NCBI GenBank assembly: GCA_002686465.1
Contig: NZCP01000040.1
Span: 1-43,318 of the forward strand
Direction: 5' to 3'
Length of the DNA: 43,318 nucleotides
Origin: Candidatus Woesebacteria bacterium
GTDB taxonomy: Bacteria; Patescibacteriota; Microgenomatia; UBA8517; UBA10165
The translations under genes and the position numbers were made by a program. Positions 1 to 43,318 of this stretch are shown here, piece by piece. Below the pieces are notes generated by a model. The model ran no database searches. It had not been told where the DNA came from and saw only the letters and a program-made list of their open reading frames with translations. How positions within the stretch are numbered: the first letter of the stretch is position 1; the number at the start of each line of letters is the position of its first letter.

Positions 1-614
1 AAAGAAATAATTATTCCCAATAGAAACACAATCGTGATACCGCCAAAAACTGCTTTGTCTAGCCGTTTACTTTTGTTAAAAAGTGCCAAAGAGACAAATA
101 GCCCTGCCATCATTAGAACCCCAAAAAGAATTGGATGGGATTCTGTTGAGGAAATACGGGTCAAAAGATCTCCAGTTTCTAAAACCCTCTTTCCATACAA
201 AAACAAACCATACAGGGCGCTTGCTGCCAATCCCAACACAATAAATGCTAAAAGTTCCCGTATCTGATCCTTCTTTTTAAAAATAGCCTTAATAAGGAAG
301 AAAAGTGTACCTGTAAAGAGGAAAAAAAGAAGGCTTTGGGAAGCTCGGGGATAGGTCCCAAAAACTGCCAAAGACGGATCTTTTGAGCTAAGAGTTGACA
401 AGCCGACTAATACTATAAATAATAGTATTAGAGCGTCTGGGAGCGCGAGTTGGATTTTGAAGGATGTTTTTAGGCGCAACCAGAAAAAGATAGGCAAGAT
501 CAAAAGGATAAATAAATAGGTTAATAGAAGTTTCGGGAACTCGAAAGGATCGAAAAATCCATTGAAGAAAAGAATTGGTAAGATTAAGAAGTAAAGGAAG
601 AACAAAAATCGCAT
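1..614 (-). CDS. O-antigen ligase/polymerase-like membrane protein, N-terminal part (runs off left edge)
   Basis: An open frame reads leftwards from ATG at 614 and is still open at base 1, so about 204 N-terminal residues are visible. They are almost all hydrophobic (start MRFLFFLYFLILPILFF), with roughly five membrane segments. A segment reading SSKDPSLAVFGTYPRASQS resembles the loop SIDQHTSIWGYHSRSHGG in the larger O-antigen-ligase/TPR protein at 25868-27913, including spacing from the second and third membrane helices. This suggests the same Wzy_C/O-antigen-ligase-like family, acting in the cell membrane on lipid-linked glycan. The start is only 22 bp from the divergent gene at 637. Family placement is an inference from pattern similarity; the catalytic loop lies outside the window. 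Confidence 0.7.
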   Translation of the reverse strand, partial: MRFLFFLYFLILPILFFNGFFDPFEFPKLLLTYLFILLILPIFFWLRLKTSFKIQLALPDALILLFIVLVGLSTLSSKDPSLAVFGTYPRASQSLLFFLFTGTLFFLIKAIFKKKDQIRELLAFIVLGLAASALYGLFLYGKRVLETGDLLTRISSTESHPILFGVLMMAGLFVSLALFNKSKRLDKAVFGGITIVFLLGIIIS

Positions 615-622
615 AACTTGTG

Positions 623-628
623 TATACT
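623..628 (+). promoter_or_regulatory. -10 box of the gene at 637
   Basis: TATACT lies 8 nt before the ATG at 637, so transcription would begin at or next to the start codon. No convincing -35 box is seen. Confidence 0.5.
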
Positions 629-636
629 GTACAGTA

Positions 637-1179
637 ATGGATCAATCTGCCCAAATTAATACTAACACTTCTCCTTCCTCAGGATCCCTTTTTAAAGCAC
701 ACATAGGATATTTTGTCGTTATAGCACTTCTTCTTGCTGGCGTTGTGGCGGCGAACGTTTGGATTTTCGGCTGGGCTGAGGGTGAAGGTAAAAAGGTAGG
801 TTGGAAAAAATTGGCGCAAGAAAACAAAGAACCCCAAGGAAAATATGTTACTGACTTGGCAATCGTTTACGAACTTGAAGGAGTTCTTGCTCAGATGAAA
901 GATGATTCCATTGTTTTAGAGAAAGACGGCCAGACTCGCGAGTTTTCTACAGAGTATGCACAATTTGCGGTTACCTCTCCTTTGTCATACTTTGCTGAGT
1001 GGTCCAGGAAAATTATTGTCGACAATGAGCCAGGTCAATTTCGTCCAGGAGACCAAGTCACTCTTCATATAAAGGGGAACGAGTTAAATGACAATTTATA
1101 CGTTACAAAAATAAGAAAAGTTGGAACAGGATTGACAGGTGAGCCATGGCCAACATCAAAACCAGCCCAGTTGTATTAG
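637..1179 (+). CDS. Membrane-anchored protein of unknown function
   Basis: 180 residues. One strong membrane helix lies near residues 22-45, followed by a soluble, probably outside, domain. Within it, GVLAQMKDDSIVLEKDG around residue 82 looks like a small beta-barrel of the DUF5666/OB type, and a similar stretch (GKLVENDGDLWTVENEG) occurs in the next gene, so the two may be diverged copies. Its last 34 bases overlap the start of the next gene in another frame, which suggests translational coupling. The ATG is preceded by TATACT at 623-628 and there is no Shine-Dalgarno. No enzyme motif is seen; function unknown. Confidence 0.7.
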   Translation: MDQSAQINTNTSPSSGSLFKAHIGYFVVIALLLAGVVAANVWIFGWAEGEGKKVGWKKLAQENKEPQGKYVTDLAIVYELEGVLAQMKDDSIVLEKDGQTREFSTEYAQFAVTSPLSYFAEWSRKIIVDNEPGQFRPGDQVTLHIKGNELNDNLYVTKIRKVGTGLTGEPWPTSKPAQLY

Positions 1180-1577
1180 CAGTAGCCCTTTTGGCTATTG
1201 TTGTAGTTACCGTAGCTACGGCAGCTGCAGGGTATTGGTATGGGATAAAACAAATAGAGCTAAAATATATAAATGGCGCAGAAACTTCATGGGAGCCTTT
1301 TTTGAAGGATAAACATTTTAAATTGGGTATCAGTGGTAAACTTGTGGAAAACGATGGGGATCTTTGGACGGTTGAGAATGAGGGAGAAAAAGTTCCCCTC
1401 CGACTCTTGCCGGACCAAATTGCAATAAAAGGAGATAGTTTTAGCGCTGCAGCTATGGAGAGCTGGGAAAATTTTGATGCCACACAAATTGCAGTAGGAG
1501 AAGAAGTTTTAGTTAATGCGTTTTATCATCCTAGTGACGGATATATTGTTACAAATATTTTTGTAAAAAATAAATAA
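1146..1577 (+). CDS. Membrane-anchored protein of unknown function, related to its upstream neighbour
   Basis: 143 residues with one N-terminal membrane helix (about residues 9-30) and a short exported domain of about 100 residues. The stretch GKLVENDGDLWTVENEGEK is the same kind of beta-strand pattern as in the upstream gene, and a valine-rich strand near the C terminus (VGEEVLVNAFYHPSDGYIV) resembles the end of OB-like DUF5666 domains. The start overlaps the previous gene by 34 bp and the stop is 9 bp before the next ATG, so 637-3284 is probably one transcript. No catalytic motif is visible. Confidence 0.7.
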   Translation: MANIKTSPVVLAVALLAIVVVTVATAAAGYWYGIKQIELKYINGAETSWEPFLKDKHFKLGISGKLVENDGDLWTVENEGEKVPLRLLPDQIAIKGDSFSAAAMESWENFDATQIAVGEEVLVNAFYHPSDGYIVTNIFVKNK

Positions 1578-1586
1578 GTTAGAAAT

Positions 1587-3284
1587 ATGTTAATTGAGTC
1601 TTTGAGAAATAGAGCCATACTTTTGACACTTGTTCTTTTTGGCATTTTTGCTTTTGCTCTTTTTGTAGTTAACTCCAAAACTACCTGGATTGCGAACGCG
1701 ATATGCTATGAATGCCAGCAAGAGACGTGGGATGCCTTTGAGGGCGACCCGGGTTACACAGGAGGTCGCCAAACAAGTTGGGGAGAGAAATATTACCAAA
1801 CAACGCCTTGTGGAGGCAGTAGTTGTAAGACAGAGTGGTGTGATTGTGGGGAATTTGGATGCTGCGGCAGTTGTGGGGGAAGTTGTACAGACAAAAAGTG
1901 CCACGAGAACATTGTTGCTGATAGTTTTTGTCCGGCTGGGAATAATGCCCAGTGCATTAGTCATACTATTCCATCCGCAGTGGATGTCGGTCAAAGTTAC
2001 AATGTTTCAGTGACAATGAAGAATACAGGGATCAATACTTGGACGAGGGCAGACGATTATAAGTTAGGAAGGGCGGATGATATATGGGGTACAACCAGGG
2101 ATCTTCTTTCAGGTGGTGACAGTGTGGCGACGGATCAGCAACATACCTTTAGCTTCTCAATCACAGCGCCTTCTACTCAAGGTAGTTACAATGGACAATG
2201 GCAAATGGTTGAAGAGTTTGTTCAATGGTTTGGTGATAGTTGTGGGCCGTCCGTAATTACTATAAATAATAATGACCCAACAGCCTCGATCACAGGACCG
2301 ACAACTGCGGAAACCGGCGACACTCTCACCTACGATGGGGAGGATATTAATGATCCGGAGGGTAATATCGACTTGGCCCGAATTTGGGTGAAAGTTGCGG
2401 GAAGTACAGCCCCGTGGCCGTCGTCATATAGTTGCCCCAATACCCCAAGTAATCAATGGTGTTTGCTTGAAGAAGACACGACAGTGTCATCTGGTAAGAT
2501 GACAGCGAATTGGACACCTTCAGATCCTGATACTTACAACGTGCATATCATGGCTGCTGACGAAAATGGAGGGCAATGTAGCGGGAACCCCGAGTGTACT
2601 ATGAATGGCGGGGCTGATTCGTGTACTGGTTGGGGAGATTGCGGATCATCCGACAATTTTAATGTAACAGTTACTTCCTCAGAGCCGACTCTGAATTCAC
2701 TTGAGGTTACTGAAACTGTGAATAACCAATCTTCGGGTTTTGAAGGGAACCTTGGTTATTCTGGAAATATTGCCTCAGATCAAGGGTCAAATTGGATTAA
2801 CTCCATGGATATTAAAGTTAATGCCACAGAGGCAACGAGTGGCGAACTATTCGATGAGTTTTATGTCGCTTTCTATGCCGGGGACAAGGAAACATCTGGG
2901 TCCAGTTTCCTTAGTAGTGTTCAAGGAATATTAAACTCTGATCGAAAAGATGGGTTTTTGTTGAGACACTCTTCTGCTGGATATCAGGTGTGGGATAGTT
3001 GTGCTGCGGACTGGGGTTTGGTTGATCCTGATACGGGGTTTCAGATTCAAGAAAATTGTTCAGGTGGAGAAACGCTTTATAGCGTGTCACTGGTTGGGAA
3101 AACAGATACTTCTGTCACATGGGGTGTGACTTTTAACAAAAATTTTGGTAGCAAGAGTATGAATACGGCGGCATACGTTAAAGATGCAGGTAACCAAACG
3201 GCCTTTTCTCCGGATTGTACAGCGTGGGTAGATACTAGTTCGGAACAGGACAAGACAGATCAGCGCTGCACACAGTTAGAGTGA
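1587..3284 (+). CDS. Exported cell-surface protein with a Cys-rich region and an NBR1-type Ig-like domain
   Basis: 565 residues. Residues about 11-35 form a signal peptide or membrane anchor. Residues 39-120 are very rich in cysteine (CGEFGCCGSCGGSC), implying disulfides or metal binding outside the cell. Residues about 130-230 match the pattern of the NBR1 central (N_BRCA1_IG) beta-sandwich: a VDVGQSYNVSVTMKNTG strand, then WTRADDYKLG, then a W-Q-M-V-E strand. A second Ig/PKD-like domain follows (DPTASITGPTTAETGDTLTY), then a C-terminal Asn/Ser-rich region with more cysteines. Probably a surface adhesin or structural protein; no enzyme site is seen. Its stop lies 3 bp from that of the convergent gene at 3288. 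Confidence 0.75.
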   Translation: MLIESLRNRAILLTLVLFGIFAFALFVVNSKTTWIANAICYECQQETWDAFEGDPGYTGGRQTSWGEKYYQTTPCGGSSCKTEWCDCGEFGCCGSCGGSCTDKKCHENIVADSFCPAGNNAQCISHTIPSAVDVGQSYNVSVTMKNTGINTWTRADDYKLGRADDIWGTTRDLLSGGDSVATDQQHTFSFSITAPSTQGSYNGQWQMVEEFVQWFGDSCGPSVITINNNDPTASITGPTTAETGDTLTYDGEDINDPEGNIDLARIWVKVAGSTAPWPSSYSCPNTPSNQWCLLEEDTTVSSGKMTANWTPSDPDTYNVHIMAADENGGQCSGNPECTMNGGADSCTGWGDCGSSDNFNVTVTSSEPTLNSLEVTETVNNQSSGFEGNLGYSGNIASDQGSNWINSMDIKVNATEATSGELFDEFYVAFYAGDKETSGSSFLSSVQGILNSDRKDGFLLRHSSAGYQVWDSCAADWGLVDPDTGFQIQENCSGGETLYSVSLVGKTDTSVTWGVTFNKNFGSKSMNTAAYVKDAGNQTAFSPDCTAWVDTSSEQDKTDQRCTQLE

Positions 3285-3287
3285 TTT

Positions 3288-4805
3288 TTACCAACCCGAT
3301 CCAGTGAGTCTTTTAAAAATAGCGGGGAGAAACTGCCGCTTTTTCTCAGGAGTTGGTGTCGGAGTAGCTGGTTGACTGATAGTTACTGCAGCTTTTTTCC
3401 ACTCATCTCCAGGATTGTTTAGCCCGTCAGTTATCCGCTTAATATGTATGCCATTAGCGTTTGGATCGGTGGATTTTAGAGAAACTACAAGGTATCGCTC
3501 TCCATTTTTTTCTAACACATTGATCGATCTAATGCTATTTCCAGATAGGCTTTCTGTTGGGAAACTACCATTTCTTTCAACAAGTTCGCGCTTGTCTAGA
3601 TTTTCTGGATCATCTAAGTCAGCGACCTCAATATAGAAAGAGTGCTTATTGTTTTCTGATGTCTGTATCCCCAGAAACATCTCCCTGCTTATAGTGTCAA
3701 GAGTAGCTCTAGTTAGAAAAATGGAACCAGAGACAGGTGAGTAAAGACTGACTTTTGGCTGAACTTCATTTTTTGTTGAACCATGTATATCAAATAGTGT
3801 CCCTGTAAAATGACCGGGATTGTCTGGGGAAGTTGTATTGTTACTAAGAAAGCCGGTTCTGCTGGTGCCCTGATCATCAAACTGAATGACTTCTCTGCCT
3901 CTTCCGTCACTAGCACTTTTTCTTTCTGCCTGTATACTACCGTCTTGAGCGTAAACGATTTCTACATATCCGCTATCCAGAAGGAGTATTGCTTCGTTCA
4001 CAAATGTTCCGTCACCTCGGTCTCGAATCTCAGTCATTTGAACAAATGCCTGATCGTCGTTTTCTGGAAGACCTTGGAAAGTTACAGGGGTTTCGACAAC
4101 TGCATTGTTATTGTCACGATCCAGGCGAAACATTACAATTGGACCTTCACTATTTTTAAGAAAAGACACAACGATGAATTGATTGTCTGGAGAAATTTGC
4201 ACTATGCCTTGATCACTCGACATAAAACCAATAGATTCAACTTCCTCTCTTATCGTTGTTGCCCAGCCATCTTCGGTGATTTCGATTATTCCCTTTGATC
4301 CATCGTATCCGACGGCAGCTCCGAAATTTGGGTCGGTTGTGGACATAGAAACAGATCGGATATCGAAGTCCACCTCTTTTGATGTATTTTGGTCTAAAGT
4401 CCCAGTGGTTGTGTTGAGTTCAGCTTTAACAATATATCTTTTACCGTCATTAAATTCTGCTCCGTAATACATTACACCGTCACCATTGACAGAAACATCT
4501 ATTACCTCGTAACTAAATTCTTGGGCAAGTTCGGAAGACTCTTTTCGAGCAGCTTTCGCTTTTGGACGTTCTGGCGGGGGGGTAGTTGTTGGTTCTGGTC
4601 CGGATGCCGCCTCGACTGAGGGGATAGGTAATTTTGATGCGACCCCTGCCACTACAGCCGCTCCTATGGCTCCTCCCAAAAGGCCAAGAAATCCTCTTCG
4701 GCCTATACGTGGGGAGGATGGAGTTTTAGGTTTTTCTGGAGAGGTAGGATTCCGTTCTATGTCTAGCATAGGCTTGGGCTCTTTTCGGGCAGACTTGTCT
4801 TCCAT
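3288..4805 (-). CDS. Exported protein with Tat-like signal, probable beta-propeller
   Basis: 505 residues. After a charged, proline-rich N-region (1-33) comes IGRRGFLGLLGGAIGAAVV, which fits the twin-arginine signal pattern (RRxFLx, then a mild hydrophobic stretch). A Pro/Thr-rich linker follows (TTTPPPERPKAK). The main part is a series of beta-rich repeats with patterns such as VSVNGDGVMYYGAEFNDGKR and SPDNQFIVVSFLKN, typical of WD40/YVTN-like propellers. The C terminus carries a Thr-Pro linker and QFLPAIFKR, resembling the LPxIFK tail of some exported Chloroflexi/CPR proteins. A weak -10 (CATAAT) lies 5 nt before the ATG. Function unknown. Whether the cell has a Tat translocase cannot be seen here. 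Confidence 0.7.
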   Translation of the reverse strand: MEDKSARKEPKPMLDIERNPTSPEKPKTPSSPRIGRRGFLGLLGGAIGAAVVAGVASKLPIPSVEAASGPEPTTTPPPERPKAKAARKESSELAQEFSYEVIDVSVNGDGVMYYGAEFNDGKRYIVKAELNTTTGTLDQNTSKEVDFDIRSVSMSTTDPNFGAAVGYDGSKGIIEITEDGWATTIREEVESIGFMSSDQGIVQISPDNQFIVVSFLKNSEGPIVMFRLDRDNNNAVVETPVTFQGLPENDDQAFVQMTEIRDRGDGTFVNEAILLLDSGYVEIVYAQDGSIQAERKSASDGRGREVIQFDDQGTSRTGFLSNNTTSPDNPGHFTGTLFDIHGSTKNEVQPKVSLYSPVSGSIFLTRATLDTISREMFLGIQTSENNKHSFYIEVADLDDPENLDKRELVERNGSFPTESLSGNSIRSINVLEKNGERYLVVSLKSTDPNANGIHIKRITDGLNNPGDEWKKAAVTISQPATPTPTPEKKRQFLPAIFKRLTGSGW

Positions 4806-4872
4806 GAGCTATTATGGGTAGATTGTACCAAATTTGGGCCTTGTTTAACAGAATCTTTGCTACTGAATAAAC

Positions 4873-4929
4873 TCATTAATTAACTATTAAGTTAATTGCG
4901 TAATTAATTACGTAATTTAATACGTATTT
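4873..4929. repeat. AT-rich degenerate tandem words in spacer
   Basis: Within the 128-bp gap between the HAD genes and the Tat-like gene, TAATTA words alternate with CG at a spacing of about 12 bp (CGTAATTAATTA, CGTAATTTAATA, CGTATTT). The array contains short palindromes such as CGTAATTAATTACG. Confidence 0.5.
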
Positions 4930-4933
4930 CCTG

Positions 4934-5326
4934 TTAACAAGCTTTCCGACATGCCGGATTCCTTGTTAGTCTCTTAAGTGCAGCAACGAGTCCCAATGCT
5001 TTTATCCTTCGGTAGTCTATTCCCAGTCTACCTAATCTGTTTTCTTTATCTTCACCATCATCTATCAGAACAGTTTCTTGCGGCTTTATATTGTTTTTTC
5101 TGAAATAATCTTTAAAAAATAAACTCTCTCCGTTTTTCCCAAAAGCACTCTTCGTTACCTTGAGCTCATGAGAACTTAGTATTTCATCAAAGATGGGTTT
5201 TAGGTTAAGTGCAGGTGCTGTCCATCTGGTGAAAGAGTCCATGTTGTCGGTGGCTATAACAACCTTAACTTTTTTACCTCTTAATTTCTTTACCAAAGTA
5301 GGAATCTCTTCAGAGACCAGCTTCAT
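4934..5326 (-). CDS. HAD-superfamily hydrolase, C-terminal half (split gene)
   Basis: 130 residues carrying the later HAD motifs: motif II in KVVIATDNMD, motif III lysine in the KSAFGKNG region and motif IV in TVLIDDGEDKEN. It lacks the nucleophile Asp of motif I, which is in the ORF directly upstream (5323-5583). The two reading frames overlap by 4 nt (ATGA), and joined they give a normal-length HAD phosphatase (about 215 residues). One lost base in the A-run before the overlap would account for the split. Either the protein is made from two coupled chains, or the gene is frameshifted (natural or assembly error). The substrate cannot be predicted. Confidence 0.7.
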   Translation of the reverse strand: MKLVSEEIPTLVKKLRGKKVKVVIATDNMDSFTRWTAPALNLKPIFDEILSSHELKVTKSAFGKNGESLFFKDYFRKNNIKPQETVLIDDGEDKENRLGRLGIDYRRIKALGLVAALKRLTRNPACRKAC

Positions 5327-5583
5327 GTTTTGCAGCTTTTTACAAAAGCTTTAAAAATGGAGTTCTTATCCAGTCCTGTATCTTTCGATATTTTCTTGGT
5401 GATGTTTTCAGATGCTAGTTGCCCCAACATCCATGGCTCTAACAAATGTCTGAATTTGCCGAACAGAGATTTTTCGATTCTTTGAAATAGTTCTCGGTCT
5501 TGCACAGAACCATCTTCGAGGTGCTCCAAAAATTTGGAGGTGGAGAGGGTATTGTGCCAATCAAGAAAAACAGCCTTATACAT
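5323..5583 (-). CDS. HAD-superfamily hydrolase, N-terminal half (split gene)
   Basis: 86 residues from ATG at 5583. MYKAVFLDWHNTLSTS supplies HAD motif I, but the usual DxDxT is DxHxT, so the second aspartate (general acid/base) is His10. The rest is the helical cap region. A longer frame open to 5742 exists, but its first 53 residues run through the divergent promoter region and look non-coding. Its stop overlaps the start of the C-terminal half by ATGA. In the HAD family these enzymes cleave phosphate esters through an aspartyl-phosphate; here the His substitution and the split leave activity uncertain. Confidence 0.65.
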   Translation of the reverse strand: MYKAVFLDWHNTLSTSKFLEHLEDGSVQDRELFQRIEKSLFGKFRHLLEPWMLGQLASENITKKISKDTGLDKNSIFKAFVKSCKT

Positions 5584-5629
5584 AGTATGTATCGGTAGTC
5601 GATAAATAAGTATACACAACGAGTTTTGC

Positions 5630-5657
5630 TTGCAAAAACCGAACCTGTATGTATAGA
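5630..5657 (+). promoter_or_regulatory. Promoter of the surface protein gene at 5665
   Basis: TTGCAA at 5630-5635, 16 bp spacer, TATAGA at 5652-5657. The predicted transcript start falls on the ATG at 5665, which decides the start in favour of 5665 over the upstream TTG at 5626. Confidence 0.6.
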
Positions 5658-5664
5658 ATGGGGT

Positions 5665-7185
5665 ATGATTTCTGCCCGGCGGTATTTTCTCCTTGCCTTT
5701 GCCTCGGCACTTTTCCTTGGAGGCCTCCTTTTTCATAGACAATTGTTGGCAGGCTGGGTTTTTGATACAGAACCCCCGACCTTAACGATAACGTGCGGCG
5801 GAACAGAGCTTGCTTGTACTAAAGCCGGTACCACATATAGTTGTGGTCAATGCGCAGACACAAAAGCTTTAGTAACTTGCATAGATCCACTGAGTGGATG
5901 CCAAGAATATCAGTATGATAGTGATACTGGGGGTACTTCTGGCACAAAACCTTTTGGTAGTTCATGCACCCCAGGCGAGATATGTGACGATACAATTTTT
6001 AATATAGACAAGGATATTGGTACCATTTCTATCCACGATATTATAGATTGGTCAGGAAACATATCGGAGGATAATTATGAATTTACTTTTGCCGACTGCG
6101 ATATTGATATAACAGCAGTTACTGTTGAGGAAGGAGCTACTCAGACAGCAACTGCGGTGATAACCTCTGGTTCTGTTGACCAAGTTGATTTTTCTATTAC
6201 CGATGAAAGTCCAGCTGGAACAGCAAGTGTTAACCCTGTTTCTGATTTAACTTCGCCTTATGAAACTGGTGTTACCGGTGATAAGGTTGGTACCGCAAAC
6301 CTCAACGTTTCCGGGATTGTTGGAGGAACAGAGATGTGTTCTGATGTAGCAGGGGTTACTGTGACGGCAGCTGGGGCTTGGTGGCAAGTTAAAGATGCAG
6401 ACGTTGGAGTTGCTGGGGGTCTTGTTTCTTCGATCCCTGCCGGATGTTCCGATCCTTGTGATCCAAAATTCAATCTTGTCGGAGAGGGGGGATATCCAGG
6501 GGTGAGTATTCACAGTGGTGGAACTACAGGGTTTGGAGAAGGTAGTGGTGGTGTTGTTGCAGACCCTGCTTGGATTGCAGACTCCGCCTATAACGGTCCG
6601 ACGTATGATTACGACTTCTTTGCAAGAGCCGTACCGTCTGCAGTTTTTACAGATCCTTCCTCGGTTATTACAAGCGGCCAAATCAATGGTGGTGACCTCC
6701 AATCTGGTTATTCGTCCGGAGGATATACTTGGTGGTATCGCGACGGAGATCTAATTATTAACGGGGCAGCAGTTCTTGGGGACGCTGATGTTATCATTTT
6801 AGTAACTGGCAATCTAACTATTAATAACAAAATAACAATTACTGATGGGAAAGGGTTCTTTGCAGCAATTGTTAAAGGAAATATCAACATAGATGATGGT
6901 GTTACATACACGGGGTCGCCGGCTCCAGACAGCAGTGCTGGTCCTGAACTCGAAGGTCTATATATGGCAGATGGTACGATCAGTACTGGTACGGACGGAG
7001 ACGATAAACAGCTTTATGTTCGAGGATCACTTGTTGGTTGGGGAGGTATTAACTTAGAAAGAGATTTGGGTAACGACAATGATACTACTCCAGCAGAGTT
7101 TTTTGAATATGCACCGGACTTAGTCTTAACTTTACCGAGAGAGCTTCTAAGACAAGGAGTGGTTTGGAAGGAAGTAGTTCCTTAA
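5665..7185 (+). CDS. Large exported surface protein with beta-helix-like C-terminal domain
   Basis: 506 residues. An N-terminal signal (MISARRYFLLAFASALFLGG) is followed by a Cys-containing region (CGGTELAC, CGQCADTKALVTC), an Ig-like region around residues 150-230 and a C-terminal beta-rich domain with repeated strands such as LIINGAAVLGDADVIILVTG and GNLTINNKITITDGKG, suggesting a right-handed parallel beta-helix. The chain ends PRELLRQGVVWKEVVP, which looks like a conserved closing motif of CPR surface proteins (from memory, not searched). No catalytic residues are recognised. It stands alone, divergent from the HAD genes and with its own promoter. Confidence 0.7.
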   Translation: MISARRYFLLAFASALFLGGLLFHRQLLAGWVFDTEPPTLTITCGGTELACTKAGTTYSCGQCADTKALVTCIDPLSGCQEYQYDSDTGGTSGTKPFGSSCTPGEICDDTIFNIDKDIGTISIHDIIDWSGNISEDNYEFTFADCDIDITAVTVEEGATQTATAVITSGSVDQVDFSITDESPAGTASVNPVSDLTSPYETGVTGDKVGTANLNVSGIVGGTEMCSDVAGVTVTAAGAWWQVKDADVGVAGGLVSSIPAGCSDPCDPKFNLVGEGGYPGVSIHSGGTTGFGEGSGGVVADPAWIADSAYNGPTYDYDFFARAVPSAVFTDPSSVITSGQINGGDLQSGYSSGGYTWWYRDGDLIINGAAVLGDADVIILVTGNLTINNKITITDGKGFFAAIVKGNINIDDGVTYTGSPAPDSSAGPELEGLYMADGTISTGTDGDDKQLYVRGSLVGWGGINLERDLGNDNDTTPAEFFEYAPDLVLTLPRELLRQGVVWKEVVP

Positions 7186-7189
7186 GAAT

Positions 7190-7236
7190 TCAGATTGGCA
7201 GACTTCAGATTTCGGATTGCAGATAGTCAGTTTACA
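7190..7236. repeat. Heptanucleotide array (CAGATTT type), left flank of the four-helix-bundle gene
   Basis: Degenerate 7-bp units CAGACTT, CAGATTT, CGGATTG, CAGATAG, then CAGATTT. It lies at the 3' end of the gene at 7227-7640. The same word occurs in inverted orientation on the other side (7654-7710). Confidence 0.6.
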
Positions 7237-7640
7237 GATTTCTTCTTTATGTAACTGTTTGCTGGTTCTGCGAACCTTCTCCATGTTTGGCGTAGGCTGT
7301 TCAGTTGTTTTGATAACTCCGTGTACTTTTCGACGATTGATTCGCATGCACCTTTAGGGATTTTGCGGAATCTGCGAGAGAGAATAATTGCTTTTGTTAA
7401 ATGGATAACAACTTCATCACTTTCTGCCATGGCCATTTCGTAAAATCTAGCCGCATCAGCTGGATTCCTTTGTCTTGAGAAGCCCTCTCCGATCAGTGGA
7501 GGAATGGCCTCGCTTGAGTTTATTAGCTGTGTTCTGAATTTTATATGTGGTATAGCGTATGCCACATCGTAAATTTTATCTAGGAGTCGTAGGGAGAGCT
7601 GATAGACCCGAAGATCGGACACCCCTTTTACTGATGGCAT
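7227..7640 (-). CDS. Four-helix-bundle protein (23S rRNA-intervening-sequence family)
   Basis: 137 residues, near the family's usual 115-130. The features of PF05635 are present: DLRVYQLSLRLLDKIYDVAY at the start, FRTQLINSSEAIPPLIGEGF in helix 2 and ARFYEMAMAESDEVVIHL in helix 3. Members form pentameric four-helix bundles; some are encoded inside rRNA intervening sequences, and relatives act as accessory proteins of diversity-generating retroelements. There is no rRNA or reverse transcriptase nearby, so it is a free-standing member of unknown role. A -10-like TAATAT lies 6 nt before the ATG. The gene is bracketed by heptamer arrays in opposite orientation, so it may be a mobile or recently inserted cassette. 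Confidence 0.85.
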   Translation of the reverse strand: MPSVKGVSDLRVYQLSLRLLDKIYDVAYAIPHIKFRTQLINSSEAIPPLIGEGFSRQRNPADAARFYEMAMAESDEVVIHLTKAIILSRRFRKIPKGACESIVEKYTELSKQLNSLRQTWRRFAEPANSYIKKKSVN

Positions 7641-7653
7641 GCATCTATATTAT

Positions 7654-7710
7654 CAGATCTGTAGTCTGAGGTCTGATAACAGACAACTGATATCTGTTAA
7701 TCTGGGATTG
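7654..7710. repeat. Heptanucleotide array (NNATCTG type), right flank of the four-helix-bundle gene
   Basis: Consecutive 7-bp units TAGTCTG, AGGTCTG, ATAACAG, ACAACTG, ATATCTG, then TTAATCTG. ATCTG is the reverse complement of the CAGAT word at 7190-7236, so the two arrays form a degenerate inverted pair around the gene. Confidence 0.6.
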
Positions 7711-7720
7711 GCAATTGAAG

Positions 7721-7936
7721 TTATTCTGCTTTTCCCTGCATTCCAAGCACCCAAAGTACTGCTTCTTTTCGATAGCGGCGGTCGCCTCTGGAGTTTATAC
7801 GAATTGCGGGAAGTTTTCCACGCTTGCCCCAACGTTTAATTGTCAACGGGGAGACACGAAGGATTTCTGCGACTTCACGAACAGTCAAAAGGTCCGGAAG
7901 TTCATCGAGTTTTAATTGCCTTTTCCCTTGCGCCAT
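7721..7936 (-). CDS. Small helix-turn-helix DNA-binding protein (excisionase/MerR-like, HTH_17)
   Basis: 71 residues from ATG at 7936. LLTVREVAEILRVSPLTIKR followed by WGKRGKLPAIRINSRGDRRY is the standard winged HTH of the HTH_17/excisionase family, with the usual W-x-x-x-G-x-L-P-A-x-R signature. A longer frame back to a TTG at 7972 would add residues with no family match. It is divergent from the 7TM operon at 8082, and a perfect 9-bp inverted repeat (7960-7982) lies in the gap, so it may regulate itself and that operon. In phages such proteins act as excisionases, but no integrase is nearby. Confidence 0.8.
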   Translation of the reverse strand: MAQGKRQLKLDELPDLLTVREVAEILRVSPLTIKRWGKRGKLPAIRINSRGDRRYRKEAVLWVLGMQGKAE

Positions 7937-7959
7937 AACCCAAAAAAGTGGGCAGTGCT

Positions 7960-7982
7960 TTCTGATACTCAATGTATCAGAA
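7960..7982. promoter_or_regulatory. Perfect inverted repeat, candidate operator
   Basis: TTCTGATAC, 5-bp spacer TCAAT, GTATCAGAA: 9 bp of perfect dyad symmetry in the gap between the HTH gene (minus) and the 7TM operon (plus). A single half-site CTGATAC recurs at 8049-8055, just before the operon's -10 box. There is no U-tract, so a terminator is less likely. Confidence 0.5.
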
Positions 7983-8060
7983 GGTGAAGAAACATGTCAA
8001 TACCCAGTTTGGGGTAATTTTCAATTTCGAGTCAAAAAGTGGAAAATACTGATACAGGAT

Positions 8061-8069
8061 TGGTATAAT
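8061..8069 (+). promoter_or_regulatory. Extended -10 promoter of the 7TM/ATP-grasp operon
   Basis: TGGTATAAT: TGn extension plus perfect TATAAT at 8064-8069, 12 nt before the ATG at 8082. No clear -35 box, as is normal for extended -10 promoters. The half-site CTGATAC at 8049-8055 sits in the spacer region. Confidence 0.7.
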
Positions 8070-8081
8070 TTCTCTACGACG

Positions 8082-8948
8082 ATGGCAAAGTTACTTCTGG
8101 CAAGTTTTGTGGCAGTGAGCCTTTTGTTTGCTGGATCCGTAACCCTGGCCCAAGAGCCGACTACAAACATGGGCAGTGTTGAGTCGGCAACGACTGATGC
8201 ATTGGAACAAAATTTAGTTACTCCTCTTCGCGGCCAGCCCGGGGAACTTACAAACCTTTTAAACTCCCAAGACCCCGGTAGCGTTTTTGCTAACCCTGTC
8301 AAACATGCAATTCGTTCTGCTGTTGACCATGGAGTGGCGGTAGACACAGTTGTTTTACTTTTACTCCTTCCTCTTGTTGCGGCAGTGATTGCAACAGCAC
8401 GTCATCTCGTTGGTATTCAAGGTTTTGGAATTCTTCTGCCGGCAGCGTTATCTGTAGTTTTTGTTTCAACAGGTCCGGTTGTTGGCATTGCGCTGTTTTT
8501 AGTTATTGTAATTGTGGCGACAATCGTGAGGATGTTGCTGCGAAAGTTTAAAATAAGCCTTCAATATCTTCCTAGAATGGCATTTATTTTATGGATGGTT
8601 GTTGTTGGGGTTCTTGCTGCCATGTTTTCCGCGCCTTTCATTTCCGGTCTTAATGTTGCCGACGTTTCGATTTTCCCAGTTCTTATTTTGATTCTTTTAG
8701 CCGAGGACTTTACTCGCGTGCAACTCGGGAAAAGTGTCAGAGTCGCCGTCGCATTAACAACCGAAACTTTGATTCTTGCACTCGCTTCCTTTGTGGTCTT
8801 ACAACTTAGGCCAGTTCAGCACTTTGCGCTTCTTAACCCTGAAATGTTACTTATCTTGGTTGCTATTTTTGACTTCTTTCTAGGAAAATATGCCGGATTG
8901 AGACTGTTAGAACTTTGGCGCTTCAGGAGGCTAATTGGGGCTAGATGA
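8082..8948 (+). CDS. Seven-transmembrane protein (7TM_transglut type), first gene of the ATP-grasp operon
   Basis: 288 residues from ATG at 8082. A signal peptide (MAKLLLASFVAVSLLFAGSV) is followed by about 60 exported residues and then seven hydrophobic helices from about residue 85 to the end, including GFGILLPAALSVVFVSTG and the acidic HFALLNPEMLLILVAIFDFF. This fits the 7TM domain (PF14402) that in other bacteria is fused behind an inactive transglutaminase and encoded beside a glutamate-ligase-like ATP-grasp protein and a retropepsin-like protease. Here the exported transglutaminase-like domain is essentially missing. An ATGA overlap couples it to the next gene. Probably a membrane receptor or platform for the enzymes downstream. 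Confidence 0.75.
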   Translation: MAKLLLASFVAVSLLFAGSVTLAQEPTTNMGSVESATTDALEQNLVTPLRGQPGELTNLLNSQDPGSVFANPVKHAIRSAVDHGVAVDTVVLLLLLPLVAAVIATARHLVGIQGFGILLPAALSVVFVSTGPVVGIALFLVIVIVATIVRMLLRKFKISLQYLPRMAFILWMVVVGVLAAMFSAPFISGLNVADVSIFPVLILILLAEDFTRVQLGKSVRVAVALTTETLILALASFVVLQLRPVQHFALLNPEMLLILVAIFDFFLGKYAGLRLLELWRFRRLIGAR

Positions 8949-10249
8949 AATTATCTTCAATCTTGGGGCTGAATGCCCGTTTCCAGCTTTATGCGTTTCC
9001 ACACAATACACCGCGTGGTAAAAGCACTGCTGCCTCGAAAGTTTTTACTAAGAAAAAGTTAAACAAAGCAGGGATTCGAACACCAGAAAGCTATGCAGCT
9101 TTCAGAAAACCTAAGAATATTATTGATTTTGACTGGGGTAAGCTGCCAGCGTCGTTTGCATTTAAGCCAAGTGGGGGTTTGGGTGGTGAGGGAATAATCG
9201 TTGTTAAAAAAAGAGCGCGTGATGGTGATGGTTGGATTACAACCCAAAGAAGGAGAGTCACCATCGACGATCTTAAACTTCATGCATTGGATATTTTAGA
9301 GGGTGCATACAACGACAGCAACATTCCGGACGTTGCCTTTTTTGAGGAGTATGTAGGGCGACATAAAGCATTTCGTAAATACGCATATCGAGGCACTCCA
9401 GATATCAGGGTTGTTGTGTTTAACAACGTTCCAGTTATGGCAATGCTTAGACTTCCCACATTAGAATCTAAGGGAAGAGCAAATATTCACCAGGGGGCAA
9501 TAGGGGTTGGTATTGATATTGCAACTGGTATTACAACGCACGCAGTTTGGCATGGAGAGACCATTAAATTTAAACCTGAAACTAAACGGAAGTTGCATGG
9601 CATTAGGATTCCTGATTGGACAGAAATCTTGAAGAGTTCAGTTCATTGCCAAAAAGTATTGAAACTTGGTTATGCTGGAGTTGATGTAATGCTCCATCCG
9701 GACAAGGGACCCATGGTGTCAGAGGTGAATTCTGCACCTGGTCTTGAGATACAACTTGCAAACATGGCGGGCTTAAGAAAACGCTTGGATAGAGTCGAAG
9801 GGCTCAAGGTTAGTAGCGTCGAACAAGGGGTGCAGCTTGCCAAAACTTTATTTGCCTCAGACTTTGCAGTACGAGTTCGGGCAGAAGATGAGGGAGTTAA
9901 AGTTGTCGATGTTTTTGAAGAGGTGAAAGTAAAATCCAAAGGTGGGAAAAAAGTTGCAGTACGAGCAAAGCTTGATACTGGGGCGTGGAGGAGTGCAATC
10001 GACAAAACGTTGGCGAAAGAACTTGGGCTATTGGAAAAAGACAATGTTTTATTAACAAGGCTTGTTCGTAGCGCATTCGGAAGGCAAAAAAGGCAGGTTA
10101 TTGATATAACCTTTTGGCTAAAGGGTCGAAGGATCAGGACCACAGCAGGAGTAGTCAATAGAAAAAGACTTAAAAACTCATTTATAATTGGGCGTCGTGA
10201 CCTTGTTGACTTCTTTGTTGTCCCACAACGAAGACAACGAGCAAATTAA
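8945..10249 (+). CDS. ATP-grasp alpha-L-glutamate ligase-like protein fused to a retropepsin-like aspartic protease domain
   Basis: 434 residues, two domains. Residues about 1-310 are an ATP-grasp ligase of the RimK-related type: FAFKPSGGLGGEGIIVV (nucleotide-binding lysine and glycine loop), DIRVVVFNNVPVMAMLRLP, and EVNSAPGLEIQ (metal-binding Glu/Asn). Residues about 320-434 match the retropepsin-like, so-called ATP-dependent zinc protease (RimB-like, PF05618) family: AKLDTGAWRSAID with catalytic Asp344 in DTGA, and NSFIIGRRDL near the end. In other bacteria these are two adjacent genes; here they are one chain. The expected activity is ATP-dependent addition of amino acids to a peptide or protein and its proteolytic trimming. 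The natural substrate is unknown. Confidence 0.85.
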   Translation: MKLSSILGLNARFQLYAFPHNTPRGKSTAASKVFTKKKLNKAGIRTPESYAAFRKPKNIIDFDWGKLPASFAFKPSGGLGGEGIIVVKKRARDGDGWITTQRRRVTIDDLKLHALDILEGAYNDSNIPDVAFFEEYVGRHKAFRKYAYRGTPDIRVVVFNNVPVMAMLRLPTLESKGRANIHQGAIGVGIDIATGITTHAVWHGETIKFKPETKRKLHGIRIPDWTEILKSSVHCQKVLKLGYAGVDVMLHPDKGPMVSEVNSAPGLEIQLANMAGLRKRLDRVEGLKVSSVEQGVQLAKTLFASDFAVRVRAEDEGVKVVDVFEEVKVKSKGGKKVAVRAKLDTGAWRSAIDKTLAKELGLLEKDNVLLTRLVRSAFGRQKRQVIDITFWLKGRRIRTTAGVVNRKRLKNSFIIGRRDLVDFFVVPQRRQRAN

Positions 10250-10260
10250 TTTAAGAAGCA

Positions 10261-11187
10261 ATGATTAAAAAGAGTGCTGGCAAGATTCTTATTATTACTA
10301 GTGGAAAGGTAGAGAAGCTCGAGCTGTTTTTGGAACCTGCCAAGAAAATGGGTTTGGATTTTACAACCGCTTCCTTTTCCGATCTGGAATATGTTTCCCA
10401 GGGAAAGGACACCGACTTTAAATTACAAGTGGACGGAAAAGATGTTGCAAGTTTTAACCTCATTTATGTTCGTCTTGTTGGGAAAAGCCTAGAGGAGGCT
10501 TCACTTCTTGTTAGTTATGCGAAAGAAAAGGGTGTCAAAGTTATTGATCCAATATATGAGAAATCCCACATTTTGCCTCCTAGTATAAGCAAGGTTATGG
10601 AACTAAAGTATTTGATTCAAGCTAGTGTTCCAATTCCGCCGACGATCTTCGGCAGTCTTGCAAAAATAAAAGAAAAGGGGAAAGCTCTACTTGGCACCCC
10701 ATTTGTTATAAAGAGTACGCAAGGTAGGAGAGGGCGTGAGGTTTGGTCGCCAAAAACACATGATGAGTTTATCCGGTTGATTGAGGACTTGAGTGCGCAA
10801 GAAGAGGATGGCAAGAGATTTTTTGCGCAGAAATTTGTTGCGGCATCACAAAGAATAAGAGTTTTGGTTGTTGGTGGTAAGGCTTTGGCGGCGTTAACTA
10901 TGCCGACAAAATGGAGAAGGAGATTTATTACGAAGGTAGACGGGGAGTATCCAGAAAGGAAACAGGAAAAACTTTCGCCAATCCCGAAAGAAGACGCAGA
11001 GTTAGCACTTGCTGCTGCCCGAGCTGTTTCATTGGACATAGCAGGTGTTGATATTTTGCACGAAGATAAAAGTGACAAGCGATATGTTATTGAAGTTAAC
11101 GCTGCCCCTCGGTGGGAAGCGGTTCGAAGAGATACAGAGATTGACGTTGAAAAAGAAATTTTAGAGTTTCTCGCTAAAGTTTCATGA
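10261..11187 (+). CDS. RimK-family ATP-grasp ligase
   Basis: 308 residues, the usual RimK size. An N-terminal Rossmann-like domain (ILIITSGKVEKLELFL, FNLIYVRLVGKSLEEASLL) is followed by HILPPSISKVMELKYLIQAS, the nucleotide loop FVIKSTQGRRGREVW and IEVNAAPRWEAVRR holding the metal-binding Glu/Asn. RimK-type enzymes make amide bonds between a carboxylate (often a protein or peptide C-terminal Glu) and an amino acid. The first ligase in this operon belongs to a different subfamily, so two different additions are possible. The gene is 11 bp behind the ligase-protease fusion, with only a weak SD (AAGAAG), and overlaps the methyltransferase start by 4 bp. Confidence 0.85.
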   Translation: MIKKSAGKILIITSGKVEKLELFLEPAKKMGLDFTTASFSDLEYVSQGKDTDFKLQVDGKDVASFNLIYVRLVGKSLEEASLLVSYAKEKGVKVIDPIYEKSHILPPSISKVMELKYLIQASVPIPPTIFGSLAKIKEKGKALLGTPFVIKSTQGRRGREVWSPKTHDEFIRLIEDLSAQEEDGKRFFAQKFVAASQRIRVLVVGGKALAALTMPTKWRRRFITKVDGEYPERKQEKLSPIPKEDAELALAAARAVSLDIAGVDILHEDKSDKRYVIEVNAAPRWEAVRRDTEIDVEKEILEFLAKVS

Positions 11188-11792
11188 TGAACAACAACTA
11201 TCAAAAAAGATTTGCAAAATACGGCGTCGACCCTAAATCTCTAAGTTGGAAAAGCAAAGGGGCTGCACATCAACGGTATCGCCAGATTTGGTCCGAGATC
11301 GACTTCAACGGAAAGAGCGTTTTAGACGTTGGCTGCGGATTTGGAGAAATTGCCACATTTTTGGACAAGAGATATAAAGGCTTTTCCTATACTGGGGTCG
11401 ATGTTATACCGGAGTTTATTTCCGAGGCAAAAAAACTCCACCCAGAACACAAATTTTTTGTCCAGGACTTTTTCAAAGAGCCTCTAGACGATAAATTCGA
11501 TGTTGTTATGGCAAGTGGGGTCTTGAATAGTAATGTTAAAGACAACATTAATTATAGAAAACGCGCGATAAAGCAAATGTTTGATCGCACAAAGAACGTC
11601 TTAGTTTTCAATATGATGGGGGGACATCCAGCGCCGAAAAATAAATCCGGGAATAACATTTGGTATGCAGATTCTTTAGAGGTTCTAAATTACTGCATGA
11701 GTTTAACGCGACGTGTCATTCTACGCCAACATTATCACCCAAGAGACTTTACGATCTTAATGTTTCAGGTGCGTGAGACAGCAACACCGTAG
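11184..11792 (+). CDS. Class I SAM-dependent methyltransferase
   Basis: 202 residues. Motif I is VLDVGCGFGEIATFL, motif II YTGVDVIPEFISEAKK, and motif IV KFDVVMASGVLN, so the Rossmann fold and SAM site are complete. It starts by ATGA overlap with the RimK gene, which makes it the fourth and last gene of the operon, before a 13-bp inverted-repeat terminator. Context suggests it methylates a carboxylate or peptide made by the two ATP-grasp ligases, but that is inference; the sequence does not show the acceptor. The first residues (NNYQKRFAKYGVDPKSLSW) resemble those of small-molecule methyltransferases. Confidence 0.85.
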   Translation: MMNNNYQKRFAKYGVDPKSLSWKSKGAAHQRYRQIWSEIDFNGKSVLDVGCGFGEIATFLDKRYKGFSYTGVDVIPEFISEAKKLHPEHKFFVQDFFKEPLDDKFDVVMASGVLNSNVKDNINYRKRAIKQMFDRTKNVLVFNMMGGHPAPKNKSGNNIWYADSLEVLNYCMSLTRRVILRQHYHPRDFTILMFQVRETATP

Positions 11793-11824
11793 TATATACT
11801 TAGTATATATCAAGTATATACTAC
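11789..11824. terminator. Inverted repeat between convergent operons, probable bidirectional terminator
   Basis: GTAGTATATACTT and its exact complement AAGTATATACTAC, separated by 10 nt. It lies between the methyltransferase stop (11792) and the rplL stop (11824) and includes both ends. The stem is AT-rich and lacks a long U-tract, so strength is uncertain. Confidence 0.55.
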
Positions 11825-12273
11825 TACTTTAGCTCTACCTTCGCGCCTGCTTCTTCGAGTTTCTTTTTAGCCTCAGCTGCTTCTTCGCTCTTTAAATCTT
11901 TTGCAACTTCTGCCGGAACCTTGTCAGTCATATCTTTTGCTTCTTTAAGTCCCAAATTGGGATCGATTTCTCGAAGCGCTTTAATGACCGAAATTTTATT
12001 TGCTCCTCCATCTGTTAGAACAACTGTTTGAACGGCGGCACTTGCACCTTGCTGTGCTTCGCCTCCATCTGCGGAATCAACTGGTGCTGCAGCTGCTGCT
12101 GCGGGCATAGCACTTACGCCAAGTCTTTCCTGGAGGGATGAAACCAATTCCGAAACTTCAAGAACTGAAAGCTCCTCGATCTCTTTTGCTATTTTTTCAA
12201 GCTTTGGAGAAAGACTTTTGTTTTTTTCTGCCTCGTTTTTATTATCTTTGTTTTCGTCTGTTTGATCAGTCAT
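11824..12273 (-). CDS. rplL: 50S ribosomal protein L7/L12
   Basis: 149 residues from ATG at 12273. An acidic N-terminal extension is followed by the dimerisation helix ([17 protein letters not shown]), an Ala-rich hinge ([13 protein letters not shown]) and the C-terminal domain with [20 protein letters not shown], which binds translation factors. The ORF extends to a GTG at 12282, but that GTG lies inside a near-perfect Shine-Dalgarno (AAGGAGGTGA), which sets the start at 12273. L7/L12 forms the ribosomal stalk with L10 encoded just upstream. The acidic Lys/Glu/Asn-rich extension of about 20 residues is longer than usual. In most bacteria rpoB follows; here a convergent operon follows instead. 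Confidence 0.95.
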
Positions 12274-12339
12274 ATTACTCACCTCCTTAAGTATTAGCTA
12301 ATTTAGCAAATGTAAGCAAAAAGAAAGCAAATATATCGT

Positions 12340-12897
12340 TTATTCGCTTTTGTTCGCTGAAATTTGTTTGGATTTGCTAGTGTTTTGTGCGGCAGATTGC
12401 AGCACAAAAACTAAGTTTTGCATATTTGCCTGCAAGGTTGCTACAAGGGAGTAGGCTGGACCAGCTATAGATCCCACAAGTTGTCCAAATAAGATATTTT
12501 TGGCAGGCAAGCGGGATAGTGCTAAAAGTTTCTCACCATCAAGTATTTCTGCATCAAAAATACCAAACTTCAGCTTTGGTAAGTCATTTTCCTTTTGTGC
12601 CTGACCTAAGACTTGCAAAGGTCCAATTTCGTCTTCCATAGCAAAGACCACAGCGGTTGGTCCAGTCAGTCCTTTATCTATCTTTGATTCAACCTTAACC
12701 TTTGATTTTTTTAATGCGAGCTTAACTAAGGTATTTTTAGCAACTAAAAATATTCCACCAACATCTTTGATTTTTGCCCGTAGTTCACCTAAGTTTTTTG
12801 TTGCGAGACCTTGGTAGTCCACCACGGTTACACTTTTGGCATCTTTTATTCTTGCCGTCAAGTCGTCAACTACTAATGGTTTTTCTGATTTTTTCAT
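12340..12897 (-). CDS. rplJ: 50S ribosomal protein L10
   Basis: 185 residues. The family features are present: VVDYQGLATKNLGELRAKIK, LVAKNTLVKLALKKSK and GPTAVVFAMEDEIGPLQVL, then the C-terminal helix that anchors L7/L12 dimers. The last codons overlap a decamer-like TTTGCT/CGCTTTT word array that continues into the spacer towards rplL. Upstream lies an L10-leader RNA with an intrinsic terminator (12938-13066), so expression is likely controlled by L10-L7/L12 binding its own mRNA. Confidence 0.95.
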   Translation of the reverse strand: MKKSEKPLVVDDLTARIKDAKSVTVVDYQGLATKNLGELRAKIKDVGGIFLVAKNTLVKLALKKSKVKVESKIDKGLTGPTAVVFAMEDEIGPLQVLGQAQKENDLPKLKFGIFDAEILDGEKLLALSRLPAKNILFGQLVGSIAGPAYSLVATLQANMQNLVFVLQSAAQNTSKSKQISANKSE

Positions 12898-12937
12898 TTC
12901 TCGTCACTCCGTTACTCGAAACAAGTTTCCTAAAAGC

Positions 12938-12961
12938 AAAAAACCTCGGGTTTACCGAGGC
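12938..12961 (-). terminator. Attenuator terminator of the rplJ leader
   Basis: In the RNA: GCCUCGG, loop UAAAC, CCGAGG, then six U. It lies 40 nt before the rplJ ATG and after the L10-leader motif. The 5' arm GCCUCGG is exactly complementary to CCGAGGC at the 3' end of the leader motif (13015-13021), giving an antiterminator alternative. Confidence 0.75.
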
Positions 12962-12974
12962 TGTCTTTACCAAG

Positions 12975-13009
12975 CAACTTGTTACTTAAAACATGTTACC
13001 TGTTACTAG
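12975..13009. repeat. Heptanucleotide array (TTACTTG type) inside the rplJ leader
   Basis: Five consecutive degenerate 7-bp units: CAACTTG, TTACTTA, AAACATG, TTACCTG, TTACTAG. The same word family occurs at 22691, 26488, 26561 and 27103. Here it separates the L10-binding motif from the attenuator. Confidence 0.6.
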
Positions 13010-13066
13010 ATTGTGCCTCGGTAGGAAATTAATCTCGGCCAATCGGCCAGAACCTACTGTCTTCGG
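13010..13066 (-). ncRNA. L10 leader (autoregulatory ribosomal-protein leader)
   Basis: The RNA reads CCGAAGACAGUAGGU, an internal GGCC-GAUU-GGCC hairpin, then UUUCCUACCGAGGC. GUAGG pairs with CCUAC, and the GACAGUAGGU/CCUACCGAGG pattern is that of the known L10 leader (Rfam L10_leader), which mimics the 23S rRNA site of the L10-L12 complex. It sits in the 219-bp gap upstream of rplJ, as expected. Bound protein would hold this fold, free the terminator arm and stop transcription of rplJL. Confidence 0.75.
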
Positions 13067-13116
13067 GATCTTTGAGTGCAATTCTACAGCATCTACACCA
13101 GAGAATGCAATATTTA

Positions 13117-13938
13117 CTACGCTACAGCTATTTTTATTCCTGGTCCCATTGACGCAGAAATAACAGCCTTTTTTACTTTTTTGGAACCTATAGCTTCAAT
13201 CACAGCTTTTATATTTTCCGATATTTCGCGTCCTGGCTGATTTGTTTTACCAATAGTGGTATGGATTAAAGGTGCGTCTTTTTGGGTTTTTAGACTTATA
13301 GAATTACCACCAAACTTCTTTTTTGCCTGCTCCGGATTTTCTGTAATTGTTCCCTGCTTGGGGTTAGGCATAAGACCACGGGGACCCAGGGTTTTGGCAA
13401 ACGGTACCAACTTCGGCATCATTGCAGGTGACGCAAGTAAGACATCAAAGTCAATTTTCCCCTTTTTTAGTTTTTCAACTGTTTTCTCATCCGCAATTTC
13501 GATTTTCTTCTTTGTGCCTGTGGAGTGAGGGAGTTCTGTTTGTGTATTAATACCTTCCTTGCCAACAACTAAGTGCAGTTCAACAGAACCAGGGAAGGCC
13601 GAAAACGAGGTTTTCTGAACTAACGTTGCAGCCTCGGAAGGCGTGTAGGTTTTGGCAGGGTCAACCTTTGCACGAGCGGCTAGATATTTCTTGCCAACAT
13701 GCTTTGGTTCTTTAGCCTTCTTTTCTTCCTTTTCGGGTTGTGACGCTTCTGTTTCTTCCTCAACTGGTGTTTCACCACCTACAACTACAACACGTTCTCC
13801 ACCCTTGAGCCCGGGAATATGAACCCCTTTTTCCTCCCGCTGGCTTCTTTTTTTCTGCCGGCTAGCGGATTCCTTTTTTGTCTCTTGCTCGGAAGAATCT
13901 GCACCTTCATTAATTACTGTAATTTTTGTTTTACCCAT
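13117..13938 (-). CDS. rplA: 50S ribosomal protein L1, with long charged N-terminal extension
   Basis: 273 residues. The L1 domain occupies about residues 83-273: VDPAKTYTPSEAATLV, then ELPHSTGTKKKIEI, KLVPFAKTLGPRGLMPNPK and IHTTIGKTNQPGREISENI. Two oddities. The first 80 residues are a Lys/Glu-rich extension not found in typical L1. Domain II is about 18 residues shorter than in E. coli, between the LPHSTG strand and KGKIDFDVLLAS. L1 binds 23S rRNA at the stalk near the E site. The gene is 28 bp behind rplK and has no visible SD. Confidence 0.93.
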   Translation of the reverse strand: MGKTKITVINEGADSSEQETKKESASRQKKRSQREEKGVHIPGLKGGERVVVVGGETPVEEETEASQPEKEEKKAKEPKHVGKKYLAARAKVDPAKTYTPSEAATLVQKTSFSAFPGSVELHLVVGKEGINTQTELPHSTGTKKKIEIADEKTVEKLKKGKIDFDVLLASPAMMPKLVPFAKTLGPRGLMPNPKQGTITENPEQAKKKFGGNSISLKTQKDAPLIHTTIGKTNQPGREISENIKAVIEAIGSKKVKKAVISASMGPGIKIAVA

Positions 13939-13966
13939 GTTTGTTTCTAATAAACAAGCTTTGTTT

Positions 13967-14395
13967 TTAAGCCCCTGTCTTCACTCCCATAGACCTTGCT
14001 GTTCCTTCTACAATTTTTTCTGCTGACTCGACTTTGTCTGTGTTTAAGTCGTCGAGTTTTTGCTCTGCAATTTTCTTTACTTGATCTTTGCTCAACTTCC
14101 CAACTTCTGTCTTTCCTGCCTCCCCAGATCCTTTTTCGAGATTAATCTCCTTTTTGATCATGTCCGCAACCGGTGCAAGTTTCGTTTCAAAGTCAAAAGT
14201 ACGGTCCTCATAAACTGTTATTACCACTGGGACAACGTTACCTTTTTGGTCAGCCGTCTTTTCGTTATATGCCTTAACAAAGTCCATGATAGGCAACCCA
14301 TGTTGTCCCAATGTTGGACCTAAGGGCGGAGCAGGGGTTGCCTCTCCGGCTGGGAGGTTGAGTTTAATAATAGTCTTAATTTTCTTGCTTGCCAT
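13967..14395 (-). CDS. rplK: 50S ribosomal protein L11
   Basis: 142 residues, normal length. [20 protein letters not shown] and [20 protein letters not shown] are the N-terminal L11 signature; the C-terminal rRNA-binding domain follows ([16 protein letters not shown], then SMGVKTGA at the end). L11 binds the GTPase-associated centre of 23S rRNA. It is followed by rplA and preceded by a 320-bp stretch separating it from nusG, unusual for this operon. Confidence 0.95.
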
Positions 14396-14408
14396 AAATA
14401 GTCAATCT

Positions 14409-14478
14409 CAAGGTTCTCGCCGAAGGCGAGGTTCTTTAGATCTAAAAGATCACAAGGTTCTGCGAATAGCAGGTTCTT
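14409..14478. repeat. Paired AGGTTCT repeats with hairpin, between the small ORF and rplK
   Basis: AAGGTTCT and AGGTTCTT flank a perfect hairpin (CTCGCC, GAA, GGCGAG at 14415-14429). A second imperfect copy (AAGGTTCT, GCGAATAGC, AGGTTCTT) follows at about 14453-14478. The role is unknown. No U-tract follows on the minus strand, so transcription into rplK is probably not stopped. Confidence 0.45.
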
Positions 14479-14488
14479 ATTATAGTCT

Positions 14489-14713
14489 TTACTTTTTTTG
14501 TAGCCATCTTTTAATTTTGGTCCAACTAAGTCTGTTTGCTTTTTCTGCCGACATGTAACACAGTCTACGCTCAAGCCATTTTTTACCTGCCCCTGGTCCA
14601 TCAGACACAATTTTGTGTCGTCTTACTTTCATACCTATTCCTCCAACAAGAGGAGCAGAAATTAAGGGCACGCGATCTGCAGCGCGTTGTACTAGGTGCT
14701 GTTCTCTTTCCAT
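14489..14713 (-). CDS. Possible small basic protein between nusG and rplK
   Basis: 74 codons beginning 3 nt after the nusG stop, which would suit translational coupling. The product is basic, with a Lys/Trp-rich C terminus (SWTKIKRWLQKK), and matches no family I recognise. The region is otherwise a 320-bp gap, long for this operon, with an inverted repeat GACACAA/TTGTGTC at about 14603-14619. It may equally be an untranslated structured stretch, for instance an rplK leader. Low confidence that it is a real gene. Confidence 0.3.
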   Translation of the reverse strand: MEREQHLVQRAADRVPLISAPLVGGIGMKVRRHKIVSDGPGAGKKWLERRLCYMSAEKANRLSWTKIKRWLQKK

Positions 14714-14716
14714 GAC

Positions 14717-15337
14717 TTATACTTTTGCAATTTGTAAGAGATCCAGCTCTACTGGAGTCTCTCGACCAAAGATGGAGACAAGAACTTTGACCTTTCCTTT
14801 TTCTTCATCTATTTCCTCAATTGTTCCTAAAAATTGAGAGAAAGGCCCATCTGTGATTTTTACTGCTTCTCCGGTAGAGAACTTTACTTTATATCGGGCG
14901 GCAGGGGCTGAGACGAACTTTTCTATATTATCAACCTCACCTGCTGAAAGCGGAGCCGGTTTGGTACCTGCGCCGACGAACCCTGTTATTCCTGTTGTTG
15001 TTCGTACTGCAAACCAAGCCTCGTCAGTGAGTATCATCCTAACAAGAAGATACCCAGGGAATATTTTTTCCTTAATTGTAAGTTTTTTGCCAGATCGGAT
15101 TATGACTCTGTCTTGAGTAGGAATCAGAATTTCCAGAACGTTTCCCTCAAGGCTCATTGTCTCGATCCTTTGCCTTAAAGACTCGGCGACTCGCGCTTCG
15201 TGGCCGCTAGTTGTGTGTACTACAAACCAAGCAGCTTTTGGGTCCTCGGATTTCGAGATGACAATGTGTCCAGACAGCTTTTTACTGCCTGAGCCTTTTT
15301 CTTCAAGTACAGCTGGTGTTTCGTTTTGATCGGACAT
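14717..15337 (-). CDS. nusG: Transcription termination/antitermination protein NusG
   Basis: 206 residues. A 33-residue N-terminal extension precedes the NGN domain (AAWFVVHTTSGHEARVAESL; KIFPGYLLVRMILTDEAWFA; GITGFVGAGTKPAPLS). The KOW domain follows (GEAVKITDGPFSQFLGTIEE). NusG binds RNA polymerase, affects pausing and links transcription to translation. It starts 3 bp behind secE, the classic secE-nusG pair. Confidence 0.95.
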   Translation of the reverse strand: MSDQNETPAVLEEKGSGSKKLSGHIVISKSEDPKAAWFVVHTTSGHEARVAESLRQRIETMSLEGNVLEILIPTQDRVIIRSGKKLTIKEKIFPGYLLVRMILTDEAWFAVRTTTGITGFVGAGTKPAPLSAGEVDNIEKFVSAPAARYKVKFSTGEAVKITDGPFSQFLGTIEEIDEEKGKVKVLVSIFGRETPVELDLLQIAKV

Positions 15338-15340
15338 ACT

Positions 15341-15520
15341 TTACCTAATGAAATTACTCATTATGCTTGCGAATATATAATCTAATCCTCCGATGTAAAC
15401 CCCGATAAATATTGAGGCAACAATAACTAATACAGTTAACTGTATTGTTTTTTCTCTTGTGGGCCAGACAACTTTGTCAAGCTCAGCTTTAACTTCGCGC
15501 AAAAAAGAAACAGGGTTCAT
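15341..15520 (-). CDS. secE: Preprotein translocase subunit SecE
   Basis: 59 residues from ATG at 15520. The short bacterial SecE has the conserved amphipathic helix and Trp-Pro-Thr hinge (AELDKVVWPTREKTIQLTVL) and a single membrane helix (LVIVASIFIGVYIGGLDYIF). SecE is an essential part of the SecYEG channel. The longer open frame to 15847 crosses the promoter and the start of galU on the other strand and is not used. TGCTACAAT (about 15548-15556, minus) is a candidate promoter. Confidence 0.92.
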   Translation of the reverse strand: MNPVSFLREVKAELDKVVWPTREKTIQLTVLVIVASIFIGVYIGGLDYIFASIMSNFIR

Positions 15521-15609
15521 ATACGGGAAATTTCTAAAGAATGCAAAATTGTAGCATATTTGAGCGTAGATTTCTACCGTTTGAGTTTGCAAGGCTGGAT
15601 TTTCATTGA

Positions 15610-15638
15610 TTGAGGGAAATATGTTACTTTGGTATACT
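15610..15638 (+). promoter_or_regulatory. galU promoter
   Basis: TTGAGG at 15610-15615, 17 bp spacer, TATACT at 15633-15638. The expected transcript start coincides with the GTG at 15647, supporting that start over the TTGs at 15629 and 15641. Confidence 0.65.
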
Positions 15639-15646
15639 CTTTGAAA

Positions 15647-16531
15647 GTGGCTAAAGTTAGAAAAGCTGTTATTCCAATAGCTGGGCTTGGCACCAGGTTT
15701 TTGCCTCAGGCAAAAGCAATTCCCAAGGAAATGATCCCCTTGGTTGATAAACCCGTTGTGCAGAATGTTGTTGAGAGAGTGGTGGATGCCGGAATAGATC
15801 AGATAATTTTCGTCACTAGTCCGCACAAGAAGGCAATAAAAAATCACTTTGACAGGAATTTTGATTTAGAAGCAAAACTTCTTTCCAGCGGCAAAAAAGA
15901 GGAGCTTCAACAAATAAGAAAAATCTCAAAACTCGCAGAGTTTATCTATGTAGAACAGAAGGAAGCTCGTGGTAATGGTGATGCGATTCTGACTGCTGAG
16001 AAGGTTGTTGGAGATGAGCCCTTTTTTGTTACATATCCTGATGAGATTTTAGATGCGAGTCCGTCTTTGGGGAGTCAGCTCATAAAAGAATATAATCGGT
16101 CTGGCACAATCATATTGGCGGCAATCAGGAGTGATGATCCTGATGCAGCAGACAAATATGGATATGCAGCAGGGCGTGAGATACAAAAGGGGATATTAGA
16201 TGTTGAAAAGGTAGTCGAGAAGCCGGGCAAGGGAAATACTCCTTCTGATTACGTTTTGGTGGGTGGATATATTTTCACACCCGATATTTTTCCAGCTTTG
16301 CGCAAAGCTGGAAAAAAAGTTGAGGAAGGCAAAGAGCTTGTTTGGGCTGATGGAATGAATGTAGCGCTCTCAGAAGGCAAGCACGCGCGGGCCGTTATGA
16401 TTAAAGACTTCAAATATTACGACTGTGGGTCAAAGATTGGCTATTTGCAAGCAGTTGTGGAGATGGCCCTTAAAGATAAAAGGCTGGGCAGTGAATTTAG
16501 GACGTATCTCAAAAATCTTCGGTTGGAATGA
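15647..16531 (+). CDS. galU: UTP--glucose-1-phosphate uridylyltransferase
   Basis: 294 residues from GTG at 15647. The nucleotidyltransferase signature is IPIAGLGTRFLPQAKAIPKE; further family motifs are IPLVDKPVVQNVVERVVDAG, EARGNGDAILTAE and VEKPGKGNTPSDYVLVGGYI. It makes UDP-glucose for surface glycans. It lies on the plus strand, divergent from secE and convergent with rpsU, and so interrupts an otherwise minus-strand tRNA/ribosomal block. No SD; the transcript seems leaderless. Confidence 0.95.
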   Translation: MAKVRKAVIPIAGLGTRFLPQAKAIPKEMIPLVDKPVVQNVVERVVDAGIDQIIFVTSPHKKAIKNHFDRNFDLEAKLLSSGKKEELQQIRKISKLAEFIYVEQKEARGNGDAILTAEKVVGDEPFFVTYPDEILDASPSLGSQLIKEYNRSGTIILAAIRSDDPDAADKYGYAAGREIQKGILDVEKVVEKPGKGNTPSDYVLVGGYIFTPDIFPALRKAGKKVEEGKELVWADGMNVALSEGKHARAVMIKDFKYYDCGSKIGYLQAVVEMALKDKRLGSEFRTYLKNLRLE

Positions 16532-16572
16532 AACTCCTCGAGTTTTCGACGAAAGCAGGAAACGTAGTATAT

Positions 16573-16767
16573 TTACTCGTCCCGCTTTTTTGCTAGCTCA
16601 CGCAAATGTCGAACTCTGTAGAGTTGTTCTTTGCGACGTTCAGACTTAGTCGTGTGTCGCTCCCGATCTTTAACTTCTAATAAAAGACCAGATTGTAGTA
16701 TTCTTTTTCGAAACCGAGCGATCAATCTGTCGGACGATTCGCCAGGCTTTGCTTTGACAACTACCAT
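16573..16767 (-). CDS. rpsU: 30S ribosomal protein S21
   Basis: 64 residues. VVVKAKPGESSDRLIARFRK is the S21 start (basic, helix-forming), followed by SGLLLEVKDRERHTTKSERR and a basic tail. S21 sits near the platform and anti-Shine-Dalgarno region of 16S rRNA. A good SD-like AAAGGGGGTTGAG stands before the ATG. It lies between galU (convergent) and the tRNA-Trp region. Confidence 0.92.
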   Translation of the reverse strand: MVVVKAKPGESSDRLIARFRKRILQSGLLLEVKDRERHTTKSERRKEQLYRVRHLRELAKKRDE

Positions 16768-16847
16768 TCATATCTCAACCCCCTTTCAAATTCGGCAGAA
16801 ATTGGAGTAACTATGGGAATTATACCACATTATCACTTTAGTGATTC

Positions 16848-16907
16848 AGCAGGGGTGGAGGGAATAAGTCTACCTTTGCTTTGCAAACGATCTTGATCCT
16901 TCCACTA
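16848..16907. repeat. 60-bp repeat copy A carrying the tRNA-Trp 3' end
   Basis: Matches copy B (16948-17007) at 58 of 60 positions, exactly 100 bp away. The first 17 bases after the leading A (GCAGGGGTGGAGGGAAT) equal the 3' end of the tRNA-Trp gene. The unit folds: GTGGAGGGA pairs with TCCTTCCAC (one G:U), enclosing a TTTGC/GCAAA hairpin. Confidence 0.75.
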
Positions 16908-16947
16908 TTTAGATGAACAAACTGCAAAAATGCAGCCTGTTTTAACT

Positions 16948-17007
16948 AGCAGGGGTGGAGGGAATAAGTCTACCTTTGCTTCGCAAACGATCTTGATCCC
17001 TCCACTA
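16948..17007. repeat. 60-bp repeat copy B carrying the tRNA-Trp 3' end
   Basis: Same unit as copy A; the outer stem is perfect here (GTGGAGGGA with TCCCTCCAC), and the inner hairpin TTTGC-TTC-GCAAA is kept. The two differences from copy A preserve pairing in both stems, which hints at a structured transcript or a selected fold. Confidence 0.75.
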
Positions 17008-17014
17008 TATACAA

Positions 17015-17042
17015 ATATTTCAGACACAACGGTCTGAAATAT
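17015..17042 (-). terminator. Terminator behind tRNA-Trp
   Basis: Perfect 11-bp stem ATATTTCAGAC/GTCTGAAATAT with a 6-nt loop, starting 7 nt after the tRNA-Trp 3' end. It is followed on the minus strand by TTTGTATAT, a weak U-tract. Confidence 0.6.
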
Positions 17043-17049
17043 CCGTATG

Positions 17050-17120
17050 CAGGGGTGGAGGGAATCGAACCCCCGTTACCGGTTTTGGAGACCGGTGTCC
17101 TACCACTGAACGACACCCCT
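17050..17120 (-). tRNA. tRNA-Trp (CCA)
   Basis: 71 nt. The acceptor stem AGGGGTG pairs with CACCCCT, anticodon stem CCGGT/ACCGG encloses loop CTCCAAA (anticodon CCA), and the T-arm is GGGTTCGATTCCC. G is the discriminator; CCA is not encoded. Its 3' 17 nt recur in the two repeats downstream. Confidence 0.95.
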
Positions 17121-17128
17121 AGATAAAA

Positions 17129-17152
17129 GTTCAAAACTCAAAAGTCAAAACT
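17129..17152. repeat. Short heptamer run (TCAAAAN)
   Basis: GTTCAAAA, CTCAAAA, GTCAAAA, CTA: a short 7-bp-period run between tRNA-Trp and the rpmG stop codon. Confidence 0.4.
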
Positions 17153-17324
17153 ATTTCAACTTCTGTCTTTCTTTATGCTCTGTTTGTTTACGACACCTTC
17201 GGCAAAACTTACGCAAGGTAAGTTTACCTTCCATGTTTGTCTTGTTTTTTTCAGTTATATAATTCTGACTTTTACAATCAGAACAAACTAATCCATAAAG
17301 TTGTCTTCCACCTCTTTTAGCCAT
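17151..17324 (-). CDS. rpmG: 50S ribosomal protein L33 (zinc-ribbon form)
   Basis: 57 residues from ATG at 17324: MAKRGGRQLYGLVCSDCKSQ, then NYITEKNKTNMEGKL, then LRKFCRRCRKQTEHKERQK. Two CxxC pairs (CSDC, CRRC) identify the zinc-binding form of L33, a small 50S protein near the E site. A Shine-Dalgarno (AAAGGAGA) precedes the start. It sits between tRNA-Thr and tRNA-Trp, exactly where rpmG is found in the ancestral tRNA-rpmG-secE-nusG order. Confidence 0.92.
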   Translation of the reverse strand: MAKRGGRQLYGLVCSDCKSQNYITEKNKTNMEGKLTLRKFCRRCRKQTEHKERQKLK

Positions 17325-17350
17325 TATATCTCCTTTCTATTTTGTACCTG

Positions 17351-17422
17351 AGCCTGGGGCGGGAATCGAACCCGCGACCCCATTCTTACCAAGAATGTGC
17401 TCTACCACTGAGCCACCCAGGC
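17351..17422 (-). tRNA. tRNA-Thr (GGT)
   Basis: 72 nt. Acceptor GCCTGGG/CCCAGGC, D-arm GGCTCAGTGGTAGAGC, anticodon stem CATTC/GAATG with loop TTGGTAA (anticodon GGT), T-arm GCGGGTTCGATTCCCGC. CCA is not encoded. Confidence 0.95.
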
Positions 17423-17450
17423 AAATCTTGGGTGTCAGAGTAGCACCCGG

Positions 17451-17533
17451 TGCTGGGAGAGGGATTCGAACCCCCGTAGGCAAATGCCACCTGATTTACA
17501 GTCAGGCCCGGTTGACCACTTCGGTATCCCAGC
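17451..17533 (-). tRNA. tRNA-Tyr (GTA)
   Basis: 83 nt with a long variable arm (TGGCATTTGCCTA), as expected for bacterial tRNA-Tyr. Anticodon stem CCTGA/TCAGG, loop CTGTAAA (anticodon GTA). Acceptor GCTGGGA/TCCCAGC; discriminator A. Confidence 0.95.
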
Positions 17534-17620
17534 GAACCTTCTCAAACTTTCTTTGGTAAAGAAAGTGTACACGCTTTCTAAAAAGAAAGGTGACAAAGAA
17601 ACAGAAAAATCCGGATTGAG

Positions 17621-17692
17621 AGCCGAGGAGAGGATTCGAACCCCCGACCTTGGCTTTACAAAAGCCCTGCTCTGCCCCTGAGCTACCCCGGC
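17621..17692 (-). tRNA. tRNA-Thr (TGT)
   Basis: 72 nt. Acceptor GCCGGGG/CCTCGGC (one G:U), D-arm GCTCAGGGGCAGAGC, anticodon loop TTTGTAA (anticodon TGT). The top pair of the anticodon stem is a G-A mismatch (27-43), which makes the stem effectively 4 bp. T-arm GGGGGTTCGAATCCTCT includes G:U pairs. Confidence 0.88.
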
Positions 17693-17701
17693 CCGTCTAG
17701 G

Positions 17702-17739
17702 CTCGGACTATATCCGAGGCTGACGTAAGGTGTATTATA
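17702..17739 (-). promoter_or_regulatory. Promoter and leader hairpin of the tRNA/rpmG operon
   Basis: Minus-strand TGGTATAAT (TATAAT at 17734-17739, extended -10), followed before the first tRNA by a CTCGGA/TCCGAG hairpin at 17702-17718. It would drive tRNA-Thr, tRNA-Tyr, tRNA-Thr, rpmG and tRNA-Trp. Confidence 0.65.
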
Positions 17740-17788
17740 CCAGAAATGTAGTTAAAATTGAACCTAACTTACTTGCCAAATCTTCTGT

Positions 17789-17817
17789 TTGACAATGATG
17801 TCTTCAGTCAATATACT
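17789..17817 (+). promoter_or_regulatory. Consensus promoter of the gene at 17824
   Basis: Perfect TTGACA at 17789-17794, 17-bp spacer, TATACT at 17812-17817. The predicted +1 is the A of the ATG at 17824. Confidence 0.8.
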
Positions 17818-17823
17818 CTCTCC

Positions 17824-18135
17824 ATGGCCAGAGAAGTCTTCGATCAAGACCCCTACACAGAATTAAGACAGGGAGCGCGCGATATTTTGTTTCGTGCTGG
17901 AATCCCCAGTAACCCAGGAAGCATAGATTTGGAAATTGTTAACGGTGCAAGAAGAATAGCTAACCTGGCACCAATTGAGCCATGGGACGAGTGGAGTAAA
18001 CAAGATGGTAAATTCGAAGGTTGTAGAGACAGATTAATTGAAACTATCCTGGAAGCAGGAGTGGATTTGCAGGAGCCAATTACTGAAACAACCAACATTC
18101 TCAAGGGGTTGGAAATCTTGACGTCGAGACGATAG
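17824..18135 (+). CDS. Small acidic protein of unknown function
   Basis: 103 residues from ATG at 17824, chosen because the consensus promoter's +1 falls on it; a longer frame to 17758 would begin upstream of the promoter. The product is soluble and mostly helical (DPYTELRQGARDILFRAGIP; DRLIETILEAGVDLQEPI), with no signal peptide, cysteines or metal-binding motif. No family recognised. It is the first of three neighbouring tiny genes, each with its own promoter (17824, 18193, 18524), so they are separate units. Confidence 0.6.
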   Translation: MAREVFDQDPYTELRQGARDILFRAGIPSNPGSIDLEIVNGARRIANLAPIEPWDEWSKQDGKFEGCRDRLIETILEAGVDLQEPITETTNILKGLEILTSRR

Positions 18136-18156
18136 TCCTCAAGTAGTCCGTTTGCC

Positions 18157-18185
18157 TTGCAAAAGCGTTTATCATTTGTTACTAT
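18157..18185 (+). promoter_or_regulatory. Promoter of the gene at 18193
   Basis: TTGCAA at 18157-18162, 17-bp spacer, TACTAT at 18180-18185; 7 nt then ATG. Confidence 0.6.
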
Positions 18186-18192
18186 TCCAGGC

Positions 18193-18444
18193 ATGATAAC
18201 AGAAAGAGATCTCGCCACAATTGAGCGATCTCATGTCAAAAAATTGGTGCGCTTCTTGCAAACTGAAACTGAACCAGCATTTCCTGATCGGGTGCAGTTG
18301 GACGTGCTCAAGGATGCACGAGAACGATTTGTCGGTCAAATGACCCCTGGGGCAAGAGAGTGCCTTCGCCAAGAGACGCGTGCCTTGACCGAATCTTGTA
18401 CATCGTCTAATCCTGAAAAAACTCTCCAAGAAGTACAAAGATAA
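18193..18444 (+). CDS. Small helical protein of unknown function
   Basis: 83 residues from ATG at 18193, the start that fits the promoter at 18157-18185; an alternative frame start at 18157 would place the first codon on the -35 box. The sequence is charged and helical (RDLATIERSHVKKLVRFLQT; DRVQLDVLKDARERFVGQ). No family recognised, no membrane segment. The two neighbours on each side are of similar size and equally unknown. Confidence 0.55.
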   Translation: MITERDLATIERSHVKKLVRFLQTETEPAFPDRVQLDVLKDARERFVGQMTPGARECLRQETRALTESCTSSNPEKTLQEVQR

Positions 18445-18488
18445 TTTCTGACAAAGTTTGCCAGGGTCTGTTGATATAGTTCAAGTTG

Positions 18489-18517
18489 TTGAAAAAATAC
18501 ACTTCACAGTATATATT
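18489..18517 (+). promoter_or_regulatory. Promoter of the gene at 18524
   Basis: TTGAAA at 18489-18494, 17-bp spacer, TATATT at 18512-18517; 6 nt then ATG. Confidence 0.65.
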
Positions 18518-18523
18518 TTAAGT

Positions 18524-18751
18524 ATGTTAACAAAATCGGATATTAGGCAGATAGACACTGTTGTCTCAAAAAGAATAACTAGAGAAATTAAGCCTGTAAA
18601 AAGGGATATTGGAACCATCAAAAGTGATGCTGCCCAAATAAGAAAGGATGTGAAAACGCTAGTAAATTATTTCGACAGAGAATATTTAGAATTAAGGGCG
18701 CGGATTGAAAGAATAGAAACCCATCTCCAAATAGAACCGAGCTCTTCTTAA
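18524..18751 (+). CDS. Small coiled-coil protein of unknown function
   Basis: 75 residues from ATG at 18524. Most of the chain is a predicted coiled coil with heptad-like hydrophobics (IKPVKRDIGTIKSDAAQI; YFDREYLELRARIERIETHL). Such short coiled coils recur in many bacteria as DUFs of unknown role. It has its own promoter and probably no leader. The ORF start at 18458 lies upstream of the promoter and is rejected. Confidence 0.6.
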   Translation: MLTKSDIRQIDTVVSKRITREIKPVKRDIGTIKSDAAQIRKDVKTLVNYFDREYLELRARIERIETHLQIEPSSS

Positions 18752-18783
18752 AGAATTCCCTGGGAATATGCTAAGATTTAGAT

Positions 18784-19800
18784 ATGAGTAAAGGCATTGT
18801 AATGCCGTTGGTTGCGGCTGTCGTGGTCTTAGGTCTTAGCGCTTTGCTAGCTTGGTATTTCTTCTCTTCATTTTCAAAATCTTCCTCTTCAAAACTTGGA
18901 CCATCAATCTCATATAAAGAAGCGGGGATTCCTGTTCCTGAAGAGTTCGATCCGGCGTCAGTTGGAAGCCCACATACAAGAGACAGTGAAAAACATCCGG
19001 ATTGTTGCAATCATCCTTATTGGCACAAGGTTTATAAAGCAACTTCTTTTAATGGCACGACTTGGAACAGGGAGAATGTTTTGATTGAAGAGCATGCGAG
19101 TGTTCCGGCAATTTTAGAAAAAGATGACGGGAGTTTTATTCTTTATTACGTTAATGGTGATGTTGACACGATGGATTGTTCGGTGTCGCAGGATGGAAAA
19201 GATTTTACAAAGGGTGGTTGTACTATTTATGGGTTTACAGAAAACAAAGTTTGGGATCCCTATATAGTTAAAATCGAAAATGGGTTTTACAGAATGTATT
19301 TTTATGCACCTTCAAAAGGGTTAGTTCGGGAAGAGCAAGAACATAAAATCATGAGTGCAATCTCAAAAGACGGAATAAACTGGCTTCAAGAAGAAGGTCC
19401 GCGGTTCGAGTATCAGGGAATTATAGACCCGGCGGTTATTAAGATGGGAGGTGTCTGGCGCATGTATACTTGGTATCCAAAAGATGCTGGCGGTCCTGGA
19501 AATTCAGTCATGGTCTCGGCAACAAGCAATGATGGCCTAAATTTTCAATTTGAAAAAGAGTTTAATGTTGGTGGTGGAATTCCGGAGATTGTTGAGTATA
19601 GCCGTAATAGATATAGGATGTATTTTTGTGAACAAGGGATAAGTGCTGTGACGAGCACTGATGGACTTGACTGGTCAAGAAAACAAACAGTCCTTCCAGC
19701 AGGTCCTGGGGAGATAGTTTGTGACCCAAGCGTTATAAAATCAGGCGGAGAATGGGTGATGTATTACAAGGTACAAGAAGTCAATTCTTCTCCTTTTTAG
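18784..19800 (+). CDS. Membrane-anchored five-bladed beta-propeller protein, glycosidase-like (GH43/GH130-type fold)
   Basis: 338 residues. One N-terminal membrane helix (residues about 7-30) and a Ser-rich linker precede repeated propeller blades: ILEKDDGSFILYYVNGD, WDPYIVKIENGFYRMYFYAP, IIDPAVIKMGGVWRMYTWYP, EIVEYSRNRYRMYFCEQG, CDPSVIKSGGEWVMYYKV. The spacing and the D-P-x-V-I-K and R-M-Y patterns are those of GH43/GH32/GH130-like sugar-binding propellers. It probably acts on or binds a glycan outside the cell; catalytic residues cannot be assigned with certainty. An extended -10 (TGCTAAGAT) ends 6 nt before the ATG. Confidence 0.7.
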   Translation: MSKGIVMPLVAAVVVLGLSALLAWYFFSSFSKSSSSKLGPSISYKEAGIPVPEEFDPASVGSPHTRDSEKHPDCCNHPYWHKVYKATSFNGTTWNRENVLIEEHASVPAILEKDDGSFILYYVNGDVDTMDCSVSQDGKDFTKGGCTIYGFTENKVWDPYIVKIENGFYRMYFYAPSKGLVREEQEHKIMSAISKDGINWLQEEGPRFEYQGIIDPAVIKMGGVWRMYTWYPKDAGGPGNSVMVSATSNDGLNFQFEKEFNVGGGIPEIVEYSRNRYRMYFCEQGISAVTSTDGLDWSRKQTVLPAGPGEIVCDPSVIKSGGEWVMYYKVQEVNSSPF

Positions 19801-19812
19801 ACCCCAGAGTGA

Positions 19813-19818
19813 TATAAT
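19813..19818 (+). promoter_or_regulatory. -10 box of the gene at 19828
   Basis: TATAAT, 9 nt before the ATG, overlapping the spacer right behind the preceding stop (19800). Confidence 0.55.
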
Positions 19819-19827
19819 GCAAAAATT

Positions 19828-20343
19828 ATGGAAAGGACTCCTAGAAGGTTTACTCGGGATGAGAAAAAAATAGAGAGACTTAGGGAATGTGCAACGAAGG
19901 AATTGGCTCGCTTCTCCAATGGCCTAGGGTTGCCATCGATCTTCTCGGGATGTTTACCGAATTCAATGGTTGAGAAGTTAGGGGATTCACCTCCAACCGA
20001 GCGTGCCGAGGGAAATATAAAATTTATCGCAGACGTTTGGACTTGTTCGCCGGCCTTGAGAACCCTTTTCATGCGAACAAGAAAGCCAGTAATTCTTGAT
20101 GACATTGGGTGCTTTAGGTTCGTTGTGCGTCGCGACATGTATGATATTTGCTATCGTGAACCTAGTCGAAACGGAGATTTGGCTACGCCATATCGTTCTG
20201 CACCCACTTTGTTTGGAGAGTTATGGGGAGCTGAAGATGATAAAATACTTGAGAATATTGCGGGTCTTTCTAAGAAAAGAATACTTCTTGGTTTTAACAG
20301 AATCCTTCGAGATAAAGCCGTCCTTTCAAGGCAACCCCTTTAG
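19828..20343 (+). CDS. Protein of unknown function
   Basis: 171 residues, soluble, with no signal peptide. Visible stretches: a basic, helical N terminus (RFTRDEKKIERLRECATKEL), a middle part with scattered Cys, and RFVVRRDMYDICYREPSRNG in a probable beta-strand region. No family recognised. Its last 18 bp overlap the end of the convergent SGNH gene, so the transcripts would overlap. The start is supported by TATAAT at 19813-19818. Confidence 0.55.
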   Translation: MERTPRRFTRDEKKIERLRECATKELARFSNGLGLPSIFSGCLPNSMVEKLGDSPPTERAEGNIKFIADVWTCSPALRTLFMRTRKPVILDDIGCFRFVVRRDMYDICYREPSRNGDLATPYRSAPTLFGELWGAEDDKILENIAGLSKKRILLGFNRILRDKAVLSRQPL

Positions 20344-21447
20344 TATCTCCTCTGTTAAATAATCTGCCACCCTTTTTGTTCCCACTGGGGTTAGATGAAA
20401 ATCCCAAAGATAGTAGCAGTCGAGACACCCGTCTTTTCTAAATTCATCTAAAAGCGAGAAATAGGCAAAGCCGTTTTTTTCTGCAACTTCTCTAAGATCC
20501 GGATCTGGGTTGAAGTCAAGCAGTCTGTTGCTTACCTGAAAACCGAGACCTTTTCTATAAGAGTGAAATTCTTCCGAGACCAAATCATTTGAAGGCAAGA
20601 AAACAATGTAAACAGGAAGGTCTTTACTGCAAGAGCTTTTTAGTCTTTCCAGTTTTTTGTCTACCACGTTGACAGCTTTTCTAAACGTTGTCTCGTCAAG
20701 CATCGAAATTAAAAAGTTGGGATTTTGTGTGCTGTAGGAAATTATGTCTGGGTTCAGCTTTCCTTCTAAATACATTTTGCGTGCTTCGGGGGCAAGTGAG
20801 TTAATATAATCTTGATTAAATGCAGCAAAGCTTTGAGCTCTCGGCTTCCAATAACTTGAAGTTTCAATAACTGCCCCTGGTTTTGCACCAGACGGTTGGA
20901 TAAAGCGATTTTTAATCCGGGATAATGTTGGCCAGAAGGTACCGACTATGCGATGCTCATTTGACGTCCCTTGCTCTCTGATTAATACTTGGTTAAGATC
21001 ATCAGTTGAGTAGAACCCTAAGATTATTGCGTCGATCTCTAGTTGGTCAGCATACGCTTGACATACCAAAATTTCGCTTTCTAAATCTAGACCAGGTGCT
21101 CCTGCATTAATTACCTCTACAGTTTTCCCTTTTGAACGTAGATTTTTTTCTAATAACTTTGGCCAGGAATCGGAAAGATCAACACCCCAGCCAAAAACGA
21201 ATGAGTCTCCAAATGCCAAAATACGGTAGGTATCAGAGGGTTTTGGTATTACTACTTCTCCATTCCGCAAACCTTGTGAGGAGGTAAGTATCTTGATAGT
21301 GAATTCACCAGTTGCCATTGTCTCTGTGATATGGGGAACTATTGTCTTGAAATAACCGATTTGGTTTAAGTAAGAGCCGAGAAATCTATCGAGTACGATC
21401 GAAGATGTAAAGACAATTAAAGATGAGACGAGTACTAGAATTGCCAA
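20326..21447 (-). CDS. Membrane-anchored SGNH/GDSL hydrolase
   Basis: 373 residues. A membrane helix (MAILVLVSSLIVFTSSIVL) is followed by an exported SGNH domain: block I FGDSFVFGWGV (nucleophile Ser), the region AGAPGLDLESEILV, and WDFHLTPVGTKRVADYL carrying the catalytic Asp and His. The family acts as esterase or acyltransferase-like hydrolase, often on acetylated glycans. The first possible start is TTG at 21447; no ATG or GTG lies further upstream in frame before a stop, though the open frame continues back into the RNA gene at 21460-21613. No SD or close -10 is seen, so expression may come from read-through of that RNA. Confidence 0.75.
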   Translation of the reverse strand: MAILVLVSSLIVFTSSIVLDRFLGSYLNQIGYFKTIVPHITETMATGEFTIKILTSSQGLRNGEVVIPKPSDTYRILAFGDSFVFGWGVDLSDSWPKLLEKNLRSKGKTVEVINAGAPGLDLESEILVCQAYADQLEIDAIILGFYSTDDLNQVLIREQGTSNEHRIVGTFWPTLSRIKNRFIQPSGAKPGAVIETSSYWKPRAQSFAAFNQDYINSLAPEARKMYLEGKLNPDIISYSTQNPNFLISMLDETTFRKAVNVVDKKLERLKSSCSKDLPVYIVFLPSNDLVSEEFHSYRKGLGFQVSNRLLDFNPDPDLREVAEKNGFAYFSLLDEFRKDGCLDCYYLWDFHLTPVGTKRVADYLTEEILKGLP

Positions 21448-21459
21448 TGGAAGTTGTGT

Positions 21460-21613
21460 AAAAATGCCCCACCTTCTGGGATTGTCCAGAGATGTTTCCC
21501 CTGGTTTTCACCAGGTGGGTGGGCTGTCCCAAACCCCAAAGGGTTAGGGAACTCCGCCTTCCCGTAAGTAAAATGATAGGGGAAATATTCCCTGGTATCC
21601 TTTCCGGTAGGGC
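21460..21613 (-). ncRNA. Structured RNA of about 154 nt, 6S-like
   Basis: The RNA begins GCCCUACCGG exactly at the predicted +1 of a strong promoter (21620-21648) and ends GGUGGGGC A UUUUU. The ends pair (GCCCUACC with GGUGGGGC). Inward, GGAU pairs with AUCC, CCAGGGA with UCUCUGG, and UUUCCCC with GGGGAAA, giving a long rod. Above the rod are a 14-nt A/U-rich unpaired strand (UAUCAUUUUACUUA), an apical hairpin region, and on the 3' side a CCUGGU-GAAA-ACCAGG hairpin. This layout (closing stem, bubble with 3'-side hairpin, apical stem) is that of 6S RNA, the RNA polymerase regulator. The RNA gene is well supported; the 6S identity is an inference. Confidence 0.6.
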
Positions 21614-21619
21614 AACTTC

Positions 21620-21648
21620 AATATAGCAAAAAAGTGGGTTTTGGTCAA
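21620..21648 (-). promoter_or_regulatory. Strong promoter of the structured RNA
   Basis: Minus strand: TTGACC at 21643-21648, 17-bp spacer, TATATT at 21620-21625. Predicted +1 at 21613, where the closing stem of the RNA starts. Confidence 0.75.
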
Positions 21649-21651
21649 TCT

Positions 21652-22290
21652 CTAAAGGATGGGTGAGGTGGGGAGAAGCGTGCTTAATATGATGTTTAAT
21701 ACGGGTCTAATAATGCTAAAGATTATTGATGTTCCTCCAAAGATTGGGAAGATTAGAAATAGAAGGATGATAAATCCATATTGGCTCAAAATTTTATCCC
21801 AACTGTGTGCGATGTCTTCTGGGAGAAGAGCAATTAGAATTTTTCCTCCATCAAGAGGGTGTATTGGGATTAAGTTAAAGATTGCCAAGATGATATTGAT
21901 ATATATAAAGGGAACTAGGAGTACCGCAAGGGTTGGGAGGACCTGAAAAACATCCAAACCTCTTACTATGAGAGCAAGGGCGGTTGCGAGTATTAAATTA
22001 GACAAAGGTCCGGCAAAGGCAATTTTAGCTGCGTCTCGTCTTGGGTTTTCAAGATTATAGGGATCGAACCGAACGGGTTTTGCCCACCCAAAAAGAATTG
22101 GTGCGCCGCTTATGATTAAGAATGCGGGTACAAGGATTGTGCCGATGATGTCTATATGGGCTATTGGATTTAGGCTAAAGCGTCCCTGAACCCTTGGGGT
22201 AGGGTCACCGAGTCTGTCTGCTGCCCAGGCGTGAGAAAATTCATGAATTACGATTGCAACTAAGAAAGCAAGTGCTAGTATCAGTATCAT
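21652..22290 (-). CDS. Site-2 protease family (M50) membrane metalloprotease
   Basis: 212 residues, almost all membrane helices. FLVAIVIHEFSHAWAADRLG contains the zinc motif HEFSH, GWAKPVRFDPYN is the conserved loop, and NLIPIHPLDGGKILIALLPE supplies the third zinc ligand (NxxPxxPLDGG). These proteases cut transmembrane segments of regulators such as anti-sigma factors. The length is typical of the small prokaryotic form. It is divergent from rpmB across a dyad-symmetric promoter region (22301-22334). Confidence 0.92.
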   Translation of the reverse strand: MILILALAFLVAIVIHEFSHAWAADRLGDPTPRVQGRFSLNPIAHIDIIGTILVPAFLIISGAPILFGWAKPVRFDPYNLENPRRDAAKIAFAGPLSNLILATALALIVRGLDVFQVLPTLAVLLVPFIYINIILAIFNLIPIHPLDGGKILIALLPEDIAHSWDKILSQYGFIILLFLIFPIFGGTSIIFSIIRPVLNIILSTLLPTSPIL

Positions 22291-22300
22291 TTCTGGAAAA

Positions 22301-22334
22301 TCGAACCTTTCTGTAGTATAGTATACAGGTTCGA
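22301..22334. promoter_or_regulatory. Divergent promoter region with dyad symmetry (site-2 protease/rpmB)
   Basis: TCGAACCT at 22301-22308 and its exact complement AGGTTCGA at 22327-22334 flank TATA-type boxes usable in both directions (TATACT for the protease; TATAGT and TATACA for rpmB). A possible operator over both promoters. Confidence 0.45.
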
Positions 22335-22348
22335 AAGTAAGGAGTTCA

Positions 22349-22585
22349 ATGGCTATATGTAACAGTTGTGGGAAAGGGTCTATGCGAGGTAGTCGTATTT
22401 CTCACGCACACAATGTCAGTAAACGTGTTTTTAAACCAAACCTTCACAGTTTTTGGATGGTTGAAGGCGGTCACCGCACGCGAAAAAAGTTTTGTACGAA
22501 GTGTTTGAGGAAAGTTAAGAAAGAGGTATTACAAGTATCAAAAGTACCACAGGTATCAAAGGCTCAGAATATTGCTTCAGGATAA
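22349..22585 (+). CDS. rpmB: 50S ribosomal protein L28 with repeat-encoded C-terminal tail
   Basis: 78 residues. CNSCGKGSMRGSRISHAHN followed by KRVFKPNLHSFWM and TRKKFCTKCLRKVKK is L28 with CxxC zinc pairs. AAGGAG stands 5 nt before the ATG, a clear SD. The last 20 residues (VLQVSKVPQVSKAQ...) are encoded by four 9-bp units (22526-22561) and go beyond the usual end of L28, suggesting a repeat invaded the 3' end. The gene's last 22 bp overlap the convergent fmt gene. Confidence 0.9.
   Translation: MAICNSCGKGSMRGSRISHAHNVSKRVFKPNLHSFWMVEGGHRTRKKFCTKCLRKVKKEVLQVSKVPQVSKAQNIASG
22526..22561. repeat. 9-bp tandem array (GTATCAAAA type) in rpmB
   Basis: Four in-frame units: GTATTACAA, GTATCAAAA, GTACCACAG, GTATCAAAG, coding VLQ-VSK-VPQ-VSK. 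The same word family is in dprA at 34402-34437. Confidence 0.6.
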
Positions 22586-23484
22586 CCTTGTCTAAATTGG
22601 TTCCAGGAAACAGGCGATTTGCCCTCTAACTGTACTTGATCCAAGATCAATTTCCCATCTTTAGCATGTGCCCTTAAAATCTTTAATTTTCTTGTTACTT
22701 GTCCCTTGTTACTTGTTACTTTTATCTCTGTCCATGCATTTGGCCAAGGAGAAACGGCTCGAATGAAACGCTCTATGGCTTTGGGATTAGGCACCAGAGA
22801 AAACCCCTGTATATATAGTACAGACCATTTACTCTTTGCGATCTTACCGTTAAGTGCGAGTTTTACATATTTCGGGGGGACAAATCCGTATTCTTTTTTA
22901 AATAGAGTGGTGTATGTGGCTTTGTCATGTTCCTGTGCGACCGGCTTAAGTTTTCCGTCTAAGTAATCCTGGAGAATTTTTGCGAGTTCCTTTGCAGATT
23001 TTGTAAATAATCTCTCAAGTAAACTTCGGCCTGTGTCGTCATTTCTTACCTTTTCCTTGAATTGCGCAATTATTAAACCGTGATCCATTTCTTCATCCAT
23101 TTGCATTAGAGATACTCCTGTATCTCTGTCACCTGACACAATCGTCGCTTGAGTTGGGGACGCCCCACGATATTTTGGTAAAAGAGATGGATGGATATTG
23201 ACTATCCCAGAGGGGAACATATCTATTACTTTTTTGGGGATAATTCTGCCATAGGCCGCCAAGACTCCAACATCCGCTTTGACACGAATGTTTTGTAAGT
23301 CAGTGACAATTTTGACTTTATGTTTCTTTGCCCATTCTGCGACTGGGGAGTCAACTACTTCTTGTTTTCTTCCAACCGGCTTTGCCGTCTGAGTAACGAC
23401 CGCCACGATCTCGTGTTGCTTGTTTAGGGCAATTAAGATTGATAACACATAATCCGGGGTGCCAAAAAATACAACCTTTGCCAT
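22564..23484 (-). CDS. fmt: Methionyl-tRNA formyltransferase
   Basis: 306 residues. The formyltransferase domain is clear: VVFFGTPDYVLSILIAL, AAYGRIIPKKVIDMFP, IVNIHPSLLPKYRGASPTQ (catalytic Asn/His), GDRDTGVSLMQMDEEMDHG (catalytic Asp region), then the tRNA-binding C-terminal domain from about residue 205. It formylates initiator Met-tRNA with 10-formyl-THF, which FolD (41343) could supply. Residues near 260 (KVTSNKGQVTRK) are encoded by four heptamer units (22691-22720) in a loop between strands, apparently a repeat insertion. -10 TAGAAT ends 8 nt before the ATG. Confidence 0.95.
   Translation of the reverse strand: MAKVVFFGTPDYVLSILIALNKQHEIVAVVTQTAKPVGRKQEVVDSPVAEWAKKHKVKIVTDLQNIRVKADVGVLAAYGRIIPKKVIDMFPSGIVNIHPSLLPKYRGASPTQATIVSGDRDTGVSLMQMDEEMDHGLIIAQFKEKVRNDDTGRSLLERLFTKSAKELAKILQDYLDGKLKPVAQEHDKATYTTLFKKEYGFVPPKYVKLALNGKIAKSKWSVLYIQGFSLVPNPKAIERFIRAVSPWPNAWTEIKVTSNKGQVTRKLKILRAHAKDGKLILDQVQLEGKSPVSWNQFRQGYPEAIF
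22691..22720. repeat. Heptanucleotide array (CTTGTTA) inside fmt
   Basis: Four tandem units: CTTGTTA, CTTGTCC, CTTGTTA, CTTGTTA. Coding on the minus strand, read as an insertion in a C-terminal-domain loop of Fmt. Confidence 0.65.
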
Positions 23485-23495
23485 ATTATCTTATT

Positions 23496-24317
23496 CTACT
23501 CTTTTTTCTTGCGAAGTTTGTTCTCGATGTATTCTCTCCAGATTGGCCCTTTTCCATTTGTCTCGATCCACATTGCTGCCAACTCCTCGTTTTCAGATCT
23601 AGATTTGTAGTTGTCGCGCAGACCTGCTGTAACAATGTAAGCTTTTGCTTGGACTGCATACGCTTCTGCTTGCCGCGAGATATAGTCGTTAATATTTGCT
23701 GCACTCTTGTGTGGGGCGGCCAACCCGTTTTCTGGACCGTAGAATAGAGACATCTCGCGGGTAAGAGCGACTGCAACGTCGATCAAATCCATTTGATTTA
23801 GGAGTCGGGCTGCAGAAGCATTGACTACCAACCTTGATTTTCCTTTGTTTTCTTCCAAATACAGTACTAGATTTTTCGGATTACTTTTATCCGAGTCATT
23901 TAGAAACGCAAGATCTGCTCCCTTTGATTCAAGAGCAAATTTTATATTGGCTGCTGCATTTCTGAACCAGGTGTTCTCTGACTGACCCATTGCAAAATAA
24001 GTGCGCCTTATCTTGTCTATAGCTTTTCGAGTCAATGGCTTTGCCTCCTCATTTATAGGAAAACGGTCTTGGGGTGGGTTATTGACTGCGTTTTGCCACA
24101 GGAATATTTCTTTCTCGCTCCACGATATTTTGTGATGCTGTACTTTGCTCCAGATTATTGAGCGGAAACTTTCTGACCTTTCCCTGAATTTATCTTGGAC
24201 AGATTGTTCAGGGGGCAGACATGCCGTCGCGAATACTGAAGGCATTGCTAGCAAGCCAAGTGTCACTCTCCTTGAAACTCGTGCACCAAGAATGGGATGA
24301 GAGAATTCTCTAGTCAT
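23496..24317 (-). CDS. Exported lipoprotein-like paralogue with lost HEXXH motif
   Basis: 273 residues. The N terminus VSRRVTLGLLAMPSVFATAC combines a twin arginine with a lipobox-like Cys33. The body aligns by eye with the upstream gene (24310-25257): SENTWFRNAAANIKFALES against SENIHFKEAADYLLPLLQS, and SENEELAAMWIETNGKG near the C terminus against SEDEELAVTLIQSGRRA. Where the neighbour has LVHEIEHLQN, this protein has LTREMSLFYG, so both metal-binding His are gone. It may be a non-catalytic partner or decoy of its neighbour. It overlaps the upstream gene by 8 bp yet has its own TATAAT (24326-24331) 8 nt before the ATG. Confidence 0.7.
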   Translation of the reverse strand: MTREFSHPILGARVSRRVTLGLLAMPSVFATACLPPEQSVQDKFRERSESFRSIIWSKVQHHKISWSEKEIFLWQNAVNNPPQDRFPINEEAKPLTRKAIDKIRRTYFAMGQSENTWFRNAAANIKFALESKGADLAFLNDSDKSNPKNLVLYLEENKGKSRLVVNASAARLLNQMDLIDVAVALTREMSLFYGPENGLAAPHKSAANINDYISRQAEAYAVQAKAYIVTAGLRDNYKSRSENEELAAMWIETNGKGPIWREYIENKLRKKKE

Positions 24318-25257
24318 GAGTGGGGATTATATCACTTTTTTGTTCACTTTTCTTTTTTTCTCTTGCTTTGATGCCTTCCTGTAATCGATTCTCGACAAGA
24401 TATTTTCTCCAATCTGGACTGTCTGCACGACGACCCGATTGAATAAGAGTTACTGCCAACTCTTCGTCTTCTGATCCTGTGCTGTCACGTCCAAGAAGAC
24501 CTACATGATAAATATATGCCCCAGCTTGGGCTTTGTAACCACGAGACTCTTCTACTATATATTCATCTATGTCTTGGAAGCGTCTTCTGTGTATGTCGAG
24601 TCTGTCTTCTGGAGAAAGAGGCAACAGCATGCGATCATAATCTCTCACATTCTGCAAGTGTTCAATTTCGTGAACTAGATCAATTGCTAGTTCTGAAGAA
24701 TTTTTCCCGAATATAACATCTGTTGGTATCCCAATTATCCATACTAGTTTACCGTCTTCAACATTGGCTGCTGTGGTCATTACCCTTGTGGTGTCCTCAC
24801 TAGATGGAGATTTAAAAATATCGACGAAGGTTTGCCCGGATTGCAAAAGGGGCAATAAATAATCTGCAGCTTCTTTAAAGTGTATATTTTCCGAACGTTC
24901 CATAATCCAGAGTGTGCTATACAATCTTTGACCTACTTCCTGTAATACCTCGTCTGTCGGTAGGGGGATTGATAGACTACGAAAGGCATTTTGTTCCCAT
25001 AGATCTATCTCTTTTTGGCTTTGTTCTATACTTTGGCGTTGAATCTCTTTTTGTATTATTGATTTTGCAGTTTCAGGTGGTGCCCCTGTCTTTTCAGCAG
25101 TAATACGGTCCTTCTCAATTTGGGTAGTAATCCTTCTGATAGCCATACCTCCTGCTCGGGCACCTACTGTCGCAAGAGTGGCTGCGGCAAGAGATATTAT
25201 AAAGTCGTCTCGGCCAATTCGGATGTCAAGCCAGGATTTCTTTCTTTCGGTACTCAT
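24310..25257 (-). CDS. Membrane-anchored putative zinc metalloprotease (HEXXH)
   Basis: 315 residues. An N-terminal signal or anchor (FIISLAAATLATVGARAGG) is followed by a helical region and LAIDLVHEIEHLQNVRDYDR, a HEXXH zinc motif. About 40 residues later EESRGYKAQAGAYIYHVG offers a glutamate as third ligand, as in gluzincins. No named family recognised. The N terminus IGRDDFIISL resembles a degenerate Tat signal with the arginines replaced. TATAAT (25266-25271) is 8 nt before the ATG. It is followed by its own degenerate paralogue. Confidence 0.65.
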   Translation of the reverse strand: MSTERKKSWLDIRIGRDDFIISLAAATLATVGARAGGMAIRRITTQIEKDRITAEKTGAPPETAKSIIQKEIQRQSIEQSQKEIDLWEQNAFRSLSIPLPTDEVLQEVGQRLYSTLWIMERSENIHFKEAADYLLPLLQSGQTFVDIFKSPSSEDTTRVMTTAANVEDGKLVWIIGIPTDVIFGKNSSELAIDLVHEIEHLQNVRDYDRMLLPLSPEDRLDIHRRRFQDIDEYIVEESRGYKAQAGAYIYHVGLLGRDSTGSEDEELAVTLIQSGRRADSPDWRKYLVENRLQEGIKAREKKKSEQKSDIIPTHD

Positions 25258-25303
25258 CAGGCGGAATTATATCAGGTCTAGGCTTAAACTAAGAAGTTTT
25301 GGG

Positions 25304-25855
25304 CTATGGGAGTTCTACTTCGTGCCATTCACCTTTTTTAAGCTGGAATAATTGTCGCTTTTGCTCAAAGAGACGGTCAACAAAGATTCGTCCATTAAGA
25401 TGATCTATTTCGTGTTGGACGATTTGTGCCGGAAAGCCGGAAAGGGATTTTGTCACAGTTCCCATTTTTGTATTTTGGTATTTTAGTTTTACGTCGCGGG
25501 ATCTTTGTACGGGGCCATAATAATGGGGGAGCGAGAGGCATCCCTCCATCGCATATTCTTTTTGTTTTTTGATCTTTTTCTTTCGACCTTTTGCTGGGTC
25601 GTTTGTTTCCTTTGAAAGTTCAATGACTTCAGGATTTATGACTGGAGTGATTTTGCCTTCGTATCGCATTACAAAAACACGTAAAAAAACTCCGATTTGC
25701 GGGGCTGCAAGGCCAACACCTTCTGGATCATTTTGCGATTTCAAGGTATCTTTAAGATCATCTATTAATGACAAGATTTTTTTATCTATCTTGCCAACTG
25801 ACTTTGATTTTTGCCTCAAACGCGGATCTTGTGTCGAAAGAACTTTCCTAACCAT
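25304..25855 (-). CDS. def: Peptide deformylase
   Basis: 183 residues. All three motifs are present: GVGLAAPQIG, EGCLSLP (zinc Cys) and QHEIDHLNG (two zinc His and catalytic Glu). It removes the formyl group from new proteins, the counterpart of Fmt encoded 1.8 kb away. A Lys-rich insertion (KGRKKKIKKQKEY) lies before motif 2. -10 TACAAT is 6 nt before the ATG, with no SD. It is 12 bp behind the O-antigen ligase gene and may also be co-transcribed with it. Confidence 0.95.
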   Translation of the reverse strand: MVRKVLSTQDPRLRQKSKSVGKIDKKILSLIDDLKDTLKSQNDPEGVGLAAPQIGVFLRVFVMRYEGKITPVINPEVIELSKETNDPAKGRKKKIKKQKEYAMEGCLSLPHYYGPVQRSRDVKLKYQNTKMGTVTKSLSGFPAQIVQHEIDHLNGRIFVDRLFEQKRQLFQLKKGEWHEVELP

Positions 25856-25867
25856 GCCTGTATTGTA

Positions 25868-27913
25868 TCATTTTGAGAGTTTCTCTAGCTTATTTTGTAC
25901 TTCCTCATCATCAGGGTCAATATTCTGCAAAACATATTCTAGCTGCTCTCGGGCAAGAGCTTGTTTTCCTAAGGAGTCATAAATTGTTGCAAGCCCAACT
26001 CGACCATCATAGTAGTTTGGTTTGAGGGTTACAGATTCTTCGAGCACTTCTTCTGCCCGCTCAATTTGCCCTAAGCGACCATATAAAACTCCTAAGTTGT
26101 AGCGAACCTTTGGATCGGTCGGAGCAAGCTCGACAGCTTTTTCGAGAACAGGTAGGGCTTCGTGCAGATATTGCTGATCAACTTGGACGAGTCTATATAG
26201 GATAGTAACTCGAGACTTCAAAAGATTTAAATTGTATGGGGAGATGGTAGTGGCATATCTAGAAGCTTCATTGGCTAGTTGCGCGGATGCACCGTCGCCT
26301 TTCTCTTCCAGTTCGAGTGCGATACTAGATGTAATTTTTGCAAGCTGGTCATAGTATCTTGGCTCATCTGTTCGGAGAGATAACGCACTTTCTATTCTTT
26401 CCAGGGACAGAGCATACGATCCCTCTGTAGCTAAATTTTTAGACTTTGTAAAAAGTACATCAGCGTACCAGACATGAAAGACTTTTAGTAACAGGTAACA
26501 TGTAACAAGTATCAGCAGTAGGATGCTAGCGATTTGAAGGATGGAGAATTTTTTGTTTCTACTTGTTACTTCTAACTTGTCACTTGTTACCGACCATGCC
26601 AAAGCAGGAAAGAGGAAAAATAGTATAGCGACATTGACGACCGAGAAACCAAAAAAGTTGGTAATTAAAATGGAAGCATGTCCTGCAAGCAGTGCAGGTA
26701 AAAGATTCTGGCCCGATCGAAGTCTTGAGGCTATCAACCACACAGTTGCCCCAATAAAAATGAGGTATGAGACCAAGCCAAATGTTCCTGTTGTTGCTGC
26801 AAAGTTTAGATATTCGTTGTGCGCTTTGTTATAGAGGAAGTCCCATTCGGAAGTAAGGTTATGCTCAACTGGTCGAAATTGATAATAGGAGTAGGCGAAT
26901 GTCTCAACGCCGGTTCCTGTAAGGGGATATGCTCGCCAAGTGTTAATTGCACCGTTCCATACAATCTTTCGGATTTCCCCGGATTCTGTTCCTCCGGTCT
27001 CCAACACGGTCCCCGTGTTGGGATGATTTACGGTTGGTGGTTTACGATTAATATTATTTTGTATGACTTCTGTTGCACTTGGGGTCCAGGGAGTTCCGAA
27101 AATAGTAACAAGTAACAAGTAGAAAGTGATAAGTAATAGGAAAGGGCGAGTTAGTATTTTAAGGCGATCTTTATACAACCAGGCCATAGTTAACCAAAAA
27201 ACAGCGAAGGATGCTCCAAAGCCGAGTAGTCCTGAGCGGCTTTTTGTAAATAAAATTGCTGTGAAGAAAATAATAGACATACCAATCCACCACCATTTCT
27301 TTTTAGAAATTGCAAATGCCCAAGTGATTGGAATAATAGCTGTAAGCCATGCTGCGAACCAATTCGGCTGACCCAAAGTTGCAAAGATTCGCTCTTGAAC
27401 TTTTTGTACCCAGCAGTCGACCCCAAATTCTTTTTTCATGATAATGCAACTAGGACTTGATCCGAGACGTTCTGCAATTCCCCAAATGGAAACAATTAGT
27501 GCCGAAGCGAGCAGATTACGTATTGCGCTCCTTGTCTCCTGTTTTCCCATATTTGAGACAAACGCCCAGTAAAGAAAAAGGTAGGAAATCGTTGATAGTA
27601 ATCCGCCATGCGATCGAGAGTGATATCCCCAGATAGATGTATGCTGATCAATTGAAAAAACAGTGGAGATGATTTGCGCGGTTAAAAAAAGCAAAAGAGG
27701 AATATCAAGAATAGTGCGCCGAAAGATCAGTTTTCCCCCAAGGATAGATTTTATTGCCCAGGAGGCCGTAATTACGACCGTAATTACGTACGTTAGAATC
27801 ATTTTGTTAAATTCAAAAAGCTCAGAAGTTAGAGGGGTAAAGATGAAGGGGACAAGAAAAAAAAGAAGATAAAAGGAAGATTTGATAATTCTGTCTGCTG
27901 CTTGGAATAACAT
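25868..27913 (-). CDS. O-antigen ligase/polymerase family protein with C-terminal TPR repeats
   Basis: 681 residues. About the first 450 residues are membrane helices with the Wzy_C-type loop (ETFAYSYYQFRPVEHNLTSE, then NKAHNEYLNFAATTG with the conserved H-N-E-Y-L). The last 200 residues are TPR units (ALPVLEKAVELAPTDPKVRY; AEEVLEESVTLKPNYYDGRV). In related systems such proteins attach or polymerise glycans on lipid carriers, or glycosylate proteins. Three heptamer arrays (26488, 26561, 27103) lie in the coding region in hydrophobic loops. A second copy of the family is cut by the window's left edge. Confidence 0.88.
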   Translation of the reverse strand: MLFQAADRIIKSSFYLLFFLVPFIFTPLTSELFEFNKMILTYVITVVITASWAIKSILGGKLIFRRTILDIPLLLFLTAQIISTVFSIDQHTSIWGYHSRSHGGLLSTISYLFLYWAFVSNMGKQETRSAIRNLLASALIVSIWGIAERLGSSPSCIIMKKEFGVDCWVQKVQERIFATLGQPNWFAAWLTAIIPITWAFAISKKKWWWIGMSIIFFTAILFTKSRSGLLGFGASFAVFWLTMAWLYKDRLKILTRPFLLLITFYLLLVTIFGTPWTPSATEVIQNNINRKPPTVNHPNTGTVLETGGTESGEIRKIVWNGAINTWRAYPLTGTGVETFAYSYYQFRPVEHNLTSEWDFLYNKAHNEYLNFAATTGTFGLVSYLIFIGATVWLIASRLRSGQNLLPALLAGHASILITNFFGFSVVNVAILFFLFPALAWSVTSDKLEVTSRNKKFSILQIASILLLILVTCYLLLKVFHVWYADVLFTKSKNLATEGSYALSLERIESALSLRTDEPRYYDQLAKITSSIALELEEKGDGASAQLANEASRYATTISPYNLNLLKSRVTILYRLVQVDQQYLHEALPVLEKAVELAPTDPKVRYNLGVLYGRLGQIERAEEVLEESVTLKPNYYDGRVGLATIYDSLGKQALAREQLEYVLQNIDPDDEEVQNKLEKLSK
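26488..26515. repeat. Heptanucleotide array (AGTAACA) in the O-antigen ligase gene
   Basis: Four units: AGTAACA, GGTAACA, TGTAACA, AGTATCA. The reverse complement of the ACTTGTT word. Confidence 0.6.
26561..26590. repeat. Heptanucleotide array (ACTTGTT) in the O-antigen ligase gene
   Basis: Four units: ACTTGTT, ACTTCTA, ACTTGTC, ACTTGTT. It encodes the short polar loop KLEVTSRNK between two helices. Confidence 0.6.
27103..27137. repeat. Heptanucleotide array (AGTAACA) in the O-antigen ligase gene
   Basis: Five units: AGTAACA, AGTAACA, AGTAGAA, AGTGATA, AGTAATA. On the coding strand this gives LITFYLLLVTIF, so the array has been fitted into a membrane helix. Confidence 0.65.
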
Positions 27914-27981
27914 TAGATAGCTACAATTGTACCGTGACGAATGATATACTACAATCGCGCCGTCTGCTCCACATAACTTAA

Positions 27982-29043
27982 ATGTTAGATCGTTTATTCA
28001 GTCTATTCTCTCATGACGTAGGAATTGACCTCGGTACTGCTAATACTCTTGTGCATGTTCGGGGGAAGGGGATAGTAATCCGGGAACCTTCGGCTGTCGC
28101 CAGACATAGAAAGAGTAAAGAAATTCTTGCCATTGGAACTCAAGCAAAAAGGATGGAGGGGCGGACTCCACAAACTATCGAGACAGTTCGACCTCTTAAA
28201 GACGGTGTGATTGCTGACTTTGATGCAACAGCAGCAATGCTTGCCTATTTTGTAAGGCAGGTACACGAAACTCCTCAAGGTGTACGAATGATAGGACTAC
28301 CTAAAGTTCCAAAACCGCGTGTTGTTGTTGGTATACCATCCGATGTAACAGAAGTTGAGCGCAGAGCAGTTCAAGAAGCGGCTCTTGCCGCGGGAGCCAG
28401 ACAAGCCTTTTTAATTGAGGAGCCAATGGCTGCAGCTATTGGGGCTGGTATGAATGTAGAGGAACCAGGAGGAGTTTTTGTGGTTGATATTGGTGGGGGA
28501 ACAACAGAGATAGCAGTAATTTCCCTGGGTGGAATTGTTTTGAATCGGGGTTTAAGGGTTGCAGGAGACGAGATGGATGAGGCGATTATTAATTATCTTC
28601 GAATGCGATACTCACTCCTTCTTGGGATGGCCTCGGCAGAAGAGTTAAAACACCAAATTGGAAGTGCTATCCCACAAAAGAAAGAACGACATTATGTCGT
28701 TCGTGGACGGGATTTAGAAACTGGTTTACCTAAATCAGTGAAGGTTGCATCAAGCGAGCTTGTGGAGGCTCTTACCCCAATAATTCATCAGATTGTAACT
28801 CGGGTTGCCGATACACTTGAGGAGTCACCGCCGGAGTTAGTTGCCGATGTTATGGAGAGAGGGATACTTCTTGCGGGGGGTGGGGCGCTTATTCCAGAGA
28901 TTGATAAGCTGATCTCAGAGGAGGTAAAAATTCCGGTCTGGATTGCAGAAGACCCCCTGACTGCTGTTGCTCGCGGAACAGCAAAAGTTTTAGAAAATCC
29001 TAGCCTTTTGGCAAAAGTAAGAGTTACAGGCGGGCTGAGATAG
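27982..29043 (+). CDS. mreB: Rod-shape-determining protein MreB
   Basis: 353 residues, normal length. Actin-fold motifs: VGIDLGTANTLVHVRGKG (phosphate 1), GVFVVDIGGGTTEIAVIS (phosphate 2), LIEEPMAAAIGAG (connect 1) and GILLAGGGALIPEIDKLI (adenosine). MreB polymerises under the membrane and directs lateral wall synthesis with MreC, MreD and PBP2, all encoded within 5 kb. A TATACT box stands about 30 nt upstream. In most bacteria mreC follows directly; here two unrelated genes intervene. Confidence 0.96.
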   Translation: MLDRLFSLFSHDVGIDLGTANTLVHVRGKGIVIREPSAVARHRKSKEILAIGTQAKRMEGRTPQTIETVRPLKDGVIADFDATAAMLAYFVRQVHETPQGVRMIGLPKVPKPRVVVGIPSDVTEVERRAVQEAALAAGARQAFLIEEPMAAAIGAGMNVEEPGGVFVVDIGGGTTEIAVISLGGIVLNRGLRVAGDEMDEAIINYLRMRYSLLLGMASAEELKHQIGSAIPQKKERHYVVRGRDLETGLPKSVKVASSELVEALTPIIHQIVTRVADTLEESPPELVADVMERGILLAGGGALIPEIDKLISEEVKIPVWIAEDPLTAVARGTAKVLENPSLLAKVRVTGGLR

Positions 29044-29078
29044 CCTTTTCCACAAGACGTATATACGCCGCCAAAAAG

Positions 29079-29106
29079 TTGACAACCACCATATTAAGCC
29101 TATAAT
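29079..29106 (+). promoter_or_regulatory. Perfect consensus promoter of the gene at 29113
   Basis: TTGACA at 29079-29084, 16-bp spacer, TATAAT at 29101-29106; 6 nt then ATG. Both boxes match the sigma-70 consensus exactly. Confidence 0.85.
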
Positions 29107-29112
29107 ACTCCT

Positions 29113-30180
29113 ATGGTAGAAGGAGAGCAGAGACTACAGCAAAGACTATTCACAAAAAGATCTTTCTTAACCGGACTTGGTGCAACTGCCGCCCTCGCAG
29201 TTCTTTCCGCCTGCCAACCAAAAGAAAATACTTCTACTTATGTCTTTACTAGGAAAGAGCTTAACGCTTTACCGGACAGAGTTGAGGCGCCGTTAGATAT
29301 AAGAGAAAGGGAGCTAGTCGATCCTCTCGAGTCAATGCGCGTTGCGCAAAACCGTAAAATAGATCGAGAGAGGTCGTTAATTACAAGACGACAAATATCA
29401 GAATCCCTCTCGAACTCCTCGTCTCGTTTAGTTAAGAAGATCGCTCGGAACTTAAGGTTTTTGCAAACTTTAGAAGTTCGCCCTCCGGGGTTTTCGGAAT
29501 GGTTTACATCCTTACCAGTGGCGACAAGATATGGGGATTATGGCAAGTCTAGTGCCACTGTTGAAATAGAGAGGGATAAACTCGACCCAGTTATGTATCG
29601 TAAAGATGATCAGTGGACAATGATGCTAGATGTGAGTAGTCTTGAGTTTTATATTAATCTAAATGCGCCAAATGTCGAAGAAGATAAAGACGAATTAACG
29701 GAAGGGCTTGGTTGGTGCGCCCAACATGTATTTTGCACGCTCTTTTTGAAAATGGCTTCTGAGTATTATGATTTGGATCAAGCAATGCATCCTGCAAGGA
29801 TAACGGACTCGGAAGGAAATTTAATTGTTGATAGAGAGATCCAGTCGAGAATAGGAGCAGAGAATTTTGTTAGAAGGTGGTTTAATCCTAAAAGTTATAT
29901 CAGTTATCTACCTAGAAATTTATCAGATCTTTTTATAGGTGTAGAAGCTTCTCGATTAGTCGCGAGAGGAGAGTTACCAAAGGATCTTGATGGCTCTCTT
30001 GGTAAAGCAATGAGGTTGATTGAGAGAAACCCTATTGCACAAAAGCAGATTCTTGACTTTGCCGGTACGTGGGTTGAAAGTGATACCTTTTTGCCGCCTA
30101 ACGGTATAACCAAAACTGCCTTTATGGGTCCAATTTCGCATGCTGTTAGTCTTCTCGAAGAGGCAAGAAGCGAATCATAA
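29113..30180 (+). CDS. Exported lipoprotein of unknown function, inserted between mreB and mreC
   Basis: 355 residues. The N terminus FTKRSFLTGLGATAALAVLS followed by AC combines a Tat-like K-R-x-F-L motif with a lipobox (LSAC, Cys34). The mature part is mostly helical and charged, with no family recognised; a segment GWCAQHVFCTLFLKMASEYY lies near the middle. It is preceded by a perfect promoter and probably has a leaderless mRNA, so it should be strongly expressed independently of mreB. Its position in the mre cluster may mean a role in the cell envelope, but that is only context. Confidence 0.65.
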   Translation: MVEGEQRLQQRLFTKRSFLTGLGATAALAVLSACQPKENTSTYVFTRKELNALPDRVEAPLDIRERELVDPLESMRVAQNRKIDRERSLITRRQISESLSNSSSRLVKKIARNLRFLQTLEVRPPGFSEWFTSLPVATRYGDYGKSSATVEIERDKLDPVMYRKDDQWTMMLDVSSLEFYINLNAPNVEEDKDELTEGLGWCAQHVFCTLFLKMASEYYDLDQAMHPARITDSEGNLIVDREIQSRIGAENFVRRWFNPKSYISYLPRNLSDLFIGVEASRLVARGELPKDLDGSLGKAMRLIERNPIAQKQILDFAGTWVESDTFLPPNGITKTAFMGPISHAVSLLEEARSES

Positions 30181-30186
30181 GAAGAG

Positions 30187-30456
30187 TTAGAAGAGATTAA
30201 ACTTTCTTTCTTCGTTCTTGGGTCTTTTCGATATTGCACGAGTTGTCTTTCTGTAGACAAACTCAAGACAGCCTGTCATTACAGCAAGGCCGAAAATACT
30301 ATCTGCGTATATTTTCTTGGCTGTTCCAGTCCCCCTGCCGGATATCAGATCCTGATCAGCACTTTCTCCAATCTCAGATGCATGACCTATCATTTCTTCT
30401 GCTAAGAAAGTTTTTCTTGAACCTGGTTTTCTGACTTCGATTTGTTCAACGCTCAT
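30187..30456 (-). CDS. Small protein of unknown function, antisense within the mre cluster
   Basis: 89 residues on the minus strand, 6 bp from the convergent stop of the lipoprotein gene. It has a charged N terminus (MSVEQIEVRKPGSRK), one mildly hydrophobic stretch (KIYADSIFGLAVMTGCLEFV) that could be a short membrane helix, and a basic tail. No family recognised. The promoter is a perfect TTGACA-17-TATAAT, which is the strongest reason to believe the gene is real. Its promoter overlaps that of mreC on the other strand. Confidence 0.6.
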   Translation of the reverse strand: MSVEQIEVRKPGSRKTFLAEEMIGHASEIGESADQDLISGRGTGTAKKIYADSIFGLAVMTGCLEFVYRKTTRAISKRPKNEERKFNLF

Positions 30457-30464
30457 TTCTTCTG

Positions 30465-30493
30465 ATTATAGTCTTCGCCCACATGGCTGTCAA
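30465..30493 (-). promoter_or_regulatory. Perfect consensus promoter of the gene at 30456
   Basis: Minus strand: TTGACA at 30488-30493, 17-bp spacer, TATAAT at 30465-30470; 8 nt then ATG. Confidence 0.85.
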
Positions 30494-30509
30494 AACATCT
30501 GGCGTTGCG

Positions 30510-30518
30510 TGGTAAAAT
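30510..30518 (+). promoter_or_regulatory. Extended -10 promoter of mreC
   Basis: TGGTAAAAT (TAAAAT at 30513-30518), 6 nt before the ATG at 30525. The upstream part overlaps the -35 region of the divergent small gene, so the two promoters may interfere. Confidence 0.55.
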
Positions 30519-30524
30519 GTTTGC

Positions 30525-31328
30525 ATGACAACTTCTAAGAAGAGTCCATACTCCTTGGCCATTGTTTATCTTCTTTTGGCAGTGCTTTTGTATTTTCTGG
30601 ATTCGCGGGGAACTTTGGGATCTGTACACAGTGCTACCCAGGCATTAACCACTCCTGTTCGAAGTTTTCTTTTTAACACAAAACAAAATATTCTTTCCCC
30701 ACTTTCTGTGTTTTCTGATTCTAGCAAGCAAGAACAAAGGGTAAAAGAGCTTGAAGAAAAGAATGCCTCGCTTTCTGCGCAACTGGCAAAGTTGACTGGA
30801 CTTCAAGAGGAAAACGAAAAGATGCGACGCCTTTTGGGCACTGATCTTCCACCTTCTTGGCAGTTTGCGACGGCTCGCGTGGTGACGGTTACAGCGGATA
30901 CACTCGTTCTCACAAGCGATCACGCTCCTCAAGATGATACTTCTGTGATTACCACCAAAGAATCTGGAATTTTTGTAGGTAGAGTTCAGGAGGTTAAGGG
31001 AAAAGAAGTTCAGATATTGTTGCCAAGTCATTCTTCATCAAAAATCCCGGTTATTGTGCGAGATTCTGAAAGTGGTTTGCGTCAAGCTTCTGGAATTGGT
31101 GTTGGTCGAGGAGGAAGGGCGGTCTTAGAGCAAGTATTGACTAGCGAGCAAATTAAAGAAGGAGATTTGATTTTAACTTCCGGAGAAGGAGGAGTGCCGG
31201 AAGAACTTCTTCTTGGCTACGTCGCGGAAGTTTCTAGGGTAGAGGGTGCCGCTTGGCAACAAGCAGAAATAAAAAGCGCAGTTGACTTAGATGACCTAGA
31301 TTTTGTATTTTTTGTTACTAAGTTTTAG
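30525..31328 (+). CDS. mreC: Rod-shape-determining protein MreC
   Basis: 267 residues. A membrane helix (SLAIVYLLLAVLLYFL) is followed by a coiled coil (QRVKELEEKNASLSAQLAKL) and the extracellular beta-barrel domain (ATARVVTVTADTLVLTSDHA; GIFVGRVQEVKGKEVQILLP; GDLILTSGEGGVPEELLLGY). MreC links MreB inside to PBP2 outside. It is 3 bp before mreD, and mreD overlaps mrdA by 1 bp, so mreC-mreD-mrdA form a tight operon. Confidence 0.93.
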   Translation: MTTSKKSPYSLAIVYLLLAVLLYFLDSRGTLGSVHSATQALTTPVRSFLFNTKQNILSPLSVFSDSSKQEQRVKELEEKNASLSAQLAKLTGLQEENEKMRRLLGTDLPPSWQFATARVVTVTADTLVLTSDHAPQDDTSVITTKESGIFVGRVQEVKGKEVQILLPSHSSSKIPVIVRDSESGLRQASGIGVGRGGRAVLEQVLTSEQIKEGDLILTSGEGGVPEELLLGYVAEVSRVEGAAWQQAEIKSAVDLDDLDFVFFVTKF

Positions 31329-31331
31329 CTA

Positions 31332-31757
31332 ATGTCGGCAAATTTATTTTTGTTACTATCTTTGATCTTCTCCCTTTTACAAGGCTCTTTTTTGCCTCCT
31401 GTTTTAGTAGAAGGAGCGATTGTTCTTCTGGTAGTTCTAGCCGCCCCTCCTCGTCAAGCGTTTCTTGCACTTTTTGCAGGCGGTATAATCTTTGATCTTG
31501 TTCAATCCCAAACCTTAGGTTTGACGTCTCTTGTTTTCTTATTGAGTGGAGTTGCTATTCTTGCTATGCGGGATCAACTGCCACTCCAAAAGCCTATTGT
31601 TGCAGGGGTCGTTGCGGCTCTTGTTACACTTGTGCGGGCAAAGGTTGTTTTTGCAAGCTTTCTTTTTGCACCCTCCGTTGTTGTAGGACTTTTGACCATC
31701 CTGATATTCCTGTTTGTTTGGCAGCCGCTATCCAGTAGTAGGATTAGACTTCAATAA
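31332..31757 (+). CDS. mreD: Rod-shape-determining protein MreD
   Basis: 141 residues, almost entirely membrane helices (about five). The pattern LFAGGIIFDLVQSQTLGLTS is the usual MreD signature (G-x-x-x-D-x-x-x-x-x-x-L-G). MreD is an integral part of the elongasome. It starts 3 bp after mreC and shares one base with the mrdA start. Confidence 0.85.
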   Translation: MSANLFLLLSLIFSLLQGSFLPPVLVEGAIVLLVVLAAPPRQAFLALFAGGIIFDLVQSQTLGLTSLVFLLSGVAILAMRDQLPLQKPIVAGVVAALVTLVRAKVVFASFLFAPSVVVGLLTILIFLFVWQPLSSSRIRLQ

Positions 31758-33523
31758 TGAGAAAATATCAGAAACTTGGACCTGTTTTTGGGGAGAGGAT
31801 TACAAGGGGAGGAGTTTTTAGGAAACATCAAAGTTCTAAATATTCTCCGCGCTGGGTAATACTTGCAGGAGTTCTTGTAGTCTCGATCTTGATCGGGATT
31901 GCCCGACTGGTCGATTTGCAAATTATTCGAGGATCGTACTTCAAAGCTTTGGCTGAAGGAAATCGCGTTCGGCACATCCCAATTAAGGCCCCAAGGGGGG
32001 AAATATTGGATACGGCAGGCCATGCCCTTGCCCGTAATATCCCCGTTTATAAGCTAGCTACTTTTTCGGAAGGCGGAGTGGTTGTAGAAACCGAAGGTAT
32101 ATCTCGCGAAGAGGCTTTACTTATCCAAGCCTCAGATCCTGAAAGATCTGGGAGAATTTTGGTAGACATTGGGAGAGAATATCCACTTGGGGTAGCAGCT
32201 GCCCATGTTGTCGGTTATGTTAATGAAGCAGCTCCGGAAGAAGTTGGGGAGTCACCTAATTGTGACTTAAGGTCTAGAACGCCGTATGCACTTGGCGATC
32301 TTGTTGGGCGAATAGGTATTGAGGCTCAATATGAATGTATTTTGCGAGGAGTAAATGGCGAAGAATTAATTGAAGTTGACTCGCAAGGACGTTTGATCAG
32401 GCGATTAGGTCGACGCGAGCCGATCTCAGGAACCAGTATTACGCTCTCTATATATAGTAGTCTCCAAGAAGCCTCATATCAGGCACTAATTGATGCACCG
32501 AATGAAGAGGGGACCAGACCGGCGCGCGAGGATGGAATAACCGTGCGCGGGGCTGTTGTTGCACAAGACCCCCGAACTGGCGAGGTTCTATCACTTGTAT
32601 CTGTTCCGTCGTTTGACCCTGCGCGCTTGGGGGAAAAATACGAGGAATATAAAAGGGATGAAAATTTGCCATTTTTCAACCGTGCTATTGGGGGGGCGTA
32701 TGCCCCGGGGTCAACTTTTAAGATTGCTGTCGCAGCAGCCAGCCTTGAGGAGGAAAAAATTAATGAGGACTATGAGTATGAGGATAAAGGTATTATCACT
32801 GTCAACGATTTTTCGTACAGAAATTGGTATTTTACTCAATACGGCCGAACAGAGGGATTCATAAAAATTGTTCGAGCAATAACGCGTTCAACCGATACGT
32901 TTTTCTATAAAGTTGGGGAACTTGTCGGGGTTGACAGCTTGGGTGATTGGGCAGGAAAATTTGGGTTAGGGAAGCTGGCTGGAATTGATCTTCCCGGGGA
33001 AAAAGCAGGACTAGTGCCCACTCCTGAGTGGAAACAAGAAGTAAAAGGTGATCGGTGGTATCTGGGGAACACTTACCATTTGAGTATTGGACAGGGAGAT
33101 ATATTGACCACACCGCTGCAGGTAAACATGATGGCTGGCGTTATAGCCGCTGGTGGTAAATTATGTGTTCCTAATGTGTTGAAGGATGATGCGTCACAAG
33201 ATGATAAATGCGAAGAAGTAGGAGTAAAGGATGAAACGATTAAGCTGATTACAGAAGGGATGGTTGGGGCGTGTAGCTTGGGAGGGACGGCATATCCGTT
33301 ATTTACATTCGAACCTAAGGTAGCGTGTAAAACAGGGACTGCAGAGTTTGGAGGTAGTGACAAAACACATGCCTGGCTAACTGCGTTTGCACCCGCCTTC
33401 GCCGAGGCTTCGGCGGGCAAGCCAGAGATTGCAGTAACTGCTTTGGTTGAGGGAGGCGGGGAAGGATCCCGAGTTGCTGCACCAGTAGTGAAAAAAGTTC
33501 TAGAGGAGTGGTTTAGTAAGTAG
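31757..33523 (+). CDS. mrdA: Penicillin-binding protein 2, with palindrome-encoded insertion
   Basis: 588 residues. A membrane helix (about residues 33-52) leads to the dimerisation domain (RGEILDTAGHALARNIPVYK) and the transpeptidase: APGSTFK (nucleophile Ser and Lys), RSTD (SxN-like) and KTGTAEF. It is the elongasome cross-linking enzyme. Near the end, AFAEASAG sits between HAWLTAFAP and KPEIAVTALVEGG, where family members read straight from the FAP to the PEIAV motif. These eight residues are encoded by a G+C-rich palindrome (33392-33417), so a repeat seems to have inserted in frame. Confidence 0.95.
   Translation: MRKYQKLGPVFGERITRGGVFRKHQSSKYSPRWVILAGVLVVSILIGIARLVDLQIIRGSYFKALAEGNRVRHIPIKAPRGEILDTAGHALARNIPVYKLATFSEGGVVVETEGISREEALLIQASDPERSGRILVDIGREYPLGVAAAHVVGYVNEAAPEEVGESPNCDLRSRTPYALGDLVGRIGIEAQYECILRGVNGEELIEVDSQGRLIRRLGRREPISGTSITLSIYSSLQEASYQALIDAPNEEGTRPAREDGITVRGAVVAQDPRTGEVLSLVSVPSFDPARLGEKYEEYKRDENLPFFNRAIGGAYAPGSTFKIAVAAASLEEEKINEDYEYEDKGIITVNDFSYRNWYFTQYGRTEGFIKIVRAITRSTDTFFYKVGELVGVDSLGDWAGKFGLGKLAGIDLPGEKAGLVPTPEWKQEVKGDRWYLGNTYHLSIGQGDILTTPLQVNMMAGVIAAGGKLCVPNVLKDDASQDDKCEEVGVKDETIKLITEGMVGACSLGGTAYPLFTFEPKVACKTGTAEFGGSDKTHAWLTAFAPAFAEASAGKPEIAVTALVEGGGEGSRVAAPVVKKVLEEWFSK
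33392..33417. repeat. GC-rich palindromic element inserted in mrdA
   Basis: CCCGCC near the start pairs with GGCGGG at the end, and CGCCGA, 4-nt loop, TCGGCG forms an alternative perfect hairpin. It is about 26 bp, much richer in G+C than the surroundings, and in frame (AFAEASAG). It looks like a REP-type element. Confidence 0.65.
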
Positions 33524-33532
33524 TATATACTA

Positions 33533-33892
33533 TTATAATTTGATGCATTCTCCGCTTGCATCGGGATAATTTCCGTCAAGTTGGCATTTATAGCCTTTTG
33601 GGCACTGGTATTCAGGAAGATTTGCAGCTATTCCTCCACAAAACTTCCTTTCTACACCATCTGTATCGTCTGGTGGGTCCATCTTTTTAATCTGGATTTT
33701 CTTATACAAAGTTTGCGCAATCGATGGGTTCCAGCCTAGGGTTAGTTCTCTTGGGCACGGCGGGCACTGATTAGGATATACCATCGGGCAAGCACAAGTT
33801 GTTTGTTCGTAACGAAAGGGAATTGGTGCAAAAAATGCGGCAAGTATTAGTGTGGTAACCAGAATAGGGATTAGAGTCAAACCCTTTTGCAT
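33533..33892 (-). CDS. Small exported cysteine-rich protein
   Basis: 119 residues. A signal peptide or anchor (GLTLIPILVTTLILAAFFAP) is followed by about 90 residues with eight cysteines: TTCACPMVYPNQCPPCP, then FCGG, QCPKGYKCQLDG and GECIKL at the end. The spacing suggests disulfide-bonded modules of the eight-cysteine kind seen in secreted proteins. Function unknown. TATAAT (33901-33906) lies 8 nt before the ATG. Convergent with mrdA. Confidence 0.7.
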   Translation of the reverse strand: MQKGLTLIPILVTTLILAAFFAPIPFRYEQTTCACPMVYPNQCPPCPRELTLGWNPSIAQTLYKKIQIKKMDPPDDTDGVERKFCGGIAANLPEYQCPKGYKCQLDGNYPDASGECIKL

Positions 33893-33964
33893 AGATCTAC
33901 ATTATATCACTCTTAGAGGTGGTACCAGTTAAGAATTCACGGCGAGTGAAAACTAGTGTTTTAG

Positions 33965-34009
33965 GATTTTCAACCACATGGCATGATAGCCTTTTTGAGG
34001 CTGAAAATC
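33965..34009. promoter_or_regulatory. Inverted repeat in the spacer upstream of dprA
   Basis: GATTTTCA at 33965-33972 and TGAAAATC at 34002-34009 enclose an AGCC/GGCT hairpin. It lies in the 185-bp gap between two divergent promoters. Role unknown; possible operator or small RNA. The rest of the gap shows nothing clear apart from the two -10 boxes. Confidence 0.35.
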
Positions 34010-34062
34010 AACCTATAGCATAGCATGAAACCTGTGTGCAATGTGGCTTTACACCGTGAATA

Positions 34063-34071
34063 TGCTATCGT
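34063..34071 (+). promoter_or_regulatory. Extended -10 promoter of dprA
   Basis: TGCTATCGT (TATCGT at 34066-34071), 6 nt before the ATG at 34078. Confidence 0.5.
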
Positions 34072-34077
34072 ATTTGT

Positions 34078-35205
34078 ATGACAGAACGCGAATCATGGAT
34101 TGCATTTAGTGCGTTTCCACAGATAGGACCTGCACGTTTCACGCTGATTAAGAAATATTTTGGTAATGCAAAAAAAGCATGGAAAGCACCGATAGGGGAA
34201 TATATAAAAATAGGGTTTAGCAAAAAGTTAGCAGACAGTTTTGAGAAGTTCAGAAAAGAAAAATTCGACATCGGGTCGTATTTAGTCCAGTTAGACAAAC
34301 TTGGTATACAGGTCTTAAGGTATGATGATACTGATTACCCAGAAAGGCTAAAAAAGATTGATGATTCGCCATATATCTTATACGTCAGGAAATCTCTAAA
34401 AAGTATCAGAAGTATTAAAAATACCATAGATATCAAAGGCCTGTCTGACGTATCCGTGGCAGTGGTTGGGACGAGAAAGATGACATCATATGGACGCGAA
34501 GTTACAGAAAGATTGGTAACAGAGTTAGTAAACGCAGGGGTTACGATCATTAGTGGGCTTGCATTGGGAATTGATAGTGTTGCACATAGAACTGCGATAG
34601 ATACGGGAGGGCGAACAATCGCAGTTTTAGGTGGTGGATTGGACGAAATTTACCCTCCGTCTAATCGACAGCTAGCAGCCGAGATACTTGGAAAAGATCG
34701 AGGACTTCTGTTATCCGAATATCCATTATTTTATCCATCTATGCCCCAAAACTTCCCTGTCAGAAACCGTATAGTTTCCGGTCTTTCGCAAGGTATTGTA
34801 GTTGTTGAGGGCATGAAGAAATCGGGTACTCTTTTGACTGCATCGAGTGCTGCCTCCCAAGGAAGAGAGGTATTTGCGGTTCCTGGACCTATTACATCCC
34901 CTACATCACAAGCGCCGAATTTTTTGATTAGACAGGGTGCTAAGCTTGTTGAGAGTGCAGAGGATATTCTTGAGGAATTGAAAATCGAATCTAGAGTTGT
35001 GAAGATGGAAGCTAGAAAGGTAATTCCTGAGACGAAAGAAGAGAAGAAACTCTTGAAGGTTTTGGAGACAGAAGGGTTAGATATTGATACTATTGTTAGA
35101 ATGAGTGGTTTGCAAGCAGGAGTTGTGCTGGGTACACTGACGCAAATGGAGCTTAAAGGCTTAGTGCGGAACATGGGAGGTATATATCGCACTAATAGCG
35201 AATAG
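34078..35205 (+). CDS. dprA: DNA-processing protein DprA (Smf)
   Basis: 375 residues. The SAM-like N-terminal part (FSAFPQIGPARFTLIKKYFG) is followed by the Rossmann DprA core: VAVVGTRKMTSYGREV, IISGLALGIDSVAHRTAIDT, AVLGGGLDEIYPPSNRQLA, PQNFPVRNRIVSGLSQGIVV, and a C-terminal winged helix (GLDIDTIVRMSGLQAGVVLG). DprA loads RecA onto incoming single-stranded DNA in natural transformation. Residues 109-120 are encoded by a 9-bp tandem array (34402-34437), just before the core, where relatives are shorter. Confidence 0.93.
   Translation: MTERESWIAFSAFPQIGPARFTLIKKYFGNAKKAWKAPIGEYIKIGFSKKLADSFEKFRKEKFDIGSYLVQLDKLGIQVLRYDDTDYPERLKKIDDSPYILYVRKSLKSIRSIKNTIDIKGLSDVSVAVVGTRKMTSYGREVTERLVTELVNAGVTIISGLALGIDSVAHRTAIDTGGRTIAVLGGGLDEIYPPSNRQLAAEILGKDRGLLLSEYPLFYPSMPQNFPVRNRIVSGLSQGIVVVEGMKKSGTLLTASSAASQGREVFAVPGPITSPTSQAPNFLIRQGAKLVESAEDILEELKIESRVVKMEARKVIPETKEEKKLLKVLETEGLDIDTIVRMSGLQAGVVLGTLTQMELKGLVRNMGGIYRTNSE
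34402..34437. repeat. 9-bp tandem array (GTATCAAAA type) in dprA
   Basis: Four in-frame units: AGTATCAGA, AGTATTAAA, AATACCATA, GATATCAAA, coding SIR-SIK-NTI-DIK. Same word as at 22526-22561 in rpmB. Confidence 0.55.
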
Positions 35206-35220
35206 AGCAAATTAAAGCTA

Positions 35221-35619
35221 ATGAGCACGAATAAAAGCATGGAACGAATAATATACCCTCGATTATCGTATAAAGTGGTTGGGGTTTTGTTCGATGTGCA
35301 CCGCAAGCTTGGGAACAGGTTGCAAGAGAAATATTACCAGCGAGCTATTGCTTTGGGATTCAAGAAGGCAAATATTCCATTTAAAGAACAGGCGTTAGTC
35401 CAACTGGAGTACGAGAGCGAGCCCATTGGGCGATATTTTGTTGACTTTGTAATTAGTAATAAGATAGCCTTGGATATTAAAGCTGTACCCAAGACTAGCA
35501 AGCATGATTACGATCAAATGCTTGCTTATTTGCATGTTTTAAAGTTAAAGTTAGGTGTCATTGCAAATTTTAGAGCGCAGAATCTGACTTTTAAAAGATT
35601 GGTCAATTCCAGAATTTGA
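35221..35619 (+). CDS. GxxExxY protein (PD-(D/E)XK superfamily)
   Basis: 132 residues. VGVLFDVHRKLGNRLQEKYY holds a GxxxxEKYY variant of the GxxExxY motif. The nuclease-like core follows: GRYFVDFVISNKIALDIKAV (Asp, Asp-x-Lys) and YDQMLAYLHVLKLKLGVIAN. The function of the family is unknown; such genes are common in CPR genomes and near mobile DNA. It begins 15 bp after dprA, and a second ATG at 35239 is possible. No SD is seen. Confidence 0.82.
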   Translation: MSTNKSMERIIYPRLSYKVVGVLFDVHRKLGNRLQEKYYQRAIALGFKKANIPFKEQALVQLEYESEPIGRYFVDFVISNKIALDIKAVPKTSKHDYDQMLAYLHVLKLKLGVIANFRAQNLTFKRLVNSRI

Positions 35620-35629
35620 ATTTGTACTA

Positions 35630-35669
35630 TTTGCTTAAATTCGTTAAAATTTGCTGTTATTTGCTGGTA
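35630..35669. repeat. Decamer tandem array (TTTGCTNNNN) upstream of topA
   Basis: Four 10-bp units: TTTGCTTAAA, TTCGTTAAAA, TTTGCTGTTA, TTTGCTGGTA. The last unit overlaps the topA promoter (TGGTAAATT), so the array could affect promoter geometry. Similar TTTGCT/AGCAAA words lie around the rplJ stop (about 12304-12385). Confidence 0.55.
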
Positions 35670-35673
35670 AATT
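35668..35673 (+). promoter_or_regulatory. -10 box of topA
   Basis: TAAATT, with an upstream TGG (extended -10), 6 nt before the ATG at 35680. Confidence 0.5.
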
Positions 35674-35679
35674 CATTTT

Positions 35680-37683
35680 ATGAATCTTATTATTGTTGAA
35701 TCGCCGACTAAGGCCAAAACTCTGTCCCGATTTTTAGGTAAGGAATACACGGTTGACTCCACAATGGGTCATATCCAGGATTTGCCCAAAAGTAAGCTTG
35801 GAATTGATGTGGAGAAGAATTTTGCCCCTGATTACATTCTGACTCCAGGCAAGGAGGAGGTTGTTGAGCGTCTCAAGAAGGAAGCAAAGGACGCAAAGAG
35901 AGTATATCTTGCAACTGATCCTGACCGAGAGGGGGAAGCAATTGCGTATCATACATTTGACAGTCTCGCAGGCGGTAACGCAAGCCAACCTTCAAAAGGA
36001 ACTGCTTCCAAGTTCCAGAGGATTGTTTTTCATGAGATTACGGAAGAAGCGGTCAAGGAGGCATTAGGACATCCAAGGGTTATAGACAATAAGCTTGTTG
36101 ACGCTCAAGTCGCCCGCAGAGTTCTAGATAGGCTTGTTGGGTACAAACTCTCGCCTCTTATTTGGAAAAAGGTTAGGCGTGGGTTATCGGCTGGGCGTGT
36201 TCAGAGTGTTGCGGTTCGACTTGTTGTGGAAAGGGATCGGGATATCGCAAAGTTTAAGGCAGACGAGTATTGGGAGATCTTTGCAGATGTCAAAGCTAAG
36301 AAAACTAAGGGTTTTACTGTCGAATTGGTCAAAATAGCGGGTAAAAAGGCAGAAGTTAAGGATGGGAAGACAGCAAAAAAGGTAGTTTCAGACCTGAATA
36401 AGGCTAAATACATAGTTTTATCAGTCGATAAAAAAGAAGTAAAAAGAAATCCATACCCTCCTTTTACTACCTCAACCATGACTCAGTCTGCGAGTAGTCT
36501 TTATAGTTGGTCGGCAAAGAGAACGATGTCTGTTGCTCAAAAGCTTTATGAGAAAGGATTAATAACTTATCACAGAACAGATTCTGTGCATCTTGCTACA
36601 CAAGCGGTTGATATGGCACGACACTTTATTCAAACAAAGTATTCTGAAAAATTCCTCCCAGAAGCACCAAGAGTATATAAAGTAAAGAGCAAATCAGCAC
36701 AGGAAGCGCATGAGGCAATTCGACCAACTAAAGCGGACCGGATTCCTGGTGAATTTAAAACAGTTGGCAAATTTAAAGAGGATGCATCCAAACTCTATGC
36801 TCTTATTTGGAAACGTTTCGTAGCTTGCCAGATGGCTACGTCTATATATGACCAGACGACTATCAATGTCGAAGCCTCCAAATACCTGCTTCGTGCGTCG
36901 GGCAGAATTATGAAGTTTGAGGGATGGCAAGCTGTGAACAGGGAGATAAAAAGTGCGAAAACTCAAGCTGTAGACGGGGAGCAAAAGCTACCTGAAGTTA
37001 AAGAAAAAGATTCGCTTCAATTAATTAAAGTAGATCCGCAGCAGAAGTTTACTGAGCCGCCACCGAAGTATAACGAGGCATCATTGATTAAGACTCTAGA
37101 GCAGCTTGAGATTGGAAGACCTTCAACTTATGCTCCTATTATTTCAACAATCCAAGCCAGACAGTATGTTGAGAAAACAGAAGGAAAACTTAATTCGACT
37201 ACTATTGGAGTTGCCGTATCTGACTTTTTAGTAAAGCATTTTCCAGACGTTTTTGATTACCAGTTCACAGCCTTAATGGAGGGTGACTTGGACAAAATTG
37301 CCGCAGGTAGCAAAAAATGGGCGCCGATAATTGGTCAATTTTGGAAACCATTCTCGTCAAAGCTAAAAGGTGTAGAAGAAAAGGCTAAAAGGGTAAAAAT
37401 AGAAGTCGAAAAAACTGGTGATAAATGCCCAGATTGCAAAAAGGGTGACCAGGTTATACGTGTGGGACGATTTGGCAAATTTCTATCCTGCTCACGTTTT
37501 CCAGATTGTAGTTGGAAAGCCAACTATGTTGAGACTATAGAGATGAAGTGCCTGGGATGTAAAAAAGGAGAAGTGGTTGTGAAAAAGACAAAAACAGGCA
37601 GGCGTTTCTTTGGCTGTTCACGGTATCCTGATTGTGATTGGGCGTCCTGGAAAAACCCCAAACAAGAAGAGAAGAAAGAGTAG
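35680..37683 (+). CDS. topA: DNA topoisomerase I
   Basis: 667 residues. Toprim domain: IIVESPTKAKTLSRFLGKEY and ATDPDREGEAIAYH (metal-binding D-x-D, E). Core: GLSAGRVQSVAVRLVVERDR and GLITYHRTDSVHLA with the active-site Tyr (relatives usually read YMRTDS). Two C-terminal zinc ribbons: CPDCKKGDQVIRVGRFGKFL...CSRFPDC and CLGCKKGE...CSRYPDC. It relaxes negative supercoils. Only two zinc modules are present, against three in E. coli. Confidence 0.96.
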   Translation: MNLIIVESPTKAKTLSRFLGKEYTVDSTMGHIQDLPKSKLGIDVEKNFAPDYILTPGKEEVVERLKKEAKDAKRVYLATDPDREGEAIAYHTFDSLAGGNASQPSKGTASKFQRIVFHEITEEAVKEALGHPRVIDNKLVDAQVARRVLDRLVGYKLSPLIWKKVRRGLSAGRVQSVAVRLVVERDRDIAKFKADEYWEIFADVKAKKTKGFTVELVKIAGKKAEVKDGKTAKKVVSDLNKAKYIVLSVDKKEVKRNPYPPFTTSTMTQSASSLYSWSAKRTMSVAQKLYEKGLITYHRTDSVHLATQAVDMARHFIQTKYSEKFLPEAPRVYKVKSKSAQEAHEAIRPTKADRIPGEFKTVGKFKEDASKLYALIWKRFVACQMATSIYDQTTINVEASKYLLRASGRIMKFEGWQAVNREIKSAKTQAVDGEQKLPEVKEKDSLQLIKVDPQQKFTEPPPKYNEASLIKTLEQLEIGRPSTYAPIISTIQARQYVEKTEGKLNSTTIGVAVSDFLVKHFPDVFDYQFTALMEGDLDKIAAGSKKWAPIIGQFWKPFSSKLKGVEEKAKRVKIEVEKTGDKCPDCKKGDQVIRVGRFGKFLSCSRFPDCSWKANYVETIEMKCLGCKKGEVVVKKTKTGRRFFGCSRYPDCDWASWKNPKQEEKKE

Positions 37684-37866
37684 ATTTTCCCCATTGACCC
37701 CATACAATCTTACTTCTCGCCTTTTCAATTCTGTTCGAATACGGCTCGAAGAGCGATTTGACGGGGTCGGTGACCCTAAAGCGGGGCTTGACACGTCTTC
37801 TGTAACTTTGTTACAAAGTAACTTACTTCTGCCCGAGGGTTTCTTGCCCCTTTGTTAAATTGAGTC
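37684..37866. other. Spacer between topA and dcd
   Basis: 183 bp. No gene supported; an open frame here on the plus strand is a shadow of the topA end. It contains a near-palindrome GTAACTTTGTTACAAAGTAAC (37802-37822 approximately) and the dcd -10 box (TTAAAT, 37855-37860). Confidence 0.5.
37855..37860 (+). promoter_or_regulatory. -10 box of dcd
   Basis: TTAAAT, 6 nt before the ATG at 37867. No clear -35 box. Confidence 0.45.
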
Positions 37867-38736
37867 ATGAACACAGCTGAGAGTAGACCATCTAGATCAC
37901 CAGATTCTGATCCGTATCCACCTTCTGAAGTTATGAAGGAGCTGTTGTACACCCATTATGCAAGAGATGGGATTCTTGCTTATCTGGCTAAATTTGACCA
38001 GGATGTTGATTGGATTCTCACTTTCCCAGACGAGAAGCGAGGAAGCTTGGTAGATATAGGAATCCTTCGTCATCTTGTTGCAGGCAATATAGATATAAAG
38101 CCTTTTCGCCCAGACCAGTTGACAAATAATGGGTATGATGTTCGCCTGGGCGAGCATCACCTCTTTCATGATGGAGATTATGGAGACAAGTCACTCAGGT
38201 TTATGAGGTCACCGATTTATAATCCAAATGAACCCAGGAGCGTTCGTACAGCATGGGGTGAACCAAAGAGAGCAGCTAGTCTGAAAAGTCATGCAGAGCG
38301 TATAGACGGCGCGTTCGGGATAGATAAATTGGACCTCAAGGGTATTGAGCAAGAGGATCTTATCATACTTCTTGAGCCAGGAATAACAATGTTAGGTCAT
38401 ACTGAAGAGTTTATTGGAGGAAGAAGGGTAGTAACAACTCGGATTTCTGGAAATTCTACCACAGGGCGCCACATGCTTGAGATTTGCAGCGATGCTAATT
38501 TAGGAGCTGTTGGATTTCGTAGCCGCTGGACTCTAGAGATTACAAATAAGTCGCTTTTGAGCATGACCCCTCTAGTGGTAGGTCAGGTAGTTGCAACCAT
38601 TACATTTGAAGAGGTTGAAATGCCGGCTCAGTCATATGATGGTAGATATCAAGAAGGAAGGACGATTGAGGAAATCGAAGAGGCTTGGGTGCCAGAGATG
38701 ATGATTCCCAAACCACCCAGGATTATACGGGGGTGA
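37867..38736 (+). CDS. dcd: dCTP deaminase-family protein
   Basis: 289 residues, about 100 longer than standard Dcd, mainly from an N-terminal extension. The trimeric dUTPase/Dcd fold is visible: VAGNIDIKPFRPDQLTNNGY, LEPGITMLGHTEEFIGGRR, TTRISGNSTTGRHMLEICSD and GFRSRWTLEITN (the Glu that in Dcd activates water). It converts dCTP to dUTP, feeding the dUTPase encoded next. The family is clear; a bifunctional or variant member cannot be excluded. First gene of a probable dcd-dut-tmk operon, with a -10 box 6 nt before the ATG. Confidence 0.83.
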   Translation: MNTAESRPSRSPDSDPYPPSEVMKELLYTHYARDGILAYLAKFDQDVDWILTFPDEKRGSLVDIGILRHLVAGNIDIKPFRPDQLTNNGYDVRLGEHHLFHDGDYGDKSLRFMRSPIYNPNEPRSVRTAWGEPKRAASLKSHAERIDGAFGIDKLDLKGIEQEDLIILLEPGITMLGHTEEFIGGRRVVTTRISGNSTTGRHMLEICSDANLGAVGFRSRWTLEITNKSLLSMTPLVVGQVVATITFEEVEMPAQSYDGRYQEGRTIEEIEEAWVPEMMIPKPPRIIRG

Positions 38737-38741
38737 GAAAT

Positions 38742-39182
38742 ATGAACAAAGAAGCACAACCCATACTTAAATTCCAATTGTCCGCAGGGGTTAGCCTTCC
38801 TGAATATGCTAACCAAGGTGACGCAGGGTTTGATCTTCGTTCTCAGGAGAGAGTGAGTCTTGCTCCAGGTGAACAGCACATCTTCAAGCTAGGTCTCAGG
38901 TCAGAGATACCTCCGGATTGGGCTGTCTTGCTCCGCGACCGTAGCAGTCTTGCTGCGAAACACGGACTCCACGTTCACGCTGGGGTAATAGATAGCGGTT
39001 TTCGAGGGGAATGGGGTGTTGTTTTATTCAATCATGGGAAGGAGTCGGTTACTATTGATGAGGGAGAAAGGATTGCTCAGGGAATCTTGCAGCCTGCACC
39101 TCAGGCCAAAATTGTAGAAGTTCAAGAGTTGTCAAACACTGAACGTGGCAGCGGAGGTTTTGGAAGCACAGGAAGAAAGTAA
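38742..39182 (+). CDS. dut: dUTP diphosphatase (dUTPase)
   Basis: 146 residues from ATG at 38742. The five dUTPase motifs are in order: DAGFDLRS, RSSLAAKHGL, AGVIDSGFRGEWG, GERIAQGIL and RGSGGFGSTGRK. It hydrolyses dUTP to dUMP, the precursor for thymidylate synthesis. The start is chosen because an SD-like GGGGGTGAG precedes it and because it lies 5 bp after the dcd stop; the longer frame to 38685 would overlap dcd. Followed 3 bp later by tmk. Confidence 0.94.
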   Translation: MNKEAQPILKFQLSAGVSLPEYANQGDAGFDLRSQERVSLAPGEQHIFKLGLRSEIPPDWAVLLRDRSSLAAKHGLHVHAGVIDSGFRGEWGVVLFNHGKESVTIDEGERIAQGILQPAPQAKIVEVQELSNTERGSGGFGSTGRK

Positions 39183-39185
39183 TTT

Positions 39186-39797
39186 ATGACTGAGAGGGGT
39201 AAATTTATTGTTCTTTATGGGGCAAACAATCTTGGCAAATCAACCCAGGTTGAGCTGCTTGTTAAACCCTTAAGAGGTTTGCTGCCTTCTGTTGAAAGTC
39301 TCAAATATCCTGTATACCGTCTTGGGCCCACAGGTCCTATTTTAAATGCGGCACTTCGGGAGGGTTTGGTGATCTCAGATCTAGAGTTGCAGCGCCAGTT
39401 TGCGAAAAATAGACGTGATTATGAACCTAGATTAAAAGTGATGTTGGAGAATGGAACCTGGGTAATAGGAGAAGACTATACAGGGACTGGTATTGCTTGG
39501 GGGATGACACATGGGATTTCTCGAGACGTTATGGAGAAGATGAACAAGGAATTGTTAAGGGAGGATTTAGCCATTCTTCTTGACGGTGAGCGGTTTACCC
39601 GTGGTATTGAGCGAGGACACAGACACGAGGAGTCATATGTAGATTGGGCTTTAAGTAGAAAGATACATCTAGAGTTATCTGAAAGATATGGCTGGAAAGT
39701 GGTTGATGCGCTTGGTTCACCGGAGCAGGTACATAGAAGAGTGGTGGATATTATAAAACAAGAACTCAGTGTTGCCCAGCGGAAGGAGGAGAAATGA
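39186..39797 (+). CDS. tmk: Thymidylate kinase-like protein
   Basis: 203 residues. P-loop YGANNLGKSTQVELLV (G-x-N-N-x-G-K-S-T instead of the usual FEGxDGAGKST), a middle motif GEDYTGTGIAWG in place of the DRYxxSxxAY motif, and a C-terminal part LSRKIHLELSERYGWKVVDA typical of nucleoside monophosphate kinases. It should phosphorylate dTMP. The changed P-loop and D-R-Y motif mark it as a divergent member. Between dut and the small gene at 39794 (4-bp ATGA overlap). Confidence 0.8.
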   Translation: MTERGKFIVLYGANNLGKSTQVELLVKPLRGLLPSVESLKYPVYRLGPTGPILNAALREGLVISDLELQRQFAKNRRDYEPRLKVMLENGTWVIGEDYTGTGIAWGMTHGISRDVMEKMNKELLREDLAILLDGERFTRGIERGHRHEESYVDWALSRKIHLELSERYGWKVVDALGSPEQVHRRVVDIIKQELSVAQRKEEK

Positions 39798-40000
39798 GTA
39801 CAGAAAATAATTGGGTGGAGGACCAAAAACACTATGCAGACAAAGGTGGTCACCGAAGAAGAGGTTTTAATTTGACTGAAACCAGAAAAGCATTTCCTGG
39901 TTCTGGCTGGCAGCACGAAAAGCGTACTAAGTTGCCTGCCAAAGAGCAGTTGGTGCTATTAAAATTAAGAATGCTGAGGGATTCAAACGACGGAAGATAG
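39794..40000 (+). CDS. Small basic protein of unknown function
   Basis: 68 residues, starting by ATGA overlap with tmk. Basic and polar (KGGHRRRGFNLTETRKAFPG; KLPAKEQLVLLKLRMLRD) with no membrane helix. No family recognised. Tight coupling to tmk and codon usage like its neighbours support a real gene; a role in nucleotide metabolism is possible but unproven. Confidence 0.5.
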   Translation: MSTENNWVEDQKHYADKGGHRRRGFNLTETRKAFPGSGWQHEKRTKLPAKEQLVLLKLRMLRDSNDGR

Positions 40001-40010
40001 TAAAATGGGG

Positions 40011-40016
40011 TATAAT
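40011..40016 (+). promoter_or_regulatory. -10 box upstream of glyA
   Basis: Perfect TATAAT, 28 nt before the ATG at 40045. This is one of the few genes here with a real leader (about 22 nt, containing AAGGCAG). Confidence 0.55.
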
Positions 40017-40044
40017 AGGATCGAAACCTGCAAGGCAGAAAATA

Positions 40045-41346
40045 ATGGACAAAAGAATTACTCAGTTATTAGCCCAAGAGGAAAAACGTCAAAGGGAGAC
40101 AATTAACCTCATTCCAAGTGAGAATTATGCTTCAAAACAGGTTCGAAACCTCGTCGGGAGCATTTTTGCAAACAAGTACTCCGAGGGCTATCCGGGCCGG
40201 CGATATTACCAAGGGAACACAATAGTTGATCAAGTGGAAAACTTGGCCGTAGAGCGGGCAAAGAAGCTTTTTGGGGTTCCTCATGCGAATGTACAACCAT
40301 ACTCTGGTTCCCCTGCTAATTCTGCAGTGCTCTTTGTCTTGTGTGATACAGAAAGTACCATTATGGGTATGGAGTTAGCTTCCGGGGGACACCTCACGCA
40401 TGGCCATCCAGGTATAACTTTCTCAGGAAAATACTTTAATTCGGTTCAATTTGGTACAGACAAGTCGGGTTTGATAGATTATGATGCAGTTGGTCGATTG
40501 GCGAAGAAGGTAAAACCCAAGGTAATGATTATCGGCACAACAGCATATCCGCTAATTTTGGACTGGCAGAAGTTTGCTCAAATTGCCAATTCTGTAGGTG
40601 CATACTTGGTTGCTGACATTGCACACGTTGCAGGGCTTGTGGTTAGCGGAGTTTATCCAAATCCGGTACCTTACGCACACATAATAACTACGACAACACA
40701 CAAAAGCTTGCGAGGGCCAAGAGGTGCGATTGTTATGGTAACAGACAAAGGGATCGCGAAAGATCCAGATTTACCTACCAAAATCGACAGAGCGGTGTTC
40801 CCAGGTTTACAAGGAGGACCGCACGATAACACCACAGCTGGTATTGCTCAGGCACTTTATGAGGCTAGCCAAGCAAGCTTTCGAAAGTACGCGAAAAAAA
40901 TAGTTGAGAATGCAAAGGTTCTGGCAAAAACGCTTCAGAATGGCTCTGTTGAGCTTGTTGGAGGTGGAACCGACTCACATCTTATCTTGGTAGACTTGAG
41001 CCCGCAGGGACTATCTGGGAATGTTGTTTCTGAGGCTATGGAGGCTGCTGGCATTGTTTCCAATCGCAATAGCGTACCCGGAGACACGTCGCCCTTTTAT
41101 CCATCCGGGATCCGTTTGGGCACGCCTGCTGTAACTACTCGAGGCATGGGGGTTGCCGAGATGAAACAGATAGGAGAGTGGATTTTGAGCGTGATTAGGC
41201 ACGTAGGGGGTGAAAAATTATCCAATGATCCCAAAGAGCGCACAAAGTTCTTAAAAGATTATAGAGAGCGTATTACCAAAGATAAATTTCTGAAGAAGAT
41301 TTCTCAAGACGTTAAAAATCTTTGTAAAAAATTCCCATTATTATGA
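40045..41346 (+). CDS. glyA: Serine hydroxymethyltransferase
   Basis: 433 residues, normal length. Motifs: NLIPSENYASKQVRNLVGSI, GYPGRRYYQG, the PLP lysine in TTTTHKSLRGPRGAIV, and VFPGLQGGPHDNTTAGIAQA. It interconverts serine and glycine and loads THF to 5,10-methylene-THF. Overlaps folD by 4 bp (ATGA), so the two are coupled and together feed the one-carbon pool used for thymidylate and formyl-Met. Confidence 0.97.
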   Translation: MDKRITQLLAQEEKRQRETINLIPSENYASKQVRNLVGSIFANKYSEGYPGRRYYQGNTIVDQVENLAVERAKKLFGVPHANVQPYSGSPANSAVLFVLCDTESTIMGMELASGGHLTHGHPGITFSGKYFNSVQFGTDKSGLIDYDAVGRLAKKVKPKVMIIGTTAYPLILDWQKFAQIANSVGAYLVADIAHVAGLVVSGVYPNPVPYAHIITTTTHKSLRGPRGAIVMVTDKGIAKDPDLPTKIDRAVFPGLQGGPHDNTTAGIAQALYEASQASFRKYAKKIVENAKVLAKTLQNGSVELVGGGTDSHLILVDLSPQGLSGNVVSEAMEAAGIVSNRNSVPGDTSPFYPSGIRLGTPAVTTRGMGVAEMKQIGEWILSVIRHVGGEKLSNDPKERTKFLKDYRERITKDKFLKKISQDVKNLCKKFPLL

Positions 41347-42173
41347 CGGCATATGTTTTTGACGGAAAAAAGTTTGCAAAAGATAAAGAAAAACTTTTAT
41401 CGAATAAAGTAAGACAATTAAAGTCTTCGGGTATTACTCCAACAGTTGCAGCAATTCTAGTGGGGAATGACACATCTTCCAAGATTTATATTGGTCTTAA
41501 GAAAAAGGCAGCAGAAAGAGTCGGCGTTGAACTTCATTTAATTAAATTTACGCGTACTACTCAGGGGAAGCTGGTGCATTTAATTAAAGAGTTGAACCAA
41601 GATAGGCAAATCCATGGCATGATGGTGCAATTACCTTTGCCTGGACAGCTAAATAATCGAGCTACCAGGGAAAAGATATTGAATACAATTGCTTCTGAGA
41701 AGGATGTAGATGGGCTTAGGAGTAAAGCTAGCTTTTTACCAGCCACTGTCAAGGCTATACTTTATTCTATTAAAGAGGCACAAAAGGTCAAATCTCTACC
41801 TAAGGATATGGGGGGTGTTGCTGCTTGCGTTGTAGGTGCTTCTGGTATGGTTGGGAAACCTTTAGCGGGGGGTTTGAGGAAGATGGGAGTGGAGGTTGTG
41901 AAAACTGATGTGAAAACTAAGAATTTAAAGGAGGAAACCTTGAAGGCTGATCTTTTAATAAGCGCTACCGGTGTACCTAACCTTATTGAGAGTGATGTGG
42001 TAAGGTCAGGAGCTGTAGTAATTGATGTAGGCGCGCCCAAGGGTGATGTTGATTTCCCTGAAGTGAGCAAGGTGGCATCGTTTATTACACCTGTGCCTGG
42101 AGGGATAGGACCAGTAACCGTTATTTCTCTTATGGAAAACGTAATTGAGGCTGCGGAAAAGTTTGATACTTGA
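41343..42173 (+). CDS. folD: Methylenetetrahydrofolate dehydrogenase/cyclohydrolase FolD
   Basis: 276 residues. VAAILVGNDTSSKIYIGLKK with the catalytic Lys, MMVQLPLPGQLNNRATREKI, ASEKDVDGLR, a dinucleotide-binding ACVVGASGMVGKPLAGGL and FITPVPGGIGPVTVISLMEN. It converts 5,10-methylene-THF to 10-formyl-THF, the donor for Fmt and PurN. Usual conserved residues are all present. Start fixed by ATGA overlap with glyA. Confidence 0.96.
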   Translation: MTAYVFDGKKFAKDKEKLLSNKVRQLKSSGITPTVAAILVGNDTSSKIYIGLKKKAAERVGVELHLIKFTRTTQGKLVHLIKELNQDRQIHGMMVQLPLPGQLNNRATREKILNTIASEKDVDGLRSKASFLPATVKAILYSIKEAQKVKSLPKDMGGVAACVVGASGMVGKPLAGGLRKMGVEVVKTDVKTKNLKEETLKADLLISATGVPNLIESDVVRSGAVVIDVGAPKGDVDFPEVSKVASFITPVPGGIGPVTVISLMENVIEAAEKFDT

Positions 42174-42215
42174 CACAGAGCATAGTAGTTATTAAAGTGT
42201 TCGAAATACTCCTCT

Positions 42216-42515
42216 ATGAGCGTAGTTGAAAAGAAATCAAAAGACAGGAGTGGCCCCGAACCTCTTCAGCCGTTTGAGCGATCCTCTGATCCAAAAATAA
42301 TAAGCCGGGACTATGTGCATAGCGAAGGGTTTTTGTGTACGGTAGAGCTTCCGCACAACAATGATGGTGTTGATCCTAGCTCAGGTTGTACAGGAAGTGT
42401 TACTTTAATATTGCATCAGGGATCCAGGGGTAGTGCAACAGGGCGGTGCGATAAATGCAATAAAGAAGTTGGTACGAACACGGGCAAGATACAGTCAGGG
42501 TTGGGGATTTTGTAG
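42216..42515 (+). CDS. Small protein of unknown function with a CxxC pair
   Basis: 99 residues. It contains RCDKCNKEVGTNTGK, a CxxC knuckle, with two further Cys (GFLCTVEL; SGCTGSV) that could complete a zinc site. A beta-strand segment (GSVTLILHQGSRGSATGRC) precedes it. No family recognised. It lies between folD and the purN-like gene on the same strand with gaps of 42 and 9 bp. A weak AATACT lies 5 nt before the ATG. Confidence 0.55.
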   Translation: MSVVEKKSKDRSGPEPLQPFERSSDPKIISRDYVHSEGFLCTVELPHNNDGVDPSSGCTGSVTLILHQGSRGSATGRCDKCNKEVGTNTGKIQSGLGIL

Positions 42516-42524
42516 AGAACCTTA

Positions 42525-43259
42525 ATGGTCAATTCTCCAGAGTTCAGGGAAAAAGAGCAATCCGAAAAAGTGCCTTTGGTGGTGATAATCGGAGGTGGAT
42601 CCAGGCTTCCTCCAATCATTGAACATGCCCAACAACCCGACTCACTCGTACAGATTTCCGCTGTTTTCTCTCATAAAAAAGAGTCTCCTGGGATTAGGCT
42701 TGCCAATAAGTGTCAAATTCCTGCATTTTTTGCAAATCTACCTAGATGGAAAAGGCTTCCAAGGAGAGGTCAGGAGGTATACGATCGAGAAACATACAAC
42801 AGCTGTCTTGGTGAGTTTATTTCTGAGAGATATTTTGAAAAAAATGGGGTAAAAGGTCTTGTGGTAATGGTTGGATGGGATTTAATCATGTCAGAGAAAT
42901 TTTTGAAGCACTTTCAGGCAGAAGATGGACATTTCAGGGCTATAAATCTACATCCTGCTCTGCTACCAGATGATCTAGAAAATAAAGAAGTAACTCTTTC
43001 AAACGGAGAAAAAATTCCTGTGCTTCGAGGTATGCATTCTAATCAAGCGTTTAAAGAGACACTTAAGAGAAGTTTGAAGTGGTCGGGGGCAACAGTGCAC
43101 TTTGTGACGCCCGAGGTGGATGCCGGACCGGTAGTTTTGCGCGGAGAAGTGCCGGTTCTTGCAGGAGATACAGTAGAAAGCCTAGCCGCCAGGGTGCATG
43201 AAAAAGAGGATGTGATTTTACCGAAAGCAATAGATATGATATTACGAGGACTAATATAA
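42525..43259 (+). CDS. Phosphoribosylglycinamide formyltransferase-like protein (PurN family)
   Basis: 244 residues. VPLVVIIGGGSRLPPIIEHA is the N-terminal PurN-type loop, AINLHPALLP carries the catalytic Asn and His, and SGATVHFVTPEVDAGPVV the catalytic Asp region. PurN-type enzymes pass a formyl group from 10-formyl-THF to an amine. The chain is longer than E. coli PurN (212), with an insertion of about 25 residues between the Asn-His and Asp motifs. Most CPR bacteria lack de novo purine synthesis, so the acceptor may not be glycinamide ribotide; it could be another amino sugar or nucleotide. Confidence 0.8.
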   Translation: MVNSPEFREKEQSEKVPLVVIIGGGSRLPPIIEHAQQPDSLVQISAVFSHKKESPGIRLANKCQIPAFFANLPRWKRLPRRGQEVYDRETYNSCLGEFISERYFEKNGVKGLVVMVGWDLIMSEKFLKHFQAEDGHFRAINLHPALLPDDLENKEVTLSNGEKIPVLRGMHSNQAFKETLKRSLKWSGATVHFVTPEVDAGPVVLRGEVPVLAGDTVESLAARVHEKEDVILPKAIDMILRGLI

Positions 43260-43281
43260 GTGGATACTGTCTAACAATATA

Positions 43282-43310
43282 TTGCAACTTTGGGTAGAAC
43301 TTGGTAAAAT
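43282..43310 (+). promoter_or_regulatory. Promoter at the right edge
   Basis: TTGCAA at 43282-43287, 17-bp spacer, TAAAAT at 43305-43310 with an upstream TTGG (extended -10). By the pattern in this window, a start codon should begin at or just after 43317. Confidence 0.6.
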
Positions 43311-43318
43311 ATTCACTA

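Follow-up and report, generated by a model that had tools for sequence, protein, structure and literature searches.

The window analysed here is a stretch of 43,318 nucleotides. On its minus strand, between the genes for a peptidase and an SGNH/GDSL-like protein, an RNA of about 150 nt is encoded at 21613–21460. A promoter sequence lies in front of it, and the RNA has a stem closing its ends, a bubble in the centre, a GAAA-loop hairpin on the 3′ side and a terminal U-run. The features of the locus, in the order of the minus strand, are as follows.

21652–22290, minus strand: gene for an M50 (site-2-type) peptidase, the upstream neighbour and a conserved synteny marker (Pfam PF02163, 70.5 bits; same order in loci L031–L047)
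21643–21648, minus strand: −35 hexamer TTGACC, 17 bp from the −10, as in relatives L113, L114 and L127
21620–21625, minus strand: −10 hexamer TATATT with TGC in front of it, an extended −10
21460–21613, minus strand: very probable 6S RNA gene, matched by RF00013 at 21616–21462 and by the CPR models R1, R2 and R3 at about 21615–21460
21460–21465, minus strand: AUUUUU 3′ of the closing stem, a likely terminator or transcript end (a U-rich stretch is found here in many relatives)
20326–21447, minus strand: gene for an SGNH/GDSL-like protein, the downstream neighbour, outside the RNA (PF13472, 32.6 bits, just under the cut-off)

The TTGACC-17-TATATT promoter reported in the first-pass annotation can be read directly at 21648–21643 and 21625–21620, and six bases separate the −10 from G21613, the first base of GCCCUACC. 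The ends of the RNA had been said to pair ahead of a U-run, and indeed GCCCUACC (21613–21606) is complementary to GGUGGGGC (21473–21466), after which AUUUUU follows (21465–21460). With both a promoter and a U-run present at the gene, a transcript of its own is predicted, 148 nt long up to the end of the closing stem and 154 nt with the U-run. The concern that the stretch might be conserved only as coding sequence for the N-terminus of the SGNH protein was not borne out: the SGNH frame is interrupted inside the RNA by stop codons, of which TGA at 21510–21508 is the nearest, and the SGNH ORF begins at 21447.

The spacing of the promoter elements varies among the relatives. In 19 of the 29 examined members of the order (L115–L140, L043), a TTGA[C/T] element lies 6–8 bp, and not 17 bp, upstream of the −10, which is then usually of the extended type (TGnTAnAAT). 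In six of the 29, the window included, the spacing is 16–17 bp, and in relatives of the class outside the order it is mostly about 17–19 bp. Because a weak TTTTCA often occupies the normal −35 place in the relatives from the order, the near TTGA[C/T] element may be a spacer motif or a regulator site.

Since a DNA similarity search in the order gave fragments only, synteny was used, and relatives were gathered via the adjacent M50 peptidase gene. The best-ranked loci obtained in this way were mostly from Microgenomates, the closest ones belonging to a Microgenomates bacterium and to Candidatus Blackburnbacteria, which probably places the host near these two. The same RNA, with promoter-like sequence before it, was found directly past the stop codon of the peptidase gene in ten other Microgenomates loci. 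With a covariance model (R1) built on the RNA of the window and those of three relatives, the RNA was detected in 46 of the 57 genomes of the order, nearly always at one place in each; in most of the exceptions, the second place is the mirror image on the opposite strand. In many relatives, the RNA is followed by tRNA genes and not by an SGNH gene. Ahead of an extended −10 (TGATATAAT), those tRNA genes (L031, L032, L041, L043) often carry AGCTTC/GCTTC, which may be a promoter element specific to the lineage. In another CPR lineage (L158, L161, L164, L169, L175), the 6S candidate is located about 0.9–1 kb from the RNase P RNA gene.

The fold of 21648–21460 has a predicted energy of −73.7 kcal/mol, compared with a mean of −55.5 for shuffled sequences (z = −4.27), and none of 200 shuffles was as low. 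The elements of the fold, from the 5′ end of the RNA and with the paired strands side by side, are as follows.

21606–21613, minus strand: closing stem, 5′ strand GCCCUACC, pairing with 21466–21473 (folding, consensus, covariation)
21466–21473, minus strand: closing stem, 3′ strand GGUGGGGC (folding, consensus, covariation)
21589–21595, minus strand: inner helix of the lower stem, 5′ strand CCAGGGA (folding; L031 and L040 have a helix here too, made of other pairs)
21486–21492, minus strand: inner helix of the lower stem, 3′ strand UCUCUGG (folding, relatives)
21564–21585, minus strand: UUUCC helix strand and 5′ arm of the central bubble (CCUAUCAUUUUACUUAC), the presumed pRNA template (consensus, folding)
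21561–21563, minus strand: invariant GGG opening the apical stem, pairing with CCC at 21519–21517 (consensus, covariation)
21517–21560, minus strand: apical stem-loop, interrupted by internal loops, that runs to the invariant ACCCACCU motif and matches the RF00013 consensus GGGA...CACCCACCUgg
21500–21515, minus strand: hairpin CCUGGU-GAAA-ACCAGG on the 3′ side of the central bubble (consensus, covariation, folding)

The stacked helices described earlier, CCAGGGA/UCUCUGG and UUUCCCC/GGGGAAA, are both present, and UUUCCY is nearly invariant across the order. The GAAA hairpin is likewise found, and it also forms in the multi-species consensus. The proposed unpaired bubble holds with one qualification: its 5′ arm is open in the multi-species consensus but closed in the minimum-energy fold of the window RNA itself, where UUUUACU pairs with GGUGAAA, and a fold that keeps the bubble open and forms the 3′ hairpin lies 3.8 kcal/mol higher (−68.9 vs −72.7). 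The consensus of 27 sequences aligned by sequence alone has a rod with a closing stem, a large central bubble and an apical stem containing small internal loops, with the bubble open and a hairpin on its 3′ side, as in the Firmicutes/LAB type.

Covariation was assessed in this alignment of 27 sequences (A6); another alignment (A2) was left out of the models, its inner lower stem being misplaced. The consensus fold of A6 comprises a closing stem of 10 bp, an apical base of 7 bp and a 3′-side hairpin of 5 bp. In total, 93.4% of the cells are paired, compared with 38–54% when the partner is slid by 1–3 columns, and the covariation score was reached by none of 500 shuffles; the shuffles do not take out the relatedness of the sequences, but it is retained in the slid controls. 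Changes on both sides were found in 13 of the 22 pairs; compensatory changes affect both the closing stem and the apical stem. Such changes had been expected in the lower stem of related spacers, and 7 of the 10 closing-stem pairs do vary on both sides in the sequence-only alignment. Among 52 sequences from the whole phylum, all ten closing-stem pairs vary on both sides, in an alignment made with the model and thus biased towards it.

A covariance search with the Rfam 6S model, as proposed in the first-pass annotation, gave a match on the correct strand that runs end to end (RF00013, model positions 1–187; 42.0 bits; E-value, 3.4 × 10−7 in 501 bases), albeit under the gathering score of 46.4 bits, and consequently default annotation misses the RNA. 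In line with the remark that it would be easy to miss, a default Rfam scan of the window lists only four tRNAs. The gathering threshold is a cut-off set by curators and reflects no biological feature, so membership in the 6S family was not rejected on the score. At permissive settings, RF00013 is the best match to the stretch, the next ones being at chance level, and GGGA ... CACCCACCUGG, where the consensus is strongest, is common to the model and the stretch. At the gathering threshold, the Rfam scan found no other RNA family at the 6S stretch. When the relatives were searched with RF00013, independently of the models built in this analysis, the match coincided in coordinates and strand at eleven loci (L034, L032, L043; L120, L121, L128; L168, L175, L163, L161, L170), with 26–43.5 bits and nearly always at full length. 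A search of the bacterium's whole genome with RF00013 and 6S-Flavo returned no match, although the direct scan of the stretch finds RF00013; the fast prefilter of the genome-wide RF00013 search misses the window copy, and the phylum-wide RF00013 counts given below share this limit and are lower bounds.

As the rod is nearly palindromic, the reverse complement (21464–21619, plus strand) also scores with R1 and with R2. These scores are far lower than those on the minus strand (45 vs 158 bits for R1, 19.8 vs 109.5 bits for R2), and the strand is therefore settled. Automated searches could nevertheless name the wrong strand of a near-palindromic 6S gene.

In the reverse direction, model R2, for which sequences of this order alone were used, was applied to 25 genomes that had been taken for their M50 gene and whose names are all non-CPR; its best match there is a 6S RNA (RF00013, 76.3 bits). 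On twelve accepted 6S loci, R2 points to the right spot and strand in nine, mostly weakly (E < 0.02 in two only), and 263 kb of non-CPR flanking DNA, used as a control, gave one match (E-value, 0.31). Homology to accepted 6S RNAs of other phyla is indicated by the CPR-built models in this direction too, most of the matches being weak.

The survey of the phylum covered 287 sampled CPR genomes. RF00013 matches at least 22 of them, and at least three over the threshold (55–60 bits), whereas the CPR-trained model R3 finds a candidate in 71; the two models name the same place in 13 of the 22 genomes with an RF00013 match. Since three CPR genomes already pass the threshold, the Rfam model was able to recognize 6S RNA in CPR before; the new point is that the majority of CPR copies, that of the window included, score below it. 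It seems fairly likely that 6S RNA is widespread in CPR as an RNA of about 135–190 nt, usually single-copy and mostly missed by Rfam, that a switch shutting off RNA polymerase has been kept despite genome reduction, that a dedicated CPR model would expose the RNA, and that most promoters in the order have TTGAC 7–8 bp upstream of the −10 in place of 17 bp.

According to the literature, 6S RNA mimics an open promoter, sequesters the holoenzyme of the primary sigma factor and templates short pRNAs, and the unwinding of helix P2 by the pRNA releases 6S (PMC8876501, PMC11077062). The bubble arm, the adjoining UUUCC/GGAAA helix and the 3′-side hairpin are all present in the window RNA, and the genome encodes RpoD (TIGR02393, 386.8 bits, over the cut-off). 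For this RNA, transcription, holoenzyme binding, pRNA synthesis and release are predicted steps. The rod with its open central bubble would imitate melted promoter DNA, and the RNA would occupy the active site of RpoD holoenzyme, keeping it off DNA promoters when nucleotides are low. Once nucleotides are back, the polymerase would copy the 5′ arm of the bubble into a short pRNA (predicted start at 21575, GAUAGGGGAAA...), which would unwind the adjoining UUUCC/GGAAA helix, favour the 3′-side CCUGGU/ACCAGG hairpin and set the polymerase free. The product expected is the following.

21575–21588, plus strand: predicted pRNA GAUAGGGGAAAUAU, for which the RNA itself is the template

Starting opposite the C at 21575, this pRNA would follow published rules: GG at positions 5/6, AA at 9/10 and, on the template, an A adjacent to the start. 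These features are given for the 6S RNAs of lactic acid bacteria and for reference 6S RNAs (PMC8414754). Applied to the relatives, the rule predicts starts resembling RRUNAGGAAA, in which GG falls at positions 5–7 depending on the start chosen, against GG near positions 4–6 in the criterion applied.

A 6S-shaped RNA could have another partner, either core polymerase without sigma, as Ms1 of Actinobacteria has, or a second sigma factor. The genome does encode a second, smaller protein of the sigma-70 family (289 aa; L177, G000 contig 5), which reaches the cut-off of none of the specific sigma equivalogs listed. This alternative is improbable, given that the GGGA...CACCCACCU core matches the RF00013 consensus, that the pRNA-type template arm is conserved and that the Rfam scan gave no other RNA family at the gathering threshold. 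Still less probable is a cis-acting leader or attenuator of the SGNH gene. It would suit the position and strand of the RNA, with the SGNH ORF starting at 21447, just past the U-run and 12 nt downstream, but the RNA precedes tRNA genes in many relatives and comes after the M50 gene, and the U-run after a strong stem suggests the end of a transcript. A chance inverted repeat or mobile-element remnant devoid of RNA function is hardly credible, for although rod-like inverted repeats are common and R1 matches the reverse strand weakly, this reading is already contradicted by covariation, as well as by the nearly always single place per genome in the order and the promoter-like sequence in relatives.

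6S RNA is said to occur in almost all bacteria. The stretch is read here as the single-copy 6S RNA (ssrS) gene of a Microgenomates (CPR) bacterium, with a probability of about 93%. The first-pass assignment to the 6S type is upheld by the full-length RF00013 match, the covariation of the lower stem, and the open 5′ bubble arm and 3′ hairpin of the consensus; the analysis shows the gene together with its fold, conservation and homology to 6S RNA. Counting against this reading are the length of about 150 nt (usually about 180), the score under the gathering threshold, the closed bubble in the minimum-energy fold of the RNA itself and the weak matches of the CPR models to most accepted 6S RNAs. 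In the literature searched, no paper joins 6S RNA with the Candidate Phyla Radiation, Microgenomates or Saccharibacteria; the broad 6S surveys (Wehner 2014, Barrick 2005) lie beyond that search and may list CPR copies. The main use of the finding is that it reveals a systematic under-annotation of 6S RNA in CPR bacteria. It also offers a concrete annotation target, a handle by synteny and covariance, and a predicted pRNA to seek in metatranscriptomes. If 6S RNA is indeed widespread in CPR, these tiny and mostly host-dependent cells have kept an RNA-polymerase shut-off switch despite genome reduction, which bears on the management of dormancy in reduced episymbionts.

Among known systems, 6S-Flavo (RF01685) is comparable in being a 6S RNA of one lineage for which Rfam has a separate model. 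It was rejected as the identity of this RNA, as RF01685 had no match in the bacterium's own genome at E ≤ 10 (a loose search that also missed RF00013) and none in the direct scan of the stretch. Ms1 of Actinobacteria is likewise a 6S-like rod that associates with RNA polymerase (PMC9130861, PMC11077062); it binds the core enzyme, whereas only 6S is convincingly matched among the Rfam families here. The gene neighbourhood differs from those of known 6S genes, with an M50 peptidase and often tRNAs in place of zapA/fau in E. coli and of rarA/uspA in lactic acid bacteria (PMC8414754). The window RNA is also shorter than 6S/SsrS (about 150 vs 180–190 nt) and scores under the gathering threshold of that family. 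On the other hand, it shares with 6S/SsrS (RF00013; E. coli ssrS, B. subtilis 6S-1) an alignment over the full model, a closing stem, central bubble and apical stem, the GGGA...CACCCACCU core, and, as predicted from sequence, the organization as a single small RNA gene with a sigma-70-type promoter, and it has the 3′-bubble hairpin of B. subtilis 6S-1 and of the 6S RNAs of lactic acid bacteria (PMC8876501, PMC8414754).
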